Virus record (IMG/VR): IMGVR_UViG_3300010392_005364
Location: 1 to 42,472 of that record
Direction: 5' to 3' (one strand)
From: a virus
Length of the DNA stretch: 42,472 nucleotides
Shown: piece after piece, positions 1 to 42,472 of the stretch
Layout of the letters: each line of letters begins with the position of its first letter
How positions within the stretch are numbered: the stretch's first letter is position 1
The notes under the pieces: generated by a model
The model's database searches: none
What the model was told of the DNA's origin: nothing
The model's input: the letters and a program-made list of their open reading frames with translations, nothing else
Translations under genes and position numbers: made by a program

Positions 1-138
1 TCACGCAACGGACTGTTTCCTGGACTCTAAAATCACCATGATTTCAGCGTCCAATTTCTTGAACAGTTGGGTTCGTTCTTCCACTGTCAAACCCTTCAAT
101 TTTTCTTTCAGGTAACGTTCAAATTCTTCTGTTTGCAT
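1..138 (-). CDS. Small hypothetical protein, 45 aa, at the end of the late region
   Basis: An ATG at 138 is preceded by an AAGGTG-like ribosome binding site, and the frame runs to a TGA at the first base of the window. The product (begins MQTEEFERYLKEKLKG) is charged and predicted helical, with a Glu/Lys-rich amphipathic pattern and no Cys, signal peptide or membrane segment. It follows the tail-tip and lipoprotein genes on the same strand. I do not recognise a family. The good ribosome binding site supports it as real, but it is short. Confidence 0.5.
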   Translation of the reverse strand: MQTEEFERYLKEKLKGLTVEERTQLFKKLDAEIMVILESRKQSVA

Positions 139-241
139 TGTCACACCTTTGTCATATTTTTCAGGTTTGGGAGTTTATAGGCAAACCCAAAGCCAGAGAA
201 CCACTTGCCTGATAATTTTCAATTTGTCATTTTTCATGACA

Positions 242-514
242 TCACCAGTATAGTTTCCCGCCCACTTCGTTCAGACCATACCCCCTTTCAAGGTATGGGA
301 TGGAACTGCGGTGTTCCAGGTATGCTGATAAGTCATCACGTCTACATTCGGCACCAACAAGCCCGATTGGGTTGGGTGCGTAAAACTCCGGTTTATCCAA
401 GCGTTCAGGGTGCACAGAAACCCCCACATAGCGTTCACACCCCAGGGATGCACACCCAACCACCAGGCACAAAAAAACCGGCACCAGGCCGGTTTGTATC
501 GTTCGCATAACCAT
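242..514 (-). CDS. Putative phage lipoprotein, 90 aa
   Basis: The N-terminus has a short hydrophobic stretch (VPVFLCLVVGC) ending in a good lipobox (VVGC, Cys at about residue 21), so the mature protein should be a lipid-anchored envelope protein of about 70 aa. The start ATG overlaps the stop of the tail-tip gene (TGATG), indicating translational coupling. The mature part has no recognised domain. It could be an outer-membrane exclusion or adsorption-related lipoprotein, or an o-spanin-like protein, but no Rz partner overlaps it. A strong terminator-like hairpin lies inside its signal-peptide codons, so expression may be attenuated, or the frame could be a coincidental read of the terminator region. 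Confidence 0.55.
   Translation of the reverse strand: MVMRTIQTGLVPVFLCLVVGCASLGCERYVGVSVHPERLDKPEFYAPNPIGLVGAECRRDDLSAYLEHRSSIPYLERGYGLNEVGGKLYW
471..495 (-). terminator. Intrinsic terminator after tail-tip gene, inside lipoprotein signal codons
   Basis: On the minus strand a perfect 8-bp stem (AAACCGGC with GCCGGTTT, loop CTGGT) runs directly into a run of seven T. It lies about 20 nt downstream of the tail-tip stop at 514, where a terminator is expected, yet it is within the first 15 codons of the overlapping lipoprotein frame. Confidence 0.75.
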
Positions 515-3500
515 CAGTCTGTTATGAACCCCACAAGGTGCATGTTGATAATTCTAGACACCCCTGAAAAAACACTAACCACTGAATAATACAAATAAAA
601 TTGTTTATTCGTCGCGGGAATGATCACTTGTTGGTTGGTCACGTACTTGCCAGAATTGCTGCTTTGTTCCATCTGGTAATGAACGATCCTGTGCCTTTCG
701 TTTGTGCTATTTGACCCGACTGTTGAATCATTTTCGTAAATCATCACCCGTGCACCATCCGCACTGGGTGAAACCGAAATATCAAAATTCACTATCAACG
801 CCTTGGTGTTTTCGGGTAAATCGTTTAATGCACTCCAATAGTCATCAACGTCAGAAGCCCCACCAGGTCCGACCAAATACCACGCGTTTTCACCCATTGA
901 TTCCAGGTCAAACGCGAATAATGACGCGTCACTGACCAGGTATGTGTTACCAGCCCGGATGAACCCCGTAGGTGGTGGTTGTTTTGACACAACACCGTCC
1001 CCGGCCGAAGACATCAACAAACCCAGTGGTGGTTCTGTTCCGTCAATACTGTCTACCCTGGGACGGGCAAATTCAGCCCATGCACCAGCGGTGCCGGAGT
1101 TTCTATATCGAAACTGAGCGGACAGCGGTAATGTTGTTCCGGCACCATTCGCGGTTGGGTCAAATTTGTATTCAACGAATGATTGCACTTTCTGACCGGT
1201 CACGGGGTCATAAAGCCCCGCAATACCGGACGAAACGGTCCGGCTGGTGGTCGCTGCGTGAATCACCATCACCAGCAAAAACCATTTATTCGCTTCCGGT
1301 AACGTGTCGTCGTTCATGGCGTAAACATACGGATAACCTGGGTTGACACCACCGTCCAGGGTCAACAACACGGAACTACTTGACGACTGGACCAAGAAGT
1401 CACCAATATTGTCCGAACGTAACCAGCATGTTATTCGACACGTCTGATTTTCACTGACAATACAGGGGTTACTATTTGCCGGGTCAAGTTGAAACCCGCC
1501 CTGGTCACTGAAGTTTGCGGAACCGTCACCAACGTGTTCAACGCGCCACACGATTTCGTCTTCACCGTAGGGACCGTCTGTCACCACCCGGCTATTGCTG
1601 GCTGTGTTTGCTAGCCCGTTGGTGGAGTCTGACGGGTTGGTGCTGGTATCCCCTGCAATCCATCCGGATCGGTCAAGCAAGTTGTTATATAGCTGCAAAC
1701 GTGGTGGCTGTCCGGTGATATTGTCTTCCCAGGTTGCCCCGTCTGTTGCATTGTCATCCGGTCTACCATCGCCGCCAACGTTGGACCAGTCATTGTTGGT
1801 ATAGGGACCAAATTGCAATGAACTGATTTTCGCACCCACATCCCTAAATGAAGTGTTAAAGTGATATTTGCGCCCAGCGTCTTCAGGAAGGTTGGAACCG
1901 GCCTGAACCCCGTTTTGATAAAATCTGACATATAAACCGTCGTATGTGATTGTGAACACATCACCGACAGAATAAGCGCCTATGGTTCCGAGGTTTACGC
2001 CATCCTTCCGAATCTGCCAACTACCATCACCGCGAAGGTACACCGCGTAGTCAATGTCGTTGTATCCATTTGTGACTGTTGGATCAGAACTCAACCCAAG
2101 CATAAGATAGCGCGTCACTGTTTCCGCTTTGAATGAACAGAACGCCCCGTCCACAAATGATTCCGCTGTGTAAACTTCACCAGTCCAGGCGATATTGTCT
2201 GATATTTTTTCAACAATAGACCCGTTGACTTTCATGGTCGCATTTGAAATCAGCGCATAAGGGGTTGCGTTGTTGTTGTCCGCGTCGTCTATTTGCTGCT
2301 GCTGCTCGCCTCGGGTTGGTAAAAAGCGCAAGTTGTCCGGCGCGTTGGTCACACTGGCCGTTGCTGTGAAAGTGACTTCAGACCCCGCGTATAGCTGACC
2401 CTGGTTGTTATAATATTTGGACACCGGTTTGACCCGGATTTCTATGTCAAAATAATACCCGTCCACCCCTTCCGTTGCCGCGTAGTCCGTGGCGTTTTTA
2501 TCAATGCTGTATTCATAAAACGGTGACACCGACTTTTCCACGCGCAACAACGTCCCACCGGATCGAATTTCAACCGCGTAATAATTGAAGTATATTTTTT
2601 CCCCGTTGGTGTGGTCCCACTGAAACACTGGACCAGGGCCAGAAAAGGAAGTGCCAGCGCCATCCAGTCCCAGGTCAACAATGGGGTCAAATGGATAAAT
2701 GGTTACCAATTCCGCGTTTGTGCGTCCGTTGACGTCGGTCACCGTGATGAAATCTTTCGGACCCAACCCCGCTGTCAAACCCGCTGTGGAAACAGGGTCC
2801 ACCCAAATCTCATAGGTTGACCCATCGCTGGGGACTTCCAACAAACCTTCCGCTGATACGCTACCTATCCCAAGCCAGATTTCACTACCCTGTTTGCGAT
2901 ACCTGACAATTGAATGTGAATAATAATCCACGTCGGGGGGTGTGATACTAATTTCAATTGTGGACCGGTCACCTTGCGGTGTTACCGGGGTGTTCCGGTA
3001 TTCGGTCAGGGTGAATGTGGGCATAATATCCACATACCGGGGGAAATCGTCTTCTGGTGTGTTTCGGGTGTCTAAAAACACCACATCCGAAAACACATCA
3101 ACCGCGTTTTGGTAGGTTTTACCCATCCCACCACCGCCTGACCGGGACGAAAAAGGTGGATTATTGACAACCTGTTCAGGTTTGTAATGATAATCTGGTC
3201 CACCGTCCCAAAGTGCAACATATTTGACCAGGGTGGTTTCCGGGCATACACCATAGTTTTGTGTAATGATTTCACTATTCGGTGTGGGGAATGTTTGGGA
3301 CGAATCCAGAGTCACCAACAGCAAGCCACCTGGTGCACCACCGGCCCCGGCACCTGCTGCCACCAGGTCTTCACCTTCCACGGTGATCACACCGCCTGGT
3401 AACCCATCACCGCCTGACAAATCCGTCGTACTACCCAACGAAAAATCCATCCCTTTAGCAAATATCATCAGTCCAGCGCCACCGTTGCCACCATCACCAC

Positions 3501-5787
3501 CGGGCACGATCACACTGGTTTCGTTGAATTGGAGTATCGGACCACCGGATGAACCGGAAGACCCCATCAGACTGTTGGGAACACCGTTTAAATTTCCATT
3601 GTCGTCTAAGACCAGGACAGGGGTTTCAAGGGTTTGTGTGTTTCCGCGAACGATGCGAGGCGTGAAACTGTCATGTTTTGGTCCATAGTGTTCGTCTGTG
3701 CTTTCGTAAAAATCCCGACCGTCTTGATAGGGGCGTCGGATCATCCCACCTTGCGCCAAGGTGTTACCAACCCCCGCTTGACCCAAATTTGACGAAACCG
3801 GGTTTTTTGAATGCGTTGGGTTATTGTCCGCAACACCACCAGGTAACCCCCTACCCTTCCCGTCAATGGTGCCAAACTGTTGGAAAAACCCGTTCACCCG
3901 GATTTGGGTGTTATTGTTTACAATCACCGTCCCGGACGCATCAATGGTTAAATCTTCGGAACAATAATAAACCGCGTTGGGGTTGCCCATGCTGGCGTGA
4001 CCGGTCAAGTTTATTGTACCTGTCACAGTGGTCACACCGTTGGAACTTGACACCTGACCAGGAAAATTGGTGGCGTTGATTTCCGTCCCTTCGGACGTCA
4101 GAAATACATCATCCGGAGTTTCGGTGTTATCAGGGGCTTGTGGTGCTGGTTTACGCGAACTACCCACCAGCGAGACATGGACACGCCCTTTAAACCAATC
4201 ATTTTTAATAGATCGGATTTCAAAATTCCGATCTATTGAAATGGTTGTTTCCGCTGCGGCATCTCTCACAGCGTCCAAATCCAACCGGACAATGTCACCC
4301 ACTTCCAGGTCATTTTGGTCTGGTGTCAATTCCAATGAAATTTCATATGGTGTGGAACTGTGCATTGTTCGCATAACACTGAAATGATGGTCAATCAATG
4401 TGTCAGAATGACGCGAACCATGAAGCGTTTTCAGTTCAATAATTTTTGGGTCAGTTTCAGTGTTTGGTTCGATTGATCCTTCATCACGGAAAACACTGGT
4501 CCGTGAATATTTTTCCCGTTTTTCGTCCCAATGCCATTTCAGGATGAACGTGTTTCTTATGTCGTTCAGTTTTTGAACAAGTGGTCCATAGCTGACCACG
4601 TTGTCTTCATTCAGTAAACGATCATAGCCGCCGTTGGGTCCAATATATTTGATCCGTTTCAGTGATAGTTCACCCGTTGAACGGATGGGTGAATACACCC
4701 CCATCATGTAAAACAAATCCGATTCCAGGAACTTTTTACCGTCTATCTTTTCATAACCATTAACCCGTGCCGGGTAACCCGCATCGTCATCGTTTATGTC
4801 CCAAAGATCGGAACCAATGTTCACGAACGCGGACGTTTGAACGTAATCAGTTGACACGCCTAAATGCCAGTGGTCGGGTAGGTATTTCCCAGCGTGACCA
4901 TAAAAAAGACCCGTCATAATCGCATATGCGAGTTTGACACCAGGCATTTCCAAATAGACATGTTCCGTTATTTTGGGAGCGTTCTGGTTGGTCGCGTCAG
5001 GGTCCACCGTGACAGCCAACGCCTTGGTTCCCAATGCACCCCGAATACAACCGGTGAATGTGTTGGTCTGGTCGTCTTTGCTGTACCACATTACAGTTTC
5101 ATAGTCATCATCGTTTTCCAATTCAAAGAAACCCACTTCATCTACACCGGCCAGTTCCGGATACACCAGGTTGTTTTGCCCATCACGTTTTTGTTGTAGT
5201 GCCCTGAGATATGTTTTCCCCTGTGCACTGGGGACTTGATAGACAGATTTAAAACGTGTGGTATCAAAGGCGGGAATCACCGTTTGATCGGCTGTGATGC
5301 TACTGGTCAATACAGTTTCTTTGGGTATAAAAATTTTCTTGCGCAAAAACCGCTGTGCATCCGAGCAACGGAATTTATATACCCCGTCTTTGTAGCTGAT
5401 TTCACCATCAATGACCTGTGTTTGGATTAGTTGGAAATTCTCCCACAGCAAACCCTTGTAACCCTGGTACACCCGGACCCTTTTTTGGTTCAAACCTTTT
5501 TGTTCAGACAGTTTGGTTTGCTGCAACGACGTCAACCCTATGTCCAGGCATTCAAACGAAATTGAACCAATGCTGGCAATAGCTTTTTCAGGGTTGATTG
5601 TTTGTGACGTACTGGAAACAATTTTCAAGGTGTTGTTAATTATGTTACCGGTCAAACCTGGAACCAGCGCACTGGTCAAATAGTGAATATCTGTGTTGGC
5701 ACTATCGAACGACAAAGCAACAACAAAAACGGGTTCTTTCGTTGCTGCTTTGTTATATTCAGCAAATTCCTGTGTGTCGATTCTCAT
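514..5787 (-). CDS. Tail tip / host-specificity fibre protein, 1757 aa
   Basis: This very large last gene of the tail module follows the tape measure and a small tail protein, the usual place of the central tail hub and receptor-binding protein. The N-terminal ~550 residues look like a hub/distal-tail fold. Around 650-890 the sequence is glycine-rich (for example GGDGGNGG near 765, GGGGMGK near 885). Two FN3-like segments follow (about 945-1010 and 1050-1130), then a jelly-roll/concanavalin-like segment (about 1200-1320) and a second possible carbohydrate-binding beta-sandwich (about 1400-1580). The unique C-terminal ~150 residues may contact the host. The start at 5787 overlaps the previous stop (ATGA). 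Domain limits are estimates by eye. Confidence 0.8.
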   Translation of the reverse strand: MRIDTQEFAEYNKAATKEPVFVVALSFDSANTDIHYLTSALVPGLTGNIINNTLKIVSSTSQTINPEKAIASIGSISFECLDIGLTSLQQTKLSEQKGLNQKRVRVYQGYKGLLWENFQLIQTQVIDGEISYKDGVYKFRCSDAQRFLRKKIFIPKETVLTSSITADQTVIPAFDTTRFKSVYQVPSAQGKTYLRALQQKRDGQNNLVYPELAGVDEVGFFELENDDDYETVMWYSKDDQTNTFTGCIRGALGTKALAVTVDPDATNQNAPKITEHVYLEMPGVKLAYAIMTGLFYGHAGKYLPDHWHLGVSTDYVQTSAFVNIGSDLWDINDDDAGYPARVNGYEKIDGKKFLESDLFYMMGVYSPIRSTGELSLKRIKYIGPNGGYDRLLNEDNVVSYGPLVQKLNDIRNTFILKWHWDEKREKYSRTSVFRDEGSIEPNTETDPKIIELKTLHGSRHSDTLIDHHFSVMRTMHSSTPYEISLELTPDQNDLEVGDIVRLDLDAVRDAAAETTISIDRNFEIRSIKNDWFKGRVHVSLVGSSRKPAPQAPDNTETPDDVFLTSEGTEINATNFPGQVSSSNGVTTVTGTINLTGHASMGNPNAVYYCSEDLTIDASGTVIVNNNTQIRVNGFFQQFGTIDGKGRGLPGGVADNNPTHSKNPVSSNLGQAGVGNTLAQGGMIRRPYQDGRDFYESTDEHYGPKHDSFTPRIVRGNTQTLETPVLVLDDNGNLNGVPNSLMGSSGSSGGPILQFNETSVIVPGGDGGNGGAGLMIFAKGMDFSLGSTTDLSGGDGLPGGVITVEGEDLVAAGAGAGGAPGGLLLVTLDSSQTFPTPNSEIITQNYGVCPETTLVKYVALWDGGPDYHYKPEQVVNNPPFSSRSGGGGMGKTYQNAVDVFSDVVFLDTRNTPEDDFPRYVDIMPTFTLTEYRNTPVTPQGDRSTIEISITPPDVDYYSHSIVRYRKQGSEIWLGIGSVSAEGLLEVPSDGSTYEIWVDPVSTAGLTAGLGPKDFITVTDVNGRTNAELVTIYPFDPIVDLGLDGAGTSFSGPGPVFQWDHTNGEKIYFNYYAVEIRSGGTLLRVEKSVSPFYEYSIDKNATDYAATEGVDGYYFDIEIRVKPVSKYYNNQGQLYAGSEVTFTATASVTNAPDNLRFLPTRGEQQQQIDDADNNNATPYALISNATMKVNGSIVEKISDNIAWTGEVYTAESFVDGAFCSFKAETVTRYLMLGLSSDPTVTNGYNDIDYAVYLRGDGSWQIRKDGVNLGTIGAYSVGDVFTITYDGLYVRFYQNGVQAGSNLPEDAGRKYHFNTSFRDVGAKISSLQFGPYTNNDWSNVGGDGRPDDNATDGATWEDNITGQPPRLQLYNNLLDRSGWIAGDTSTNPSDSTNGLANTASNSRVVTDGPYGEDEIVWRVEHVGDGSANFSDQGGFQLDPANSNPCIVSENQTCRITCWLRSDNIGDFLVQSSSSSVLLTLDGGVNPGYPYVYAMNDDTLPEANKWFLLVMVIHAATTSRTVSSGIAGLYDPVTGQKVQSFVEYKFDPTANGAGTTLPLSAQFRYRNSGTAGAWAEFARPRVDSIDGTEPPLGLLMSSAGDGVVSKQPPPTGFIRAGNTYLVSDASLFAFDLESMGENAWYLVGPGGASDVDDYWSALNDLPENTKALIVNFDISVSPSADGARVMIYENDSTVGSNSTNERHRIVHYQMEQSSNSGKYVTNQQVIIPATNKQFYLYYSVVSVFSGVSRIINMHLVGFITD

Positions 5788-6185
5788 ACTTCAATTACCT
5801 GTCCACTAAAACTAAACGCTGTCTGGTGTTCGCGTCGTTCATCCAAACGTCTGTGCATTGTCACCAATAACGCTTCATCCGGTGATGCGATTGACCCATA
5901 GGGGTCTAGCGTGAATGTCTCACCAGCGGCCACACTGGACGCAAATTCCCGCAACGAATTGATCAAGTTGGTGTTGTCCGTGCTCACGGTTGCAAATCTG
6001 TAAATTCGATCTGTCCGGTGAAACACGGTGTGGGGTGTACCTGACAAGGACCGTGTTGTCCTGGCTTCATCCTTGAAGTCACGGTCCCATTTCGTCAACG
6101 GAATTTCCAACGTGTATTCCGTCCCCGCTGAATGACCGGCCATCAAATCACCCCGGTCCTTTGCTGTGTATGTGATAACTGCCAT
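5784..6185 (-). CDS. Minor tail protein, 133 aa
   Basis: This small protein lies between the tape measure and the tail-tip gene, overlapping both (TAATG upstream, ATGA downstream), so the three are translationally coupled. It begins MAVITYTAKDRGDL and looks mostly beta-stranded, with no signal or membrane segment. Position and size match the small distal-tail or tail-tip assembly proteins of siphoviruses that join the tube to the hub. I do not recognise the exact family; the assignment is from context. Confidence 0.65.
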   Translation of the reverse strand: MAVITYTAKDRGDLMAGHSAGTEYTLEIPLTKWDRDFKDEARTTRSLSGTPHTVFHRTDRIYRFATVSTDNTNLINSLREFASSVAAGETFTLDPYGSIASPDEALLVTMHRRLDERREHQTAFSFSGQVIEV

Positions 6186-8203
6186 TATGCTGCTAACTCC
6201 TGACCGTTTCGGGATTCACGCGACACCAACAAAAAATCCGTGTCATCAAGGTGGTCACGCAAAGTGACCGCCAGGTGTTCCGCATCCATACCGTTCACGG
6301 GACCGTTGAAAATGATTTGGGTCACAGGGCGTGTGTTTTCCAAAGGTTGCAAACCTTCGGGTTGTGCCGTGGGTGACGGTTCTGTTGTACCAGTTGAAAC
6401 GGATGACGAACCACCGGCTGATCCACCCCCGCCGCCTGTCCCGGCAATACTCAATGCTGTGTTTGCCGCAACAATACCGGCTTGAATGTTGCCCAGCGTT
6501 GCTATTTTGGCAGCGGCTGCCGGACCTGCTACCGGTCCCAAATCAGAATATGCTCGCATGATAGCCACGGCTGTGTTCTGGTAAACACGGCCAATGTTCA
6601 ACGCCCCTTCGAGTAACAAAATAACCCTGGATGCGTTTTCATGTCCGTCCGCCAAGCGTTTTAATAAACTAATACCACTGTCAACCGTGGCCCGTTGCAT
6701 GGCTTGGATAGAAGAATTGGTTTTTATCTCTAACGCCTGACGTTTTGCGGTTTCCTTGTCCGCGCTGGCAGTCAATTTCGCCTGGTGTTGGTCATAATCT
6801 TCCTCCCACTGTTCAAGGTTTCTGAGCAACAGTTCCCTTTGTTGTTCACTACCCTCAACCGTGTTTTCCATGATGATTTCACGGCGTCGGGTGTAGCTTT
6901 CATTGATCCGTTCTTCTTCAGATGCCAATTGTGCTTCCAGACGTTCCAGCACCGTGGCGGATTGATCCGCTTCAATCTTGTCATAGGCCGCATTGATTGC
7001 TTCCAACTGACCTTCTGTTGCCTCGTTCAACCCGGCAACGTACAAATCCCGTTCACGGGCGGTTTTGTTCAACGTGGCGGCTTCCAGTTCCAGGGACGTG
7101 ATCAAAGATCGAACACTTTTATTTTGGGATTGGTATGGATCGGACGACTTGTCCAACAGGGTGGACGTTTCAATGTACTGACCCAACAACGCAATAACTT
7201 CAGCAATGTTTTCCTTGGCGTCATCGGACCCATCTGTCAAACCGCGCAAGCTGTCTACCAACGCGGAAGCCGTGTCCACACTCGCCGCATCGTTGAAGTT
7301 ATCCAGGGACCGGGAAACATTGATCAACTGTTCATCGGTAGCCCCGTATTCTTCCCGCAAGTCCTGCATGGCAGATTTCAGGAACAATGCACTGGTTTTA
7401 GACTGTTCAAATGTTTCACTGGCACGTTTATCAAATATTTTTGTCAGTTCATCGAATTCACCCAGGTTTTCACGCAACGCCCCTTTTGTGAGTGTTTGTT
7501 CCAACTCCAATTGGGCTTTTTTAATGTCGAACAATGCACGTGCTACACCAGGGGCGGTTTCAGCCAGACGTTGCAACCGTTGGTCATAGGCCAAAATACC
7601 GGATTCTGAAATGCTGAACGCGTCAGTTAATTGCAGGGCTTCGTCTTTCAATTCTTGTATTTGTTTCCCGGTTTGGAACGCTTTGGAACCCGCCCCAACA
7701 ATGGCAGACCCCACCGCCAACAATGCACCGAAAACAATACCACCAGGACCAAATACAGACGCCACTTGTGAACCCTGCTGACCCAAAATAATAAACTTGT
7801 CTGTTCCGCTTTGAGCCTGGACAGCAATGTCCTGTAATTGGTAACCCAAGCCGCCTGCAATCATTCGCAGATTTCCAAAGGACTTTCCTGTTTTCTTGGC
7901 ACCCGCACCCAAACCGCCCATTGGTGGAACTGCCCTTTTACTTTCCGCCCCAAGCCCCTGTGTTGCTTGTCCCGCTTCCCTGGTCGCTTGTGTCAATCCA
8001 TCTGTGGCGCGTTCTGCCTGTTTTGTCGCCTTGGTGGAACCGGTGATTGTGCGTTCCATTTCCTTTGTTGTTTTACGGAAAGACTCTGTGGCGCGTTCTG
8101 CCTGGATACTATTGGTTTCAATCTTTTCCAGTTGTGCGTTACCTTCCACAAAACCTTGGGACGTAACGGACAAATCCAGATTTGCTTTATAGCTGTTCGT
8201 CAT
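6185..8203 (-). CDS. Tail tape measure protein, 672 aa
   Basis: The N-terminal ~100 residues are a heptad-rich, Ala/Thr/Gln coiled coil with repeated short motifs (QAERATxxL, QATR). The typical tape-measure segment follows (GGLGYQLQDIAVQAQSG, then ILGQQGSQVASVFGPGG) with a hydrophobic Gly/Ala stretch that could cross a membrane during DNA ejection. Long charged coiled coils (about 350-500) and a Gly/Ser-rich linker near 590-620 come after. At about 0.15 nm per residue it would set a tail of roughly 100 nm (inference from the family rule). The ATG at 8203 overlaps the TGA of the frameshifted tail chaperone. Confidence 0.92.
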   Translation of the reverse strand: MTNSYKANLDLSVTSQGFVEGNAQLEKIETNSIQAERATESFRKTTKEMERTITGSTKATKQAERATDGLTQATREAGQATQGLGAESKRAVPPMGGLGAGAKKTGKSFGNLRMIAGGLGYQLQDIAVQAQSGTDKFIILGQQGSQVASVFGPGGIVFGALLAVGSAIVGAGSKAFQTGKQIQELKDEALQLTDAFSISESGILAYDQRLQRLAETAPGVARALFDIKKAQLELEQTLTKGALRENLGEFDELTKIFDKRASETFEQSKTSALFLKSAMQDLREEYGATDEQLINVSRSLDNFNDAASVDTASALVDSLRGLTDGSDDAKENIAEVIALLGQYIETSTLLDKSSDPYQSQNKSVRSLITSLELEAATLNKTARERDLYVAGLNEATEGQLEAINAAYDKIEADQSATVLERLEAQLASEEERINESYTRRREIIMENTVEGSEQQRELLLRNLEQWEEDYDQHQAKLTASADKETAKRQALEIKTNSSIQAMQRATVDSGISLLKRLADGHENASRVILLLEGALNIGRVYQNTAVAIMRAYSDLGPVAGPAAAAKIATLGNIQAGIVAANTALSIAGTGGGGGSAGGSSSVSTGTTEPSPTAQPEGLQPLENTRPVTQIIFNGPVNGMDAEHLAVTLRDHLDDTDFLLVSRESRNGQELAA

Positions 8204-8864
8204 AGTGGTTTACTCAGTTTGACCAGTGTTGTGACTTCCCAGTCCCGCAAGCGCCTGTGTGTCATTTCTGACCAGGCTTTCAATTCTGAGAATGTCAGGG
8301 GGTCACCGTTGTCCAGTTCCTTAAACCATTCCCACAAATACAACAATTCCGGTGGACAAAGGGGTCCAGTGTCCACCGGTTCACCTAATGTTTTTGCAGC
8401 CTGTTTTAGATGTTTTTCTAAACTGACTTGTGAGCCTTTCGGCTTCTTGTTGATTTGCTTTTGGTGGTAGACGAATTCGCAGAACTGCCGGACTTTTTTG
8501 CTAAGAACAACTCCCGTTTCCCGGCGAATTTGTCAATCTGGTCCCCGATATGTGGGGCGTTGGTCAGAAAATCATTAACGTTTTCAGGGGTACATTCTTC
8601 ATCGAATGACCAATCTTTGACCAACACGGTCAACAGATTGTTGGATGATTCCCTAATCATCCGTTTCCGTTCGTCTTCGTCTTCCGTTTGCGCGGCCATG
8701 ATCACATTCCGGTTTGCTTCGGCCTGTGCTTCACGGAATGCGTCTGAATCCACAGACCGGATAACTAAATAATCATCCGTTTTTGTACCGTCCGGACGAA
8801 CCAGGGGGAGTTTGACCCCCTCGTTTCCGGCATTGCGAGTATAAAAATCGGTCATTGATCCCAT
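8200..8864 (-). CDS. Tail assembly chaperone G-T fusion made by -1 frameshift, 221 aa
   Basis: Codons 1-124 are shared with the shorter chaperone. At a slippery A AAA AAG (8499-8493) a -1 slip would continue in a frame open to a TGA at 8202-8200, adding 97 residues. The added part carries the signature of lambda gpT-like C-terminal domains: PPELLYLWEWFKEL, then SELKAWSEMTHRRLRDWEV. It has no ribosome binding site or good start of its own and overlaps the tape-measure ATG by 4 bases. In lambda the G/GT pair binds the tape measure and recruits tail-tube subunits. Frame and motif are seen directly; use of the slip is inferred from the family. Confidence 0.85.
8418..8864 (-). CDS. Tail assembly chaperone (gpG-like), 148 aa
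   Basis: This is the unshifted product of the chaperone locus, lying between the major tail protein and the tape measure, the invariant place of this gene in siphoviruses. It begins MGSMTDFYTRNAG, is acidic and helical in the middle, and ends in a Ser/Thr/Lys-rich tail (about residues 120-148) that is absent from the frameshifted product. The ATG overlaps the preceding stop (TAATG); an internal ATG three codons later is also possible. It should be made in excess over the fusion and wrap the tape measure before tube polymerisation. Confidence 0.85.
   Translation of the reverse strand: MGSMTDFYTRNAGNEGVKLPLVRPDGTKTDDYLVIRSVDSDAFREAQAEANRNVIMAAQTEDEDERKRMIRESSNNLLTVLVKDWSFDEECTPENVNDFLTNAPHIGDQIDKFAGKRELFLAKKSGSSANSSTTKSKSTRSRKAHKSV
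8493..8499 (-). other. -1 ribosomal frameshift slippery heptamer A AAA AAG
   Basis: In the chaperone frame the codons are GCA AAA AAG, giving the classical heptamer A AAA AAG also used by E. coli dnaX. The -1 frame is open from here to the tape-measure start and encodes a gpT-like domain. No downstream pseudoknot was established by eye. Confidence 0.8.
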
Positions 8865-9778
8865 TACGCTGTCACCCTTGTGATCTTCAGGTTGGTTTGT
8901 TCCGTTTCGTCATAAAGTGCCTGAAACGGCATAGTCAGGATGATTGGACCCGGTCCAGAAACATCCGGCTGACCACCGTTGTACATGATTCGAGGCAGCA
9001 AGAACGTCAAACTGTTACCCGCTGCATCGGGTAATGAAAATTGCAAACTGGATTCTGTTTCATTGATAAATTTATCCAGCATGGCCGAATTGCGGAACAG
9101 TGCGGACAACTGACCGGTGACATTAGATTGCCCAATATCCGGTTGGATACCCTGTTTTGAACCAACGACGAATTGTGCTTCCAGGTTATTGGTCAGGTTC
9201 AAAGACACTTCTGTGACCACTGCGATACTTGAACCGCCTTCATTGATCGAACCGGTGAAACTATCCAATACTTTGGTGGTGGTGGGTTCGGTGTATGTCT
9301 CACCGGTTAAAATAGCGGTGTCGGTGGCCATGTTTTGACCCAAAATGCCAAACGTTCCGGTCACCCGTGCGTCAGGTTGAACAGACAGGGACATGGTGTT
9401 CAGTTCACACCCTGTAAATCGATGGAAGGGTTTATCGGCGGGGGCAATATTCCCAAAATAGCGTTCAATGGTGAATGAACGCCGTGTTGTTCCCGCCTTC
9501 AACACGTCACTGTTCCATGTGCCACACATGACCGCTTCTAAGAATTGGTCGTATGTGTTGGCGGATAATTCAAAACCAATGTCACCACCGATCTGATAAG
9601 CACCGTGGCGATAATCATTAATGTGTCGATCATCACGCAGTTCACCCGATTCAGACGAATTTTTAGACAGCGCCAATGTGCAACTGGTGTGTCTGAGTTT
9701 TTGCAAAACAGGGGCGGCGGGTGTCACCCCATAGTTGGATTCAGCAATGATTCTTAAACCGTGTTGACTTCCTGACAT
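8864..9778 (-). CDS. Major tail (tube) protein, 304 aa
   Basis: A ~300-residue beta-rich protein lies immediately before the tail chaperones and after the tail terminator-like gene, which is the expected slot for the tube protein. The sequence (begins MSGSQHGLRIIAESNYG) has features common in tube proteins: an N-terminal arm, a central sandwich and an Ig-like insertion near 180-240 (NEGGSSIAVVTEVSLNLTNN). It has its own ribosome binding site (GAGGG before ATG at 9778) and is separated from the upstream gene by an intrinsic terminator, suggesting separate control of a highly expressed virion component. Confidence 0.88.
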   Translation of the reverse strand: MSGSQHGLRIIAESNYGVTPAAPVLQKLRHTSCTLALSKNSSESGELRDDRHINDYRHGAYQIGGDIGFELSANTYDQFLEAVMCGTWNSDVLKAGTTRRSFTIERYFGNIAPADKPFHRFTGCELNTMSLSVQPDARVTGTFGILGQNMATDTAILTGETYTEPTTTKVLDSFTGSINEGGSSIAVVTEVSLNLTNNLEAQFVVGSKQGIQPDIGQSNVTGQLSALFRNSAMLDKFINETESSLQFSLPDAAGNSLTFLLPRIMYNGGQPDVSGPGPIILTMPFQALYDETEQTNLKITRVTA

Positions 9779-9803
9779 AATAGAACCCTCTTTTCAGGCA
9801 TTA

Positions 9804-9829
9804 AAAAACCCGCTCTGTGGCGGGTTTTT
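9804..9829 (-). terminator. Intrinsic terminator upstream of the major tail protein
   Basis: The stem CCCGC/GCGGG, extended by A:T pairs, has a six-base loop and T runs on both strands. On the minus strand it follows the stop of the tail terminator-like gene at 9847 and precedes the tube gene. After the T run it continues AATGCCTGA, the tail shared by several terminators in this window. Confidence 0.8.
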
Positions 9830-9846
9830 GTGAATAAACTTTTCAA

Positions 9847-10260
9847 TTAACGGGTGGTTATTGACCGCCAGTTAATGGTTAAAATGACTTGGTAGTGTGA
9901 ATTGACCACTTGGGACGCCCTGGACACACCTGCCCCCCTGATCAACACACTTTGTGATTGATACGTGAATGTTGCCCCTGCTTTGAATACTGATCTGATT
10001 TCACCAGCTTTTTGGAGCGCCGGAACCGGACCCTGGTTCAATGGGTAATTCAAATTGATCTGAACAATACCTGTGTGTTCGTCTTCACCGTTTTCACCCA
10101 GGGTTAAAACTTGGGGTTCATTGGGGATGAAAAAGAATTCACACCAGGGCGTTCCCGGTGTTGGTTTGTAACTGCCTGTATTTTCAAATACCACAGGCAA
10201 CGCCAAATCTGCATCATCAAACGCCTGTGCCAGTGCGGTGTGGATGTTCGCAATTGTCAT
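9847..10260 (-). CDS. Tail terminator-like protein (DUF4128-type), 137 aa
   Basis: It begins MTIANIHTALAQAFDDADLALPVVFEN and has the pattern of the DUF4128/tail-terminator family: an N-terminal helix that samples a variable-size protein, then beta strands with a central EHTGIVQINLNYPLNQG segment. It lies between the gp10-like protein and the tail tube, where the terminator that caps the tube and contacts the head connector is encoded. The start overlaps the previous stop by four bases (ATGA). Family assignment is from memory of the sequence pattern. Confidence 0.75.
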   Translation of the reverse strand: MTIANIHTALAQAFDDADLALPVVFENTGSYKPTPGTPWCEFFFIPNEPQVLTLGENGEDEHTGIVQINLNYPLNQGPVPALQKAGEIRSVFKAGATFTYQSQSVLIRGAGVSRASQVVNSHYQVILTINWRSITTR

Positions 10261-10643
10261 TTCTGCTGGTTCCTTAAAATCTGTTCAATCCGTGCCACGT
10301 TTTTACGAACCATGCCTTGCGGTGACTGATCCGATCCGCCAAATTCCATTTTGGTCGCATAGGGCAAGTTATTGGTTAAATGGACCACTGTGTCCGGGTT
10401 TGATGATTGAACCACTTGTTGGGCTTCTGTGGTTGCTTCACCGCCAGATTTATCCAATCGGTTCACTTCCCCGGTTTTTGCTTCCCCTTCCGACGTTTGC
10501 CAGTTTCCACGCAATCGTCCCGTATCCACAGGGGTGTCCAGAATCACCGAATTGAACAAACTAATTGTGACCGCCTGCCTGTATTCATCCGCGTCATCGA
10601 TCATCTGTTTCCGCGCCTTGCGGATGTCATCAGAAAAACCCAT
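10257..10643 (-). CDS. HK97 gp10-like tail completion / neck protein, 128 aa
   Basis: It contains the hallmark TPVDTGRLRGNW (about residues 37-48) and a later NNLPYATKMEFGGS motif, both typical of HK97 gp10-type proteins at the head-tail joint. The N-terminal ~35 residues are helical and charged. It lies between the head-closure protein and tail terminator and overlaps both genes by 1-4 bases, so the connector genes are translated as a coupled block. Confidence 0.85.
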   Translation of the reverse strand: MGFSDDIRKARKQMIDDADEYRQAVTISLFNSVILDTPVDTGRLRGNWQTSEGEAKTGEVNRLDKSGGEATTEAQQVVQSSNPDTVVHLTNNLPYATKMEFGGSDQSPQGMVRKNVARIEQILRNQQK

Positions 10644-10987
10644 CAGACCAAACGCACCGTGTAATAGGCCACTTGACCACGTGTATAGTATTTCGGGTAA
10701 TACTCTTTGACGGTCATCATTCGGTTCCCAATTGTCACCCTATCCCCCAAATCCGGTTCCGCTTCGCTGGTCAACAAATAGACCTGTTCCGTGGTGCCGG
10801 TGTTGTTAAACGCGCTGAGAAACGCCCATTTTTCACTGACAGGGGTTCCGTGGGTTGAATAGGTGGTTTCAGTAGCTGTTGAAACAACGCCCGTGATCGG
10901 GTCCACACCGCCCCCTACAGTGCGTTTAATTTCAACCGGGACACCGTATTGTTTGATTAACCGCAACGCGGTATCCAAAATCGTCAT
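10643..10987 (-). CDS. Head-tail stopper / head closure protein, 114 aa
   Basis: It begins MTILDTALRLIKQYGVPVEIKR and is mostly beta with a middle RVTIGNRMMTVKEYYP strand pair, as in small SPP1 gp16-like head-closure proteins. Position between the first adaptor (10984-11502) and the gp10-like protein supports the role: it would close the connector after DNA packaging and offer the docking face for the tail. The function is inferred mainly from gene order and size. Confidence 0.7.
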   Translation of the reverse strand: MTILDTALRLIKQYGVPVEIKRTVGGGVDPITGVVSTATETTYSTHGTPVSEKWAFLSAFNNTGTTEQVYLLTSEAEPDLGDRVTIGNRMMTVKEYYPKYYTRGQVAYYTVRLV

Positions 10988-11502
10988 ACTTTCACCAGAG
11001 ACAGACCAGAACGTTTGAACAGGGGTGATAACATTCCAGCGGGTTTTGTGAACGCACTGGTGAAATTCTGCGCGGGTTTATCAACTGAATAGGTCACTTC
11101 AATATCACCCACTTTTTCCTTGGTGATCGATCCCTGACCAGTTAAATTTCTATTCGGTTGTAAATCATGGTCCAGGGCTTCCAGGGCCAGGGCCAGTTGC
11201 GCGTATTTCAACAACCTGGGGATTTGATTAAATGGGTGGAGTTCACCCGGTAAATCGACGTCATAGACGTCTGAACGCGGCCACTCCAACGGTTGCGAGG
11301 CACTGACCTTTTGACCTTTGTATTTTCCGCGTTGGTTTTCAAGGAAATCCATGGCTTTGATCATCACCGTTTCCAAATCCTGGTTGGACTTGTTGGTCAG
11401 GTCTACGCCACGCAATTCCGCGTAATTCCGCAAATCACCCACCGATTGATAGGAATTTGCTACCGGGTCAAGCCCGGTTCCGTCTTCAACGATCAAAGCC
11501 AT
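10984..11502 (-). CDS. Head-tail connector adaptor (DnaT-like fold family), 172 aa
   Basis: It begins MALIVEDGTGLDPVANSYQSV and has the conserved pattern of phage proteins often annotated 'putative DnaT-like ssDNA-binding protein': YxSVxxxRNYAExRG, then LExAMIKAxDFLE, then LEWPRSDV. In phage gene order this protein follows the capsid and acts as the first adaptor under the portal, so the DnaT name is probably misleading. It overlaps the stopper gene by four bases. Confidence 0.78.
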   Translation of the reverse strand: MALIVEDGTGLDPVANSYQSVGDLRNYAELRGVDLTNKSNQDLETVMIKAMDFLENQRGKYKGQKVSASQPLEWPRSDVYDVDLPGELHPFNQIPRLLKYAQLALALEALDHDLQPNRNLTGQGSITKEKVGDIEVTYSVDKPAQNFTSAFTKPAGMLSPLFKRSGLSLVKV

Positions 11503-11508
11503 GGTGGA

Positions 11509-11760
11509 TTATTTCCCGTCTTGTTTGTTTTGCACCGCACGTAATTTTTTCTGGTGTTTCAGGATGTCACCGAATTCCACCTGTTCACCAATTACAAACC
11601 CGTTCTTGTTCTTCACGGGTTCACTTGCTTCCTGTACTTCAGGGGTTTCCTGCATTTCAGGGGTTTCCTGTACTTCAGGGGTTTCCTGTACTTCAGGGGT
11701 TTCCTGTACTTCAGGGGTTTCCTGTACTTCAGGGGTTTCCTGCTTTTTTCGTCTTGGCAT
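11509..11760 (-). CDS. Small acidic protein with (ETPEVQ)n repeats, 83 aa
   Basis: The ATG at 11760 (MPRRKKQETPEVQ) is chosen because AAGGTG lies seven bases upstream; an in-frame GTG at 11769 would sit inside that ribosome binding site. After a basic N-terminus come six ETPEVQ hexapeptides (one with Met for Val), then a conserved-looking C-terminal part (NGFVIGEQVEFGDILKHQKKLRAVQ). It lies between capsid and head-tail adaptor, where small head proteins, head fibres or decoration proteins are often found. The repeat would be an extended, acidic, Pro-containing linker. No firm function. Confidence 0.65.
   Translation of the reverse strand: MPRRKKQETPEVQETPEVQETPEVQETPEVQETPEMQETPEVQEASEPVKNKNGFVIGEQVEFGDILKHQKKLRAVQNKQDGK
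11633..11740. repeat. Six tandem 18-bp direct repeats in a head-region gene
   Basis: The unit TGTACTTCAGGGGTTTCC is present six times head to tail. Five copies are identical and the second (11651-11668) differs at two or three bases. Near-identity of third codon positions indicates recent slippage-type expansion; the copy number is probably variable between relatives. Confidence 0.9.
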
Positions 11761-11782
11761 TGTGTTCACCTTTGTGACAATG

Positions 11783-11812
11783 GAAAAGAAAAAGGGGTCA
11801 CAACGGACCCCT
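11783..11812 (-). terminator. Intrinsic terminator after the major capsid gene
   Basis: On the minus strand AGGGGTC pairs with GACCCCT (11806-11812 with 11793-11799) around a six-base loop, followed by TTTTTCTTTT. It lies 29 nt downstream of the capsid stop, as expected for a terminator that limits transcript from the scaffold-capsid pair. Confidence 0.8.
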
Positions 11813-11840
11813 GTTTTTTACCCGGATTAACCAGATGGTT

Positions 11841-12848
11841 TTAGTTAGTGATCAGAAAAGACAACGGGATGTTTTTACGCTCCACGCTGCGCGTCCAGTT
11901 TGCGGCCAAACGCAAGTTGGCCAGGTTTGGGGATTGACCGGTCACAGTGGTTTCCGTCCATTCATAACCAAATGGATGGATCAGCCAGGTTTTGCGCTCC
12001 CACAGTGTTTCAGTACCACCACCAAGACCTTCACTTGCTTGGCGTTCCACTTCCATTGGAACAGATGGTGTTCCCATGCCGTAACCAAACACACCCCGAC
12101 CGTAAAGCACAGACGTGTATTTGAAACCACTGGTTCCACCTGAAACAACTGGCAAACCGTCGTCAACCAACACGGGTTTACCCATAAACGTGGGAATGTC
12201 CAGGGTGCCTGAACTGTCTTTGACGTAATCAATGTCATCATTCAGAATCATTTCTTTCATGGTCATGGAGTGGACACCCAACGCACCAATCTTGTCGAAT
12301 GAATCACCCATGGTGAACACCGCTTCCACGAACGCTTCACGGGAATATTTATTCACCGCTGTTGCACTATCCCCGTCCTCAATGGAAATGTCGTGGATCA
12401 TATCGGAACTGTGATTGGCGACATTGTCCGCCATCACACCCTGTGTGACCGCAATCAGACGACGTTGATATTGACGATCCCAATATGCATTGTACCGTGC
12501 CGCAATCCGCGCCATCGGGTCAGAACCGGTTAGTTCTGCAACCAGGTCCGCGTCTTTATACCCCTGGTTGAGATATGCAACGCGTCCCACTTGCTTGCCG
12601 CTTCCGATTTTTTGCGGTGTCGCTTTGTTTTCCGAGTCATCGGAATAGTTGGGTTCCTGGGTTGAGTCCAAATCCTTCCAGAACGGAATAGTGACCATGT
12701 CACCACCTGACTTGGCTTTTGCATCCAAGATGGGGTTTTGAACAAGAATACCTGATTGCATCAGGCGCGTTTTTTCAGGTCCGTTTTCAACCTGATAGGT
12801 TTCATATACTTCAGGGACAATAGCGTCCGATAGTCTTACAAGTGCCAT
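11841..12848 (-). CDS. Major capsid protein, 335 aa
   Basis: It begins MALVRLSDAIVPEVYETY and has the pattern of phage coat proteins of about 330-350 aa: an N-terminal arm, a DMVTIPFWKDL segment, an ARYNAYWDRQYQRRLIAVTQGV helix and the P-domain strand YTSVLYGRGVFGYGMG. It follows the scaffold gene with 11 nt spacing and a strong GAGGT ribosome binding site. No protease gene is present, so assembly appears to use a separate scaffold that is not obviously cleaved. It should adopt the HK97 fold (family knowledge). Confidence 0.92.
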   Translation of the reverse strand: MALVRLSDAIVPEVYETYQVENGPEKTRLMQSGILVQNPILDAKAKSGGDMVTIPFWKDLDSTQEPNYSDDSENKATPQKIGSGKQVGRVAYLNQGYKDADLVAELTGSDPMARIAARYNAYWDRQYQRRLIAVTQGVMADNVANHSSDMIHDISIEDGDSATAVNKYSREAFVEAVFTMGDSFDKIGALGVHSMTMKEMILNDDIDYVKDSSGTLDIPTFMGKPVLVDDGLPVVSGGTSGFKYTSVLYGRGVFGYGMGTPSVPMEVERQASEGLGGGTETLWERKTWLIHPFGYEWTETTVTGQSPNLANLRLAANWTRSVERKNIPLSFLITN

Positions 12849-12859
12849 GGTAATTTACC

Positions 12860-13579
12860 TCAAATGGTTGATTCTGCTGACTTCAAACGCTTGAATTCTT
12901 CCGGGTTCTCCCGGTGTAGCTCCACGCGTTCTTTTTCAGTCATTTCACTAAGTTTTTTATCACCGGCCCCGCCAGTGCCTTGGTTGTTGGTGGCCCCACC
13001 ACCGTTTGCTTCAGAAGCAATCACCAAAGCCCCAAACTTTGGATTAGTTCTAAATTCTTCCTTCAATTGATCGACTGTTGAAATAGTCAAATTGCCCTTT
13101 TCGTCGGTGACCTTGATTTCACCGTCTTCAACACGTAGGCGTTGACCAATAAATGACGCCAACAATTCCTGGTTGTGACCACGTGATAATTCCGCCGCCA
13201 TTAACGTGGCTTGGCGTTCAACTTCACGTTGTTCACCTTGTTTCAAAATGTCAGTTTTTTCCTGTTCCAAATTTTGGACCTTGCCTTCCAACGTCTGGAT
13301 TTTTTGTTCATAGGATTCCGCAAGGGATTGGAAATCGCCTTCTTTCCGGGCCTTTTCTTCCTTCGCTTTCCGGGCTTCCTCTTCGGCTGTTCTGACCTTT
13401 TCAGATTCCGCTTTTTTCTCGTCCAATAGTTCCTGAACTTTGGCTTTCAAACCGCTGACGTCTTCACTTGGCGGCATTCCATCAATTTGTTTCAGGTAAA
13501 AGACCCCGTCTTTTTCCTCATACAATGCTTTGATTTCATCAGTTAAACCGTCCAGTGATTCCAGCTTAAATTTCAACAT
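12860..13579 (-). CDS. Capsid scaffolding protein, 239 aa
   Basis: ATG at 13579 (MLKFKLESLDGL) is chosen because GGGAG lies just upstream; the longer frame from 13627 would begin inside the upstream terminator tail. A typical phage scaffold layout follows: N-terminal LDGLTDEIKALYEEKDGVFYL, then a long Glu/Lys coiled coil (about residues 45-130), and a C-terminal part ending in TEKERVELHRENPEEFKRL, probably the helix-turn-helix that binds capsid subunits. It directly precedes the capsid gene. Confidence 0.9.
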   Translation of the reverse strand: MLKFKLESLDGLTDEIKALYEEKDGVFYLKQIDGMPPSEDVSGLKAKVQELLDEKKAESEKVRTAEEEARKAKEEKARKEGDFQSLAESYEQKIQTLEGKVQNLEQEKTDILKQGEQREVERQATLMAAELSRGHNQELLASFIGQRLRVEDGEIKVTDEKGNLTISTVDQLKEEFRTNPKFGALVIASEANGGGATNNQGTGGAGDKKLSEMTEKERVELHRENPEEFKRLKSAESTI

Positions 13580-13627
13580 TTTCTCAACTCCCAGAGTTTT
13601 AGTTGACCGGCCCAACCGGTCAGGCAT

Positions 13628-13651
13628 AAAAAAACCCGCCAGGTGGCGGGT
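13628..13651 (-). terminator. Intrinsic terminator between MuF-like gene and scaffold
   Basis: The perfect 7-bp stem ACCCGCC/GGCGGGT with a four-base loop is followed on the minus strand by seven T and then ATGCCTGA. It lies 20 nt after the stop of the MuF-like gene. A second perfect hairpin (TGACCGG/CCGGTCA, 13604-13622) follows in the scaffold leader and may be an RNA-processing or translation-control element. Confidence 0.82.
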
Positions 13652-13670
13652 TTTGGTTCATTCTATCCTG

Positions 13671-14750
13671 TCAGTTATCAAACGCCTTTTTGAACGCGTT
13701 GGGTTCTTTCTTGCGCATCTGGTCCAGGGTCAACGGTTTGAAATTCTTGTCCAGTTGCAATTGTTTGAACTGGGTGGGGGTCAGTCCCCCATCACGCAAA
13801 AGTTTTGCACGTTGAACCCCCAACACATCGTTTTGAAACTCCACCGGTTGTTTCTTCAACCAGGTGTAATAATCCTGGTTCGGTGCCGGTCCTTTCCCCT
13901 TGGGACCATTTGACGCCCGTGTTTGACCTTCTTTCAGAAAGTTATATTTTTTGTCCAGGCTTGCAATGGTGGTACTTCTGCAACGGATATGAATGGGGGG
14001 TTTTGGGCCTTTCCCCAATGCAAACACCCGTCCGTCCAGGCTTTGACATTGTATTGTGGTGCGACTATCCAGAGTGGACACCCATTCATACCCTTTGACC
14101 ACATTGCTGTTGCGTGACCAGGTTTCAAACCGGGAAACGCTGGCCACGTGTTGAACAGACGTCCTGACAATGGCTTCCGCGTTGCGATTGACGATTGCCA
14201 ACGCCCCATCACGAAAATTGTTGGCTTTGGTGCCGCGCAATGCCTGGATAATTTGAAAATTGGTCTGACCTTCAAAAAAACCCTGCCGAATTACACCCAC
14301 CAATCGGTTCCTGTCCGTCTTTGCCCAATCCTTGATAAAAGGTGACAACAATTTACCGCCATCTGGTCCCCGGACAGACAACGGTTGTGAAAACACCGCC
14401 GCCTTGACCTGGGCTTGCGCCGGGATCACTGATTCAAAACCTTGTTCATCTATCGCATTTTGCAGGGACCGGGCTTCAAATTCGGATTCATATTCCGCAA
14501 TTTCGACCAAATCCAGTTCCAGTTGCCCTTGGAATTCGTTGAAGATTTTGTCCAGGTTTTTATTCACAGACGACAGCAAACGTGTCAGACGGGTCCGTGT
14601 GTAACTTGTCAAGTCGTCCCGCGTTAAACGTTCCCGCAAGTCCTTGTCAATACGTTTCAGGAACTTCCCAAAACGGTCCACCTGGTTGGCTTTCAGACCT
14701 TCCAAATAGACCTGGTTGCGGACGGTGGAATCAAGCAGCGTTGCGTTCAT
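13671..14750 (-). CDS. Minor head protein, Mu gpF / SPP1 gp7-like, 359 aa
   Basis: ATG at 14750 (MNATLLDSTV) overlaps the end of the portal gene by 20 nt and has a GGTGG-type ribosome binding site; an upstream in-frame extension is mostly portal sequence read in another frame. The C-terminal half carries the MuF signature: ARTSVQHVAS-like helix (VRTSVQHVASVSRFETW), DSRTTIQCQSLDG, then PPIHIRCRSTT with the paired Cys and His. In relatives it is a portal-associated internal head protein needed for DNA exit. It is adjacent to the portal as usual. Confidence 0.88.
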   Translation of the reverse strand: MNATLLDSTVRNQVYLEGLKANQVDRFGKFLKRIDKDLRERLTRDDLTSYTRTRLTRLLSSVNKNLDKIFNEFQGQLELDLVEIAEYESEFEARSLQNAIDEQGFESVIPAQAQVKAAVFSQPLSVRGPDGGKLLSPFIKDWAKTDRNRLVGVIRQGFFEGQTNFQIIQALRGTKANNFRDGALAIVNRNAEAIVRTSVQHVASVSRFETWSRNSNVVKGYEWVSTLDSRTTIQCQSLDGRVFALGKGPKPPIHIRCRSTTIASLDKKYNFLKEGQTRASNGPKGKGPAPNQDYYTWLKKQPVEFQNDVLGVQRAKLLRDGGLTPTQFKQLQLDKNFKPLTLDQMRKKEPNAFKKAFDN

Positions 14751-16212
14751 CGCCACCGTCTTCATCTTGGTTGTCGTCGTCCAGGTCCAGACCCAAACCG
14801 CTGGACATGACTTCCACTTCACCGTCCAATTCTTCGTCCGTTTTGTCTGGATCAACCAGTCCGTGTTTACGCATTTGCATCCAGAAATCGGAACTTGGGA
14901 GCCTTCCGGCTTGCCATGCACCCACCAAGGCAGTCAACATTTGTGCGTCCAGGGTGTGTTCAATGAAGTCCTGGGACAACGTGTATTCAATTTCGCCGGT
15001 CACGTTTTCAAACATGGCCACCCATTCCAACGCCTGGGTGTAGGCTTCCGACACGTTAGACGCGACCAGGGATAACACGGAATGTTCGTTTTCACTGTCT
15101 CCCTGGGCTTCTGTCGCTGTTTTAACCGCTTGCCCTTTCTGGACCAGACGCGCCCCCAGGGTTTTCATCTGTTCTTCTTTCTTTTCCATGGCGGTTTCCG
15201 CCAGGCTGTTGGGGTCAACCTGTGCAAAACCAAACGTCCCGCCTTCCGGCAAGGGTAAAATGGTTGACGAACCAATGACGATTTCTTGGGACTCCAACCA
15301 GTCACGCCATTCCGTATCCAACCCGGTCATGTATGGCTGCGGTTGACCTGTGAAATATGCGCTGTCTTCAAACCAGGCTGAATTGCGATAGTGGGCAATG
15401 TTCAAATTAGCCAAGTCAAGCAAAGGGGGTTTGTCGATTGAGGTGTCATTGTTTTCCGCACCCACAAACGTGAAGGGTATGACATCCCACGGTTTACCCC
15501 TTCCCGTTGTGGGCATGTGCGGACCTTCCACCTTGTCCCAGATGTCTGAATTTTCACCCTTTCGCCAAATTTCAAAATAATAAACACCGTTTGTTAAACG
15601 TAACACGCGGAACTGGGGTTCATGCTCCACCCCGAACCCGTCCTGTGTAACGGTTTGATGCTGTTCAGCTATTACCACCAGTGTCAATTTCGACACACCA
15701 CCAATGTTTTCCACGCGCCAATTGATCACCTGTTCCGCTTCACAGCAAATTACCCTCGCCCGGATGTTTTCTGATTTCTTGCGTTCAACAGTCAATTCCC
15801 CGGTGATCTGTGGATGATCCACAAACAAACCTTTGCGACCTTTCATCAACACATGTGCCAGGGTTTTTTGAGACTGTTGATAAATACTGACGCCATAACC
15901 ATCAATATCCGACCCCACAAAGTCCATCGCGCCCGGAACCACCAGTGTGGGAACCTTTCGGAAAACCGTACCTATCAACGCCGCCAGGGTTCGACCTGTG
16001 GCGTTGTAGAACACCGCCCGTTTCAGAAATTCCTCATAACGAGATTTGTTCTTTTGGGACTCGTCTGTGGGGTTTGGTCGCGGTAAATATCGATCCTTTT
16101 TATCTTTGACCTTTCGTTCACCCTCGCACACATCAGAAACCAAGGACCAGTCCTTGGTTGCATATTTGTGGTCGTTGCGCTGATAGGTCACGTCATAGGT
16201 TTTATTCGTCAT
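14731..16212 (-). CDS. Portal protein (DUF4055 family), 493 aa
   Basis: It begins MTNKTYDVTYQRNDHKYA and has the DUF4055 pattern: RYEEFLKRAVFYNATGRTLAALIGTVFRK near the start, a DIDGYGVSIYQQSQ segment, LANLNIAHYRNSAWFEDSAYFTGQP and a long C-terminal helical crown. Such proteins are portals, forming the dodecameric DNA channel at one vertex. Size and position before the MuF-like protein agree. Unusually it is separated from the large terminase by about 8 kb of lysis and accessory genes. The start overlaps the preceding stop (ATGA). Confidence 0.88.
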   Translation of the reverse strand: MTNKTYDVTYQRNDHKYATKDWSLVSDVCEGERKVKDKKDRYLPRPNPTDESQKNKSRYEEFLKRAVFYNATGRTLAALIGTVFRKVPTLVVPGAMDFVGSDIDGYGVSIYQQSQKTLAHVLMKGRKGLFVDHPQITGELTVERKKSENIRARVICCEAEQVINWRVENIGGVSKLTLVVIAEQHQTVTQDGFGVEHEPQFRVLRLTNGVYYFEIWRKGENSDIWDKVEGPHMPTTGRGKPWDVIPFTFVGAENNDTSIDKPPLLDLANLNIAHYRNSAWFEDSAYFTGQPQPYMTGLDTEWRDWLESQEIVIGSSTILPLPEGGTFGFAQVDPNSLAETAMEKKEEQMKTLGARLVQKGQAVKTATEAQGDSENEHSVLSLVASNVSEAYTQALEWVAMFENVTGEIEYTLSQDFIEHTLDAQMLTALVGAWQAGRLPSSDFWMQMRKHGLVDPDKTDEELDGEVEVMSSGLGLDLDDDNQDEDGGDERNAA

Positions 16213-16538
16213 AGTTCTTTCACCATAAATTCACAGGACCGGTCTGCCTGGGGAATGTATTGTGTGGAAAATCGGAACGTGACCCTGTATTTGTCATATA
16301 GATTGCCACCTGAAAACTGGGCTTTAACAACATCTGTCCCATTAGATTGGGTGGTTTCCAATCTCAAACCGTCAAAGGTTTCACCAACATTCACCACCTG
16401 GTCATTAATCAGAATTGAAAACGACGTGATTGTTTCATCGTCCGCCATGTTTTGCGGTGAAAATTCAACCCATTTGAAATCGTTCGGGTCTTTCGGGTTG
16501 ATTGTTGGAATGTTGTTCCCGTCGTGAGTAACCACCAT
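16209..16538 (-). CDS. Small beta-sandwich structural protein, 109 aa
   Basis: It begins MVVTHDGNNIPTINPKDPNDFKWVEFSPQN and shows alternating beta-strand patterns (TSFSILINDQVV, DKYRVTFRFSTQY) as in small Ig-like or fibre-associated virion proteins. The last codon overlaps the portal ATG, so it is translationally coupled to the head module, and its ribosome binding site is AAGGGGCG. It marks the junction between the accessory block upstream and the head genes. Role unknown; probably a virion surface or structural protein. Confidence 0.6.
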   Translation of the reverse strand: MVVTHDGNNIPTINPKDPNDFKWVEFSPQNMADDETITSFSILINDQVVNVGETFDGLRLETTQSNGTDVVKAQFSGGNLYDKYRVTFRFSTQYIPQADRSCEFMVKEL

Positions 16539-16547
16539 AAACGCCCC

Positions 16548-17678
16548 TTAACTTGCGTCCCATTGGACGACGTCAACGCTGACGTCAAACCTGATAATTG
16601 TCTTAGCGTTTAGGAATTCAGTAATGGGTATTACTTGTCCAACGCTGTCGGTTTCTTCCGGTGACCCCACGCCGATTTCGATAGGGTTCACCACCTGAAC
16701 GGGGTCCACGTTATCGGATTCTTCGGGAGTGCCTACATCGACCGCACCGGGGGCGTCCACTGTCACCGGATCAACACTATCCGTTTCACCGGGCGAACCG
16801 ACACCAATCACGACTCCCGCATCAATAGACGGGGTCACAGAATCAACCGAATCGGACTCTGACGGGGTGCCTACCGCGACATTTGAGTTTGTCCCGTTGT
16901 CGATACCTACAGCATCAACAGAATCCGTTTCACCCGGACTACCGACATTAATCTGCTCTGCTGGGGCTTCAAACGTTTCTGTCACATAGTCAGACCAGAC
17001 CCCATCATACAAAGCATATTGCACCGTACCGCTTGCGCTAAGGGTGTACGTCCCGTCTGTGACATCAATATCGATGCCGGGATCAATATCTTTGATGTGC
17101 CCGTAGTTACCCACTTGCACGCTGTCGTCCGCATAGATACCCGCCGGATCGATGCTCGCAATCTGACCGTATTGCTCACCATCCTTCGGTCCAATGGGTA
17201 TATCAAACTCGACGGTTTCTGCGCCACTGGTGACAGTGAACGTGATCGCCGTGTTATAGGTCAGTGTCTTGTCACCGAATAACGGCGGCTCCGGCGCATA
17301 GAAACCGATTAACCCGCCATTGTTTGATTCGATGGGCACGGTCCCGGCCGAACATGAAAGGGTTTCTGACCCGTCACCGTTACCCACTCTAATGACAACA
17401 AGATCACCGGCTTTGATATTAGCATCAGGGCCAGCAATCAATACAAAATCACTGCTGATCGGTTCAACGTTATCCGTTTCATCCGGCCCCCCAACATTAA
17501 TCGAATCCGTGGGGGTAACCGATTCAACGCTGTCCGATTCGGTAGGTGTACCGACATTAAAATTAACGTCAACAACCGCCCCATCAACGATAGTCACCGT
17601 TGCATTCCGGGTGACCGTCAACCCATCATCACGGGTTGCAGTAATCGAAACAGGATAGGTGCCAGCAGCCAAAGCCAT
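16548..17678 (-). CDS. Secondary structural protein with seven VGxPxETDSV repeats, 376 aa
   Basis: ATG at 17678 overlaps the preceding stop (TAATG). It begins MALAAGTYPVSITATRDDG, an Ig/CNA-B-like beta segment, followed by repeated acidic motifs of the form NVGTPTESDSVESV. I count seven, two near residues 45-75 and five between about 240 and 355, separated by beta-rich blocks. No signal peptide or membrane segment is seen. The same motif recurs in the gene at 19855-21378, so the two are related parts of one system. Similar short 'ETD' repeats are known in phage fibre proteins; here they probably form Ca-binding or stalk-like repeats (inference). Confidence 0.7.
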   Translation of the reverse strand: MALAAGTYPVSITATRDDGLTVTRNATVTIVDGAVVDVNFNVGTPTESDSVESVTPTDSINVGGPDETDNVEPISSDFVLIAGPDANIKAGDLVVIRVGNGDGSETLSCSAGTVPIESNNGGLIGFYAPEPPLFGDKTLTYNTAITFTVTSGAETVEFDIPIGPKDGEQYGQIASIDPAGIYADDSVQVGNYGHIKDIDPGIDIDVTDGTYTLSASGTVQYALYDGVWSDYVTETFEAPAEQINVGSPGETDSVDAVGIDNGTNSNVAVGTPSESDSVDSVTPSIDAGVVIGVGSPGETDSVDPVTVDAPGAVDVGTPEESDNVDPVQVVNPIEIGVGSPEETDSVGQVIPITEFLNAKTIIRFDVSVDVVQWDAS

Positions 17679-18082
17679 TACGCTTGTCTCCACTCGTATT
17701 CGATTTGTGCGATGACCACCGTTGCATCCAGTGGGTAATCCATATTCGTCACTTGATCCGATACCAGCAACAATCTCGTATCATCGTACACTGCCACCCA
17801 AGCGTCCGCCGAACCGGCAGTGACCGGGACTTGCACCGTTGAGTTGAATTCAAATTGTGGGATAACGACTTTCCGTGACTTCGTATTGATCCCGTTAGCG
17901 AGCGTGATCTGTCCATCAGACAACGTTTCTTCCAACGAGATACGATTACCACCGGAGCCAGCTAGGTTTACACAGTCAGCGCGTGACACCGGTTTGGTTT
18001 GACAGATCGCATATTTCAGATCACGGCCTACCAGCACACCCATACCGTTGTCGATAACATACGCTGTGATTTCTGTTGTCAT
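17678..18082 (-). CDS. Hypothetical accessory-block protein, 134 aa
   Basis: It begins MTTEITAYVIDNGMGVLVGRDLKYAICQT and is predicted almost entirely beta, with no signal peptide. A clear ribosome binding site (AGGTGAC) precedes the ATG at 18082. It lies between the subtilase and the VGxPxETDSV-repeat protein and overlaps the latter's start. No family is recognised. From context it is a small virion-surface or fibre component, or a partner of the subtilase. Confidence 0.6.
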   Translation of the reverse strand: MTTEITAYVIDNGMGVLVGRDLKYAICQTKPVSRADCVNLAGSGGNRISLEETLSDGQITLANGINTKSRKVVIPQFEFNSTVQVPVTAGSADAWVAVYDDTRLLLVSDQVTNMDYPLDATVVIAQIEYEWRQA

Positions 18083-18089
18083 AAGTCAC

Positions 18090-19322
18090 CTATGGGAGTG
18101 GTTGAGTTTCGCCTATTGGCACAAGACCGGATATTTCTTCAAATTCAATATACGGGTCGAGATAAAGCATTCGGTTATTGTTATTGGCCGACGCAGCGCC
18201 ATTCATTGACTCCGTGAAGTCAATTGCCCCCTGAGTAGCATTAACAAGCAACTTGGCTTTAAGTGCCTGCACTTGTGCTCTACTGGTCAATCTTCTGTAG
18301 CCTTGCAGCATACACGCGAGCACACCAGCCGTATAAGGTGACCCAAAACTTGTACCGGATCGATTACCTGCGGGGGGTGTGGATTCTGAATATTGAGAAG
18401 GGGCATAAATATCTACCTGTTGGCCATAACTAGTGCCGTATCGACGATCATAGAACATCGTATCGTTCATAGCCGTACCGCCTACAGCCACACAATCATC
18501 AACTCCAGTTGCAGGCCAAAACTCCTCGAAATCCGTGTTGTTTCGGAAATTACCTGCGGCAAAACAGCAAATGATCCCTGCATCTATTAATGTATCAATC
18601 GCATCTAGCTCTGCTGTTGTCGCTCCTATGCCCCCATAGGAGCCATTAAACACAGCAGGTCTATCTAGCCCTGATCTACCTTGGTAATGGTTCAAAATAT
18701 CGTTGATTTCCGTCACTCTTGTAGCTGCATTGGTTGACCATAAAACATCCCAGATAGTTGCCTCTTTAGCGACTCCATAGCGCGCCCCTGCCGCACAGCC
18801 TGCAACATAATGCCCGTGACCGGTTGAGTAATTATCTGCAACACTACCATCTAAATTGAACGCTCGACCGGAAAAGTCATCCTCAGTTCCCCGTATTCCA
18901 GTGTCATAGATGTAAATATCCACACCCTGCCCAGTGCGGGCGTATTGGTAATCTGTGGAAATAATCTTTTCGGGGCGTTTTATGGACCAAGGGGCTTTTC
19001 GTCTACAAATTCGAGGAAGCGCCCAAGCATCACCTGTAATCTTATATGTGGTGGCGTCGAGGGAAATGTTTTGCACTGATACAGCACATAATTCGGCATC
19101 CTCATTGTCATCCTCAACAGATCGAACACTTGGGTGGCCTGCGAGGCTAAACGTTTGTGAGTCAACATCTTCCACGATATAGATATTCCTTAACGCGGTC
19201 ATCTGCTGAAATGCATAACCAGCACCATTTAAATCGTTCGCAAACGAATCAACATTCGAAGTCTTGTGCAACGTAACAATAATCACGGCTGGATTTGCTC
19301 CACAATTTCCATCGTTAACCAT
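18090..19322 (-). CDS. Subtilisin-like serine protease (S8, proteinase K type), 410 aa
   Basis: The catalytic set is complete: Asp140 (IYIYDTGIRG), His169 (GHGHYVAG), Asn258 (CFAAGN) and Ser325 (SGTSFGSPYTAG). The lead-in YQYARTGQGVDIYIYDTGIR strongly resembles proteinase K-type enzymes. Residues ~12-75 look like an I9 inhibitor prodomain, so it may be made as a self-inhibited zymogen. There is no signal peptide, so it would act in the cytoplasm, on assembling virions, or after lysis. Start: the ATG at 19322 overlaps the upstream gene by 40 nt; a GTG at 19286 (398 aa) would overlap that stop by only four bases with GGAG upstream. An S8 protease inside a phage structural operon is unusual. Confidence 0.9.
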   Translation of the reverse strand: MVNDGNCGANPAVIIVTLHKTSNVDSFANDLNGAGYAFQQMTALRNIYIVEDVDSQTFSLAGHPSVRSVEDDNEDAELCAVSVQNISLDATTYKITGDAWALPRICRRKAPWSIKRPEKIISTDYQYARTGQGVDIYIYDTGIRGTEDDFSGRAFNLDGSVADNYSTGHGHYVAGCAAGARYGVAKEATIWDVLWSTNAATRVTEINDILNHYQGRSGLDRPAVFNGSYGGIGATTAELDAIDTLIDAGIICCFAAGNFRNNTDFEEFWPATGVDDCVAVGGTAMNDTMFYDRRYGTSYGQQVDIYAPSQYSESTPPAGNRSGTSFGSPYTAGVLACMLQGYRRLTSRAQVQALKAKLLVNATQGAIDFTESMNGAASANNNNRMLYLDPYIEFEEISGLVPIGETQPLP

Positions 19323-19858
19323 GTTTCCGGAATCTTGACACTCGTACCCTGTGGGATGTCCGAGTAAAGCTCAAAATATTCAGTTCCAGTCACATCAATA
19401 ACATCCGTCAGTATCGGAATACCGCCGTTAAAATTCGCAAACGGGCCTAACTGGTGCCCTTCATCACTAGGTTGGGCTTCACCATTTTTCAGTATATCCA
19501 ACGTGATTGTCTGCGAAGTCATGGTATGGAACTTCCCATAAAAGCGAACTTTTGTAGCGTCAGCAGGTACATAAATGCGGGTAGGGTTTGCCCCGCTCCA
19601 CATGCTATCCGTATCTCTTTTGGATGTGTACCAAGACACAACACCTGGACCAAGTAACAACGCCCCCGCACCTTCATCGCCAGTAACCGTTACCCCACGA
19701 AAGGCTTCCTGCCTGCCTTGTACAACAGTCTGCCCGGTCATTAAAACCGCGAGCTGGTCAATTGTGATCGGGCCGGCAGAGGTGTAGATCACGTCGGAGC
19801 CGTTTGCAGTTCCTAACCCGACTCGTGCTTGCAATTCCGTTAAAGTTTCAATTGTCAT
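19283..19858 (-). CDS. Fibre-like beta protein, 191 aa
   Basis: It begins MTIETLTELQARVGLG and contains a jelly-roll-like segment (ARIYVPADATKVRFYGKFHT... ITLDILKNG style, about residues 90-135) and ends TWLTMEIVEQIQP. Such patterns occur in phage fibre tips and collagen-like or TNF-like trimeric domains. It has a good ribosome binding site (GAGGG) and overlaps the upstream repeat protein by four bases, so it is coupled to it. Probable virion-surface or adsorption protein; no exact family recognised. Confidence 0.6.
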   Translation of the reverse strand: MTIETLTELQARVGLGTANGSDVIYTSAGPITIDQLAVLMTGQTVVQGRQEAFRGVTVTGDEGAGALLLGPGVVSWYTSKRDTDSMWSGANPTRIYVPADATKVRFYGKFHTMTSQTITLDILKNGEAQPSDEGHQLGPFANFNGGIPILTDVIDVTGTEYFELYSDIPQGTSVKIPETWLTMEIVEQIQP

Positions 19859-21378
19859 GTTCTTATACCCTCGTCGCCATATAGCAGCTCTGAAGCATTC
19901 AATTTCAAAGCAACTGGTGTTTTTAATTCATCTGATTCTTCAAAACCTAGTTGATAACCATAGGGCGTATCGACGTACCAATTTCCGGCTATGTTCAAAG
20001 CTGTGTAGGTTTGCCCGTCGATTGTGAGTGATACGGTCGCATCGGCATCGCTCACGGTGCCGCTAAAATCCAGAACGTCATTGGCAGTCACTAAGTCATC
20101 AAAACCAATCCAGAAAATATCGGTTGCACCGCCTGAATCGACAGGCGAAAAATAGACGGGCGTTGCATGAGTCATGAAAGGTTGTGACCAGTCTGACCAC
20201 TCTGAGCGAATCGAGCCTGTACCGTTTTTACCCTGCACCCGGAACCTAAAAAATGTATGCGCCGCCAATGCCTCGGTTAATGTCGTTGCTTCGATGTCTT
20301 CAACCAGCGTCACTTGGTTGGTGAACAGATTCTCAATCTCTACATCAAACAGCGCCCCTTCAATTACCGGCGCATCACTGTCTACTTGAGCCGTGGCAGA
20401 CTCCACCGTGTCGGTTTCATTGGCTGAACCCACGCTAACCGTGTTATCGGGATCAATAGACGGGGTGACCGATTCAACAGCATCGGTTTCACCAGGTCCG
20501 CCAACACCAATTTCCTGGTTTGTACCGTTGTTCGCAGAGACAGAATCAACCGAATCGGTTTCGACTGGTGTACCGACATTCACCGTATTATCGGAATCAA
20601 TATTCGGGGCGACTGGATCAACACTATCCGTTTCACCGGGAGTGCCAACCCCTAATTCAATGTGTGCAGCCAGCACAGTTGTGAACGAAATATCGTCAGG
20701 GTAACCGGATTGTGCACCGGAATCAGACACACCCTCGACACTGACAAAATACTGCTTATCATCGATCAGATTAATCAGCGTTTCCGCCAGATCGGTTTCA
20801 CCATTGATATACGTGTAGGCCGGATCATCCACGGATCGGTAGCGAATATTAAAGCTGGTGGCAATTTCAACCGGGGCGACCTCAACATTGCGAATCTCGG
20901 TTGTTGTGTTGCCCCCGGAATCCGTGACAGAGTATTCGACCTCGTAAAAGCCTGCCGTATTAACGTCTACCGGATCATTAACAGAAATACTACCTGTCAG
21001 ATCACCGTCAACGTCATCGGACGCCGTTGCACCGGGATCAGTCCAAGTCCCGCCCACGGGGATGCGAATTGTTGAGGCACCCAGCAGCGTGATAACCGGT
21101 GGGTTATCCTGTACCGTGACAGAATCAACGCTGTCGTTCTCGCTGGGCGTCCCCACGCTGATTTCCAAATTGCCGGGGGGTGTTGAGAATGTAACAAGGG
21201 TTGACCACGGCGAGGGGTGACCCACACCGTTGATCATGTCTATACCCTGCACCTGTGCTTCGTAATCCAGATCCTGTGCAAACGTGGAAATCGTATCAGA
21301 CAACGCCGTAATGCCTGTCTCATACGTCCAGTCAGTTTCGCCGGTTTCACGGTAGCGGATCTGGTACTCTACAGTCAT
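19855..21378 (-). CDS. FN3/Ig-like protein with five VGxPxETDSV repeats, 507 aa
   Basis: Residues 1-75 are the C-terminal three quarters of an FN3 domain (VEYQIRYRETGETDW ... PSPWSTLVTFSTP). Then come one ETDSV-type repeat, a DUF5011/HYR-like Ig domain (about 95-165), a second FN3-like domain (about 170-235), four more ETDSV-type repeats (about 240-330) and a C-terminal beta region. The missing first FN3 strands are encoded in the same frame just upstream, before a TAA at 21384-21382. The ATG at 21378 has poor ribosome-binding-site spacing, so this may be the second half of one gene interrupted by a stop. Confidence 0.7.
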   Translation of the reverse strand: MTVEYQIRYRETGETDWTYETGITALSDTISTFAQDLDYEAQVQGIDMINGVGHPSPWSTLVTFSTPPGNLEISVGTPSENDSVDSVTVQDNPPVITLLGASTIRIPVGGTWTDPGATASDDVDGDLTGSISVNDPVDVNTAGFYEVEYSVTDSGGNTTTEIRNVEVAPVEIATSFNIRYRSVDDPAYTYINGETDLAETLINLIDDKQYFVSVEGVSDSGAQSGYPDDISFTTVLAAHIELGVGTPGETDSVDPVAPNIDSDNTVNVGTPVETDSVDSVSANNGTNQEIGVGGPGETDAVESVTPSIDPDNTVSVGSANETDTVESATAQVDSDAPVIEGALFDVEIENLFTNQVTLVEDIEATTLTEALAAHTFFRFRVQGKNGTGSIRSEWSDWSQPFMTHATPVYFSPVDSGGATDIFWIGFDDLVTANDVLDFSGTVSDADATVSLTIDGQTYTALNIAGNWYVDTPYGYQLGFEESDELKTPVALKLNASELLYGDEGIRT

Positions 21379-21381
21379 GCC

Positions 21382-22107
21382 TTAGCTCGCATCCCAACTG
21401 AAATCAGCAGAATTTGAGGTGATGTTTGTCACCTGTAGGTTTTGAGGCTGCGCCACAATGGGATCAGGCACTTGACCGAATGGCGCTACATCCCCATCTG
21501 TCGCTAAAGAGATAATGGAATAGCGCATTAAATCACTAGCATTTCTTTCCCCTAAACCCAAATAGCCTGGGTTTGTCGGGGTACTAACGGTCGCTTCGTA
21601 CTGCCAGCTTCCAGGTTCTGCTGCGGCGGGGTCATTGCCGACCGTGAACTGCCACATTTTCCCATAAATCTTATCCCCTTGAGCGCGGAAACGCATTGCG
21701 GTTGCGTTCGTCAGCGCCCATCCTGTCGGGGGCGAATTCACTTCTACGGACTGAGTAGCGCCAAGGATTTGAAACGTTGGGGTAGATGCACTGCCGGACA
21801 CGCGCAGACCTCTCGTATCACCCGTCCGGCGAGCGTGTGCTTCCAGATTGACCGCACTAACTCCAACTTCGCTAGACGTGAAATCCTGTATTAACAGTAT
21901 TTCCTGATTCAGCGTTTTGGCAAAGTCTTTGTAGTCAGCAACGTCATTAAGCCCTGTCCCGCCTGTCGCTTGCCAGATGTGTCGCCCATCGCCTAAATCA
22001 ACACACTCTAGGTCATAAGAGGGCCCAAAAGCGCCCCACATCGGGAACCCCACTGTAGATAAGAGAGTCCCGACGGGGTAATCGTTTGCATCAATAAATC
22101 GCTGCAT
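21382..22107 (-). CDS. Accessory-block structural protein ending in a truncated FN3 domain, 241 aa
   Basis: It begins MQRFIDANDYPVGTLLSTVG. A central LamG/jelly-roll-like part (about residues 70-190: WQFTVGNDPAAAEPGSWQYEATV, then GYLGLGERNASDLMRY) fits a carbohydrate- or surface-binding fold. It ends PQNLQVTNITSNSADFSWDAS, the first strands of an FN3 domain, and stops at TAA. The next two codons in frame lead directly into the rest of that FN3 domain in the downstream gene. The ribosome binding site AAGGGGCG precedes ATG 22107. Confidence 0.7.
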   Translation of the reverse strand: MQRFIDANDYPVGTLLSTVGFPMWGAFGPSYDLECVDLGDGRHIWQATGGTGLNDVADYKDFAKTLNQEILLIQDFTSSEVGVSAVNLEAHARRTGDTRGLRVSGSASTPTFQILGATQSVEVNSPPTGWALTNATAMRFRAQGDKIYGKMWQFTVGNDPAAAEPGSWQYEATVSTPTNPGYLGLGERNASDLMRYSIISLATDGDVAPFGQVPDPIVAQPQNLQVTNITSNSADFSWDAS

Positions 22108-22118
22108 GACAACGCCCC

Positions 22119-22673
22119 TTAGTTGGCGACAAAGGCCCCGGTGCTGGGCAAAATCGCAGTCAGGTTGTTGCCGTTCGTGGTCGTCGCAAAATCAACGTGC
22201 GCAATCGGGATCAGGTCAGAGTCCGTACCACCTGTCGTGTCGTTGTCGTAGGTGTACAGCATTTTAACTATGGTGTTATCCAGCGTGCCGCCTGCACTTG
22301 TGTAACTGGGGTCCGGCATGTCCGAATATTTGCGGTTGTTTGTGTCGTCAACCGTCGATCCGGTGATGTCGGAATCGGTATAAACGATGCGGGTATAGTT
22401 GGTGAAATCCGCTTCAGTGTTACCCCCAGCGGCCAGCAATGCCCCAACATCGTCGTAATCTTCCAACACCGCGTCAGCTTCAGCAGCTTTCAGCAAGATA
22501 ATGACAATGCCGGAATTCGCCGGATCGTTATTCGCCACACGGTCGAAGTATTCATTGCCTGCACCCTTAGCGACATTGAAAACCCCATCCCCGGCAAAGG
22601 CAGGGACTGAAAACGCAATGGCAACCGCCAGCGCGACCAAAGTGGTGGTGATTCGATTAAAAATTGACTTCAT
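22119..22673 (-). CDS. Sec-exported protein resembling a phage virion protein, 184 aa
   Basis: ATG at 22673 has GAGAGGGG upstream. Residues 1-27 form a textbook Sec signal peptide (basic start, TLVALAVAIAF core, AFA cleavage site before GDG). The mature part (VFNVAKGAGNEYFDRVANND..., then DDVGALLAAGG and DTTGGTDSDLIPIAHVDFATT) resembles a family of ~155-aa phage structural proteins that normally start at the VFNVAKG region without a signal peptide (recognition from memory). A signal peptide on such a protein is odd and suggests export to the periplasm or beyond. Confidence 0.7.
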   Translation of the reverse strand: MKSIFNRITTTLVALAVAIAFSVPAFAGDGVFNVAKGAGNEYFDRVANNDPANSGIVIILLKAAEADAVLEDYDDVGALLAAGGNTEADFTNYTRIVYTDSDITGSTVDDTNNRKYSDMPDPSYTSAGGTLDNTIVKMLYTYDNDTTGGTDSDLIPIAHVDFATTTNGNNLTAILPSTGAFVAN

Positions 22674-22687
22674 TTTTGTGTCCCCTC

Positions 22688-23104
22688 TCAAGGTACGGTT
22701 AAAGAAATATCATCGGAAAAATTCCCTTGCTGCCGGTCTGAATCGACGGTCGCAATACGGAATGTGTAGGCCCCTGCTGGCATCCCATAGAGTTGGAATT
22801 CGGTGCCCGGTGACACGGCTAATTGCACTGTGACCCCGCTGCCCCGCTCATACTGCAAAACGTAATAAAAGATTTCGTTTCGTGGTAGTGGTGAACTGTC
22901 TTCTCGCTGCGTTGGTGTGTCCCATGACAGATTGATCGTGTACAGTTCAATACATTTTGTCCCGCGCCGACCGTTGCCACAGTCCTGTGTGTAATCCTGC
23001 ATCCTGTGCGTTTTACCAACAGGCGATGCCGCCCACACCGGTAAAGCCAGCAAAGCGCACGTGATGAAAACGGCAATTAGAAGGCTGAATAGAAACGCTT
23101 TCAC
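22688..23104 (-). CDS. Exported FN3-domain protein, 138 aa
   Basis: The N-terminus (MKAFLFSLLIAVFITCALLALPVWAASP) is a Sec signal peptide, with cleavage likely after VWA. The mature ~112 residues form one FN3-like domain (INLSWDTPTQ, then FYYVLQYERG, then YTFRIATVDSDRQ ... ISLTVP) with a Cys pair near its start (DCGNGRRGTKC), able to form a disulfide outside the cytoplasm. It overlaps the upstream small gene by four bases. It may anchor or present partners at the cell surface; role unknown. Confidence 0.7.
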   Translation of the reverse strand: MKAFLFSLLIAVFITCALLALPVWAASPVGKTHRMQDYTQDCGNGRRGTKCIELYTINLSWDTPTQREDSSPLPRNEIFYYVLQYERGSGVTVQLAVSPGTEFQLYGMPAGAYTFRIATVDSDRQQGNFSDDISLTVP

Positions 23105-23250
23105 GTTCGCGCCCTCGCATAGCGGGTTTCGTGTTGCCGGGGTGATTCTTTGAACATGGCCCGGACGCGTTCCATATCGGGCAGATAGCCGTGACGCATC
23201 ACTTTCACGGGTTTATAAGTTTTCAGGAATTTTTCGAGTTTTGATTCCAT
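23101..23250 (-). CDS. Small basic hypothetical protein, 49 aa
   Basis: ATG at 23250 (MESKLEKFLKTYKPVKVM) has GGAAG upstream at normal spacing; a longer frame reaches 23316 but lies wholly inside the DUF1353-like gene. It overlaps that gene by 28 nt and the exported FN3 gene by four bases, so all three are coupled. It is basic and helical with a C-terminus rich in Arg. No family recognised. Confidence 0.5.
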   Translation of the reverse strand: MESKLEKFLKTYKPVKVMRHGYLPDMERVRAMFKESPRQHETRYARART

Positions 23251-23618
23251 CGCTTCCATCCACCTATGCGAACACCCCAAAACATCAGGTTCCGTTTCCA
23301 GATTGGCACCTGGCAATCTTTCATGGCATCTAAAAAAATCCGGTCACACTGTTCACGACTCAACATAAACAGTGACCCCATTTCACCCTGGCGGTCATAT
23401 AAAAAGTCATGAAGGGCTGCGGCTTTTCGGTGCCGTTCGTTCTGTGAAATCAACCACCGCAAACCCCTGGGGATAGATGCAAAATCCGTTTCAAACCCAA
23501 TTGGCACCCGGATTAGGTAGTCAAAGAAATGGTTAATTGCTGCCAGGTAATGCAATTCCGCCAACAAGCGAAATTTGCCACCTTCAATCACCCTGGTGTC
23601 CAGGTGTGTCAAAAACAT
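23223..23618 (-). CDS. DUF1353-family phage protein, 131 aa
   Basis: The sequence has the DUF1353 signature: VPIGFETDFASIPRGLRWLI, then RKAAALHDFLYDRQ, then a later FLDAMKDCQVPIWKRNLMFWGVRIGGW. The conserved Asp/Phe/His pattern (ETDFASIP, LHDFLY) is typical of this family of small phage proteins, which may be virion-associated or envelope-active; the function is not established. It lies next to the lipoprotein and holin-like genes and ends the backbone before the accessory block. Confidence 0.85.
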   Translation of the reverse strand: MFLTHLDTRVIEGGKFRLLAELHYLAAINHFFDYLIRVPIGFETDFASIPRGLRWLISQNERHRKAAALHDFLYDRQGEMGSLFMLSREQCDRIFLDAMKDCQVPIWKRNLMFWGVRIGGWKRWNQNSKNS

Positions 23619-23620
23619 TG

Positions 23621-24100
23621 TCAGTGGTCCAGGTAGATTTGCGCGGTTGAAATAACCGTTTCCAGGATCACCCGCAACGCCAACCGGGTGTCATCCGTCA
23701 ACACGGGTTCACGTTGATCAAATTTCCGGATTTCTTGTTCAACCAACATCATGATGTCCTGGATCAACAAACGATCCGTGGGGTTCAGTTCATCCCATTC
23801 AATAGACCGGTCAATAACCGCCATCAGCGTGTCCACGGTGGCCCTGGGTTCACCGTCCAGGTACAAAAGCGCCTTGGTGACCCGCACCTGGACCGCTTCC
23901 GCCCTGTCGCGTTCGTCTTCAATCGTGTCACCCGCTGCAATGTAGTGACCCACGGCTTGGCGGGTGGCGATATTTGCAAACACAGGGTTTTCGTTGACGT
24001 AATCACCCAGGGTTTCAAAGGTGGAACACCCTGACACGGCAAAAGTCAGGCATAAAAAAACCGCGATAAACGCGGCCTTAATCGTGGTCATGGTTTTCAT
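23621..24100 (-). CDS. Lysis-region lipoprotein, 159 aa
   Basis: The N-terminus has a Lys start, a hydrophobic core (AFIAVFLCLTFAV) and a lipobox VSGC (Cys at about residue 25), so the mature protein is an envelope lipoprotein. The rest is mostly helical and acidic, lacking a C-terminal membrane segment, so it is not a simple unimolecular spanin. It overlaps the holin-like gene (ATGA) and may be the outer-membrane partner in lysis. A terminator-like hairpin occupies its signal codons. Confidence 0.75.
   Translation of the reverse strand: MKTMTTIKAAFIAVFLCLTFAVSGCSTFETLGDYVNENPVFANIATRQAVGHYIAAGDTIEDERDRAEAVQVRVTKALLYLDGEPRATVDTLMAVIDRSIEWDELNPTDRLLIQDIMMLVEQEIRKFDQREPVLTDDTRLALRVILETVISTAQIYLDH
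24054..24075 (-). terminator. Terminator-like hairpin inside lipoprotein signal codons
   Basis: On the minus strand CCGCG pairs with CGCGG around TTTAT (six pairs if the flanking G:T is counted), followed by seven T and ATGCCTGA. It lies about 20 nt after the holin-like stop at 24097, where a terminator would be placed, but within the coding sequence of the overlapping lipoprotein gene. Confidence 0.6.
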
Positions 24101-24345
24101 TGGTCTGTTTCCTCAGTTGGATTTTGACGTTTCAAATTTCGCTCCAATATTTCCAATCGTCGGTTCTTGAACCAGATGTCAAACAGCAATGAAACGACAC
24201 CCAGCGCAAAAGCCCCGATAGCCAAATAGTTATTCAATGTTAGACTGCCAACAAGTGATGTCCCGGCACTGGTTTTTACAATTGCTGGGACGACATGGTC
24301 CACTTTTTCAGCCATTTCCATGGACATTTCAGGCAGTTTTAACAT
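24097..24345 (-). CDS. Holin-like small membrane protein, 82 aa
   Basis: ATG at 24345 overlaps the large-terminase stop (TGATG). There is one clear membrane segment (NNYLAIGAFALGVVSLLFDIWF, about residues 38-59), with a helical polar N-terminus and a charged C-terminal tail (KNRRLEILERNLKRQN). Size, single hydrophobic span, charged tail and neighbouring envelope lipoprotein fit a phage holin or pinholin. Unlike many phages, the endolysin lies on the other side of the terminase genes. Confidence 0.7.
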   Translation of the reverse strand: MLKLPEMSMEMAEKVDHVVPAIVKTSAGTSLVGSLTLNNYLAIGAFALGVVSLLFDIWFKNRRLEILERNLKRQNPTEETDQ

Positions 24346-25790
24346 CAAATCACCGAATCTAAATTAATACGTTTTGCAGCCTTGGCACCGGCAAGAACCC
24401 TATACCTGACCATGTCGTAAACGTGGTCTTCCGCCTTGGTGTCCACGTCTTCCGTTTTCTTTTCGTCCCTGGGTAACGTTGGCAACGTTGAAATAGATGC
24501 CCTGCAATGCTCCATGAAATATATCGCCGGGTCTTCCGGGTGGTCCTTGTGGGCCTCTTTCATTCGAGTCCGCAACAATTCCAAACCAATGACACGGGAA
24601 CCTGGTGATTTGTCTGAGCTGGTCCAGGAAACGCCATTGGTACGCATTTTCTTTTCAATTGTTGGGACCGCATTATCCACAACGTTGCGGATTTGATTGT
24701 CTGCCGGACCTGGGTTCACCTTGCCGTTGATCCATCCAGATTCACGCAATTGTTCATCCTTCGATTTGATACCCTTGGCGATTTCTTCAGACGACAATTT
24801 CAAACCTTCATTTGTGCCGATCCCCTTGGTTCCGTACCATTCGGCAATCTGGATCAGTGACCCTTTCGGGGGACAAATGACCCCGTCTTCGGTTTCCACT
24901 TCGGTCCCGTCTGTCTGTGCCCACCACCCGACACTGAACGGGTGACTGGACCCCCAGTCAAATGAACGGTCAACAGTCCATGAAGTGGGAATCTGGAACC
25001 GTGGGAGTAGTAGACGCGGTGACCAGACGTCGTCTAATGCACCACCCGCCACAATGTTCCAGTCCCCGTCTTTCATCGCCTTGACCAGGGCGGGATTCCC
25101 CAGTCCTTCCAGGCGGTCAATGTAACCTGGGTCGTTTTTTGTCAAACTGGGGTTGTCATCCAGTTTGGCCGGAATGTACTGACGCAACATCCCACCTTCG
25201 GGTTTGTCTGTCCGTTTGATCTGCATGGGTGACGCGTAATCCACAAACGTGCGTTTGACCCACTGGTGACCAACGCCGCCAGGGTTGGAACCGCATAAAA
25301 TCAACGGCAGTTTACCCCGGTATTTTTCCGGGATGTTCAAATCACCCAGGCGCACCCGATTCCGCAAGAAACGGTAAATTTTCTCGGAAAAATGCGTCAA
25401 TTCATCGATCAACAGAACGTGAATTTCCGGTCCCTGGTACTTCTGGACGTCTTTTTCATACTGACAATGTGAAAGCCAGATTTTGGACCCGTTCCAGAAT
25501 TCCAGGTAATTTTTTGACCCGTTGAAGCGCACCAATTTGGCTTCAAACCAGGGAGCCAATAACGCGTAAAACCCGCCAGCGCCTTCCATGTGGTTTTTAT
25601 ACAGATCATCTGACAAACGCCGGAACAAATAGACCTGAAGCCCTTTCACTTCTGAACAAAGAAGTATGGCGACAGCGCGCATTAGGTGGCTTTTTCCGCC
25701 GCCTGCTGCACCACCATATAAAATTTCAGTGGCCTGGGACTGAAACGCACGGGACTGTTGCGGGTGTAGCGTTAAATCAATTTCAACCAT
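24345..25790 (-). CDS. terL: Terminase large subunit, 481 aa
   Basis: Near the N-terminus lies the Walker A-type loop GGAAGGGKS (about residues 26-34), then VYLFRR, and Walker B VLLIDELTHF (about 128-137), giving the packaging ATPase. The C-terminal nuclease domain shows the first Asp in VDRSFDWGSSHP and a late Asp in DHVYDMVRYRV. A coupling motif is seen at LILCGSNPGG. It cuts concatemeric DNA and pumps it through the portal. It overlaps terS by eight bases. Confidence 0.95.
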   Translation of the reverse strand: MVEIDLTLHPQQSRAFQSQATEILYGGAAGGGKSHLMRAVAILLCSEVKGLQVYLFRRLSDDLYKNHMEGAGGFYALLAPWFEAKLVRFNGSKNYLEFWNGSKIWLSHCQYEKDVQKYQGPEIHVLLIDELTHFSEKIYRFLRNRVRLGDLNIPEKYRGKLPLILCGSNPGGVGHQWVKRTFVDYASPMQIKRTDKPEGGMLRQYIPAKLDDNPSLTKNDPGYIDRLEGLGNPALVKAMKDGDWNIVAGGALDDVWSPRLLLPRFQIPTSWTVDRSFDWGSSHPFSVGWWAQTDGTEVETEDGVICPPKGSLIQIAEWYGTKGIGTNEGLKLSSEEIAKGIKSKDEQLRESGWINGKVNPGPADNQIRNVVDNAVPTIEKKMRTNGVSWTSSDKSPGSRVIGLELLRTRMKEAHKDHPEDPAIYFMEHCRASISTLPTLPRDEKKTEDVDTKAEDHVYDMVRYRVLAGAKAAKRINLDSVI

Positions 25791-26325
25791 CTGTCAGATT
25801 GACATTGATTGTTGGGACCAGGTCTTTCAAATTACCTTCGTGTTCGACCTTGTCCTTGAATGCCTGGACGTCCACGTGTTTCCCGATCAGTTCCAGGTTT
25901 TTGGTTTTGTCCGGCCATTTGATCTTTTTCAGAATCCCCACCATTTGGCGTTGATCCCCCGACCCTTCCCAAATTTCCGACAAATCCAGACCTGAAATCA
26001 TTTGCCGCCAGATCGGTGGCCAATCCGGAATAGACTTGATCGACCCGTCCGGGTTCAGGATGTCAATGGCGTCCATTTGATCAACTTCCACCAGGCGTTT
26101 CAGGACATAGTCCGCGTCCACCTTGGTACGTTCAACCCGTTCAGTTTTCAGCGTGTGGATCAGTTCAGCCACCAGCGGATCATTGGCCAGGTCCGGACCC
26201 TTCCGGCTTGCCGTTTTCGCACTGTAACCCGCTCTAATTGCCGCCTTTGTCGCGTTTAGGTCTTTCAGGTACTCAACCGCGAACACTTCATGTTGAGCGT
26301 TCAATTTCTTCAGTGGTCGGGACAT
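25783..26325 (-). CDS. terS: Terminase small subunit, 180 aa
   Basis: ATG at 26325 (MSRPLKKLNAQHEVF) has GGTGG upstream. The N-terminal helix-turn-helix pattern is typical of small terminases: FAVEYLKDLNATKAAIRAGYSAKTASRKG, followed by VAELIHTLKTER, then a variable oligomerisation region. It recognises the packaging site and hands DNA to TerL. It is directly downstream of the endolysin gene and overlaps terL. Confidence 0.92.
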   Translation of the reverse strand: MSRPLKKLNAQHEVFAVEYLKDLNATKAAIRAGYSAKTASRKGPDLANDPLVAELIHTLKTERVERTKVDADYVLKRLVEVDQMDAIDILNPDGSIKSIPDWPPIWRQMISGLDLSEIWEGSGDQRQMVGILKKIKWPDKTKNLELIGKHVDVQAFKDKVEHEGNLKDLVPTINVNLTDG

Positions 26326-26327
26326 CG

Positions 26328-26696
26328 TTATCCACCCATCCACATGACACGGGGAATTTTCGTTGGGTCACAATCCGCGTGGATCGAATCTTTGTATATT
26401 CCGATACGGTTGAACCCGGCACCGACCAGACCAAACAAAATTTGGAACCGCATGTGTGATGATTCCGCCCGGATGTCCACAGCATGACCGGTCAGGTGTG
26501 CGGACTGTTCAGATGCCCCAGGTGTTTCACGGTTGTGTTTTTCACAACGCATTGCAGACGTCAAACGAAACGGGACGTTGGCGCGTCTTCGAGCCTCGTC
26601 CAATTTTTCAAGCGTTTCCAGGTCCATGTTGTGAAATCCCAGTCCGCAGTCATGCTGGCAATTGCAAGCAAACTCACCTGGGCGAAAATATCTCAT
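26328..26696 (-). CDS. Endolysin, peptidase M15 type, 122 aa
   Basis: The single domain has the M15 zinc-peptidase motif SAHLTGHAVDIR (two His/Asp ligands, about residues 66-77) and a later catalytic/ligand His in DSIHADCD (about 105). The N-terminal MRYFRPGEFACNCQHDCG matches small M15 peptidases that cut the D-Ala/peptide links of peptidoglycan. It is the first gene after the presumed late promoter, and its ATG has GGAG eight bases upstream. It has no signal peptide, so it would need the holin to reach the wall. Confidence 0.9.
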   Translation of the reverse strand: MRYFRPGEFACNCQHDCGLGFHNMDLETLEKLDEARRRANVPFRLTSAMRCEKHNRETPGASEQSAHLTGHAVDIRAESSHMRFQILFGLVGAGFNRIGIYKDSIHADCDPTKIPRVMWMGG

Positions 26697-26713
26697 GGGT
26701 CAAACTCCGGGCA

Positions 26714-26768
26714 TAAAAAAACCCGCGTGAACCGACCGGGAATACCCAATCCAAAGTCCAACACGGGT
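26714..26768 (-). terminator. Second, weaker terminator-like element before the lysis genes
   Basis: On the minus strand ACCCG (26768-26764) pairs with CGGGT (26725-26721), closing a large loop, with extra pairing possible after a bulge. Seven T and ATGCCC follow. The stem is weak, but the T7-ATGCC tail is the same as in the stronger terminators, and it is placed in tandem with the terminator at 26773-26803. Confidence 0.4.
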
Positions 26769-26772
26769 GCAT

Positions 26773-26803
26773 AAAAAAACCCCGTCAAGCAAGCCTGACA
26801 GGG
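26773..26803 (-). terminator. Strong terminator downstream of the late promoter (tR'-like)
   Basis: On the minus strand CCCTGTCA pairs with TGACGGGG (8 bp, one G:U) around an eight-base loop, followed by seven T. It lies about 40-70 nt downstream of the promoter-like sequence and upstream of the endolysin, where a Q-regulated phage would carry its early-stop terminator. Confidence 0.75.
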
Positions 26804-26818
26804 TTTTGAAGGTTTCCA

Positions 26819-26878
26819 AACCGCACGAACCGCACGGTATATGAAAATACTACCCTAAATGTGCACATTTGCGCAAAT
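26819..26878 (-). promoter_or_regulatory. Probable late promoter and antiterminator site with palindromes
   Basis: Two overlapping palindromes, AAATGTGCACATTT (26857-26870) and ATTTGCGCAAAT (26867-26878), sit over a sigma70-like arrangement on the minus strand: TTGCGC, 18 nt, TAGTAT (26876-26847). Between the -10 and the terminator is a perfect 9-bp direct repeat, CGTGCGGTT twice (26836-26819). Lying just after the Q-like gene and before a terminator and the lysis/late genes, it is placed like lambda pR'-qut-tR'. The elements are seen; the roles are inferred. Confidence 0.55.
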
Positions 26879-26884
26879 AGTTTT

Positions 26885-27268
26885 TTATGCGACCCCTTCC
26901 AGGTTGTCAAAAACGTTGTGTAAATACCCGTCCACCCAGGCTTCCGCCCGGTGTAGGGTTTCCACTGCTGCCCGTCTGTTGGCGTGTAGTGAACGCGCCA
27001 GGGACAGTTGGTTTTGCTGTTTGACGTAGCGACAGACCAAGACGGTTTCATAGTCCTGGTTGACCAGGGACGACATTTTCACAGCCCGGTCAACTTCCAG
27101 GGCCACGTCCAGGTCAATTTCCGGAGTTTTAATCGACCCACCCATGAACTTCACGAAATTGGCGGCACTGGGCCAACCTATCCGAGTTTCATCGGGAACC
27201 CTGGCCCAACGTCCCCACTGATCCAACAACCAGTCCGTTCCCAATGCTCGCCACGTTTGCAATTGCAT
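26885..27268 (-). CDS. Antiterminator Q-like late-gene regulator, 127 aa
   Basis: The pattern fits phage Q-type antitermination proteins: ALGTDWLLDQWGRWARVPDETRIGWPS at the start, FMGGSIKTPEIDLDVALEVDRAV in the middle and a C-terminal helix-turn-helix (YVKQQNQLSLARSLHANRRAAVETLHRAEAWVDGYL). It is the last gene before the late promoter-terminator region, exactly where Q lies in lambdoid phages. It probably loads on RNA polymerase at the late promoter and lets it pass the terminators. The ribosome binding site AGGGGTG precedes ATG 27268. Confidence 0.78.
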   Translation of the reverse strand: MQLQTWRALGTDWLLDQWGRWARVPDETRIGWPSAANFVKFMGGSIKTPEIDLDVALEVDRAVKMSSLVNQDYETVLVCRYVKQQNQLSLARSLHANRRAAVETLHRAEAWVDGYLHNVFDNLEGVA

Positions 27269-27327
27269 AATTTCAACACCCCTTTGGTCACTTTTTGTAC
27301 AATTATTTCACATTCCTGATATTTATA

Positions 27328-27732
27328 CTAAATCGTTTTACTATTACTGTGATTAATACTTAACGCCATCACCGCATAGTGAATTACCTTGAACAAATCC
27401 TTTTCGTTGAACCCATTTTTTCGTCCATACCGATCCGCGTATTTCAAAACGTTCCCGATACAAAAACCCAATCCGCGTTCCGGGTCCGCCAAAATCAACT
27501 GGCCTGTTTCAATGTTTGCCGACTCATGGACGTAATGTTCCCGATAGGTCGAATCGATGTATTTCATCACCTGGTTCATGATTTCCCGTTCCCGATATTT
27601 GTAATCCGGAAACGGAAATGGTTTTTCCGCTGCCTGGTCAATCGTTGCAGAAATTTCTTCGATTGCCTGACCAAAAAAATTTGGGTCACGGTCATTATAA
27701 AATTTTGAATCTGGTTTTTCGTTTTGTCCCAT
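27328..27732 (-). CDS. DUF3310-like protein, 134 aa
   Basis: ATG at 27732 has GGAG about ten bases upstream. The C-terminal part has the DUF3310-type core GLGFCIGNVLKYADRYGRKNGFNEKDLFKVIHYAVMAL, which in relatives is a small helical protein in nucleotide or replication modules. The N-terminal half (FYNDRDPNFFGQAIEEISATID) is less typical. It lies between the repeat-rich region and the Q-like gene. The molecular role is not established for the family. Confidence 0.65.
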   Translation of the reverse strand: MGQNEKPDSKFYNDRDPNFFGQAIEEISATIDQAAEKPFPFPDYKYREREIMNQVMKYIDSTYREHYVHESANIETGQLILADPERGLGFCIGNVLKYADRYGRKNGFNEKDLFKVIHYAVMALSINHSNSKTI

Positions 27733-27745
27733 TCTGTTTTGCTCC

Positions 27746-27991
27746 AAACGCTTATGTAAATTTTCCGGGTGCCGAAGCGCTTAAAAATCCCCCCTAAAGG
27801 GGGGGATTATTTAAGCCGCGTTCTGCGTGTACCTTCGCTGAAACCGCTTATGGGCGCTTATTTTATTTTTAAGCGCCTTAACCTGTTGATTTATATATGT
27901 TTTCCTCGCATTTCTCATAAAAGCGCTTATTTCCGTTTTCAGCGCTTTTCCCAAAGCGCTTATAAGCGCTTAAAAATAAAATAAGCGCCTA
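27746..27991. repeat. AAGCGCTTA repeat cluster with 24-bp inverted repeats (possible origin)
   Basis: Within about 245 bp there are four exact copies of the palindrome-based AAGCGCTTA (27775, 27921, 27954, 27964) and six near-copies (27746, 27842, 27852, 27871, 27940, 27983). A 24-bp sequence at 27853-27876 is repeated perfectly in inverted orientation at 27966-27989, 89 bp apart; each arm can also fold on itself. It lies right after the primase-helicase gene and contains A/T-rich stretches, as in iteron origins. Cro/repressor-type operators or a small inverted-repeat element are alternatives. Confidence 0.7.
27783..27808 (-). terminator. Intrinsic terminator between primase-helicase and DUF3310-like genes
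   Basis: The 9-bp stem AATCCCCCC/GGGGGGATT with a five-base loop is followed on the minus strand by five T. It should stop early transcription after the replication gene, so the DUF3310-like and Q-like genes would need read-through or a promoter in the repeat cluster. Confidence 0.75.
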
Positions 27992-29953
27992 TAAAAATTC
28001 ATCTAAGACACTGATTTCATTGTCTTTTACTTCAATCAGTTGTTTTTTGGTTAATTCGGCCAAAATATTCCGGACTTGTCGCGAATCACGACAAACTCCA
28101 TGGTCAACGGCCATTTTTCGTAACTCTGAACGCTCCACAAATCCGTCAAATTCACACTGTTTTTTGATGTAATTGAACAACGCAGACTGGTGGCCTTTTA
28201 ACCGTTCTTGTGGATTTTGACCCGTGGGTTTTTCCACCTGGTTGAACACCAGACTGGTGATTTCTTCGTCAAAATCACCCACGATCAATTCTTGACCCTG
28301 GAACCAGGTTTCAGGTGGTTGGGGTGCGTCTTTCATTTTTGTGTTGACCATCACACAGGTCATTTCGTCCTGGTCTTCCGGACGGTCCACGCGGTATTCA
28401 AAATCAACCGCCCCTTTCAACGCACTGGACCCCCTGGCGTTGTTTTTGTCGGCCTTTCCGGTGTGGTGGACAATCATGACGACACAGCCATATTTGACCC
28501 GTAGATAAGCGTCTACGTGGTTCACAAACGTGTTCATGTCGGACGTGCTGTTTTCATCCCCGCCGCCAAAATTACGTGCCAGCGTATCAATGACCACCAT
28601 GACCGGTTGGGTGTTTTCACGCTCCACAATCGCGTCAATTTTTTCAGTCACTTTTTCCGCTTCATCCGCGTCATAGAACTGTGCGGCCTGCAAACTGAAG
28701 AACAACGGGATAGCCCCCAGGTCCACGTCTTCATGATGTGATTGCCATGCCGCCAAACGACGGGCAAAACCGTTGTGACCCTCACCGGCCAGGTAAATCA
28801 CCGGGCCTTGTTTCACGTCTTTCCCGTGCCATTCCTTCCCCGCTGCTACATGACAGGCCATGTCAATCGACAGGAAGGATTTATAATTAGCAGGATCACC
28901 AAACAGCAAACCAGTGCTGTCCTGCTCCACAAAGCCCTGAATCAACCAGGGAACGGGTTTTAGTTTGGATAGGATGTCCGAGGCATGGACCAGACCGAAT
29001 TCACCCACACCGCGTTTTTCGGCTTTGGCTTCTTTCCGGGCCTGTTTGAACAACTGGATGATGGTGGCGGCTGTCACCGGGTTTTTGCGGATGTCGGCTT
29101 TGAACGTTTCCCACTTCCATTCACACCCCTTTGGGTCAAACTTGTCTGACTTGCGGGACCAGTTTTCCCACATTTCAAACCCGTCCACGCTGCCGTTGAA
29201 TTGGTGGAATAGCGCCATGCCGACTTTGACCCACTGGTGGTAATCGTCCGCATCAATGTATTTCAGCGCCAATTCAAGACGCGTTGGTGCAACGTCCAGT
29301 GGGGATTTCAGATTGTCCAGGACAGACAAATCCGATTCGTCGTTAATGGGTGCAACACCGCTTGAACCGTTGGTTTTTTCTTCCCAGTGATCCGGGACAA
29401 TCGATTCAAAATAGTCAACGATCCGGACCGCGTCGTCATGAGTCAGGACGGGTAATTCTTTGCGATCAATCGTCACCAGGTTGTCATGTGATACCCATTC
29501 ATAGGGTCTGCCGGTTTCGGGGTGATTTGCGAATGCAACGAATTGTTGACCGTCACCCAGGATTTCAACGCGGTGTTCATTACCTAACACGTCTTCAAAG
29601 GTTTTTGACATCACCTTGGTGAAGGGTTCGTCCGTGCGATACACCAGTAAAGTTTTAGGTGCCATGCCAACACGCTGAACGGTGTGTCCGAATTGGTCTT
29701 CACAAAACGCCACCAGCTTTTCAACAACACCCTGGTCATGGACGTCCAGGTCCACCGCTGGGGTGTTCTTTGTCAGGACACCCACACCACCGTTTCGGAA
29801 TTGCTTTTTCACCCAGGTGTTTAAATCGTCCTGGGTGGCGTTGATCTGTTCCCACCCTTTCACACCCTTGGGAAATTTATACCCTTTGGCGATTGGAACA
29901 ATGTTGTAACCTTTCTCAAGTAAACCTGGTCCGTATTGTTTCAGGAATGACAT
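27989..29953 (-). CDS. Bifunctional primase-polymerase / RepA-type helicase, 654 aa
   Basis: The N-terminal ~180 residues are a prim-pol (AEP) domain with the metal-binding VDLDVHD motif and GDGQQFVAF. A PriCT-like helical domain follows (about 230-310: YHQWVKVGMALFHQFNG). The C-terminal RecA-fold helicase has a Walker A-like GDPANYKS (about 352-360), Walker B VVIDTLARNFGGGDENS, sensor IVHHTGK and RGSSALKGAVD. A winged-helix tail ends the protein. It should prime and unwind at the phage origin. Start: ATG 29953 (GGGAG upstream) is chosen; ATG 29968, overlapping the previous stop and preceded by AGGTG, is equally possible. Confidence 0.9.
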   Translation of the reverse strand: MSFLKQYGPGLLEKGYNIVPIAKGYKFPKGVKGWEQINATQDDLNTWVKKQFRNGGVGVLTKNTPAVDLDVHDQGVVEKLVAFCEDQFGHTVQRVGMAPKTLLVYRTDEPFTKVMSKTFEDVLGNEHRVEILGDGQQFVAFANHPETGRPYEWVSHDNLVTIDRKELPVLTHDDAVRIVDYFESIVPDHWEEKTNGSSGVAPINDESDLSVLDNLKSPLDVAPTRLELALKYIDADDYHQWVKVGMALFHQFNGSVDGFEMWENWSRKSDKFDPKGCEWKWETFKADIRKNPVTAATIIQLFKQARKEAKAEKRGVGEFGLVHASDILSKLKPVPWLIQGFVEQDSTGLLFGDPANYKSFLSIDMACHVAAGKEWHGKDVKQGPVIYLAGEGHNGFARRLAAWQSHHEDVDLGAIPLFFSLQAAQFYDADEAEKVTEKIDAIVERENTQPVMVVIDTLARNFGGGDENSTSDMNTFVNHVDAYLRVKYGCVVMIVHHTGKADKNNARGSSALKGAVDFEYRVDRPEDQDEMTCVMVNTKMKDAPQPPETWFQGQELIVGDFDEEITSLVFNQVEKPTGQNPQERLKGHQSALFNYIKKQCEFDGFVERSELRKMAVDHGVCRDSRQVRNILAELTKKQLIEVKDNEISVLDEFL

Positions 29954-29967
29954 TTGGACCACTCCCA

Positions 29968-30540
29968 TCAAACTTCACCCAGGTGTTTTCTTAGTTCCTT
30001 TCTGATCGATTCCGCCGCTGCCGACGTCACGGAAATGGATTCCGTTAGTTCACGGTATGCGTTTTCCAATTCTCCCGGGTGTGCCTGTTTTTTGATATTC
30101 AACATCGCCACCTGTGCTTCTGCGTTTTCCTTGATCATGAGTTGCACCACGGTGGCCATATCCACGCGCCTGTCATCTGTTTCACACCGGGGAGAAATCG
30201 CCAGATAGGACAACAAATAGGCGTCCTGTAGGTATCGGACCCGCAGTTCCAGCGGCATGGCCGCAACAATGACACTTTCCAAATCAAACAGCGCGGTTTT
30301 GTTAACCGGTGCATCTTCATAGAAACCCAACCAACGCATGATTTTTTGAGCATCTACACGGGCATTTTTGAAAATGTCGTCCCCCCGGGAAAATGTAATC
30401 CCCTGGTCTGCCAACATGTCTTCCAGGCCGTTCCCGCGCATTGTGTCAACGATGGACGCGGCCACGTGCTGTTTGTTTGTTTGAGCCACCCAGTCACAGA
30501 CAGCGCCTTTCAATTGGTCAATTCGTGATCTAATTTTCAT
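29968..30540 (-). CDS. YdaT-like protein in CII position, 190 aa
   Basis: The N-terminal pattern (KIRSRIDQLKGAVCDWVAQ, then ARVDAQKIMRWLGFYEDAPVNKTALFDLESVIVAAMPLELRVRYL) resembles YdaT of Rac-type prophages, which accompanies YdaS. YdaT has been called a toxin and, in lysogenic phages, a CII-analogous regulator (family knowledge). Here it lies between a Cro/YdaS-like gene and the replication gene, as CII does in lambda. The C-terminal ~70 residues are helical and specific. The similarity was judged by eye. Confidence 0.55.
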   Translation of the reverse strand: MKIRSRIDQLKGAVCDWVAQTNKQHVAASIVDTMRGNGLEDMLADQGITFSRGDDIFKNARVDAQKIMRWLGFYEDAPVNKTALFDLESVIVAAMPLELRVRYLQDAYLLSYLAISPRCETDDRRVDMATVVQLMIKENAEAQVAMLNIKKQAHPGELENAYRELTESISVTSAAAESIRKELRKHLGEV

Positions 30541-30573
30541 GATTTGGAAACCTTCAATTGTTTAATATTTGAC

Positions 30574-30816
30574 CTATGCCGCGTCACTGACCGTTTCGGG
30601 TTCGGTCCCGAAAATGTCAGGGCGCAATTGATACCGGGTGACCCGGCCACCGGTTAACTGTTCAATAGTCCGGCAATGTTTCGCCGGTAATGGACGACGA
30701 CCGGTCAACCATTGACTGACGTTTGACTGGTGCTTCAATCCCAGTTTTTCCGCCAGGTTTTCTTGTGTATCAAGCAACGCCACAGCGCGTTCCAAATGTT
30801 TAATGGGGTCCAACAT
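30574..30816 (-). CDS. Cro/YdaS-like transcription regulator, 80 aa
   Basis: ATG at 30816 (MLDPIKHLERAVALLDTQ) has AGGA upstream. Residues ~15-60 form a helix-turn-helix of the YdaS/Cro kind: TQENLAEKLGLKHQSNVSQWLTGRRPLPAKHCRTIEQLTGG. It is transcribed divergently from the CI-like gene across an intergenic region with repeated operator-like sites, so it is the lytic-side switch regulator. The C-terminus (RPDIFGTEPETV) is typical of YdaS proteins. Confidence 0.85.
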   Translation of the reverse strand: MLDPIKHLERAVALLDTQENLAEKLGLKHQSNVSQWLTGRRPLPAKHCRTIEQLTGGRVTRYQLRPDIFGTEPETVSDAA

Positions 30817-30847
30817 GGGTTCATTCCTGTGTTGCAATCAATATTAA

Positions 30848-30936
30848 TATTAGCATTGACGCTATTATACGCAAAGTTTGAACATTCGCAATTAACCGTC
30901 ATTGCTGATTGGTGAATATTAACGTCGTCAATACAC
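30848..30936. promoter_or_regulatory. Immunity operators and cro-side promoter between cI and cro
   Basis: Three operator-like sites occur: 30848-30864 (minus: TAGCGTC AAT GCTAATA), 30893-30910 (TAACCGTC ATT GCTGATT) and 30920-30936 (TAACGTC GTC AATACAC). A minus-strand promoter is TTGCGA (30891-30886), 16 nt, TATAAT (30869-30864), whose -10 touches the first site. The same motif recurs at 32.3 kb. The cI-side promoter could not be placed with confidence. Confidence 0.65.
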
Positions 30937-30952
30937 TACAAGGGACTTTGAC

Positions 30953-31354
30953 ATGACTGTGGCATTCAATATGCAGCGACGACCATTAACCGCTGAAGAA
31001 AAAACCTGGTGTGATAATCTAAAGCGGGTATATAACGAAAAGAAAAAAGAACTGGGTTTGACTCAAGAGAAACTGGCGGAATTGTGCGGGTGGAAATCCC
31101 AAGGATCGGTGGCTCAATATTTCACCGGCAGGATACCGTTGAACACTGATGCCAAGATCAAATTAGCCTGGGCCTTGAAAGTCCCGGTGTCTGAAATTGA
31201 CCCAACCATGAAAGCAGTGAAGACAACAGGCGCGTATAGCGCCAAAGACTTCATGATGCAACATGCCGACGCGTTTGAAAAAATGTCTGAAAAAGACCTT
31301 TTGAAACTCGCCGGTATGATTGAACAATACGTTGATAAAAAAGGGGAATCATGA
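30953..31354 (+). CDS. CI-like repressor without S24 peptidase domain, 133 aa
   Basis: A XRE-type helix-turn-helix covers residues ~20-70 (LTQEKLAELCGWKSQGSVAQYFTGRIPLNTDAKIKLAWALKV). The C-terminal ~60 residues are helical (MQHADAFEKMSEKDLLKLAGMIEQYVDKK) and probably dimerise. There is no LexA/CI-type Ser-Lys peptidase, so RecA-stimulated self-cleavage is not expected. It faces the Cro-like gene across the operator region, and its stop overlaps the next ATG (ATGA). The ribosome binding site AAGGGAC precedes ATG. Confidence 0.85.
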   Translation: MTVAFNMQRRPLTAEEKTWCDNLKRVYNEKKKELGLTQEKLAELCGWKSQGSVAQYFTGRIPLNTDAKIKLAWALKVPVSEIDPTMKAVKTTGAYSAKDFMMQHADAFEKMSEKDLLKLAGMIEQYVDKKGES

Positions 31355-31950
31355 TCCGTTGTTTTTCACTGTCTGTGTTGTACCTGGTGCTTTTCACTGG
31401 CTGCGTTAGTTACACGTCTGTTATTGCCGATTTCAACCAGGGTTTGGGTGTTGTATCCACGGAAACCGTTGGTTTTGACGGTTCAACACGTATCAGTGTG
31501 ACCCCGGCTTGGGTTGCACCCGTTGACCTGTCCCAAGTGTGCACGTTTTACCTGGGCGCATCATGGCAGTCTACCCAACCGGAACACGTATCCCTAGAAT
31601 ATAAATATTTATCCGGTGGGGATTATTGTATGTATTACACGGGTTTCCGATCCGTGGGCATCAGCGTGAACGGTGAAATACAAACCTGGTCATTGGGTGA
31701 CACATTGTTCACCCGTGAAGTTGTCGGAACTGTAGAATCCGTGGATGTGGCAGCAAGTCGCCAGGTGCATACTATCCCCCTTGCGTATTTGCGAGACATG
31801 TTAACAGCGGATTCCTGTTTCATTCGTCTTTTCACCAGCGAAGGCTATATCGATATGGACTTCACTGTGACCCACATTCAGAACATTGACACGGTCTTTG
31901 CAAAGAATGCCCTGTCTGATTTTGTTCACCAAATCGACGCTGTGAACTGA
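31351..31950 (+). CDS. Prophage-expressed lipoprotein, candidate exclusion factor, 199 aa
   Basis: The start overlaps the repressor stop (ATGA), so it should be expressed in the lysogen with the repressor. A signal peptide with lipobox (LVLFTGC, Cys about residue 18) makes it an envelope lipoprotein. The mature part is beta-rich with further Cys residues (VCTFYLGASW, GGDYCMYYTGF, DSCFIRLF) that could pair in the periplasm. No family is recognised. The rex-like position and envelope location suggest superinfection exclusion or lysogenic conversion (inference). Confidence 0.75.
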   Translation: MIRCFSLSVLYLVLFTGCVSYTSVIADFNQGLGVVSTETVGFDGSTRISVTPAWVAPVDLSQVCTFYLGASWQSTQPEHVSLEYKYLSGGDYCMYYTGFRSVGISVNGEIQTWSLGDTLFTREVVGTVESVDVAASRQVHTIPLAYLRDMLTADSCFIRLFTSEGYIDMDFTVTHIQNIDTVFAKNALSDFVHQIDAVN

Positions 31951-32059
31951 CCTGATCCACCATCCCGGACAATTTTTCCCATTCCTTCATTCCCATGTTC
32001 TTTTGCCCTCGTTCGAGGGTTTCAGCTATTCGTTCTATGATTTTTTGTTTTTCTGTCAC
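31862..32059 (-). CDS. Possible small antisense protein, 65 aa
   Basis: GTG at 32059 is preceded by AGGTGAG at short spacing. The first ~40 residues (MTEKQKIIERIAETLERGQ, then MKEWEKLSGMVDQ) form a plausible amphipathic helix and lie outside the lipoprotein gene. The remaining residues overlap the lipoprotein's 3' end and are Cys/Ser-rich. A short segment (WEKLSGMVDQ) resembles the repressor C-terminus (LLKLAGMIEQ). It may be a real convergent regulator or chance. Confidence 0.35.
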   Translation of the reverse strand: MTEKQKIIERIAETLERGQKNMGMKEWEKLSGMVDQVSSQRRFGEQNQTGHSLQRPCQCSECGSQ

Positions 32060-32090
32060 GACTCACCTGTTTATTTTTACCCTTCCAGTT

Positions 32091-32328
32091 TAGCGTCTGT
32101 AGCGACAATTTTTGTCGCACCGCACCTGGAAAAAGAGGGTTGAAAATTTGAACATGCCTTCACAGTTAAGGAAAGGCATACCCCACACACGTTTGTGAAT
32201 TAATGTAACCGATTATCCCAATAGATGAACTGACCGTCCCACCTATAAAAAATTAACAATTTTGATTTTTTAGCGTCTATGACGTTGACATATATTTAAC
32301 GTCATTGCTATTATTCGCACTGACGCTA
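32091..32328 (+). promoter_or_regulatory. Early rightward promoter with operator cluster
   Basis: A strong sigma70 promoter is TTGACA (32285-32290), 18 nt, TATTAT (32309-32314). Operator-like sites are at 32271-32287 (TAGCGTC TAT GACGTTG), 32297-32313 (TAACGTC ATT GCTATTA, over the -10), 32312-32328 (minus: TAGCGTC AGT GCGAATA) and 32091-32107. At 32102-32118 there is an inverted repeat GCGACAA-TTT-TTGTCGC, and at 32154-32180 a hairpin ATGCCTT/AAGGCAT. This is the counterpart of lambda pL-oL for the plus-strand early operon. Confidence 0.7.
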
Positions 32329-32375
32329 TACACCGCTGTAAAAAATTGAACATTTGAAAATTGAAAGGTGACCAC

Positions 32376-32543
32376 ATGTCAAACGTCGTTCAGATTCCTA
32401 CCGGCCACAATCGTGTCCACGCTTCACGTTTCCCTACGGATTCAAAAAACCGTCTTCGCCGTGCTCGCTATGAAACCAAAAAGCAAGCCTTGACGGTCAG
32501 TCCACGCACTGTTTTCCGCCTGGAAGTTATCCGGTTTTTCTAA
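32376..32543 (+). CDS. Small basic early protein, 55 aa
   Basis: ATG at 32376 has AAGGTG five bases upstream, and it is the first gene after the early promoter. The product (MSNVVQIPTGHNRVHASRFP...) is basic, with RLRRARYETKKQ in the middle, and has no Cys or membrane segment. It might bind nucleic acid or host protein as many first-early phage proteins do, but no family is recognised. The leader contains TTGAACATTTGAA, also found before the ssDNA-binding gene. Confidence 0.6.
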   Translation: MSNVVQIPTGHNRVHASRFPTDSKNRLRRARYETKKQALTVSPRTVFRLEVIRFF

Positions 32544-32584
32544 TTTCCCGGCACCCTTGACCAAAGACCAAAAGGAGCAAACCC

Positions 32585-33004
32585 ATGCTTGAACAAGCTA
32601 TCAAAGACCTTGCCGACGCTGTCCGTGAGAACACGGCCGCGTTGAATCAGATGATCAATGTTGACGTCCAGATGGATGAAAACGGCGACCCACAACAGCG
32701 GGTCAGTAAGGCGGAAAAACCCGCCAAATCAGAACCCACGGACATTTCCACAGCGAAGAAATCCAAGGTGAAGAAATCCAAGCCTGAAGCAGTGGAAGAA
32801 ACCAGCGGTTCAGGTGATGAACCCGTGACGTTGAATTCGTTGAAAAAACTGATCGGCACCCCTTCGGGTGACTTCATGAACCAACTGATTGAACTGTTGC
32901 AACGCTTTGGTGTTCGCAAAGTCCCGGAACTGGCTGAAAACCAGTACCAGGACTTTTATGACGCCGTTGTTGCACTGAAATCCGAAAACAACGAGGCCGC
33001 TTAA
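32585..33004 (+). CDS. Early phage protein with acidic/Lys linker, 139 aa
   Basis: It begins MLEQAIKDLADAVRENTAALNQM, an N-terminal coiled-coil helix as in tetramerising phage proteins, followed by a charged Lys/Ser/Glu linker (about 40-80) and a C-terminal helical domain (LNSLKKLIGTPSGDFMNQLIELLQRFGVRKVPEL). The C-terminal pattern occurs in phage proteins next to DUF2800 and ssDNA-binding genes. It lies one base before the DUF2800 gene and has AAGGAGC upstream. A recombination/replication accessory role is inferred only. Confidence 0.65.
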   Translation: MLEQAIKDLADAVRENTAALNQMINVDVQMDENGDPQQRVSKAEKPAKSEPTDISTAKKSKVKKSKPEAVEETSGSGDEPVTLNSLKKLIGTPSGDFMNQLIELLQRFGVRKVPELAENQYQDFYDAVVALKSENNEAA

Positions 33005-33005
33005 C

Positions 33006-34187
33006 ATGTCTACGGTACACGCAAAATTATCCGCCAGCGGGTCCGCCCGTTGGATGAACTGTCCGGGTTCTGTGAAAGCTGAAGAAGGTTTCCCGGACAC
33101 CACAAGCAAATACGCTGAACGCGGCACGGTGTTGCATGACATTGCTGAACACTGCCTGGGGACCGGTTCTGACGGTTCTGAATTCATCGACAAAAACCAT
33201 GTGGTGTTTGATGAAAACGGTGAACCCTATGCCGAAGCATTGGTGAACGCTGACGACATTGAAACGTTGCATGTCTATATCGATTACGTTCGGAACCTGG
33301 GTGGTGAAACACTGATTGAAACCCGTGTGGATTTTTCACGATGGGTGCCAGAAGGGTTCGGAACCGCTGACGCTATCGTGTTCAAAGGTCAGACCATGTA
33401 TGTGATCGACCTAAAGACGGGCCAGGGAAACCGCGTCCACGCTGAAGAAAACAGCCAGTGTATGTTGTATGGGTTGGGTGCCTGGTCAATGTTCGACATG
33501 ATCCACGATTTTGACCAAGTGGTCCACGTGATTGTTCAGCCCTGGTTGGACCACATTGACGAATGGGAACAGCCCGTGGGTGACCTGTTGCATTGGGGAG
33601 ACACACACGTGGCCCCTGCTGCAAACCTGGCTCTGTCCGACGATCCCCCACGGAATCCAAGTCAAAGCGCTTGCCTGTGGTGCAAAGCAAAGGGTCACTG
33701 TCGCGCCTACGCGGAACACGCGTTGGAAGTGGTTGCAGACGATTTCAAAGACATCCTGGAACCGTTCGACCCCAAAGACCCCAACGTCCTGGGTAGTGAC
33801 GAAATCGCCGCTGTGCTGCCACAACTGGGCCTGGTTGAAGATTTCGTCAAGACCATGAAGGAAACCGCCACCAACATCATTGAAACCGGTGGGGAAATCC
33901 CTGGTTACAAGCTGGTTGAGGGTCGGTCCATCCGCAAATGGGAAGACGAAGAAAAGGCAGAAACCGCAATCCGGAAACGCTTGAAAGTGGCGGACGCCTA
34001 CAAAAAGACCCTGATCACACCCGCCCAGGCTGAAAAGAAACTGGGCAAGGGTCACCCGTTAATCCAAGACCTGACGATCAAACCGAAAGGTAAACCCACG
34101 TTGGCCCCTGTGACCGACAAACGCCCCGCTTTGGAATTTAACACCGTGGAAGATGATTTCGACGGCTTTGAATCCGACGCGGCCTAA
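33006..34187 (+). CDS. DUF2800 PD-(D/E)XK nuclease with Fe-S-type cysteines, 393 aa
   Basis: It begins MSTVHAKLSASGSARWMNCPGS, typical of DUF2800. The nuclease core is FGTADAIVFKGQTMYVIDLKTGQG (D...DxK), preceded by a helical ERGTVLHDIAEHC motif with conserved His/Glu. A Cys in MNCPGS and three in SACLWCKAKGHC match the four-Cys Fe-S arrangement of Cas4/AddB-like exonucleases. It probably resects DNA ends for phage recombination with the DUF2815 protein encoded next. Confidence 0.9.
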   Translation: MSTVHAKLSASGSARWMNCPGSVKAEEGFPDTTSKYAERGTVLHDIAEHCLGTGSDGSEFIDKNHVVFDENGEPYAEALVNADDIETLHVYIDYVRNLGGETLIETRVDFSRWVPEGFGTADAIVFKGQTMYVIDLKTGQGNRVHAEENSQCMLYGLGAWSMFDMIHDFDQVVHVIVQPWLDHIDEWEQPVGDLLHWGDTHVAPAANLALSDDPPRNPSQSACLWCKAKGHCRAYAEHALEVVADDFKDILEPFDPKDPNVLGSDEIAAVLPQLGLVEDFVKTMKETATNIIETGGEIPGYKLVEGRSIRKWEDEEKAETAIRKRLKVADAYKKTLITPAQAEKKLGKGHPLIQDLTIKPKGKPTLAPVTDKRPALEFNTVEDDFDGFESDAA

Positions 34188-34234
34188 CCCACTAACCCCT
34201 TTTTATTGAACATTTGAATATCGGAGAAACAACC

Positions 34235-34789
34235 ATGGCAGAACTGAGAACCAACATCACTGTGAAAGGTCGATTCATTGGCGGTGCACTGTTTGAACCC
34301 AACGAAGACGGGAAACACTCCGCCTGCATCGTGCTGGACGACGGTGAAGACTCAAAAATTGAAGACGTGCGGGATAACGCAATCAAGAACAAATGGGGAA
34401 ACAAAGTCCCCCCTGGTTTGACTGATTGGACCGTCCGCGAAGGTGACGATGAAGAATATGAAGCCAGTTTCGGCAACATGTTTATCAACCCCAAATCCAG
34501 CGGCAAGAAAGCCCCCAAAACCGTTGTGAAGGTGGACGGGGTGATTGAAGCCGTAGACGACACCGTGATTTATCCCGGTTGTTATGTGGCCGTGTCAGTG
34601 AATGCCTACTGCATGGACGCGAACAAAGAAAAGAAAATGAAAGCGTGTGTGTGCCTGGGCCTGGGCAACGTCATGTTTTTGAAAGACGGTGAACGCCTGG
34701 GTGGTGGCTCCAACCCTGAAGACGATTTCGAGGATTTCGAATCCGTTGTGGACAACGATGAAGGCGATATTTGGGGTGAGGTAGCCTAA
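34235..34789 (+). CDS. DUF2815 ssDNA-binding protein, 184 aa
   Basis: ATG at 34235 (MAELRTNITVKGRFIGG) has CGGAGAAAC upstream. The protein shows the DUF2815 pattern: an OB-fold-like beta body (ASFGNMFINPKSSGKKAPKTVV, then YPGCYVAVSVNAYCM) and a long acidic tail (EDDFEDFESVVDNDEGDIW), as in SSB proteins that recruit partners by their tails. It follows the DUF2800 nuclease and precedes the polymerase gene, making a replication/recombination set. Confidence 0.88.
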   Translation: MAELRTNITVKGRFIGGALFEPNEDGKHSACIVLDDGEDSKIEDVRDNAIKNKWGNKVPPGLTDWTVREGDDEEYEASFGNMFINPKSSGKKAPKTVVKVDGVIEAVDDTVIYPGCYVAVSVNAYCMDANKEKKMKACVCLGLGNVMFLKDGERLGGGSNPEDDFEDFESVVDNDEGDIWGEVA

Positions 34790-34801
34790 ATATTTTCCTT
34801 T

Positions 34802-34838
34802 CCGGTGGGGGAAGTCAGAGCGCCCCCACCGGCTTTTT
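34802..34838 (+). terminator. Strong intrinsic terminator after the ssDNA-binding gene
   Basis: The perfect 10-bp stem CCGGTGGGGG/CCCCCACCGG with an 11-base loop is followed by CTTTTTC on the plus strand, 12 nt after the stop. It separates the nuclease-SSB genes from the polymerase operon unless antiterminated. Confidence 0.88.
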
Positions 34839-34911
34839 CAATTCTCTTTTTGAGGCTTTTTAAACGCAACGAACAGCAAAAGACAACCAAGACACTTTGA
34901 TTTTTCTCGCA

Positions 34912-35064
34912 ATGGTGACGTTCGCAATTGCCGCTTTAATTGGGTGGGTATTAAACATCGTCAATCTGTGCGGGTCATCGTTCGACCCTGTAACCGGGAT
35001 GGATGTTGCCAGGGTCGTGGGGATTTTTATTCCACCGCTTGGGGCGGTCCTGGGTTATTTCTGA
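34912..35064 (+). CDS. Small two-span membrane protein, 50 aa
   Basis: The ATG frame at 34912 encodes two hydrophobic spans, TFAIAALIGWVLNIVNLC (about 3-20) and VVGIFIPPLGAVLGYF (about 35-50), joined by a short polar loop (GSSFDPVTGMDVAR). The arrangement resembles small phage membrane proteins of similar size that I recall from early regions. No clear ribosome binding site precedes the ATG; a TTG at 34897 could extend it by five residues. It fills part of the otherwise gene-free 34.8-35.2 kb gap. Confidence 0.5.
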   Translation: MVTFAIAALIGWVLNIVNLCGSSFDPVTGMDVARVVGIFIPPLGAVLGYF

Positions 35065-35073
35065 ATGTAGTGT

Positions 35074-35152
35074 AAACCGGCCTGCCTGTGGTGTCCCACA
35101 GGTCCAGGGCACGGGGTCAGGGAAAATGTCCAAGTACCTGATAGGCCGGTTT
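35074..35152 (+). ncRNA. Candidate structured RNA (multi-branch) before the polymerase operon
   Basis: A perfect 10-bp outer helix (AAACCGGCCT at 35074-35083 with AGGCCGGTTT at 35143-35152) encloses a perfect 7-bp hairpin (CCTGTGG/CCACAGG, 35085-35102) and a possible third short helix (CAGG with CCTG near 35119-35140). It ends in GGTTTT. It could be a small RNA, a leader switch or an elaborate terminator. No known family recognised. Confidence 0.45.
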
Positions 35153-35198
35153 TCAGTGCATTCAACAAAGTGAACATTGAACAGAAGGAAATTTGAAC

Positions 35199-35381
35199 AT
35201 GCCAAAACCACACAACGTTGCATTTTTTATTCGCCGGGTCAGTGAACAGGAACGGTTATCCCGTCATGACACCCAGGCGATCCGGGAAAGACTGGACGCG
35301 GATGTCCAAGCGTATTTGGACAACGGTGGGACCGTTCAACAGGTTCCAGGTTTTGAAACAACACAAGATAAACGGTGGTAA
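35199..35381 (+). CDS. Small early protein, 60 aa
   Basis: ATG at 35199 has AAGGAAA upstream; the in-frame TTG at 35193 is not needed. The product (MPKPHNVAFFIRRVSEQERLSRHDTQAIRERLDADVQAYLDNGG) is charged and helical, with a pattern common in small phage proteins ending in a Gly-turn plus beta strand (GTVQQVPGFETT). Function unknown. It starts the polymerase operon, two bases before the next gene. Confidence 0.6.
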   Translation: MPKPHNVAFFIRRVSEQERLSRHDTQAIRERLDADVQAYLDNGGTVQQVPGFETTQDKRW

Positions 35382-35383
35382 CA

Positions 35384-35728
35384 ATGGATTTGCAAAAGGT
35401 GACCAAAAAAGAAGTCCAGGAATCATTCAAGTGGCGGGATCGTCACGGTGAATACCATGACATTCAAAGCATGGAAACCCGTCATTTGTTTTACACATTG
35501 CGGATGATCTGGAATCACACCATGCCGCTGAAGTTTGTCCCGTTCCGCCAGTATAGCTTTGCCCCATTCTACACAGTCGAATATATGACTGACGCCGTTC
35601 GGAACATTGTTCCGGAATTGTGGAACAGGAAGGACATGACCAATGTTCAGAGAACGACCATTGCGGAAATGATCAATTATTTGGCACACGGTCATATCAC
35701 GCACCCAACCAGGGAGCGGTTGCATTAA
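35384..35728 (+). CDS. Early phage protein of unknown function, 114 aa
   Basis: ATG at 35384 (MDLQKVTKKEVQESF) has GGTGG upstream. The sequence is rich in aromatic and His residues (ETRHLFYTLRMIWNHTMP, then YSFAPFYTVEYMTDAVRNIV) and ends MINYLAHGHITHPTRERLH. Proteins of this look are common next to phage DNA polymerase genes, but no function is known to me. Its stop overlaps the next start (TAATG). Confidence 0.65.
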   Translation: MDLQKVTKKEVQESFKWRDRHGEYHDIQSMETRHLFYTLRMIWNHTMPLKFVPFRQYSFAPFYTVEYMTDAVRNIVPELWNRKDMTNVQRTTIAEMINYLAHGHITHPTRERLH

Positions 35729-35940
35729 TGGGTACTGAATTTCCGTTTGGTCAATGTCCGGTATGTGGTGGACCCAAACCCCGCAAACACCAAGAAACTT
35801 GTTCGTTGGAATGTCGTTCTGAAAGGTGCAAACAGAAGTATGACGCGGAAAAGGAAAAAGAGGTCCAGAAAGACCAGGACGTCATTTTCAGGAACCGTTT
35901 TCTATTAAACCCATCTTTGTTCAATCGGGGATACCTGTGA
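35728..35940 (+). CDS. Small zinc-finger protein, 70 aa
   Basis: ATG at 35728 overlaps the previous stop. Four Cys in CPVCGG and CSLECRSERC form a zinc-ribbon-like site, followed by a charged helix (KQKYDAEKEKEVQKDQ). The gene overlaps the polymerase start (GTGA), so it is translationally coupled to the polymerase and may be a DNA-binding partner. This layout is like small HNH-associated or MYND-like fingers, but no nuclease motif is present. Confidence 0.65.
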   Translation: MGTEFPFGQCPVCGGPKPRKHQETCSLECRSERCKQKYDAEKEKEVQKDQDVIFRNRFLLNPSLFNRGYL

Positions 35941-37910
35941 CTTATTCATTTTTACCTGTCGCGTATGACGTTGAAACATATCCCAACATCTTCACCGTGA
36001 CCGTCACAAATGTTCAAACCGGCGAAACGCGCCAGTTTGCCATTGGCTTGGGTCGGAATGATCGGGCGGAACTGGTCAAGATGATCAGCAAATTGAAAAC
36101 GCTGAATGTGCGCATGGTGGGTTATAACAACCTGGGGTTTGACTACCCGGTGTTACACCACATTCTGACGCGCACCAAGCCCCACTGGTCCATAAGCAAA
36201 ACCGTCCGGTCAATCTATGAAAAGGCCATGGCAATCATTGAAGACGGGAAGCGCAACCAGTCGTTTCAGCACATTATTTGGGAAAACCGCCAGGTGGTTC
36301 CCCAGTTGGATTTGTTCAAGATTCACCACTTTGACAACAAGGCCAAAGCCACCAGTTTGAAAGCCCTGGAAGTGGCCATGAAATCCAAAAACATTTGTGA
36401 CCTTCCCTTCCCTGTCGGAACAGAACTGACGGAAGAACAAGTCCCTGTGTTGCTGGATTACAACAAACACGACGTTGTGGAAACGGTCAAATTCTTCCAT
36501 GAATCCAAGGATGAAATTCTGTTCCGGGAACAGTTATCCCAGGAATGGGGAAAGTCTGTCATGAACGACAACGACACCAAGATCGGCCAGACCTATTTCA
36601 TCATGCGCCTGGAAGACGCCGGGGTCAGTTGTTATGACTACTGTGACGGAATCCGGGAACCCCGGCAGACTAAACGCGGTGCGTTACCGGTGGCTGAATT
36701 GCTGTTCGATTATATTGAATTTGACCGCCCTGAATTCCGTGCGGTTCATACGTGGTTGAAGAACTACACGATCAAGGGCACCAAGGAAGTGTTGTCCAAA
36801 CTCCCCGTGGAATCCATGGGCGAATTGGAACAATACGCGGACATGAAACTGACCACGGGCAAGGTGAAGGAATTGAACACCGTGGTGGACGGGTTCAAAT
36901 TTGTATTTGGGACCGGTGGATTACATGGCTGCGTTGACTCCCAAATTGTTGAAAGTAATGACACACACGTCATTCTGGACTTGGATGTGGTGTCCTATTA
37001 TCCCTCGATAGCGATTGAAAACAACCTGTTTCCGCGACACCTGACACGTAAATACTGCGACATTTACGCAGACATCAAGGCTGAACGAAAGAAACACGCC
37101 AAAGGAACCGCCCAAAACGCCATGTTGAAACTGGCACTGAACGGGATTTATGGCAAATCGAATGACAAGTTTTCCCCTTTTTACGATCCCAAATACACCA
37201 TGTCCGTGACGATCAATGGCCAGTTGCTGTTGTGCATGTTGTCGGAAATGGTGTTGGAAATACCGGGGGTTTCGATGATCCAGGCAAACACGGACGGGAT
37301 CACCATTCTGGTTCCACGTGAGCGCATGAACCAGGTGTTGGGAACATCACGGGTGTGGGAGTTATACACCGGTCTTGAACTGGAATCTGTTGAATATTCG
37401 CGCATGTTCATCCGTGACGTGAACAACTACATTGCCGAAAAAATGGACGGTGGCTTGAAACGCAAAGGCGCGTATGAATACGAAACCGACTGGCACCAAA
37501 ACAACAGTTCCCTGGTCGTCAAAAAGGCCGCTGAAGCGTACCTGGTGAACGGTGCTGATATTCGCGAATTCATCCTGAGCCATGATGATGATTTTGACTT
37601 TTTGCGCCGGGTAAAAGTCCCCAGGTCTTCCCGCCTGGAATTCCACACGGCCGACGGTGTGGAACAAGTCCAGAACATCACCCGCTATTACATGTCAACC
37701 AACGGGGGAACGCTGATCAAAGTCATGCCGCCGTTGAAAGGCAAGGCAGACGAACGACATTTTAACGTTGAAAAAGGCTACCTGGTCACCCTGGCCAACA
37801 ATTTTGAAGGTTTGGACCGGGACACCCTGGACGTGAATTTCTACGTTGAAGAAACCTATAAATTAATTGAACCCTTGCTGGACAAGGAAACAACCAAAAA
37901 GGTGGCTTGA
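35937..37910 (+). CDS. DNA polymerase, B-family type, with 3'-5' exonuclease, 657 aa
   Basis: Exonuclease motifs: Exo I AYDVETYPN (about 9-17), Exo II GYNNLGFDYP (about 61-70) and Exo III YNKHDVVE (about 174-181). Polymerase motifs: A LDLDVVSYYPSIA (about 345-357), B KLALNGIYGKSND (about 398) and C ANTDGI (about 450), where B-family enzymes usually have YGDTDS. The enzyme is shorter than cellular homologues. GTG at 35937 overlaps the previous stop. It should copy phage DNA together with the prim-pol/helicase encoded on the other strand. Confidence 0.88.
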   Translation: MTYSFLPVAYDVETYPNIFTVTVTNVQTGETRQFAIGLGRNDRAELVKMISKLKTLNVRMVGYNNLGFDYPVLHHILTRTKPHWSISKTVRSIYEKAMAIIEDGKRNQSFQHIIWENRQVVPQLDLFKIHHFDNKAKATSLKALEVAMKSKNICDLPFPVGTELTEEQVPVLLDYNKHDVVETVKFFHESKDEILFREQLSQEWGKSVMNDNDTKIGQTYFIMRLEDAGVSCYDYCDGIREPRQTKRGALPVAELLFDYIEFDRPEFRAVHTWLKNYTIKGTKEVLSKLPVESMGELEQYADMKLTTGKVKELNTVVDGFKFVFGTGGLHGCVDSQIVESNDTHVILDLDVVSYYPSIAIENNLFPRHLTRKYCDIYADIKAERKKHAKGTAQNAMLKLALNGIYGKSNDKFSPFYDPKYTMSVTINGQLLLCMLSEMVLEIPGVSMIQANTDGITILVPRERMNQVLGTSRVWELYTGLELESVEYSRMFIRDVNNYIAEKMDGGLKRKGAYEYETDWHQNNSSLVVKKAAEAYLVNGADIREFILSHDDDFDFLRRVKVPRSSRLEFHTADGVEQVQNITRYYMSTNGGTLIKVMPPLKGKADERHFNVEKGYLVTLANNFEGLDRDTLDVNFYVEETYKLIEPLLDKETTKKVA

Positions 37911-37977
37911 TTCGGGTGTTTATGGCCGGGGAATCAAATCACTTCTAAAACACTGCAAACCAAAGAAGGGTAAATCA

Positions 37978-38340
37978 ATGAAAGAAGCAATCAACAAATG
38001 TGTGCAAGTTTGCCATGGTTCCGCTGTCGCTGGCGGCTGGTGGCATGACGTGAAAACAGGTGAACCCTTGGAACGCAACGATGGGGAGTTAATCGCTTTG
38101 ATGCACAGTGAACTATCTGAAGCCCTGGAAGGGGTCCGGAAAAATAAACAGGATGACCACCTACCCCATCGCAAAAGCGTTGAAGTGGAATTGGCAGACA
38201 CCTTGATCCGTATTTTTGATTATGCCGGTGGTCGCGGTTTGGACCTGGGTGGTGCACTGGAAGAAAAGTTGAAATACAACCAGGAACGCGCCGACCACAA
38301 ACCGGAAAACCGCGCCAAAGAAGGCGGTAAAGCGTTTTAA
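37978..38340 (+). CDS. MazG-like nucleotide pyrophosphohydrolase, 120 aa
   Basis: ATG at 37978 (MKEAINKCVQVCHG) has AGAAGGG upstream; an upstream in-frame extension overlaps the polymerase gene. The MazG-type helical core with acidic metal ligands is visible: MHSELSEALEGVRKN (ExxE), then SVEVELADTLIRIFDYAGGRG (ExxxD). Such enzymes hydrolyse dNTPs or (p)ppGpp-like nucleotides to help phage replication. It directly follows the polymerase gene. Confidence 0.85.
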   Translation: MKEAINKCVQVCHGSAVAGGWWHDVKTGEPLERNDGELIALMHSELSEALEGVRKNKQDDHLPHRKSVEVELADTLIRIFDYAGGRGLDLGGALEEKLKYNQERADHKPENRAKEGGKAF

Positions 38341-38373
38341 TGTCGTTTTATCTATTTAAAACAGGAGAAAGGA

Positions 38374-38511
38374 ATGAACGCTTTTAACGATGCAATCAAC
38401 ATTTTAAAAGAGCGCGGACACACGATAGAGCCTTCAGATATTCCGGGTTTGACACTGGTGGATGGCCGAGAACTGACTATTGGTCAGGTTATCGACATGG
38501 CGTTTTCTTGA
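38374..38511 (+). CDS. Small early protein, 45 aa
   Basis: A near-perfect ribosome binding site (AGGAGAAAGGA) precedes ATG 38374. The product MNAFNDAINILKERGHTIEP... ends LTIGQVIDMAFS and looks like a small alpha/beta fold. The leader TGTCGTTTT-A-CTATTTAAAA recurs before the next small gene, suggesting duplication of a gene-leader unit. No family is recognised. Confidence 0.6.
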   Translation: MNAFNDAINILKERGHTIEPSDIPGLTLVDGRELTIGQVIDMAFS

Positions 38512-38544
38512 TGTCGTTTTTACTAATTGAAAAAGGATAACGAA

Positions 38545-38706
38545 ATGGAAGAAGAAATTACATGTGTCGAGTGTGGCTGGGTGGGTTTTGTTGCAGACCT
38601 ACTTTGCCACCCTGACGATGACGCTGAAGATAAACCAGTTAAGGATTGTCGGTTTAATGTCTGCCCTGATTGCGGTTCCGTTGACTCAACAGAAGACTTG
38701 GGTTGA
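38545..38706 (+). CDS. Small zinc-ribbon protein, 53 aa
   Basis: ATG at 38545 has AAGGATAA upstream. Two Cys pairs (TCVECGWVG and CPDCGS), with further Cys at LLCHP and DCRF, make a likely treble-clef or zinc-ribbon. The acidic middle (PDDDAEDKP) is typical of small phage zinc proteins. It sits between the MazG-like and VRR-NUC genes and is too small to be an enzyme; binding to DNA or RNA polymerase is possible. Confidence 0.6.
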   Translation: MEEEITCVECGWVGFVADLLCHPDDDAEDKPVKDCRFNVCPDCGSVDSTEDLG

Positions 38707-38728
38707 GTGTCGTAAAAACAAGTTAAGA

Positions 38729-38998
38729 ATGCGCGAATCAAAAATTGAAAAAGAGTTCCGCAAACAGGCAACCGCTGCCGGTTGGTGGTGTCTGAAACTG
38801 GCGATTATTGCACACGCTGGGTTCCCTGATCGGTTGTTATTAAAACACCCTGGACGGGTCAAATTTGCAGAGTTGAAAGCCACGGGAAAAGATGCCCGAC
38901 CTTTGCAGGGTTACATTCACAGGAAACTAAGAAAACTAGGGTTTGAAGTTTATGTCATTAACCGCGTTGAAGACATCACCAGGGTTATCGAAAGCTAA
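38729..38998 (+). CDS. VRR-NUC domain nuclease, 89 aa
   Basis: ATG at 38729 (MRESKIEKEFRKQATAAGWW) is chosen since the longer frame overlaps the zinc-ribbon gene. The VRR-NUC (PD-(D/E)XK) core is visible: E8 or E9 in the first helix, HAGFPDRLLL (catalytic Asp), FAELKATGK (ExK) and GYIHRKLRKLGFEVYVI. Stand-alone phage VRR-NUC proteins act as structure-specific, Holliday-junction-type nucleases and are usually next to the SNF2 helicase, as here. Confidence 0.9.
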   Translation: MRESKIEKEFRKQATAAGWWCLKLAIIAHAGFPDRLLLKHPGRVKFAELKATGKDARPLQGYIHRKLRKLGFEVYVINRVEDITRVIES

Positions 38999-40343
38999 CC
39001 TGGAAGACTACCAACACCGGGGTGTTGAATTCCTTCACAACACGGATTTCGCCGCCTTGTGGGTTGATTGCGGCTTGGGTAAAACGGCTATCACACTGAC
39101 CGGTATTGCAGAACTGTGGTCCGCTCGCATGGTGTCAAAAATCCTGGTGGTGTCTACAAAAAAAGTGGTTGAGGAAACCTGGCCGACTGAGATAAAAGAC
39201 TGGTCAAACCTTTTTCCCATTCAGCCCCGGTTTTCATTGATCACAGGCACCCCAAAACAGCGCACAAAAGCCGCTGATTCAGACGCGGATATATACGCCA
39301 CCAACGTTGAAAACTTCACCTGGTTGGTCAAGAACTACGGAAAAACATGGCCCTGGGACTGGATTGTCATGGATGAATCCAGTCTGTTCAAAGATCATTC
39401 CACCGGGCGGTTCAAAGCGTTCAAAAAAATACGTCATAAGGTGGACCGGATCACCCAGTTGACCGGCACACCAGCAAGTAAGGGTTTGTTGCACCTGTGG
39501 GCGCAAGTTTACCTGCTGGACCAGGGTGAACGCCTGGGACGCACTGTCACCGCATACCGTCGAAAATATTTTGACGCATTCAACCGGGGACAGTACACCG
39601 AATATGTGTTGAAAGAAGGGGCGGAACAGGAAATCCATGACAAGGTTCGTGACTTGGTTTTCAGGCTCGACGGTGATGATTATTTGAAAATGGAACCCGT
39701 CCGGAAGGTTTATCACCGGATGGAAATGACTTCCGAATCCAGCGAGACATACAAACAACTGGCCCGTGACCTGATCTTGGAAATGGAACAAGACCAGGTG
39801 GTGGTTGCTGCCAACAACGCCGTGTTGTCAAACAAGCTATGGCAATGCGCCAACGGTGCGGTGTACCTGAGCGAAACCGAAAACCGCGAATGGAAACATA
39901 TTCATGACCTGAAGTTGGACAAGCTGGAACAGATCGTTGAAGAAACCGCCGCCCCGGTGCTGGTGGCGTATAACTTCCAACATGACCTGGAACGTTTAAG
40001 AGGGCGATTCCCCAACGCGGTGAACGTAAAAGAACCAGGGGCCATTGAACGTTGGAACAAAGGGGAAATTGATATTCTGCTGGCACACCCCAAAAGTGCC
40101 GGTCACGGTCTAAATCTGCAACACGGTGGGAACGTGCTGGTGTGGTTTTCACTCCACTGGTCCCTGGAACTGTATATCCAGTTTATTGCCCGGTTGCGTC
40201 GCAAGGGTCAGAAAAAACCCGTGATCTGTCACCACCTGGTTGTTGAAGGCACAGTGGATGAACAAATATTGTTGACCCTGGACGGTCACAATGTCACACA
40301 AACGGAATTGTTGAACGCAATGAAAGAACAGGTGGCAGCATGA
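38952..40343 (+). CDS. SNF2-type DEAD/DEAH helicase, 463 aa
   Basis: ATG at 38952 (MSLTALKTSPG) overlaps the VRR-NUC gene by 47 nt. Motifs: Q-like LEDYQHRGVEFL, Walker A CGLGKT (about 41-47), Ia-type KILVVSTKKVVEETW, Walker B WIVMDES (about 137-143), III LTGTPAS, and the C-terminal SAGHGLNLQHGG and QFIARLRRKGQ (motifs V and VI). It is compact, without a SNF2 insertion. It probably remodels recombination or replication forks with VRR-NUC. Confidence 0.9.
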   Translation: MSLTALKTSPGLSKANLEDYQHRGVEFLHNTDFAALWVDCGLGKTAITLTGIAELWSARMVSKILVVSTKKVVEETWPTEIKDWSNLFPIQPRFSLITGTPKQRTKAADSDADIYATNVENFTWLVKNYGKTWPWDWIVMDESSLFKDHSTGRFKAFKKIRHKVDRITQLTGTPASKGLLHLWAQVYLLDQGERLGRTVTAYRRKYFDAFNRGQYTEYVLKEGAEQEIHDKVRDLVFRLDGDDYLKMEPVRKVYHRMEMTSESSETYKQLARDLILEMEQDQVVVAANNAVLSNKLWQCANGAVYLSETENREWKHIHDLKLDKLEQIVEETAAPVLVAYNFQHDLERLRGRFPNAVNVKEPGAIERWNKGEIDILLAHPKSAGHGLNLQHGGNVLVWFSLHWSLELYIQFIARLRRKGQKKPVICHHLVVEGTVDEQILLTLDGHNVTQTELLNAMKEQVAA

Positions 40344-40543
40344 ACCTTTTAACACCTGAAGACCTGGTCAAGTTGACCGGTGCAAAACAAGCTGGCAAAC
40401 AGGCGGATGTTCTGAACCAACATGGGATTTTTTATATTCGACGTCAGGACGGTTCACTGGTCACGACGTGGCACCACGTGAACCACCCACAGCGACACAA
40501 CGCACAGAACGACGGTGAACCAGATTTTGGCGAAATAGCATAG
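40340..40543 (+). CDS. DUF4224 protein, 67 aa
   Basis: The sequence has the DUF4224 pattern: LTPEDLVKLTGAKQAGKQADVLNQHGIFYIRRQDGSLVT. Members are small helix-turn-helix-like proteins commonly encoded near phage integrases, often taken as excisionase-like or DNA-binding helpers (not proven). It overlaps the helicase stop by four bases and precedes the integrase by two short genes' distance. Confidence 0.82.
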   Translation: MNLLTPEDLVKLTGAKQAGKQADVLNQHGIFYIRRQDGSLVTTWHHVNHPQRHNAQNDGEPDFGEIA

Positions 40544-40550
40544 GTGCGAT

Positions 40551-40730
40551 ATGGCAGATTTTACCATGGCTGAATTGGACGAATTCAGGAAATTGGTTGA
40601 ACTGGGTGAAAGTTATGACCAGTTAGACCGGATAAAATCACGGCTCGAAATGCCAGGGTTCATTGAACGGGTTGGACGTGAAAAATGTGACGCTATGTTT
40701 GAGATTTTGAAAGAGGAAGACCCCCAGTAA
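40551..40730 (+). CDS. Small protein directly before integrase, possible excisionase-like, 59 aa
   Basis: ATG at 40551 has AGGTGCG upstream and its TAA abuts the integrase ATG. The product (MADFTMAELDEFRKLVELGESYDQL, then DRIKSRLEMPGFIERVGREKC) is an acidic all-helical protein without a clear winged-helix. Position fits an excision or directionality factor, but the sequence does not prove it. Confidence 0.55.
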   Translation: MADFTMAELDEFRKLVELGESYDQLDRIKSRLEMPGFIERVGREKCDAMFEILKEEDPQ

Positions 40731-41735
40731 ATGGCACGAAAACGTAATCAAAAGGATTCCTGGATACCGCCCTATGTGAACCGGGGGAAATCCGCCTGGG
40801 AGTACCGCCCCAAAGGTGGAAAAACCGTCCGCCTGTGTGGTCTGGATGCGTCCCAGGCTTTGGTGTTACGTCGTTATGCTGAAGAATTTGAACGGGTGAA
40901 CACACGATCCGGGACATTGAAAGCCCTGGTTGAACAGTTCATGGCGTCCAGGCAGTTCAAGAAACTGGCACCGGAAACGCAAAAGGATTACCGAAAATAC
41001 TGGTCAAAAATTGAAGCCGTGTTTGGTCACGTAGACGCCAGAAAGATCACCACCCCGCACATTCGCAAATACATGGACCTGAAAGGTAAATCCAGCGAAA
41101 CCCAAGCCAACCGCCACCTGGCGTTTTTATCCAAAGTGTTCACCTGGGGAAAACAGTGGTCAAATATTGAAGAAAACCCCTGTCACGGAATCACACGGTT
41201 TGAAGAAATAGCCCGTGATCGATACATCACAGATGAAGAATATGACCTGGTGTATCAATACGCGGGTGATACTGTCCGCGCCGCCATGGAAATTTCATAT
41301 CTGTGCGGTGCTCGCCAGGGTGACGTGTTGAAACTCACCAAAGCCGACCTGTGGCAAGACGGAATTTATATCAAACAGGGGAAAACGGGAGTGAAACAGG
41401 TGAAGGAATGGACCCCGCGCCTACGTAAAGCCACCAGCATGGTGAAGCCCCACAAACGCAAGGACGGGTCCGTCATTGAGTCCATTTATGTGATCCCCAC
41501 CCGCGACGGTTCCGCGTACACATCCAGTGGGTTCCGTGCAACCTGGCGCAAGGTCTTAATTAAAGCCCGTGAACAATCCGGGTTACCGCTGGATTTTACC
41601 TTCCATGACATTAAAGCCAAAGGTGTGTCCGATTTTGAAGGAAACAAAAAGGAATTTTCCGGACACAAAACAGAACGCCAGGTGGATGTTTATGACCGCA
41701 AAATCAAAGTGGTCCCGACCATCAAAAAAGACTAA
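40731..41735 (+). CDS. int: Tyrosine integrase, 334 aa
   Basis: An N-terminal arm-binding region (WIPPYVNRGKSAWEYRPKGGKTVRLCG) and a SAM-like core-binding domain (about 60-155) precede the catalytic domain. Catalytic residues: Arg195 (LCGARQGDVL), His292 with Lys295 where Arg is usual (FHDIKAKG), His312 (SGHKTE) and Tyr321 (VDVYDRK). It should integrate the phage at a host att site. No attP core could be recognised by eye in the flanks. Confidence 0.93.
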   Translation: MARKRNQKDSWIPPYVNRGKSAWEYRPKGGKTVRLCGLDASQALVLRRYAEEFERVNTRSGTLKALVEQFMASRQFKKLAPETQKDYRKYWSKIEAVFGHVDARKITTPHIRKYMDLKGKSSETQANRHLAFLSKVFTWGKQWSNIEENPCHGITRFEEIARDRYITDEEYDLVYQYAGDTVRAAMEISYLCGARQGDVLKLTKADLWQDGIYIKQGKTGVKQVKEWTPRLRKATSMVKPHKRKDGSVIESIYVIPTRDGSAYTSSGFRATWRKVLIKAREQSGLPLDFTFHDIKAKGVSDFEGNKKEFSGHKTERQVDVYDRKIKVVPTIKKD

Positions 41736-41744
41736 AAAAAATAC

Positions 41745-41802
41745 TTGCGGGTGCGACATGAGTGCGATATAGTACCCATGTGTTCAGCGAGAACACATTT
41801 TT
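41745..41802 (+). promoter_or_regulatory. Promoter and hairpin leader downstream of integrase
   Basis: TTGCGG (41745-41750), 17 nt, TATAGT (41768-41773) makes a good sigma70 promoter. Right at the predicted transcript start is a perfect 8-bp hairpin ATGTGTTC/GAACACAT (41778-41798) followed by TTTTT. The hairpin could end integrase transcripts, attenuate the downstream gene, or be a repressor site. Confidence 0.6.
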
Positions 41803-41852
41803 CAATCAAGAAGCCCACCATTCCGGAAGGGCGAAGATAAGGAAAATAAACC

Positions 41853-42200
41853 ATGTCAGACAAAATCAAAGTACGCATCACAGCAAAAGAAGATAACACC
41901 CGCCGTTTTGCCGTTGTATTCATGAATGTCAAAGTAGCCGTGGCATTTGACCGTGATTCAGGCGCAAAAATCGCCTACGGTGCACGAATGATAGAAGGTG
42001 AAATCGACTCCGGTGGTTCCCGCAAAAATTGGTACTGTATTGTAAAAGAAGGATCGGTCTTTGAAATCGAAGTGGACCGTGAAGCGTTCGAGAAAAACAA
42101 AAACCGTATCAAGAAATGGGACATGGAAGTCATTGAAAAATTCACAATGACTGAAGAACGTTCCCGTTTGCTAAAAGACGCGTCCGATAACATTGAATGA
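41853..42200 (+). CDS. Hypothetical protein, 115 aa, own promoter
   Basis: ATG at 41853 follows a likely promoter and hairpin leader. The product (MSDKIKVRITAKEDNTRRFAVVFMNVKVAVAFD...) is charged, with beta strands in its first half and a C-terminal helix (REAFEKNKNRIKKWDMEVIEKF). No family is recognised. Being next to the integrase and independently expressed, it may act in lysogens, but this is inference. The ribosome binding site is weak (GATAAGGAAAA). Confidence 0.6.
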   Translation: MSDKIKVRITAKEDNTRRFAVVFMNVKVAVAFDRDSGAKIAYGARMIEGEIDSGGSRKNWYCIVKEGSVFEIEVDREAFEKNKNRIKKWDMEVIEKFTMTEERSRLLKDASDNIE

Positions 42201-42220
42201 CCAACCCCACGAATTCATAG

Positions 42221-42239
42221 AGCGCCCACACCGGGCGCT
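42221..42239 (+). terminator. Hairpin between the last two genes
   Basis: The perfect 7-bp stem AGCGCCC/GGGCGCT with loop ACACC lies 21 nt after the previous stop. It lacks a T run, so it is a weak terminator or an mRNA-stabilising hairpin. Confidence 0.45.
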
Positions 42240-42259
42240 TGTCAAAAAGGTAACAAACT

Positions 42260-42472
42260 ATGCAAAACATCATTATGAACATCAAAGACGGGACCGTTAA
42301 TTCACACCTGAAAAAGAAAGGCGTTGAACTGGCGCACCACATTGCAGACGAAAATGAACAAAAAACAGGTAATAAAACGATAGTGACGCGGGTGTTGGAT
42401 TACGCAGACAAGTATGACGGACACCGTCGAGAACATTATTCGTTTGACATTATCGAAATTGTCAAAGATTAA
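42260..42472 (+). CDS. Hypothetical protein, 70 aa, last gene
   Basis: ATG at 42260 has AAAGGTAAC upstream. The product (MQNIIMNIKDGTVNSHLKKKG...) is charged with a helix (VELAHHIADENEQKTG) and a C-terminal RREHYSFDIIEIVKD. No domain is recognised. It runs to the last base of the window and ends with TAA, so it is complete; convergence with the first minus-strand gene would result if the map is circular. Confidence 0.5.
   Translation: MQNIIMNIKDGTVNSHLKKKGVELAHHIADENEQKTGNKTIVTRVLDYADKYDGHRREHYSFDIIEIVKD

Follow-up and report, generated by a model that had tools for sequence, protein, structure and literature searches.

A probable tail-fibre cassette with a subtilase and a divided FN3 domain in a siphovirus genome

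The minus-strand gene block at 16548-23104 is very probably a horizontally mobile tail-fibre (host-recognition) cassette of fibre, adaptor and protease proteins, a reading well supported by its context. In different phages its genes are found together at the sites of tail or fibre genes. The novelty lies in the combination and in a split domain, not in the fibre genes as such: an FN3 domain is divided between neighbouring genes in all five cassette phages, which is new and unusual. An earlier note had proposed that the block looks like a co-acting surface assembly processed by a protease, a separate system with which the virion or the infected cell could be coated. Co-inheritance supports the assembly, since most families recur together and in order in four other phages. 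The separate system is not needed; the note had named tail-fibre placement in relatives as evidence against it, and relatives largely do carry these genes at tail-fibre positions. A system outside the tail was rejected on this gene context.

Cassette layout and recurrence in other phages

The window spans an entire IMG/VR virus record (42,472 bases). Profile searches of its ORFs identify the minus strand as a siphovirus late region with genes for an M15 endolysin, terminase subunits, a holin and a lipoprotein, DUF1353-type genes and then the block. Beyond it on the same strand lie genes for the portal (14731-16212), a MuF-type head protein, scaffold, major capsid protein and neck, and further late genes encode the tail tube, a chaperone, the tape measure and a 1,756-aa tip protein. 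The lipoprotein (23621-24100, minus strand; lipobox VSGC), unassigned to a family, is encoded between the holin and DUF1353 genes. A small minus-strand gene between the capsid and neck genes (11509-11769) contains about six tandem copies of a QETPEV repeat.

As claimed, the minus strand carries all eight ORFs of the block, flanked by the M15 endolysin and holin lysis genes on one side and the portal gene on the other, and Pfam confirms the FN3/Ig domains. The genes had been called coupled by short overlaps throughout; the junctions are short (overlaps or gaps of at most about 11-14 nt), but not all are overlaps, with gaps of 3, 7, 9 and 11 nt. Homologue starts and overlap motifs were the basis for revising three starts to the likelier ATG at 22673 (gene 22119), GTG at 19286 with a GTGA overlap (S8) and ATG at 17678 within TAATG (gene 16548). 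A ninth gene, 16209-16538, comes next after the eight and belongs to the block. Terminase and portal genes are adjacent in three portal-related phages (PSASB_03, PseuP_222 and M39), so the 8.1 kb of lysis genes and cassette between them in the window occupies that place.

Single-sequence IMG/VR scans with the window proteins returned only fragments (L002, L009) that match this virus at 99-100% identity, and alignment-based scans were needed to reach other cassette-bearing phages. The latter located the cassette in four other metagenomic phages, L012, L014, L015 and L105. Each has a homologue of 21382 and keeps the gene order 22119-21382-19855-19283-S8, with one or two jelly-roll genes accompanying S8. 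Homologues of 17678 and the repeat protein 16548 come after S8 in L012 and L014. The L012 cassette is downstream of homologues of the window tip gene and gene 242, with a peptidase gene in between, and that of L014 is beside a P22-type portal (phrog_156, 5e-153). The L015 and L105 cassettes follow T7-type internal virion protein genes, the usual site of T7 fibre genes. Among 50,697 cultured-phage records there were zero matches to homologues of 16548, 21382 and 17678, and one Ig domain was the sole match to those of 19855.

The putative tail-tip protein of the window (514-5787, minus strand) has no Pfam match, and parts of it are 31-55% identical to a 1,890-aa protein upstream of the L012 cassette. 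The small minus-strand gene after it (242-514) shares 60% identity with a gene, probably for a lipoprotein, that occupies the corresponding position in L012.

It is very improbable that the block consists of moron genes, unrelated to the tail, inserted by chance between lysis and portal. Its position is unusual compared with relatives and 22688 and 22119 look exported, but the gene-for-gene order is kept at tail-fibre positions across phages with different head genes.

The last three genes of the block follow the protease gene on the minus strand. Gene 17678 (17678-18082) encodes a conserved 133-aa cassette protein with no fold assigned, 53% and 47% identical to its L012 and L014 homologues; an IMG/VR scan with this family yielded nothing beyond these two phages. 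Gene 16548 (16548-17678) encodes a fibre protein related to 19855 (BLASTP 8e-18). The VGxPxETDSV repeats reported for two proteins are indeed there, with seven copies in 16548 and five in 19855. They are a diverged form of the LGxATETxTA repeats in the L014 homologue, and the repeat positions are nearly equal (74/75, 243/245, 267, 291 and 315). Gene 16209 (16209-16538) matches PF23148 (Gp77 of podophage GP4) with E = 2.1e-5, and because its 25.4 bits fall under the curated cut-off of 27 it is listed as a candidate fibre-tail adaptor only.

Signal peptides and a possible adaptor-type fold

The two proteins singled out earlier as Sec-exported, 22688 and 22119, begin with typical predicted Sec signal peptides. 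Protein 22688 (22688-23104, minus strand) is a predicted exported protein with the signal peptide MKAFLFSLLIAVFITCALLALPVWA, a short Cys loop (DCGNGRRGTKC) and a J-type Ig/FN3 domain that matches Pfam Ig_J (tip attachment protein J; E = 1.6e-4) and PHROG 31 (central tail fibre J; 9e-7). The DCGNGxxGxxC loop also occurs in a 1,223-aa signal-peptide protein with FG-GAP repeats from the L012 cassette (L012:12227-15898). A motif search of the loci examined found the loop in these two proteins only, besides the same-virus fragment L002.

Protein 22119 (22119-22673, minus strand; phrog_26662) belongs to a broad family found at 92 IMG/VR loci. Its homologues in phages Pam4 and Hiyaa adjoin baseplate or minor tail genes, and some relatives adjoin laminin-G-type lectin proteins. 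The AF2 model (pLDDT 87) suggests an adaptor-type fold. VIA-align matched it to T4 baseplate (Z = 10.0) and the Bxb1 tail tip (Z = 8.5), the top three chains having Z = 10.0, 9.8 and 8.5. One chain of the GP4 fibre/fibre-tail-adaptor structure (PDB 8jou) followed at Z = 7.4, and seven more chains from phage tails or connectors scored Z = 4.5-6.3, although values under 8 can reflect a common arrangement; most of the 12 top matches are phage tail or connector proteins. Foldseek against the PDB returned nothing significant for this model. GP4 is a different phage type, its adaptor family PF23148 is matched weakly, under the curated cut-off, by 16209, and a sequence search of the PDB for this comparison gave no match.

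The 22119 signal peptide, MKSIFNRITTTLVALAVAIAFSVPAFA, is complete, ends in VPAFA and sits exactly ahead of GDGVFNVAKG, the normal start of the family. None of about 88 relatives examined has a signal peptide; their starts are MADxVFNIAKG-like. The signal peptide is thus a new feature of the window protein compared with its relatives, and it is hard to explain because an adaptor, once exported, would have difficulty reaching a tail built in the cytoplasm. Both signal peptides are ill-suited to cytoplasmic tail assembly of 22688 and 22119 and count against the cassette reading.

On their sequences, an exported role may apply to these two proteins only. They would be Sec-exported in the infected cell, for example to block the receptor against superinfection, and the other genes would be virion fibre genes. 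This division is a serious possibility but a doubtful one. The strength of both signal peptides, the placement of that of 22119 (unique among its relatives) directly before the normal start, and the Cys pair of 22688, which suits the periplasm, argue for export; the probable adaptor-type fold of the 22119 core, for which no exported role is known, argues against it. A precedent is the J/lom/stf region of lambda, where the exported protein gene lom lies among tail fibre genes (PMC12309495), as in the window block. Lom is an outer-membrane beta-barrel, whereas the window's two predicted exported proteins have FN3/Ig domains in one case and a probable adaptor fold in the other.

An FN3 domain divided between two genes

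Genes 21382 (21382-22107) and 19855 (19855-21378), both on the minus strand, encode a fibre protein and a fibre shaft protein that together contain one FN3 domain. The C-terminal end of 21382 supplies strands A and B (...NLQVTNITSNSADFSWDAS). Protein 19855 opens with strands C-G, followed by a repeat, a bacterial surface Ig domain, a second FN3 domain, four 24-aa VGxPxETDSV repeats and a C-terminal domain. The junction (21370-21390, minus strand) reads ...SWDAS TAA GGC ATG ACT GTA.... The upstream half alone scores 0.014 against the fn3 profile, and the stretch joined through the stop matches profile positions 2-81 of 84 with E = 2.1e-12. An AF2 model of the joined stretch takes strands 221-226 and 233-238 from 21382 and residues 245-307 from 19855, mostly with pLDDT of about 89-95. 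The model superimposes on FN3 domains with Z = 15.5 and rmsd 1.2 A over 92 residues; it is of a single joined chain and says nothing conclusive on association of two chains.

The cut falls after the strand-B Trp in all five phages (the window, L012, L014, L015 and L105), and each downstream ORF opens with an ATG at the equivalent site. Both ORFs share a reading frame and lie one codon apart in the window (TAA GGC ATG), in L012 (TGA TAG ATG) and in L015 (one-codon gap), as expected if both halves were made as one protein by stop readthrough, frameshift or sequencing error. The halves are out of frame in L014 (TAATG) and L105 (TAG plus four bases), L012 has two consecutive stops, and the common ATG position comes from five independent assemblies. 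A single product is therefore highly unlikely, and readthrough or frameshift was rejected on the two out-of-frame junctions and the double stop. Because the split is shared and out of frame in two phages, two separate products are the conserved state. Conservation and fold together suggest that 21382 and 19855 may form an FN3 clasp, joining by completing one domain from two chains. A strand-complementation clasp of two tail proteins, kept across different tails, in a fibre bearing its own host-protein-cutting subtilase is a tentative proposal, with chances somewhat short of even. The open-licence literature searched gave no description of phage-tail subtilases or split FN3 domains.

The subtilase and its jelly-roll-type partner

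The protease gene (18090-19286, minus strand; listed ORF start 19322) encodes an S8 subtilase of the proteinase K/aqualysin type with its own N-terminal region. It matches Pfam Peptidase_S8 (E = 3.4e-17), and the complete triad reported earlier is present (D139/H168/S324) with the oxyanion N257. The family profile matches aqualysin (4e-43) and proteinase K (about 1e-34), and the catalytic H, N and S are conserved in 12/12 homologues and D in 11/12. A signal peptide is absent. The N-terminal region, about 100 residues before the catalytic domain, matches no Pfam inhibitor (pro-domain) family. The L014 subtilase homologue (L014:7969-9195) has Glu in place of the catalytic Asp, with one residue inserted there, and may be inactive.

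The partner gene 19283 (19283-19858, minus strand) encodes a jelly-roll-type fibre-domain protein. The jelly-roll label given earlier has as its sole support homology to a repeated domain in tail proteins of Variovorax phage V45iii and Xanthomonas phage Mallos (BLASTP 9e-11 and 5e-11). A jelly-roll-type fibre partner is beside S8 in 11/12 loci. This pair, narrower than the cassette, is present in Mallos, V45iii, L013, L098, L016, L097 and a Mesorhizobium prophage (L096); L013 and L098 are large contigs sharing the Mallos gene order. It follows tail-tip genes in Mallos, V45iii, L098 and L013, precedes the tape-measure gene in the Mesorhizobium prophage and is within tail regions wherever neighbours are identifiable. 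The Mallos and V45iii subtilases belong to the same family as the window S8 (35-36% identity) and are directly adjacent to the homologous partner gene. The 22119, 21382, 19855, 17678 and 16548 families are absent near that pair, and the partner protein, unlike 19283, combines a DUF2793 domain with two jelly-roll-type domain copies. Bacillus phage Goe3-type and other phage S8 proteases (phrog_3677), compared by sequence alone, share the S8 catalytic domain with the window at 28-29% identity across half of the query. A subtilase match from Acinetobacter MD-2021a was set aside as a phage relative because it sits among ordinary host genes.

Whether the protease cuts the host surface rather than the fibre is an even call. 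A maturation protease, acting during assembly on itself and on the fibre proteins and not at entry, is the rather unlikely alternative. The S8 protein is cytoplasmic and encoded beside possible substrates, with the jelly-roll gene its neighbour in 11/12 loci; subtilases usually carry a self-cleaved propeptide, and phage head maturation proteases are a precedent. S8 nevertheless pairs with fibre genes of differing make-up (DUF2793-type in Mallos and V45iii), so there is no obvious cleavage site in common.

The computed results are the synteny, the family assignments, the intact catalytic residues, the divided domain and the probable adaptor fold; presence in the virion, assembly and substrate are what we infer for the tail-fibre cassette. 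The Ig/FN3 domains and 24-residue repeats would form the shaft, the jelly-roll-type protein 19283 would be the fibre-head domain, and the 22119-family and 16209 adaptor-type proteins would dock the fibre onto the tail. The subtilase, made in the cytoplasm, would ride on the fibre and cut a host surface protein, filling the slot held by a polysaccharide depolymerase in other phages.

Phages that digest sugar capsules at entry are well known. If it is fibre-borne, the protease would be the protein-layer counterpart of these capsule-digesting enzymes. Splitting a conserved FN3 domain over two genes hints at a route for joining modular fibre parts; this could be put to a direct test and exploited as a protein clasp that needs no covalent bond. 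In the cassette, a complete fibre assembly is seen to move among phages with different tail types.
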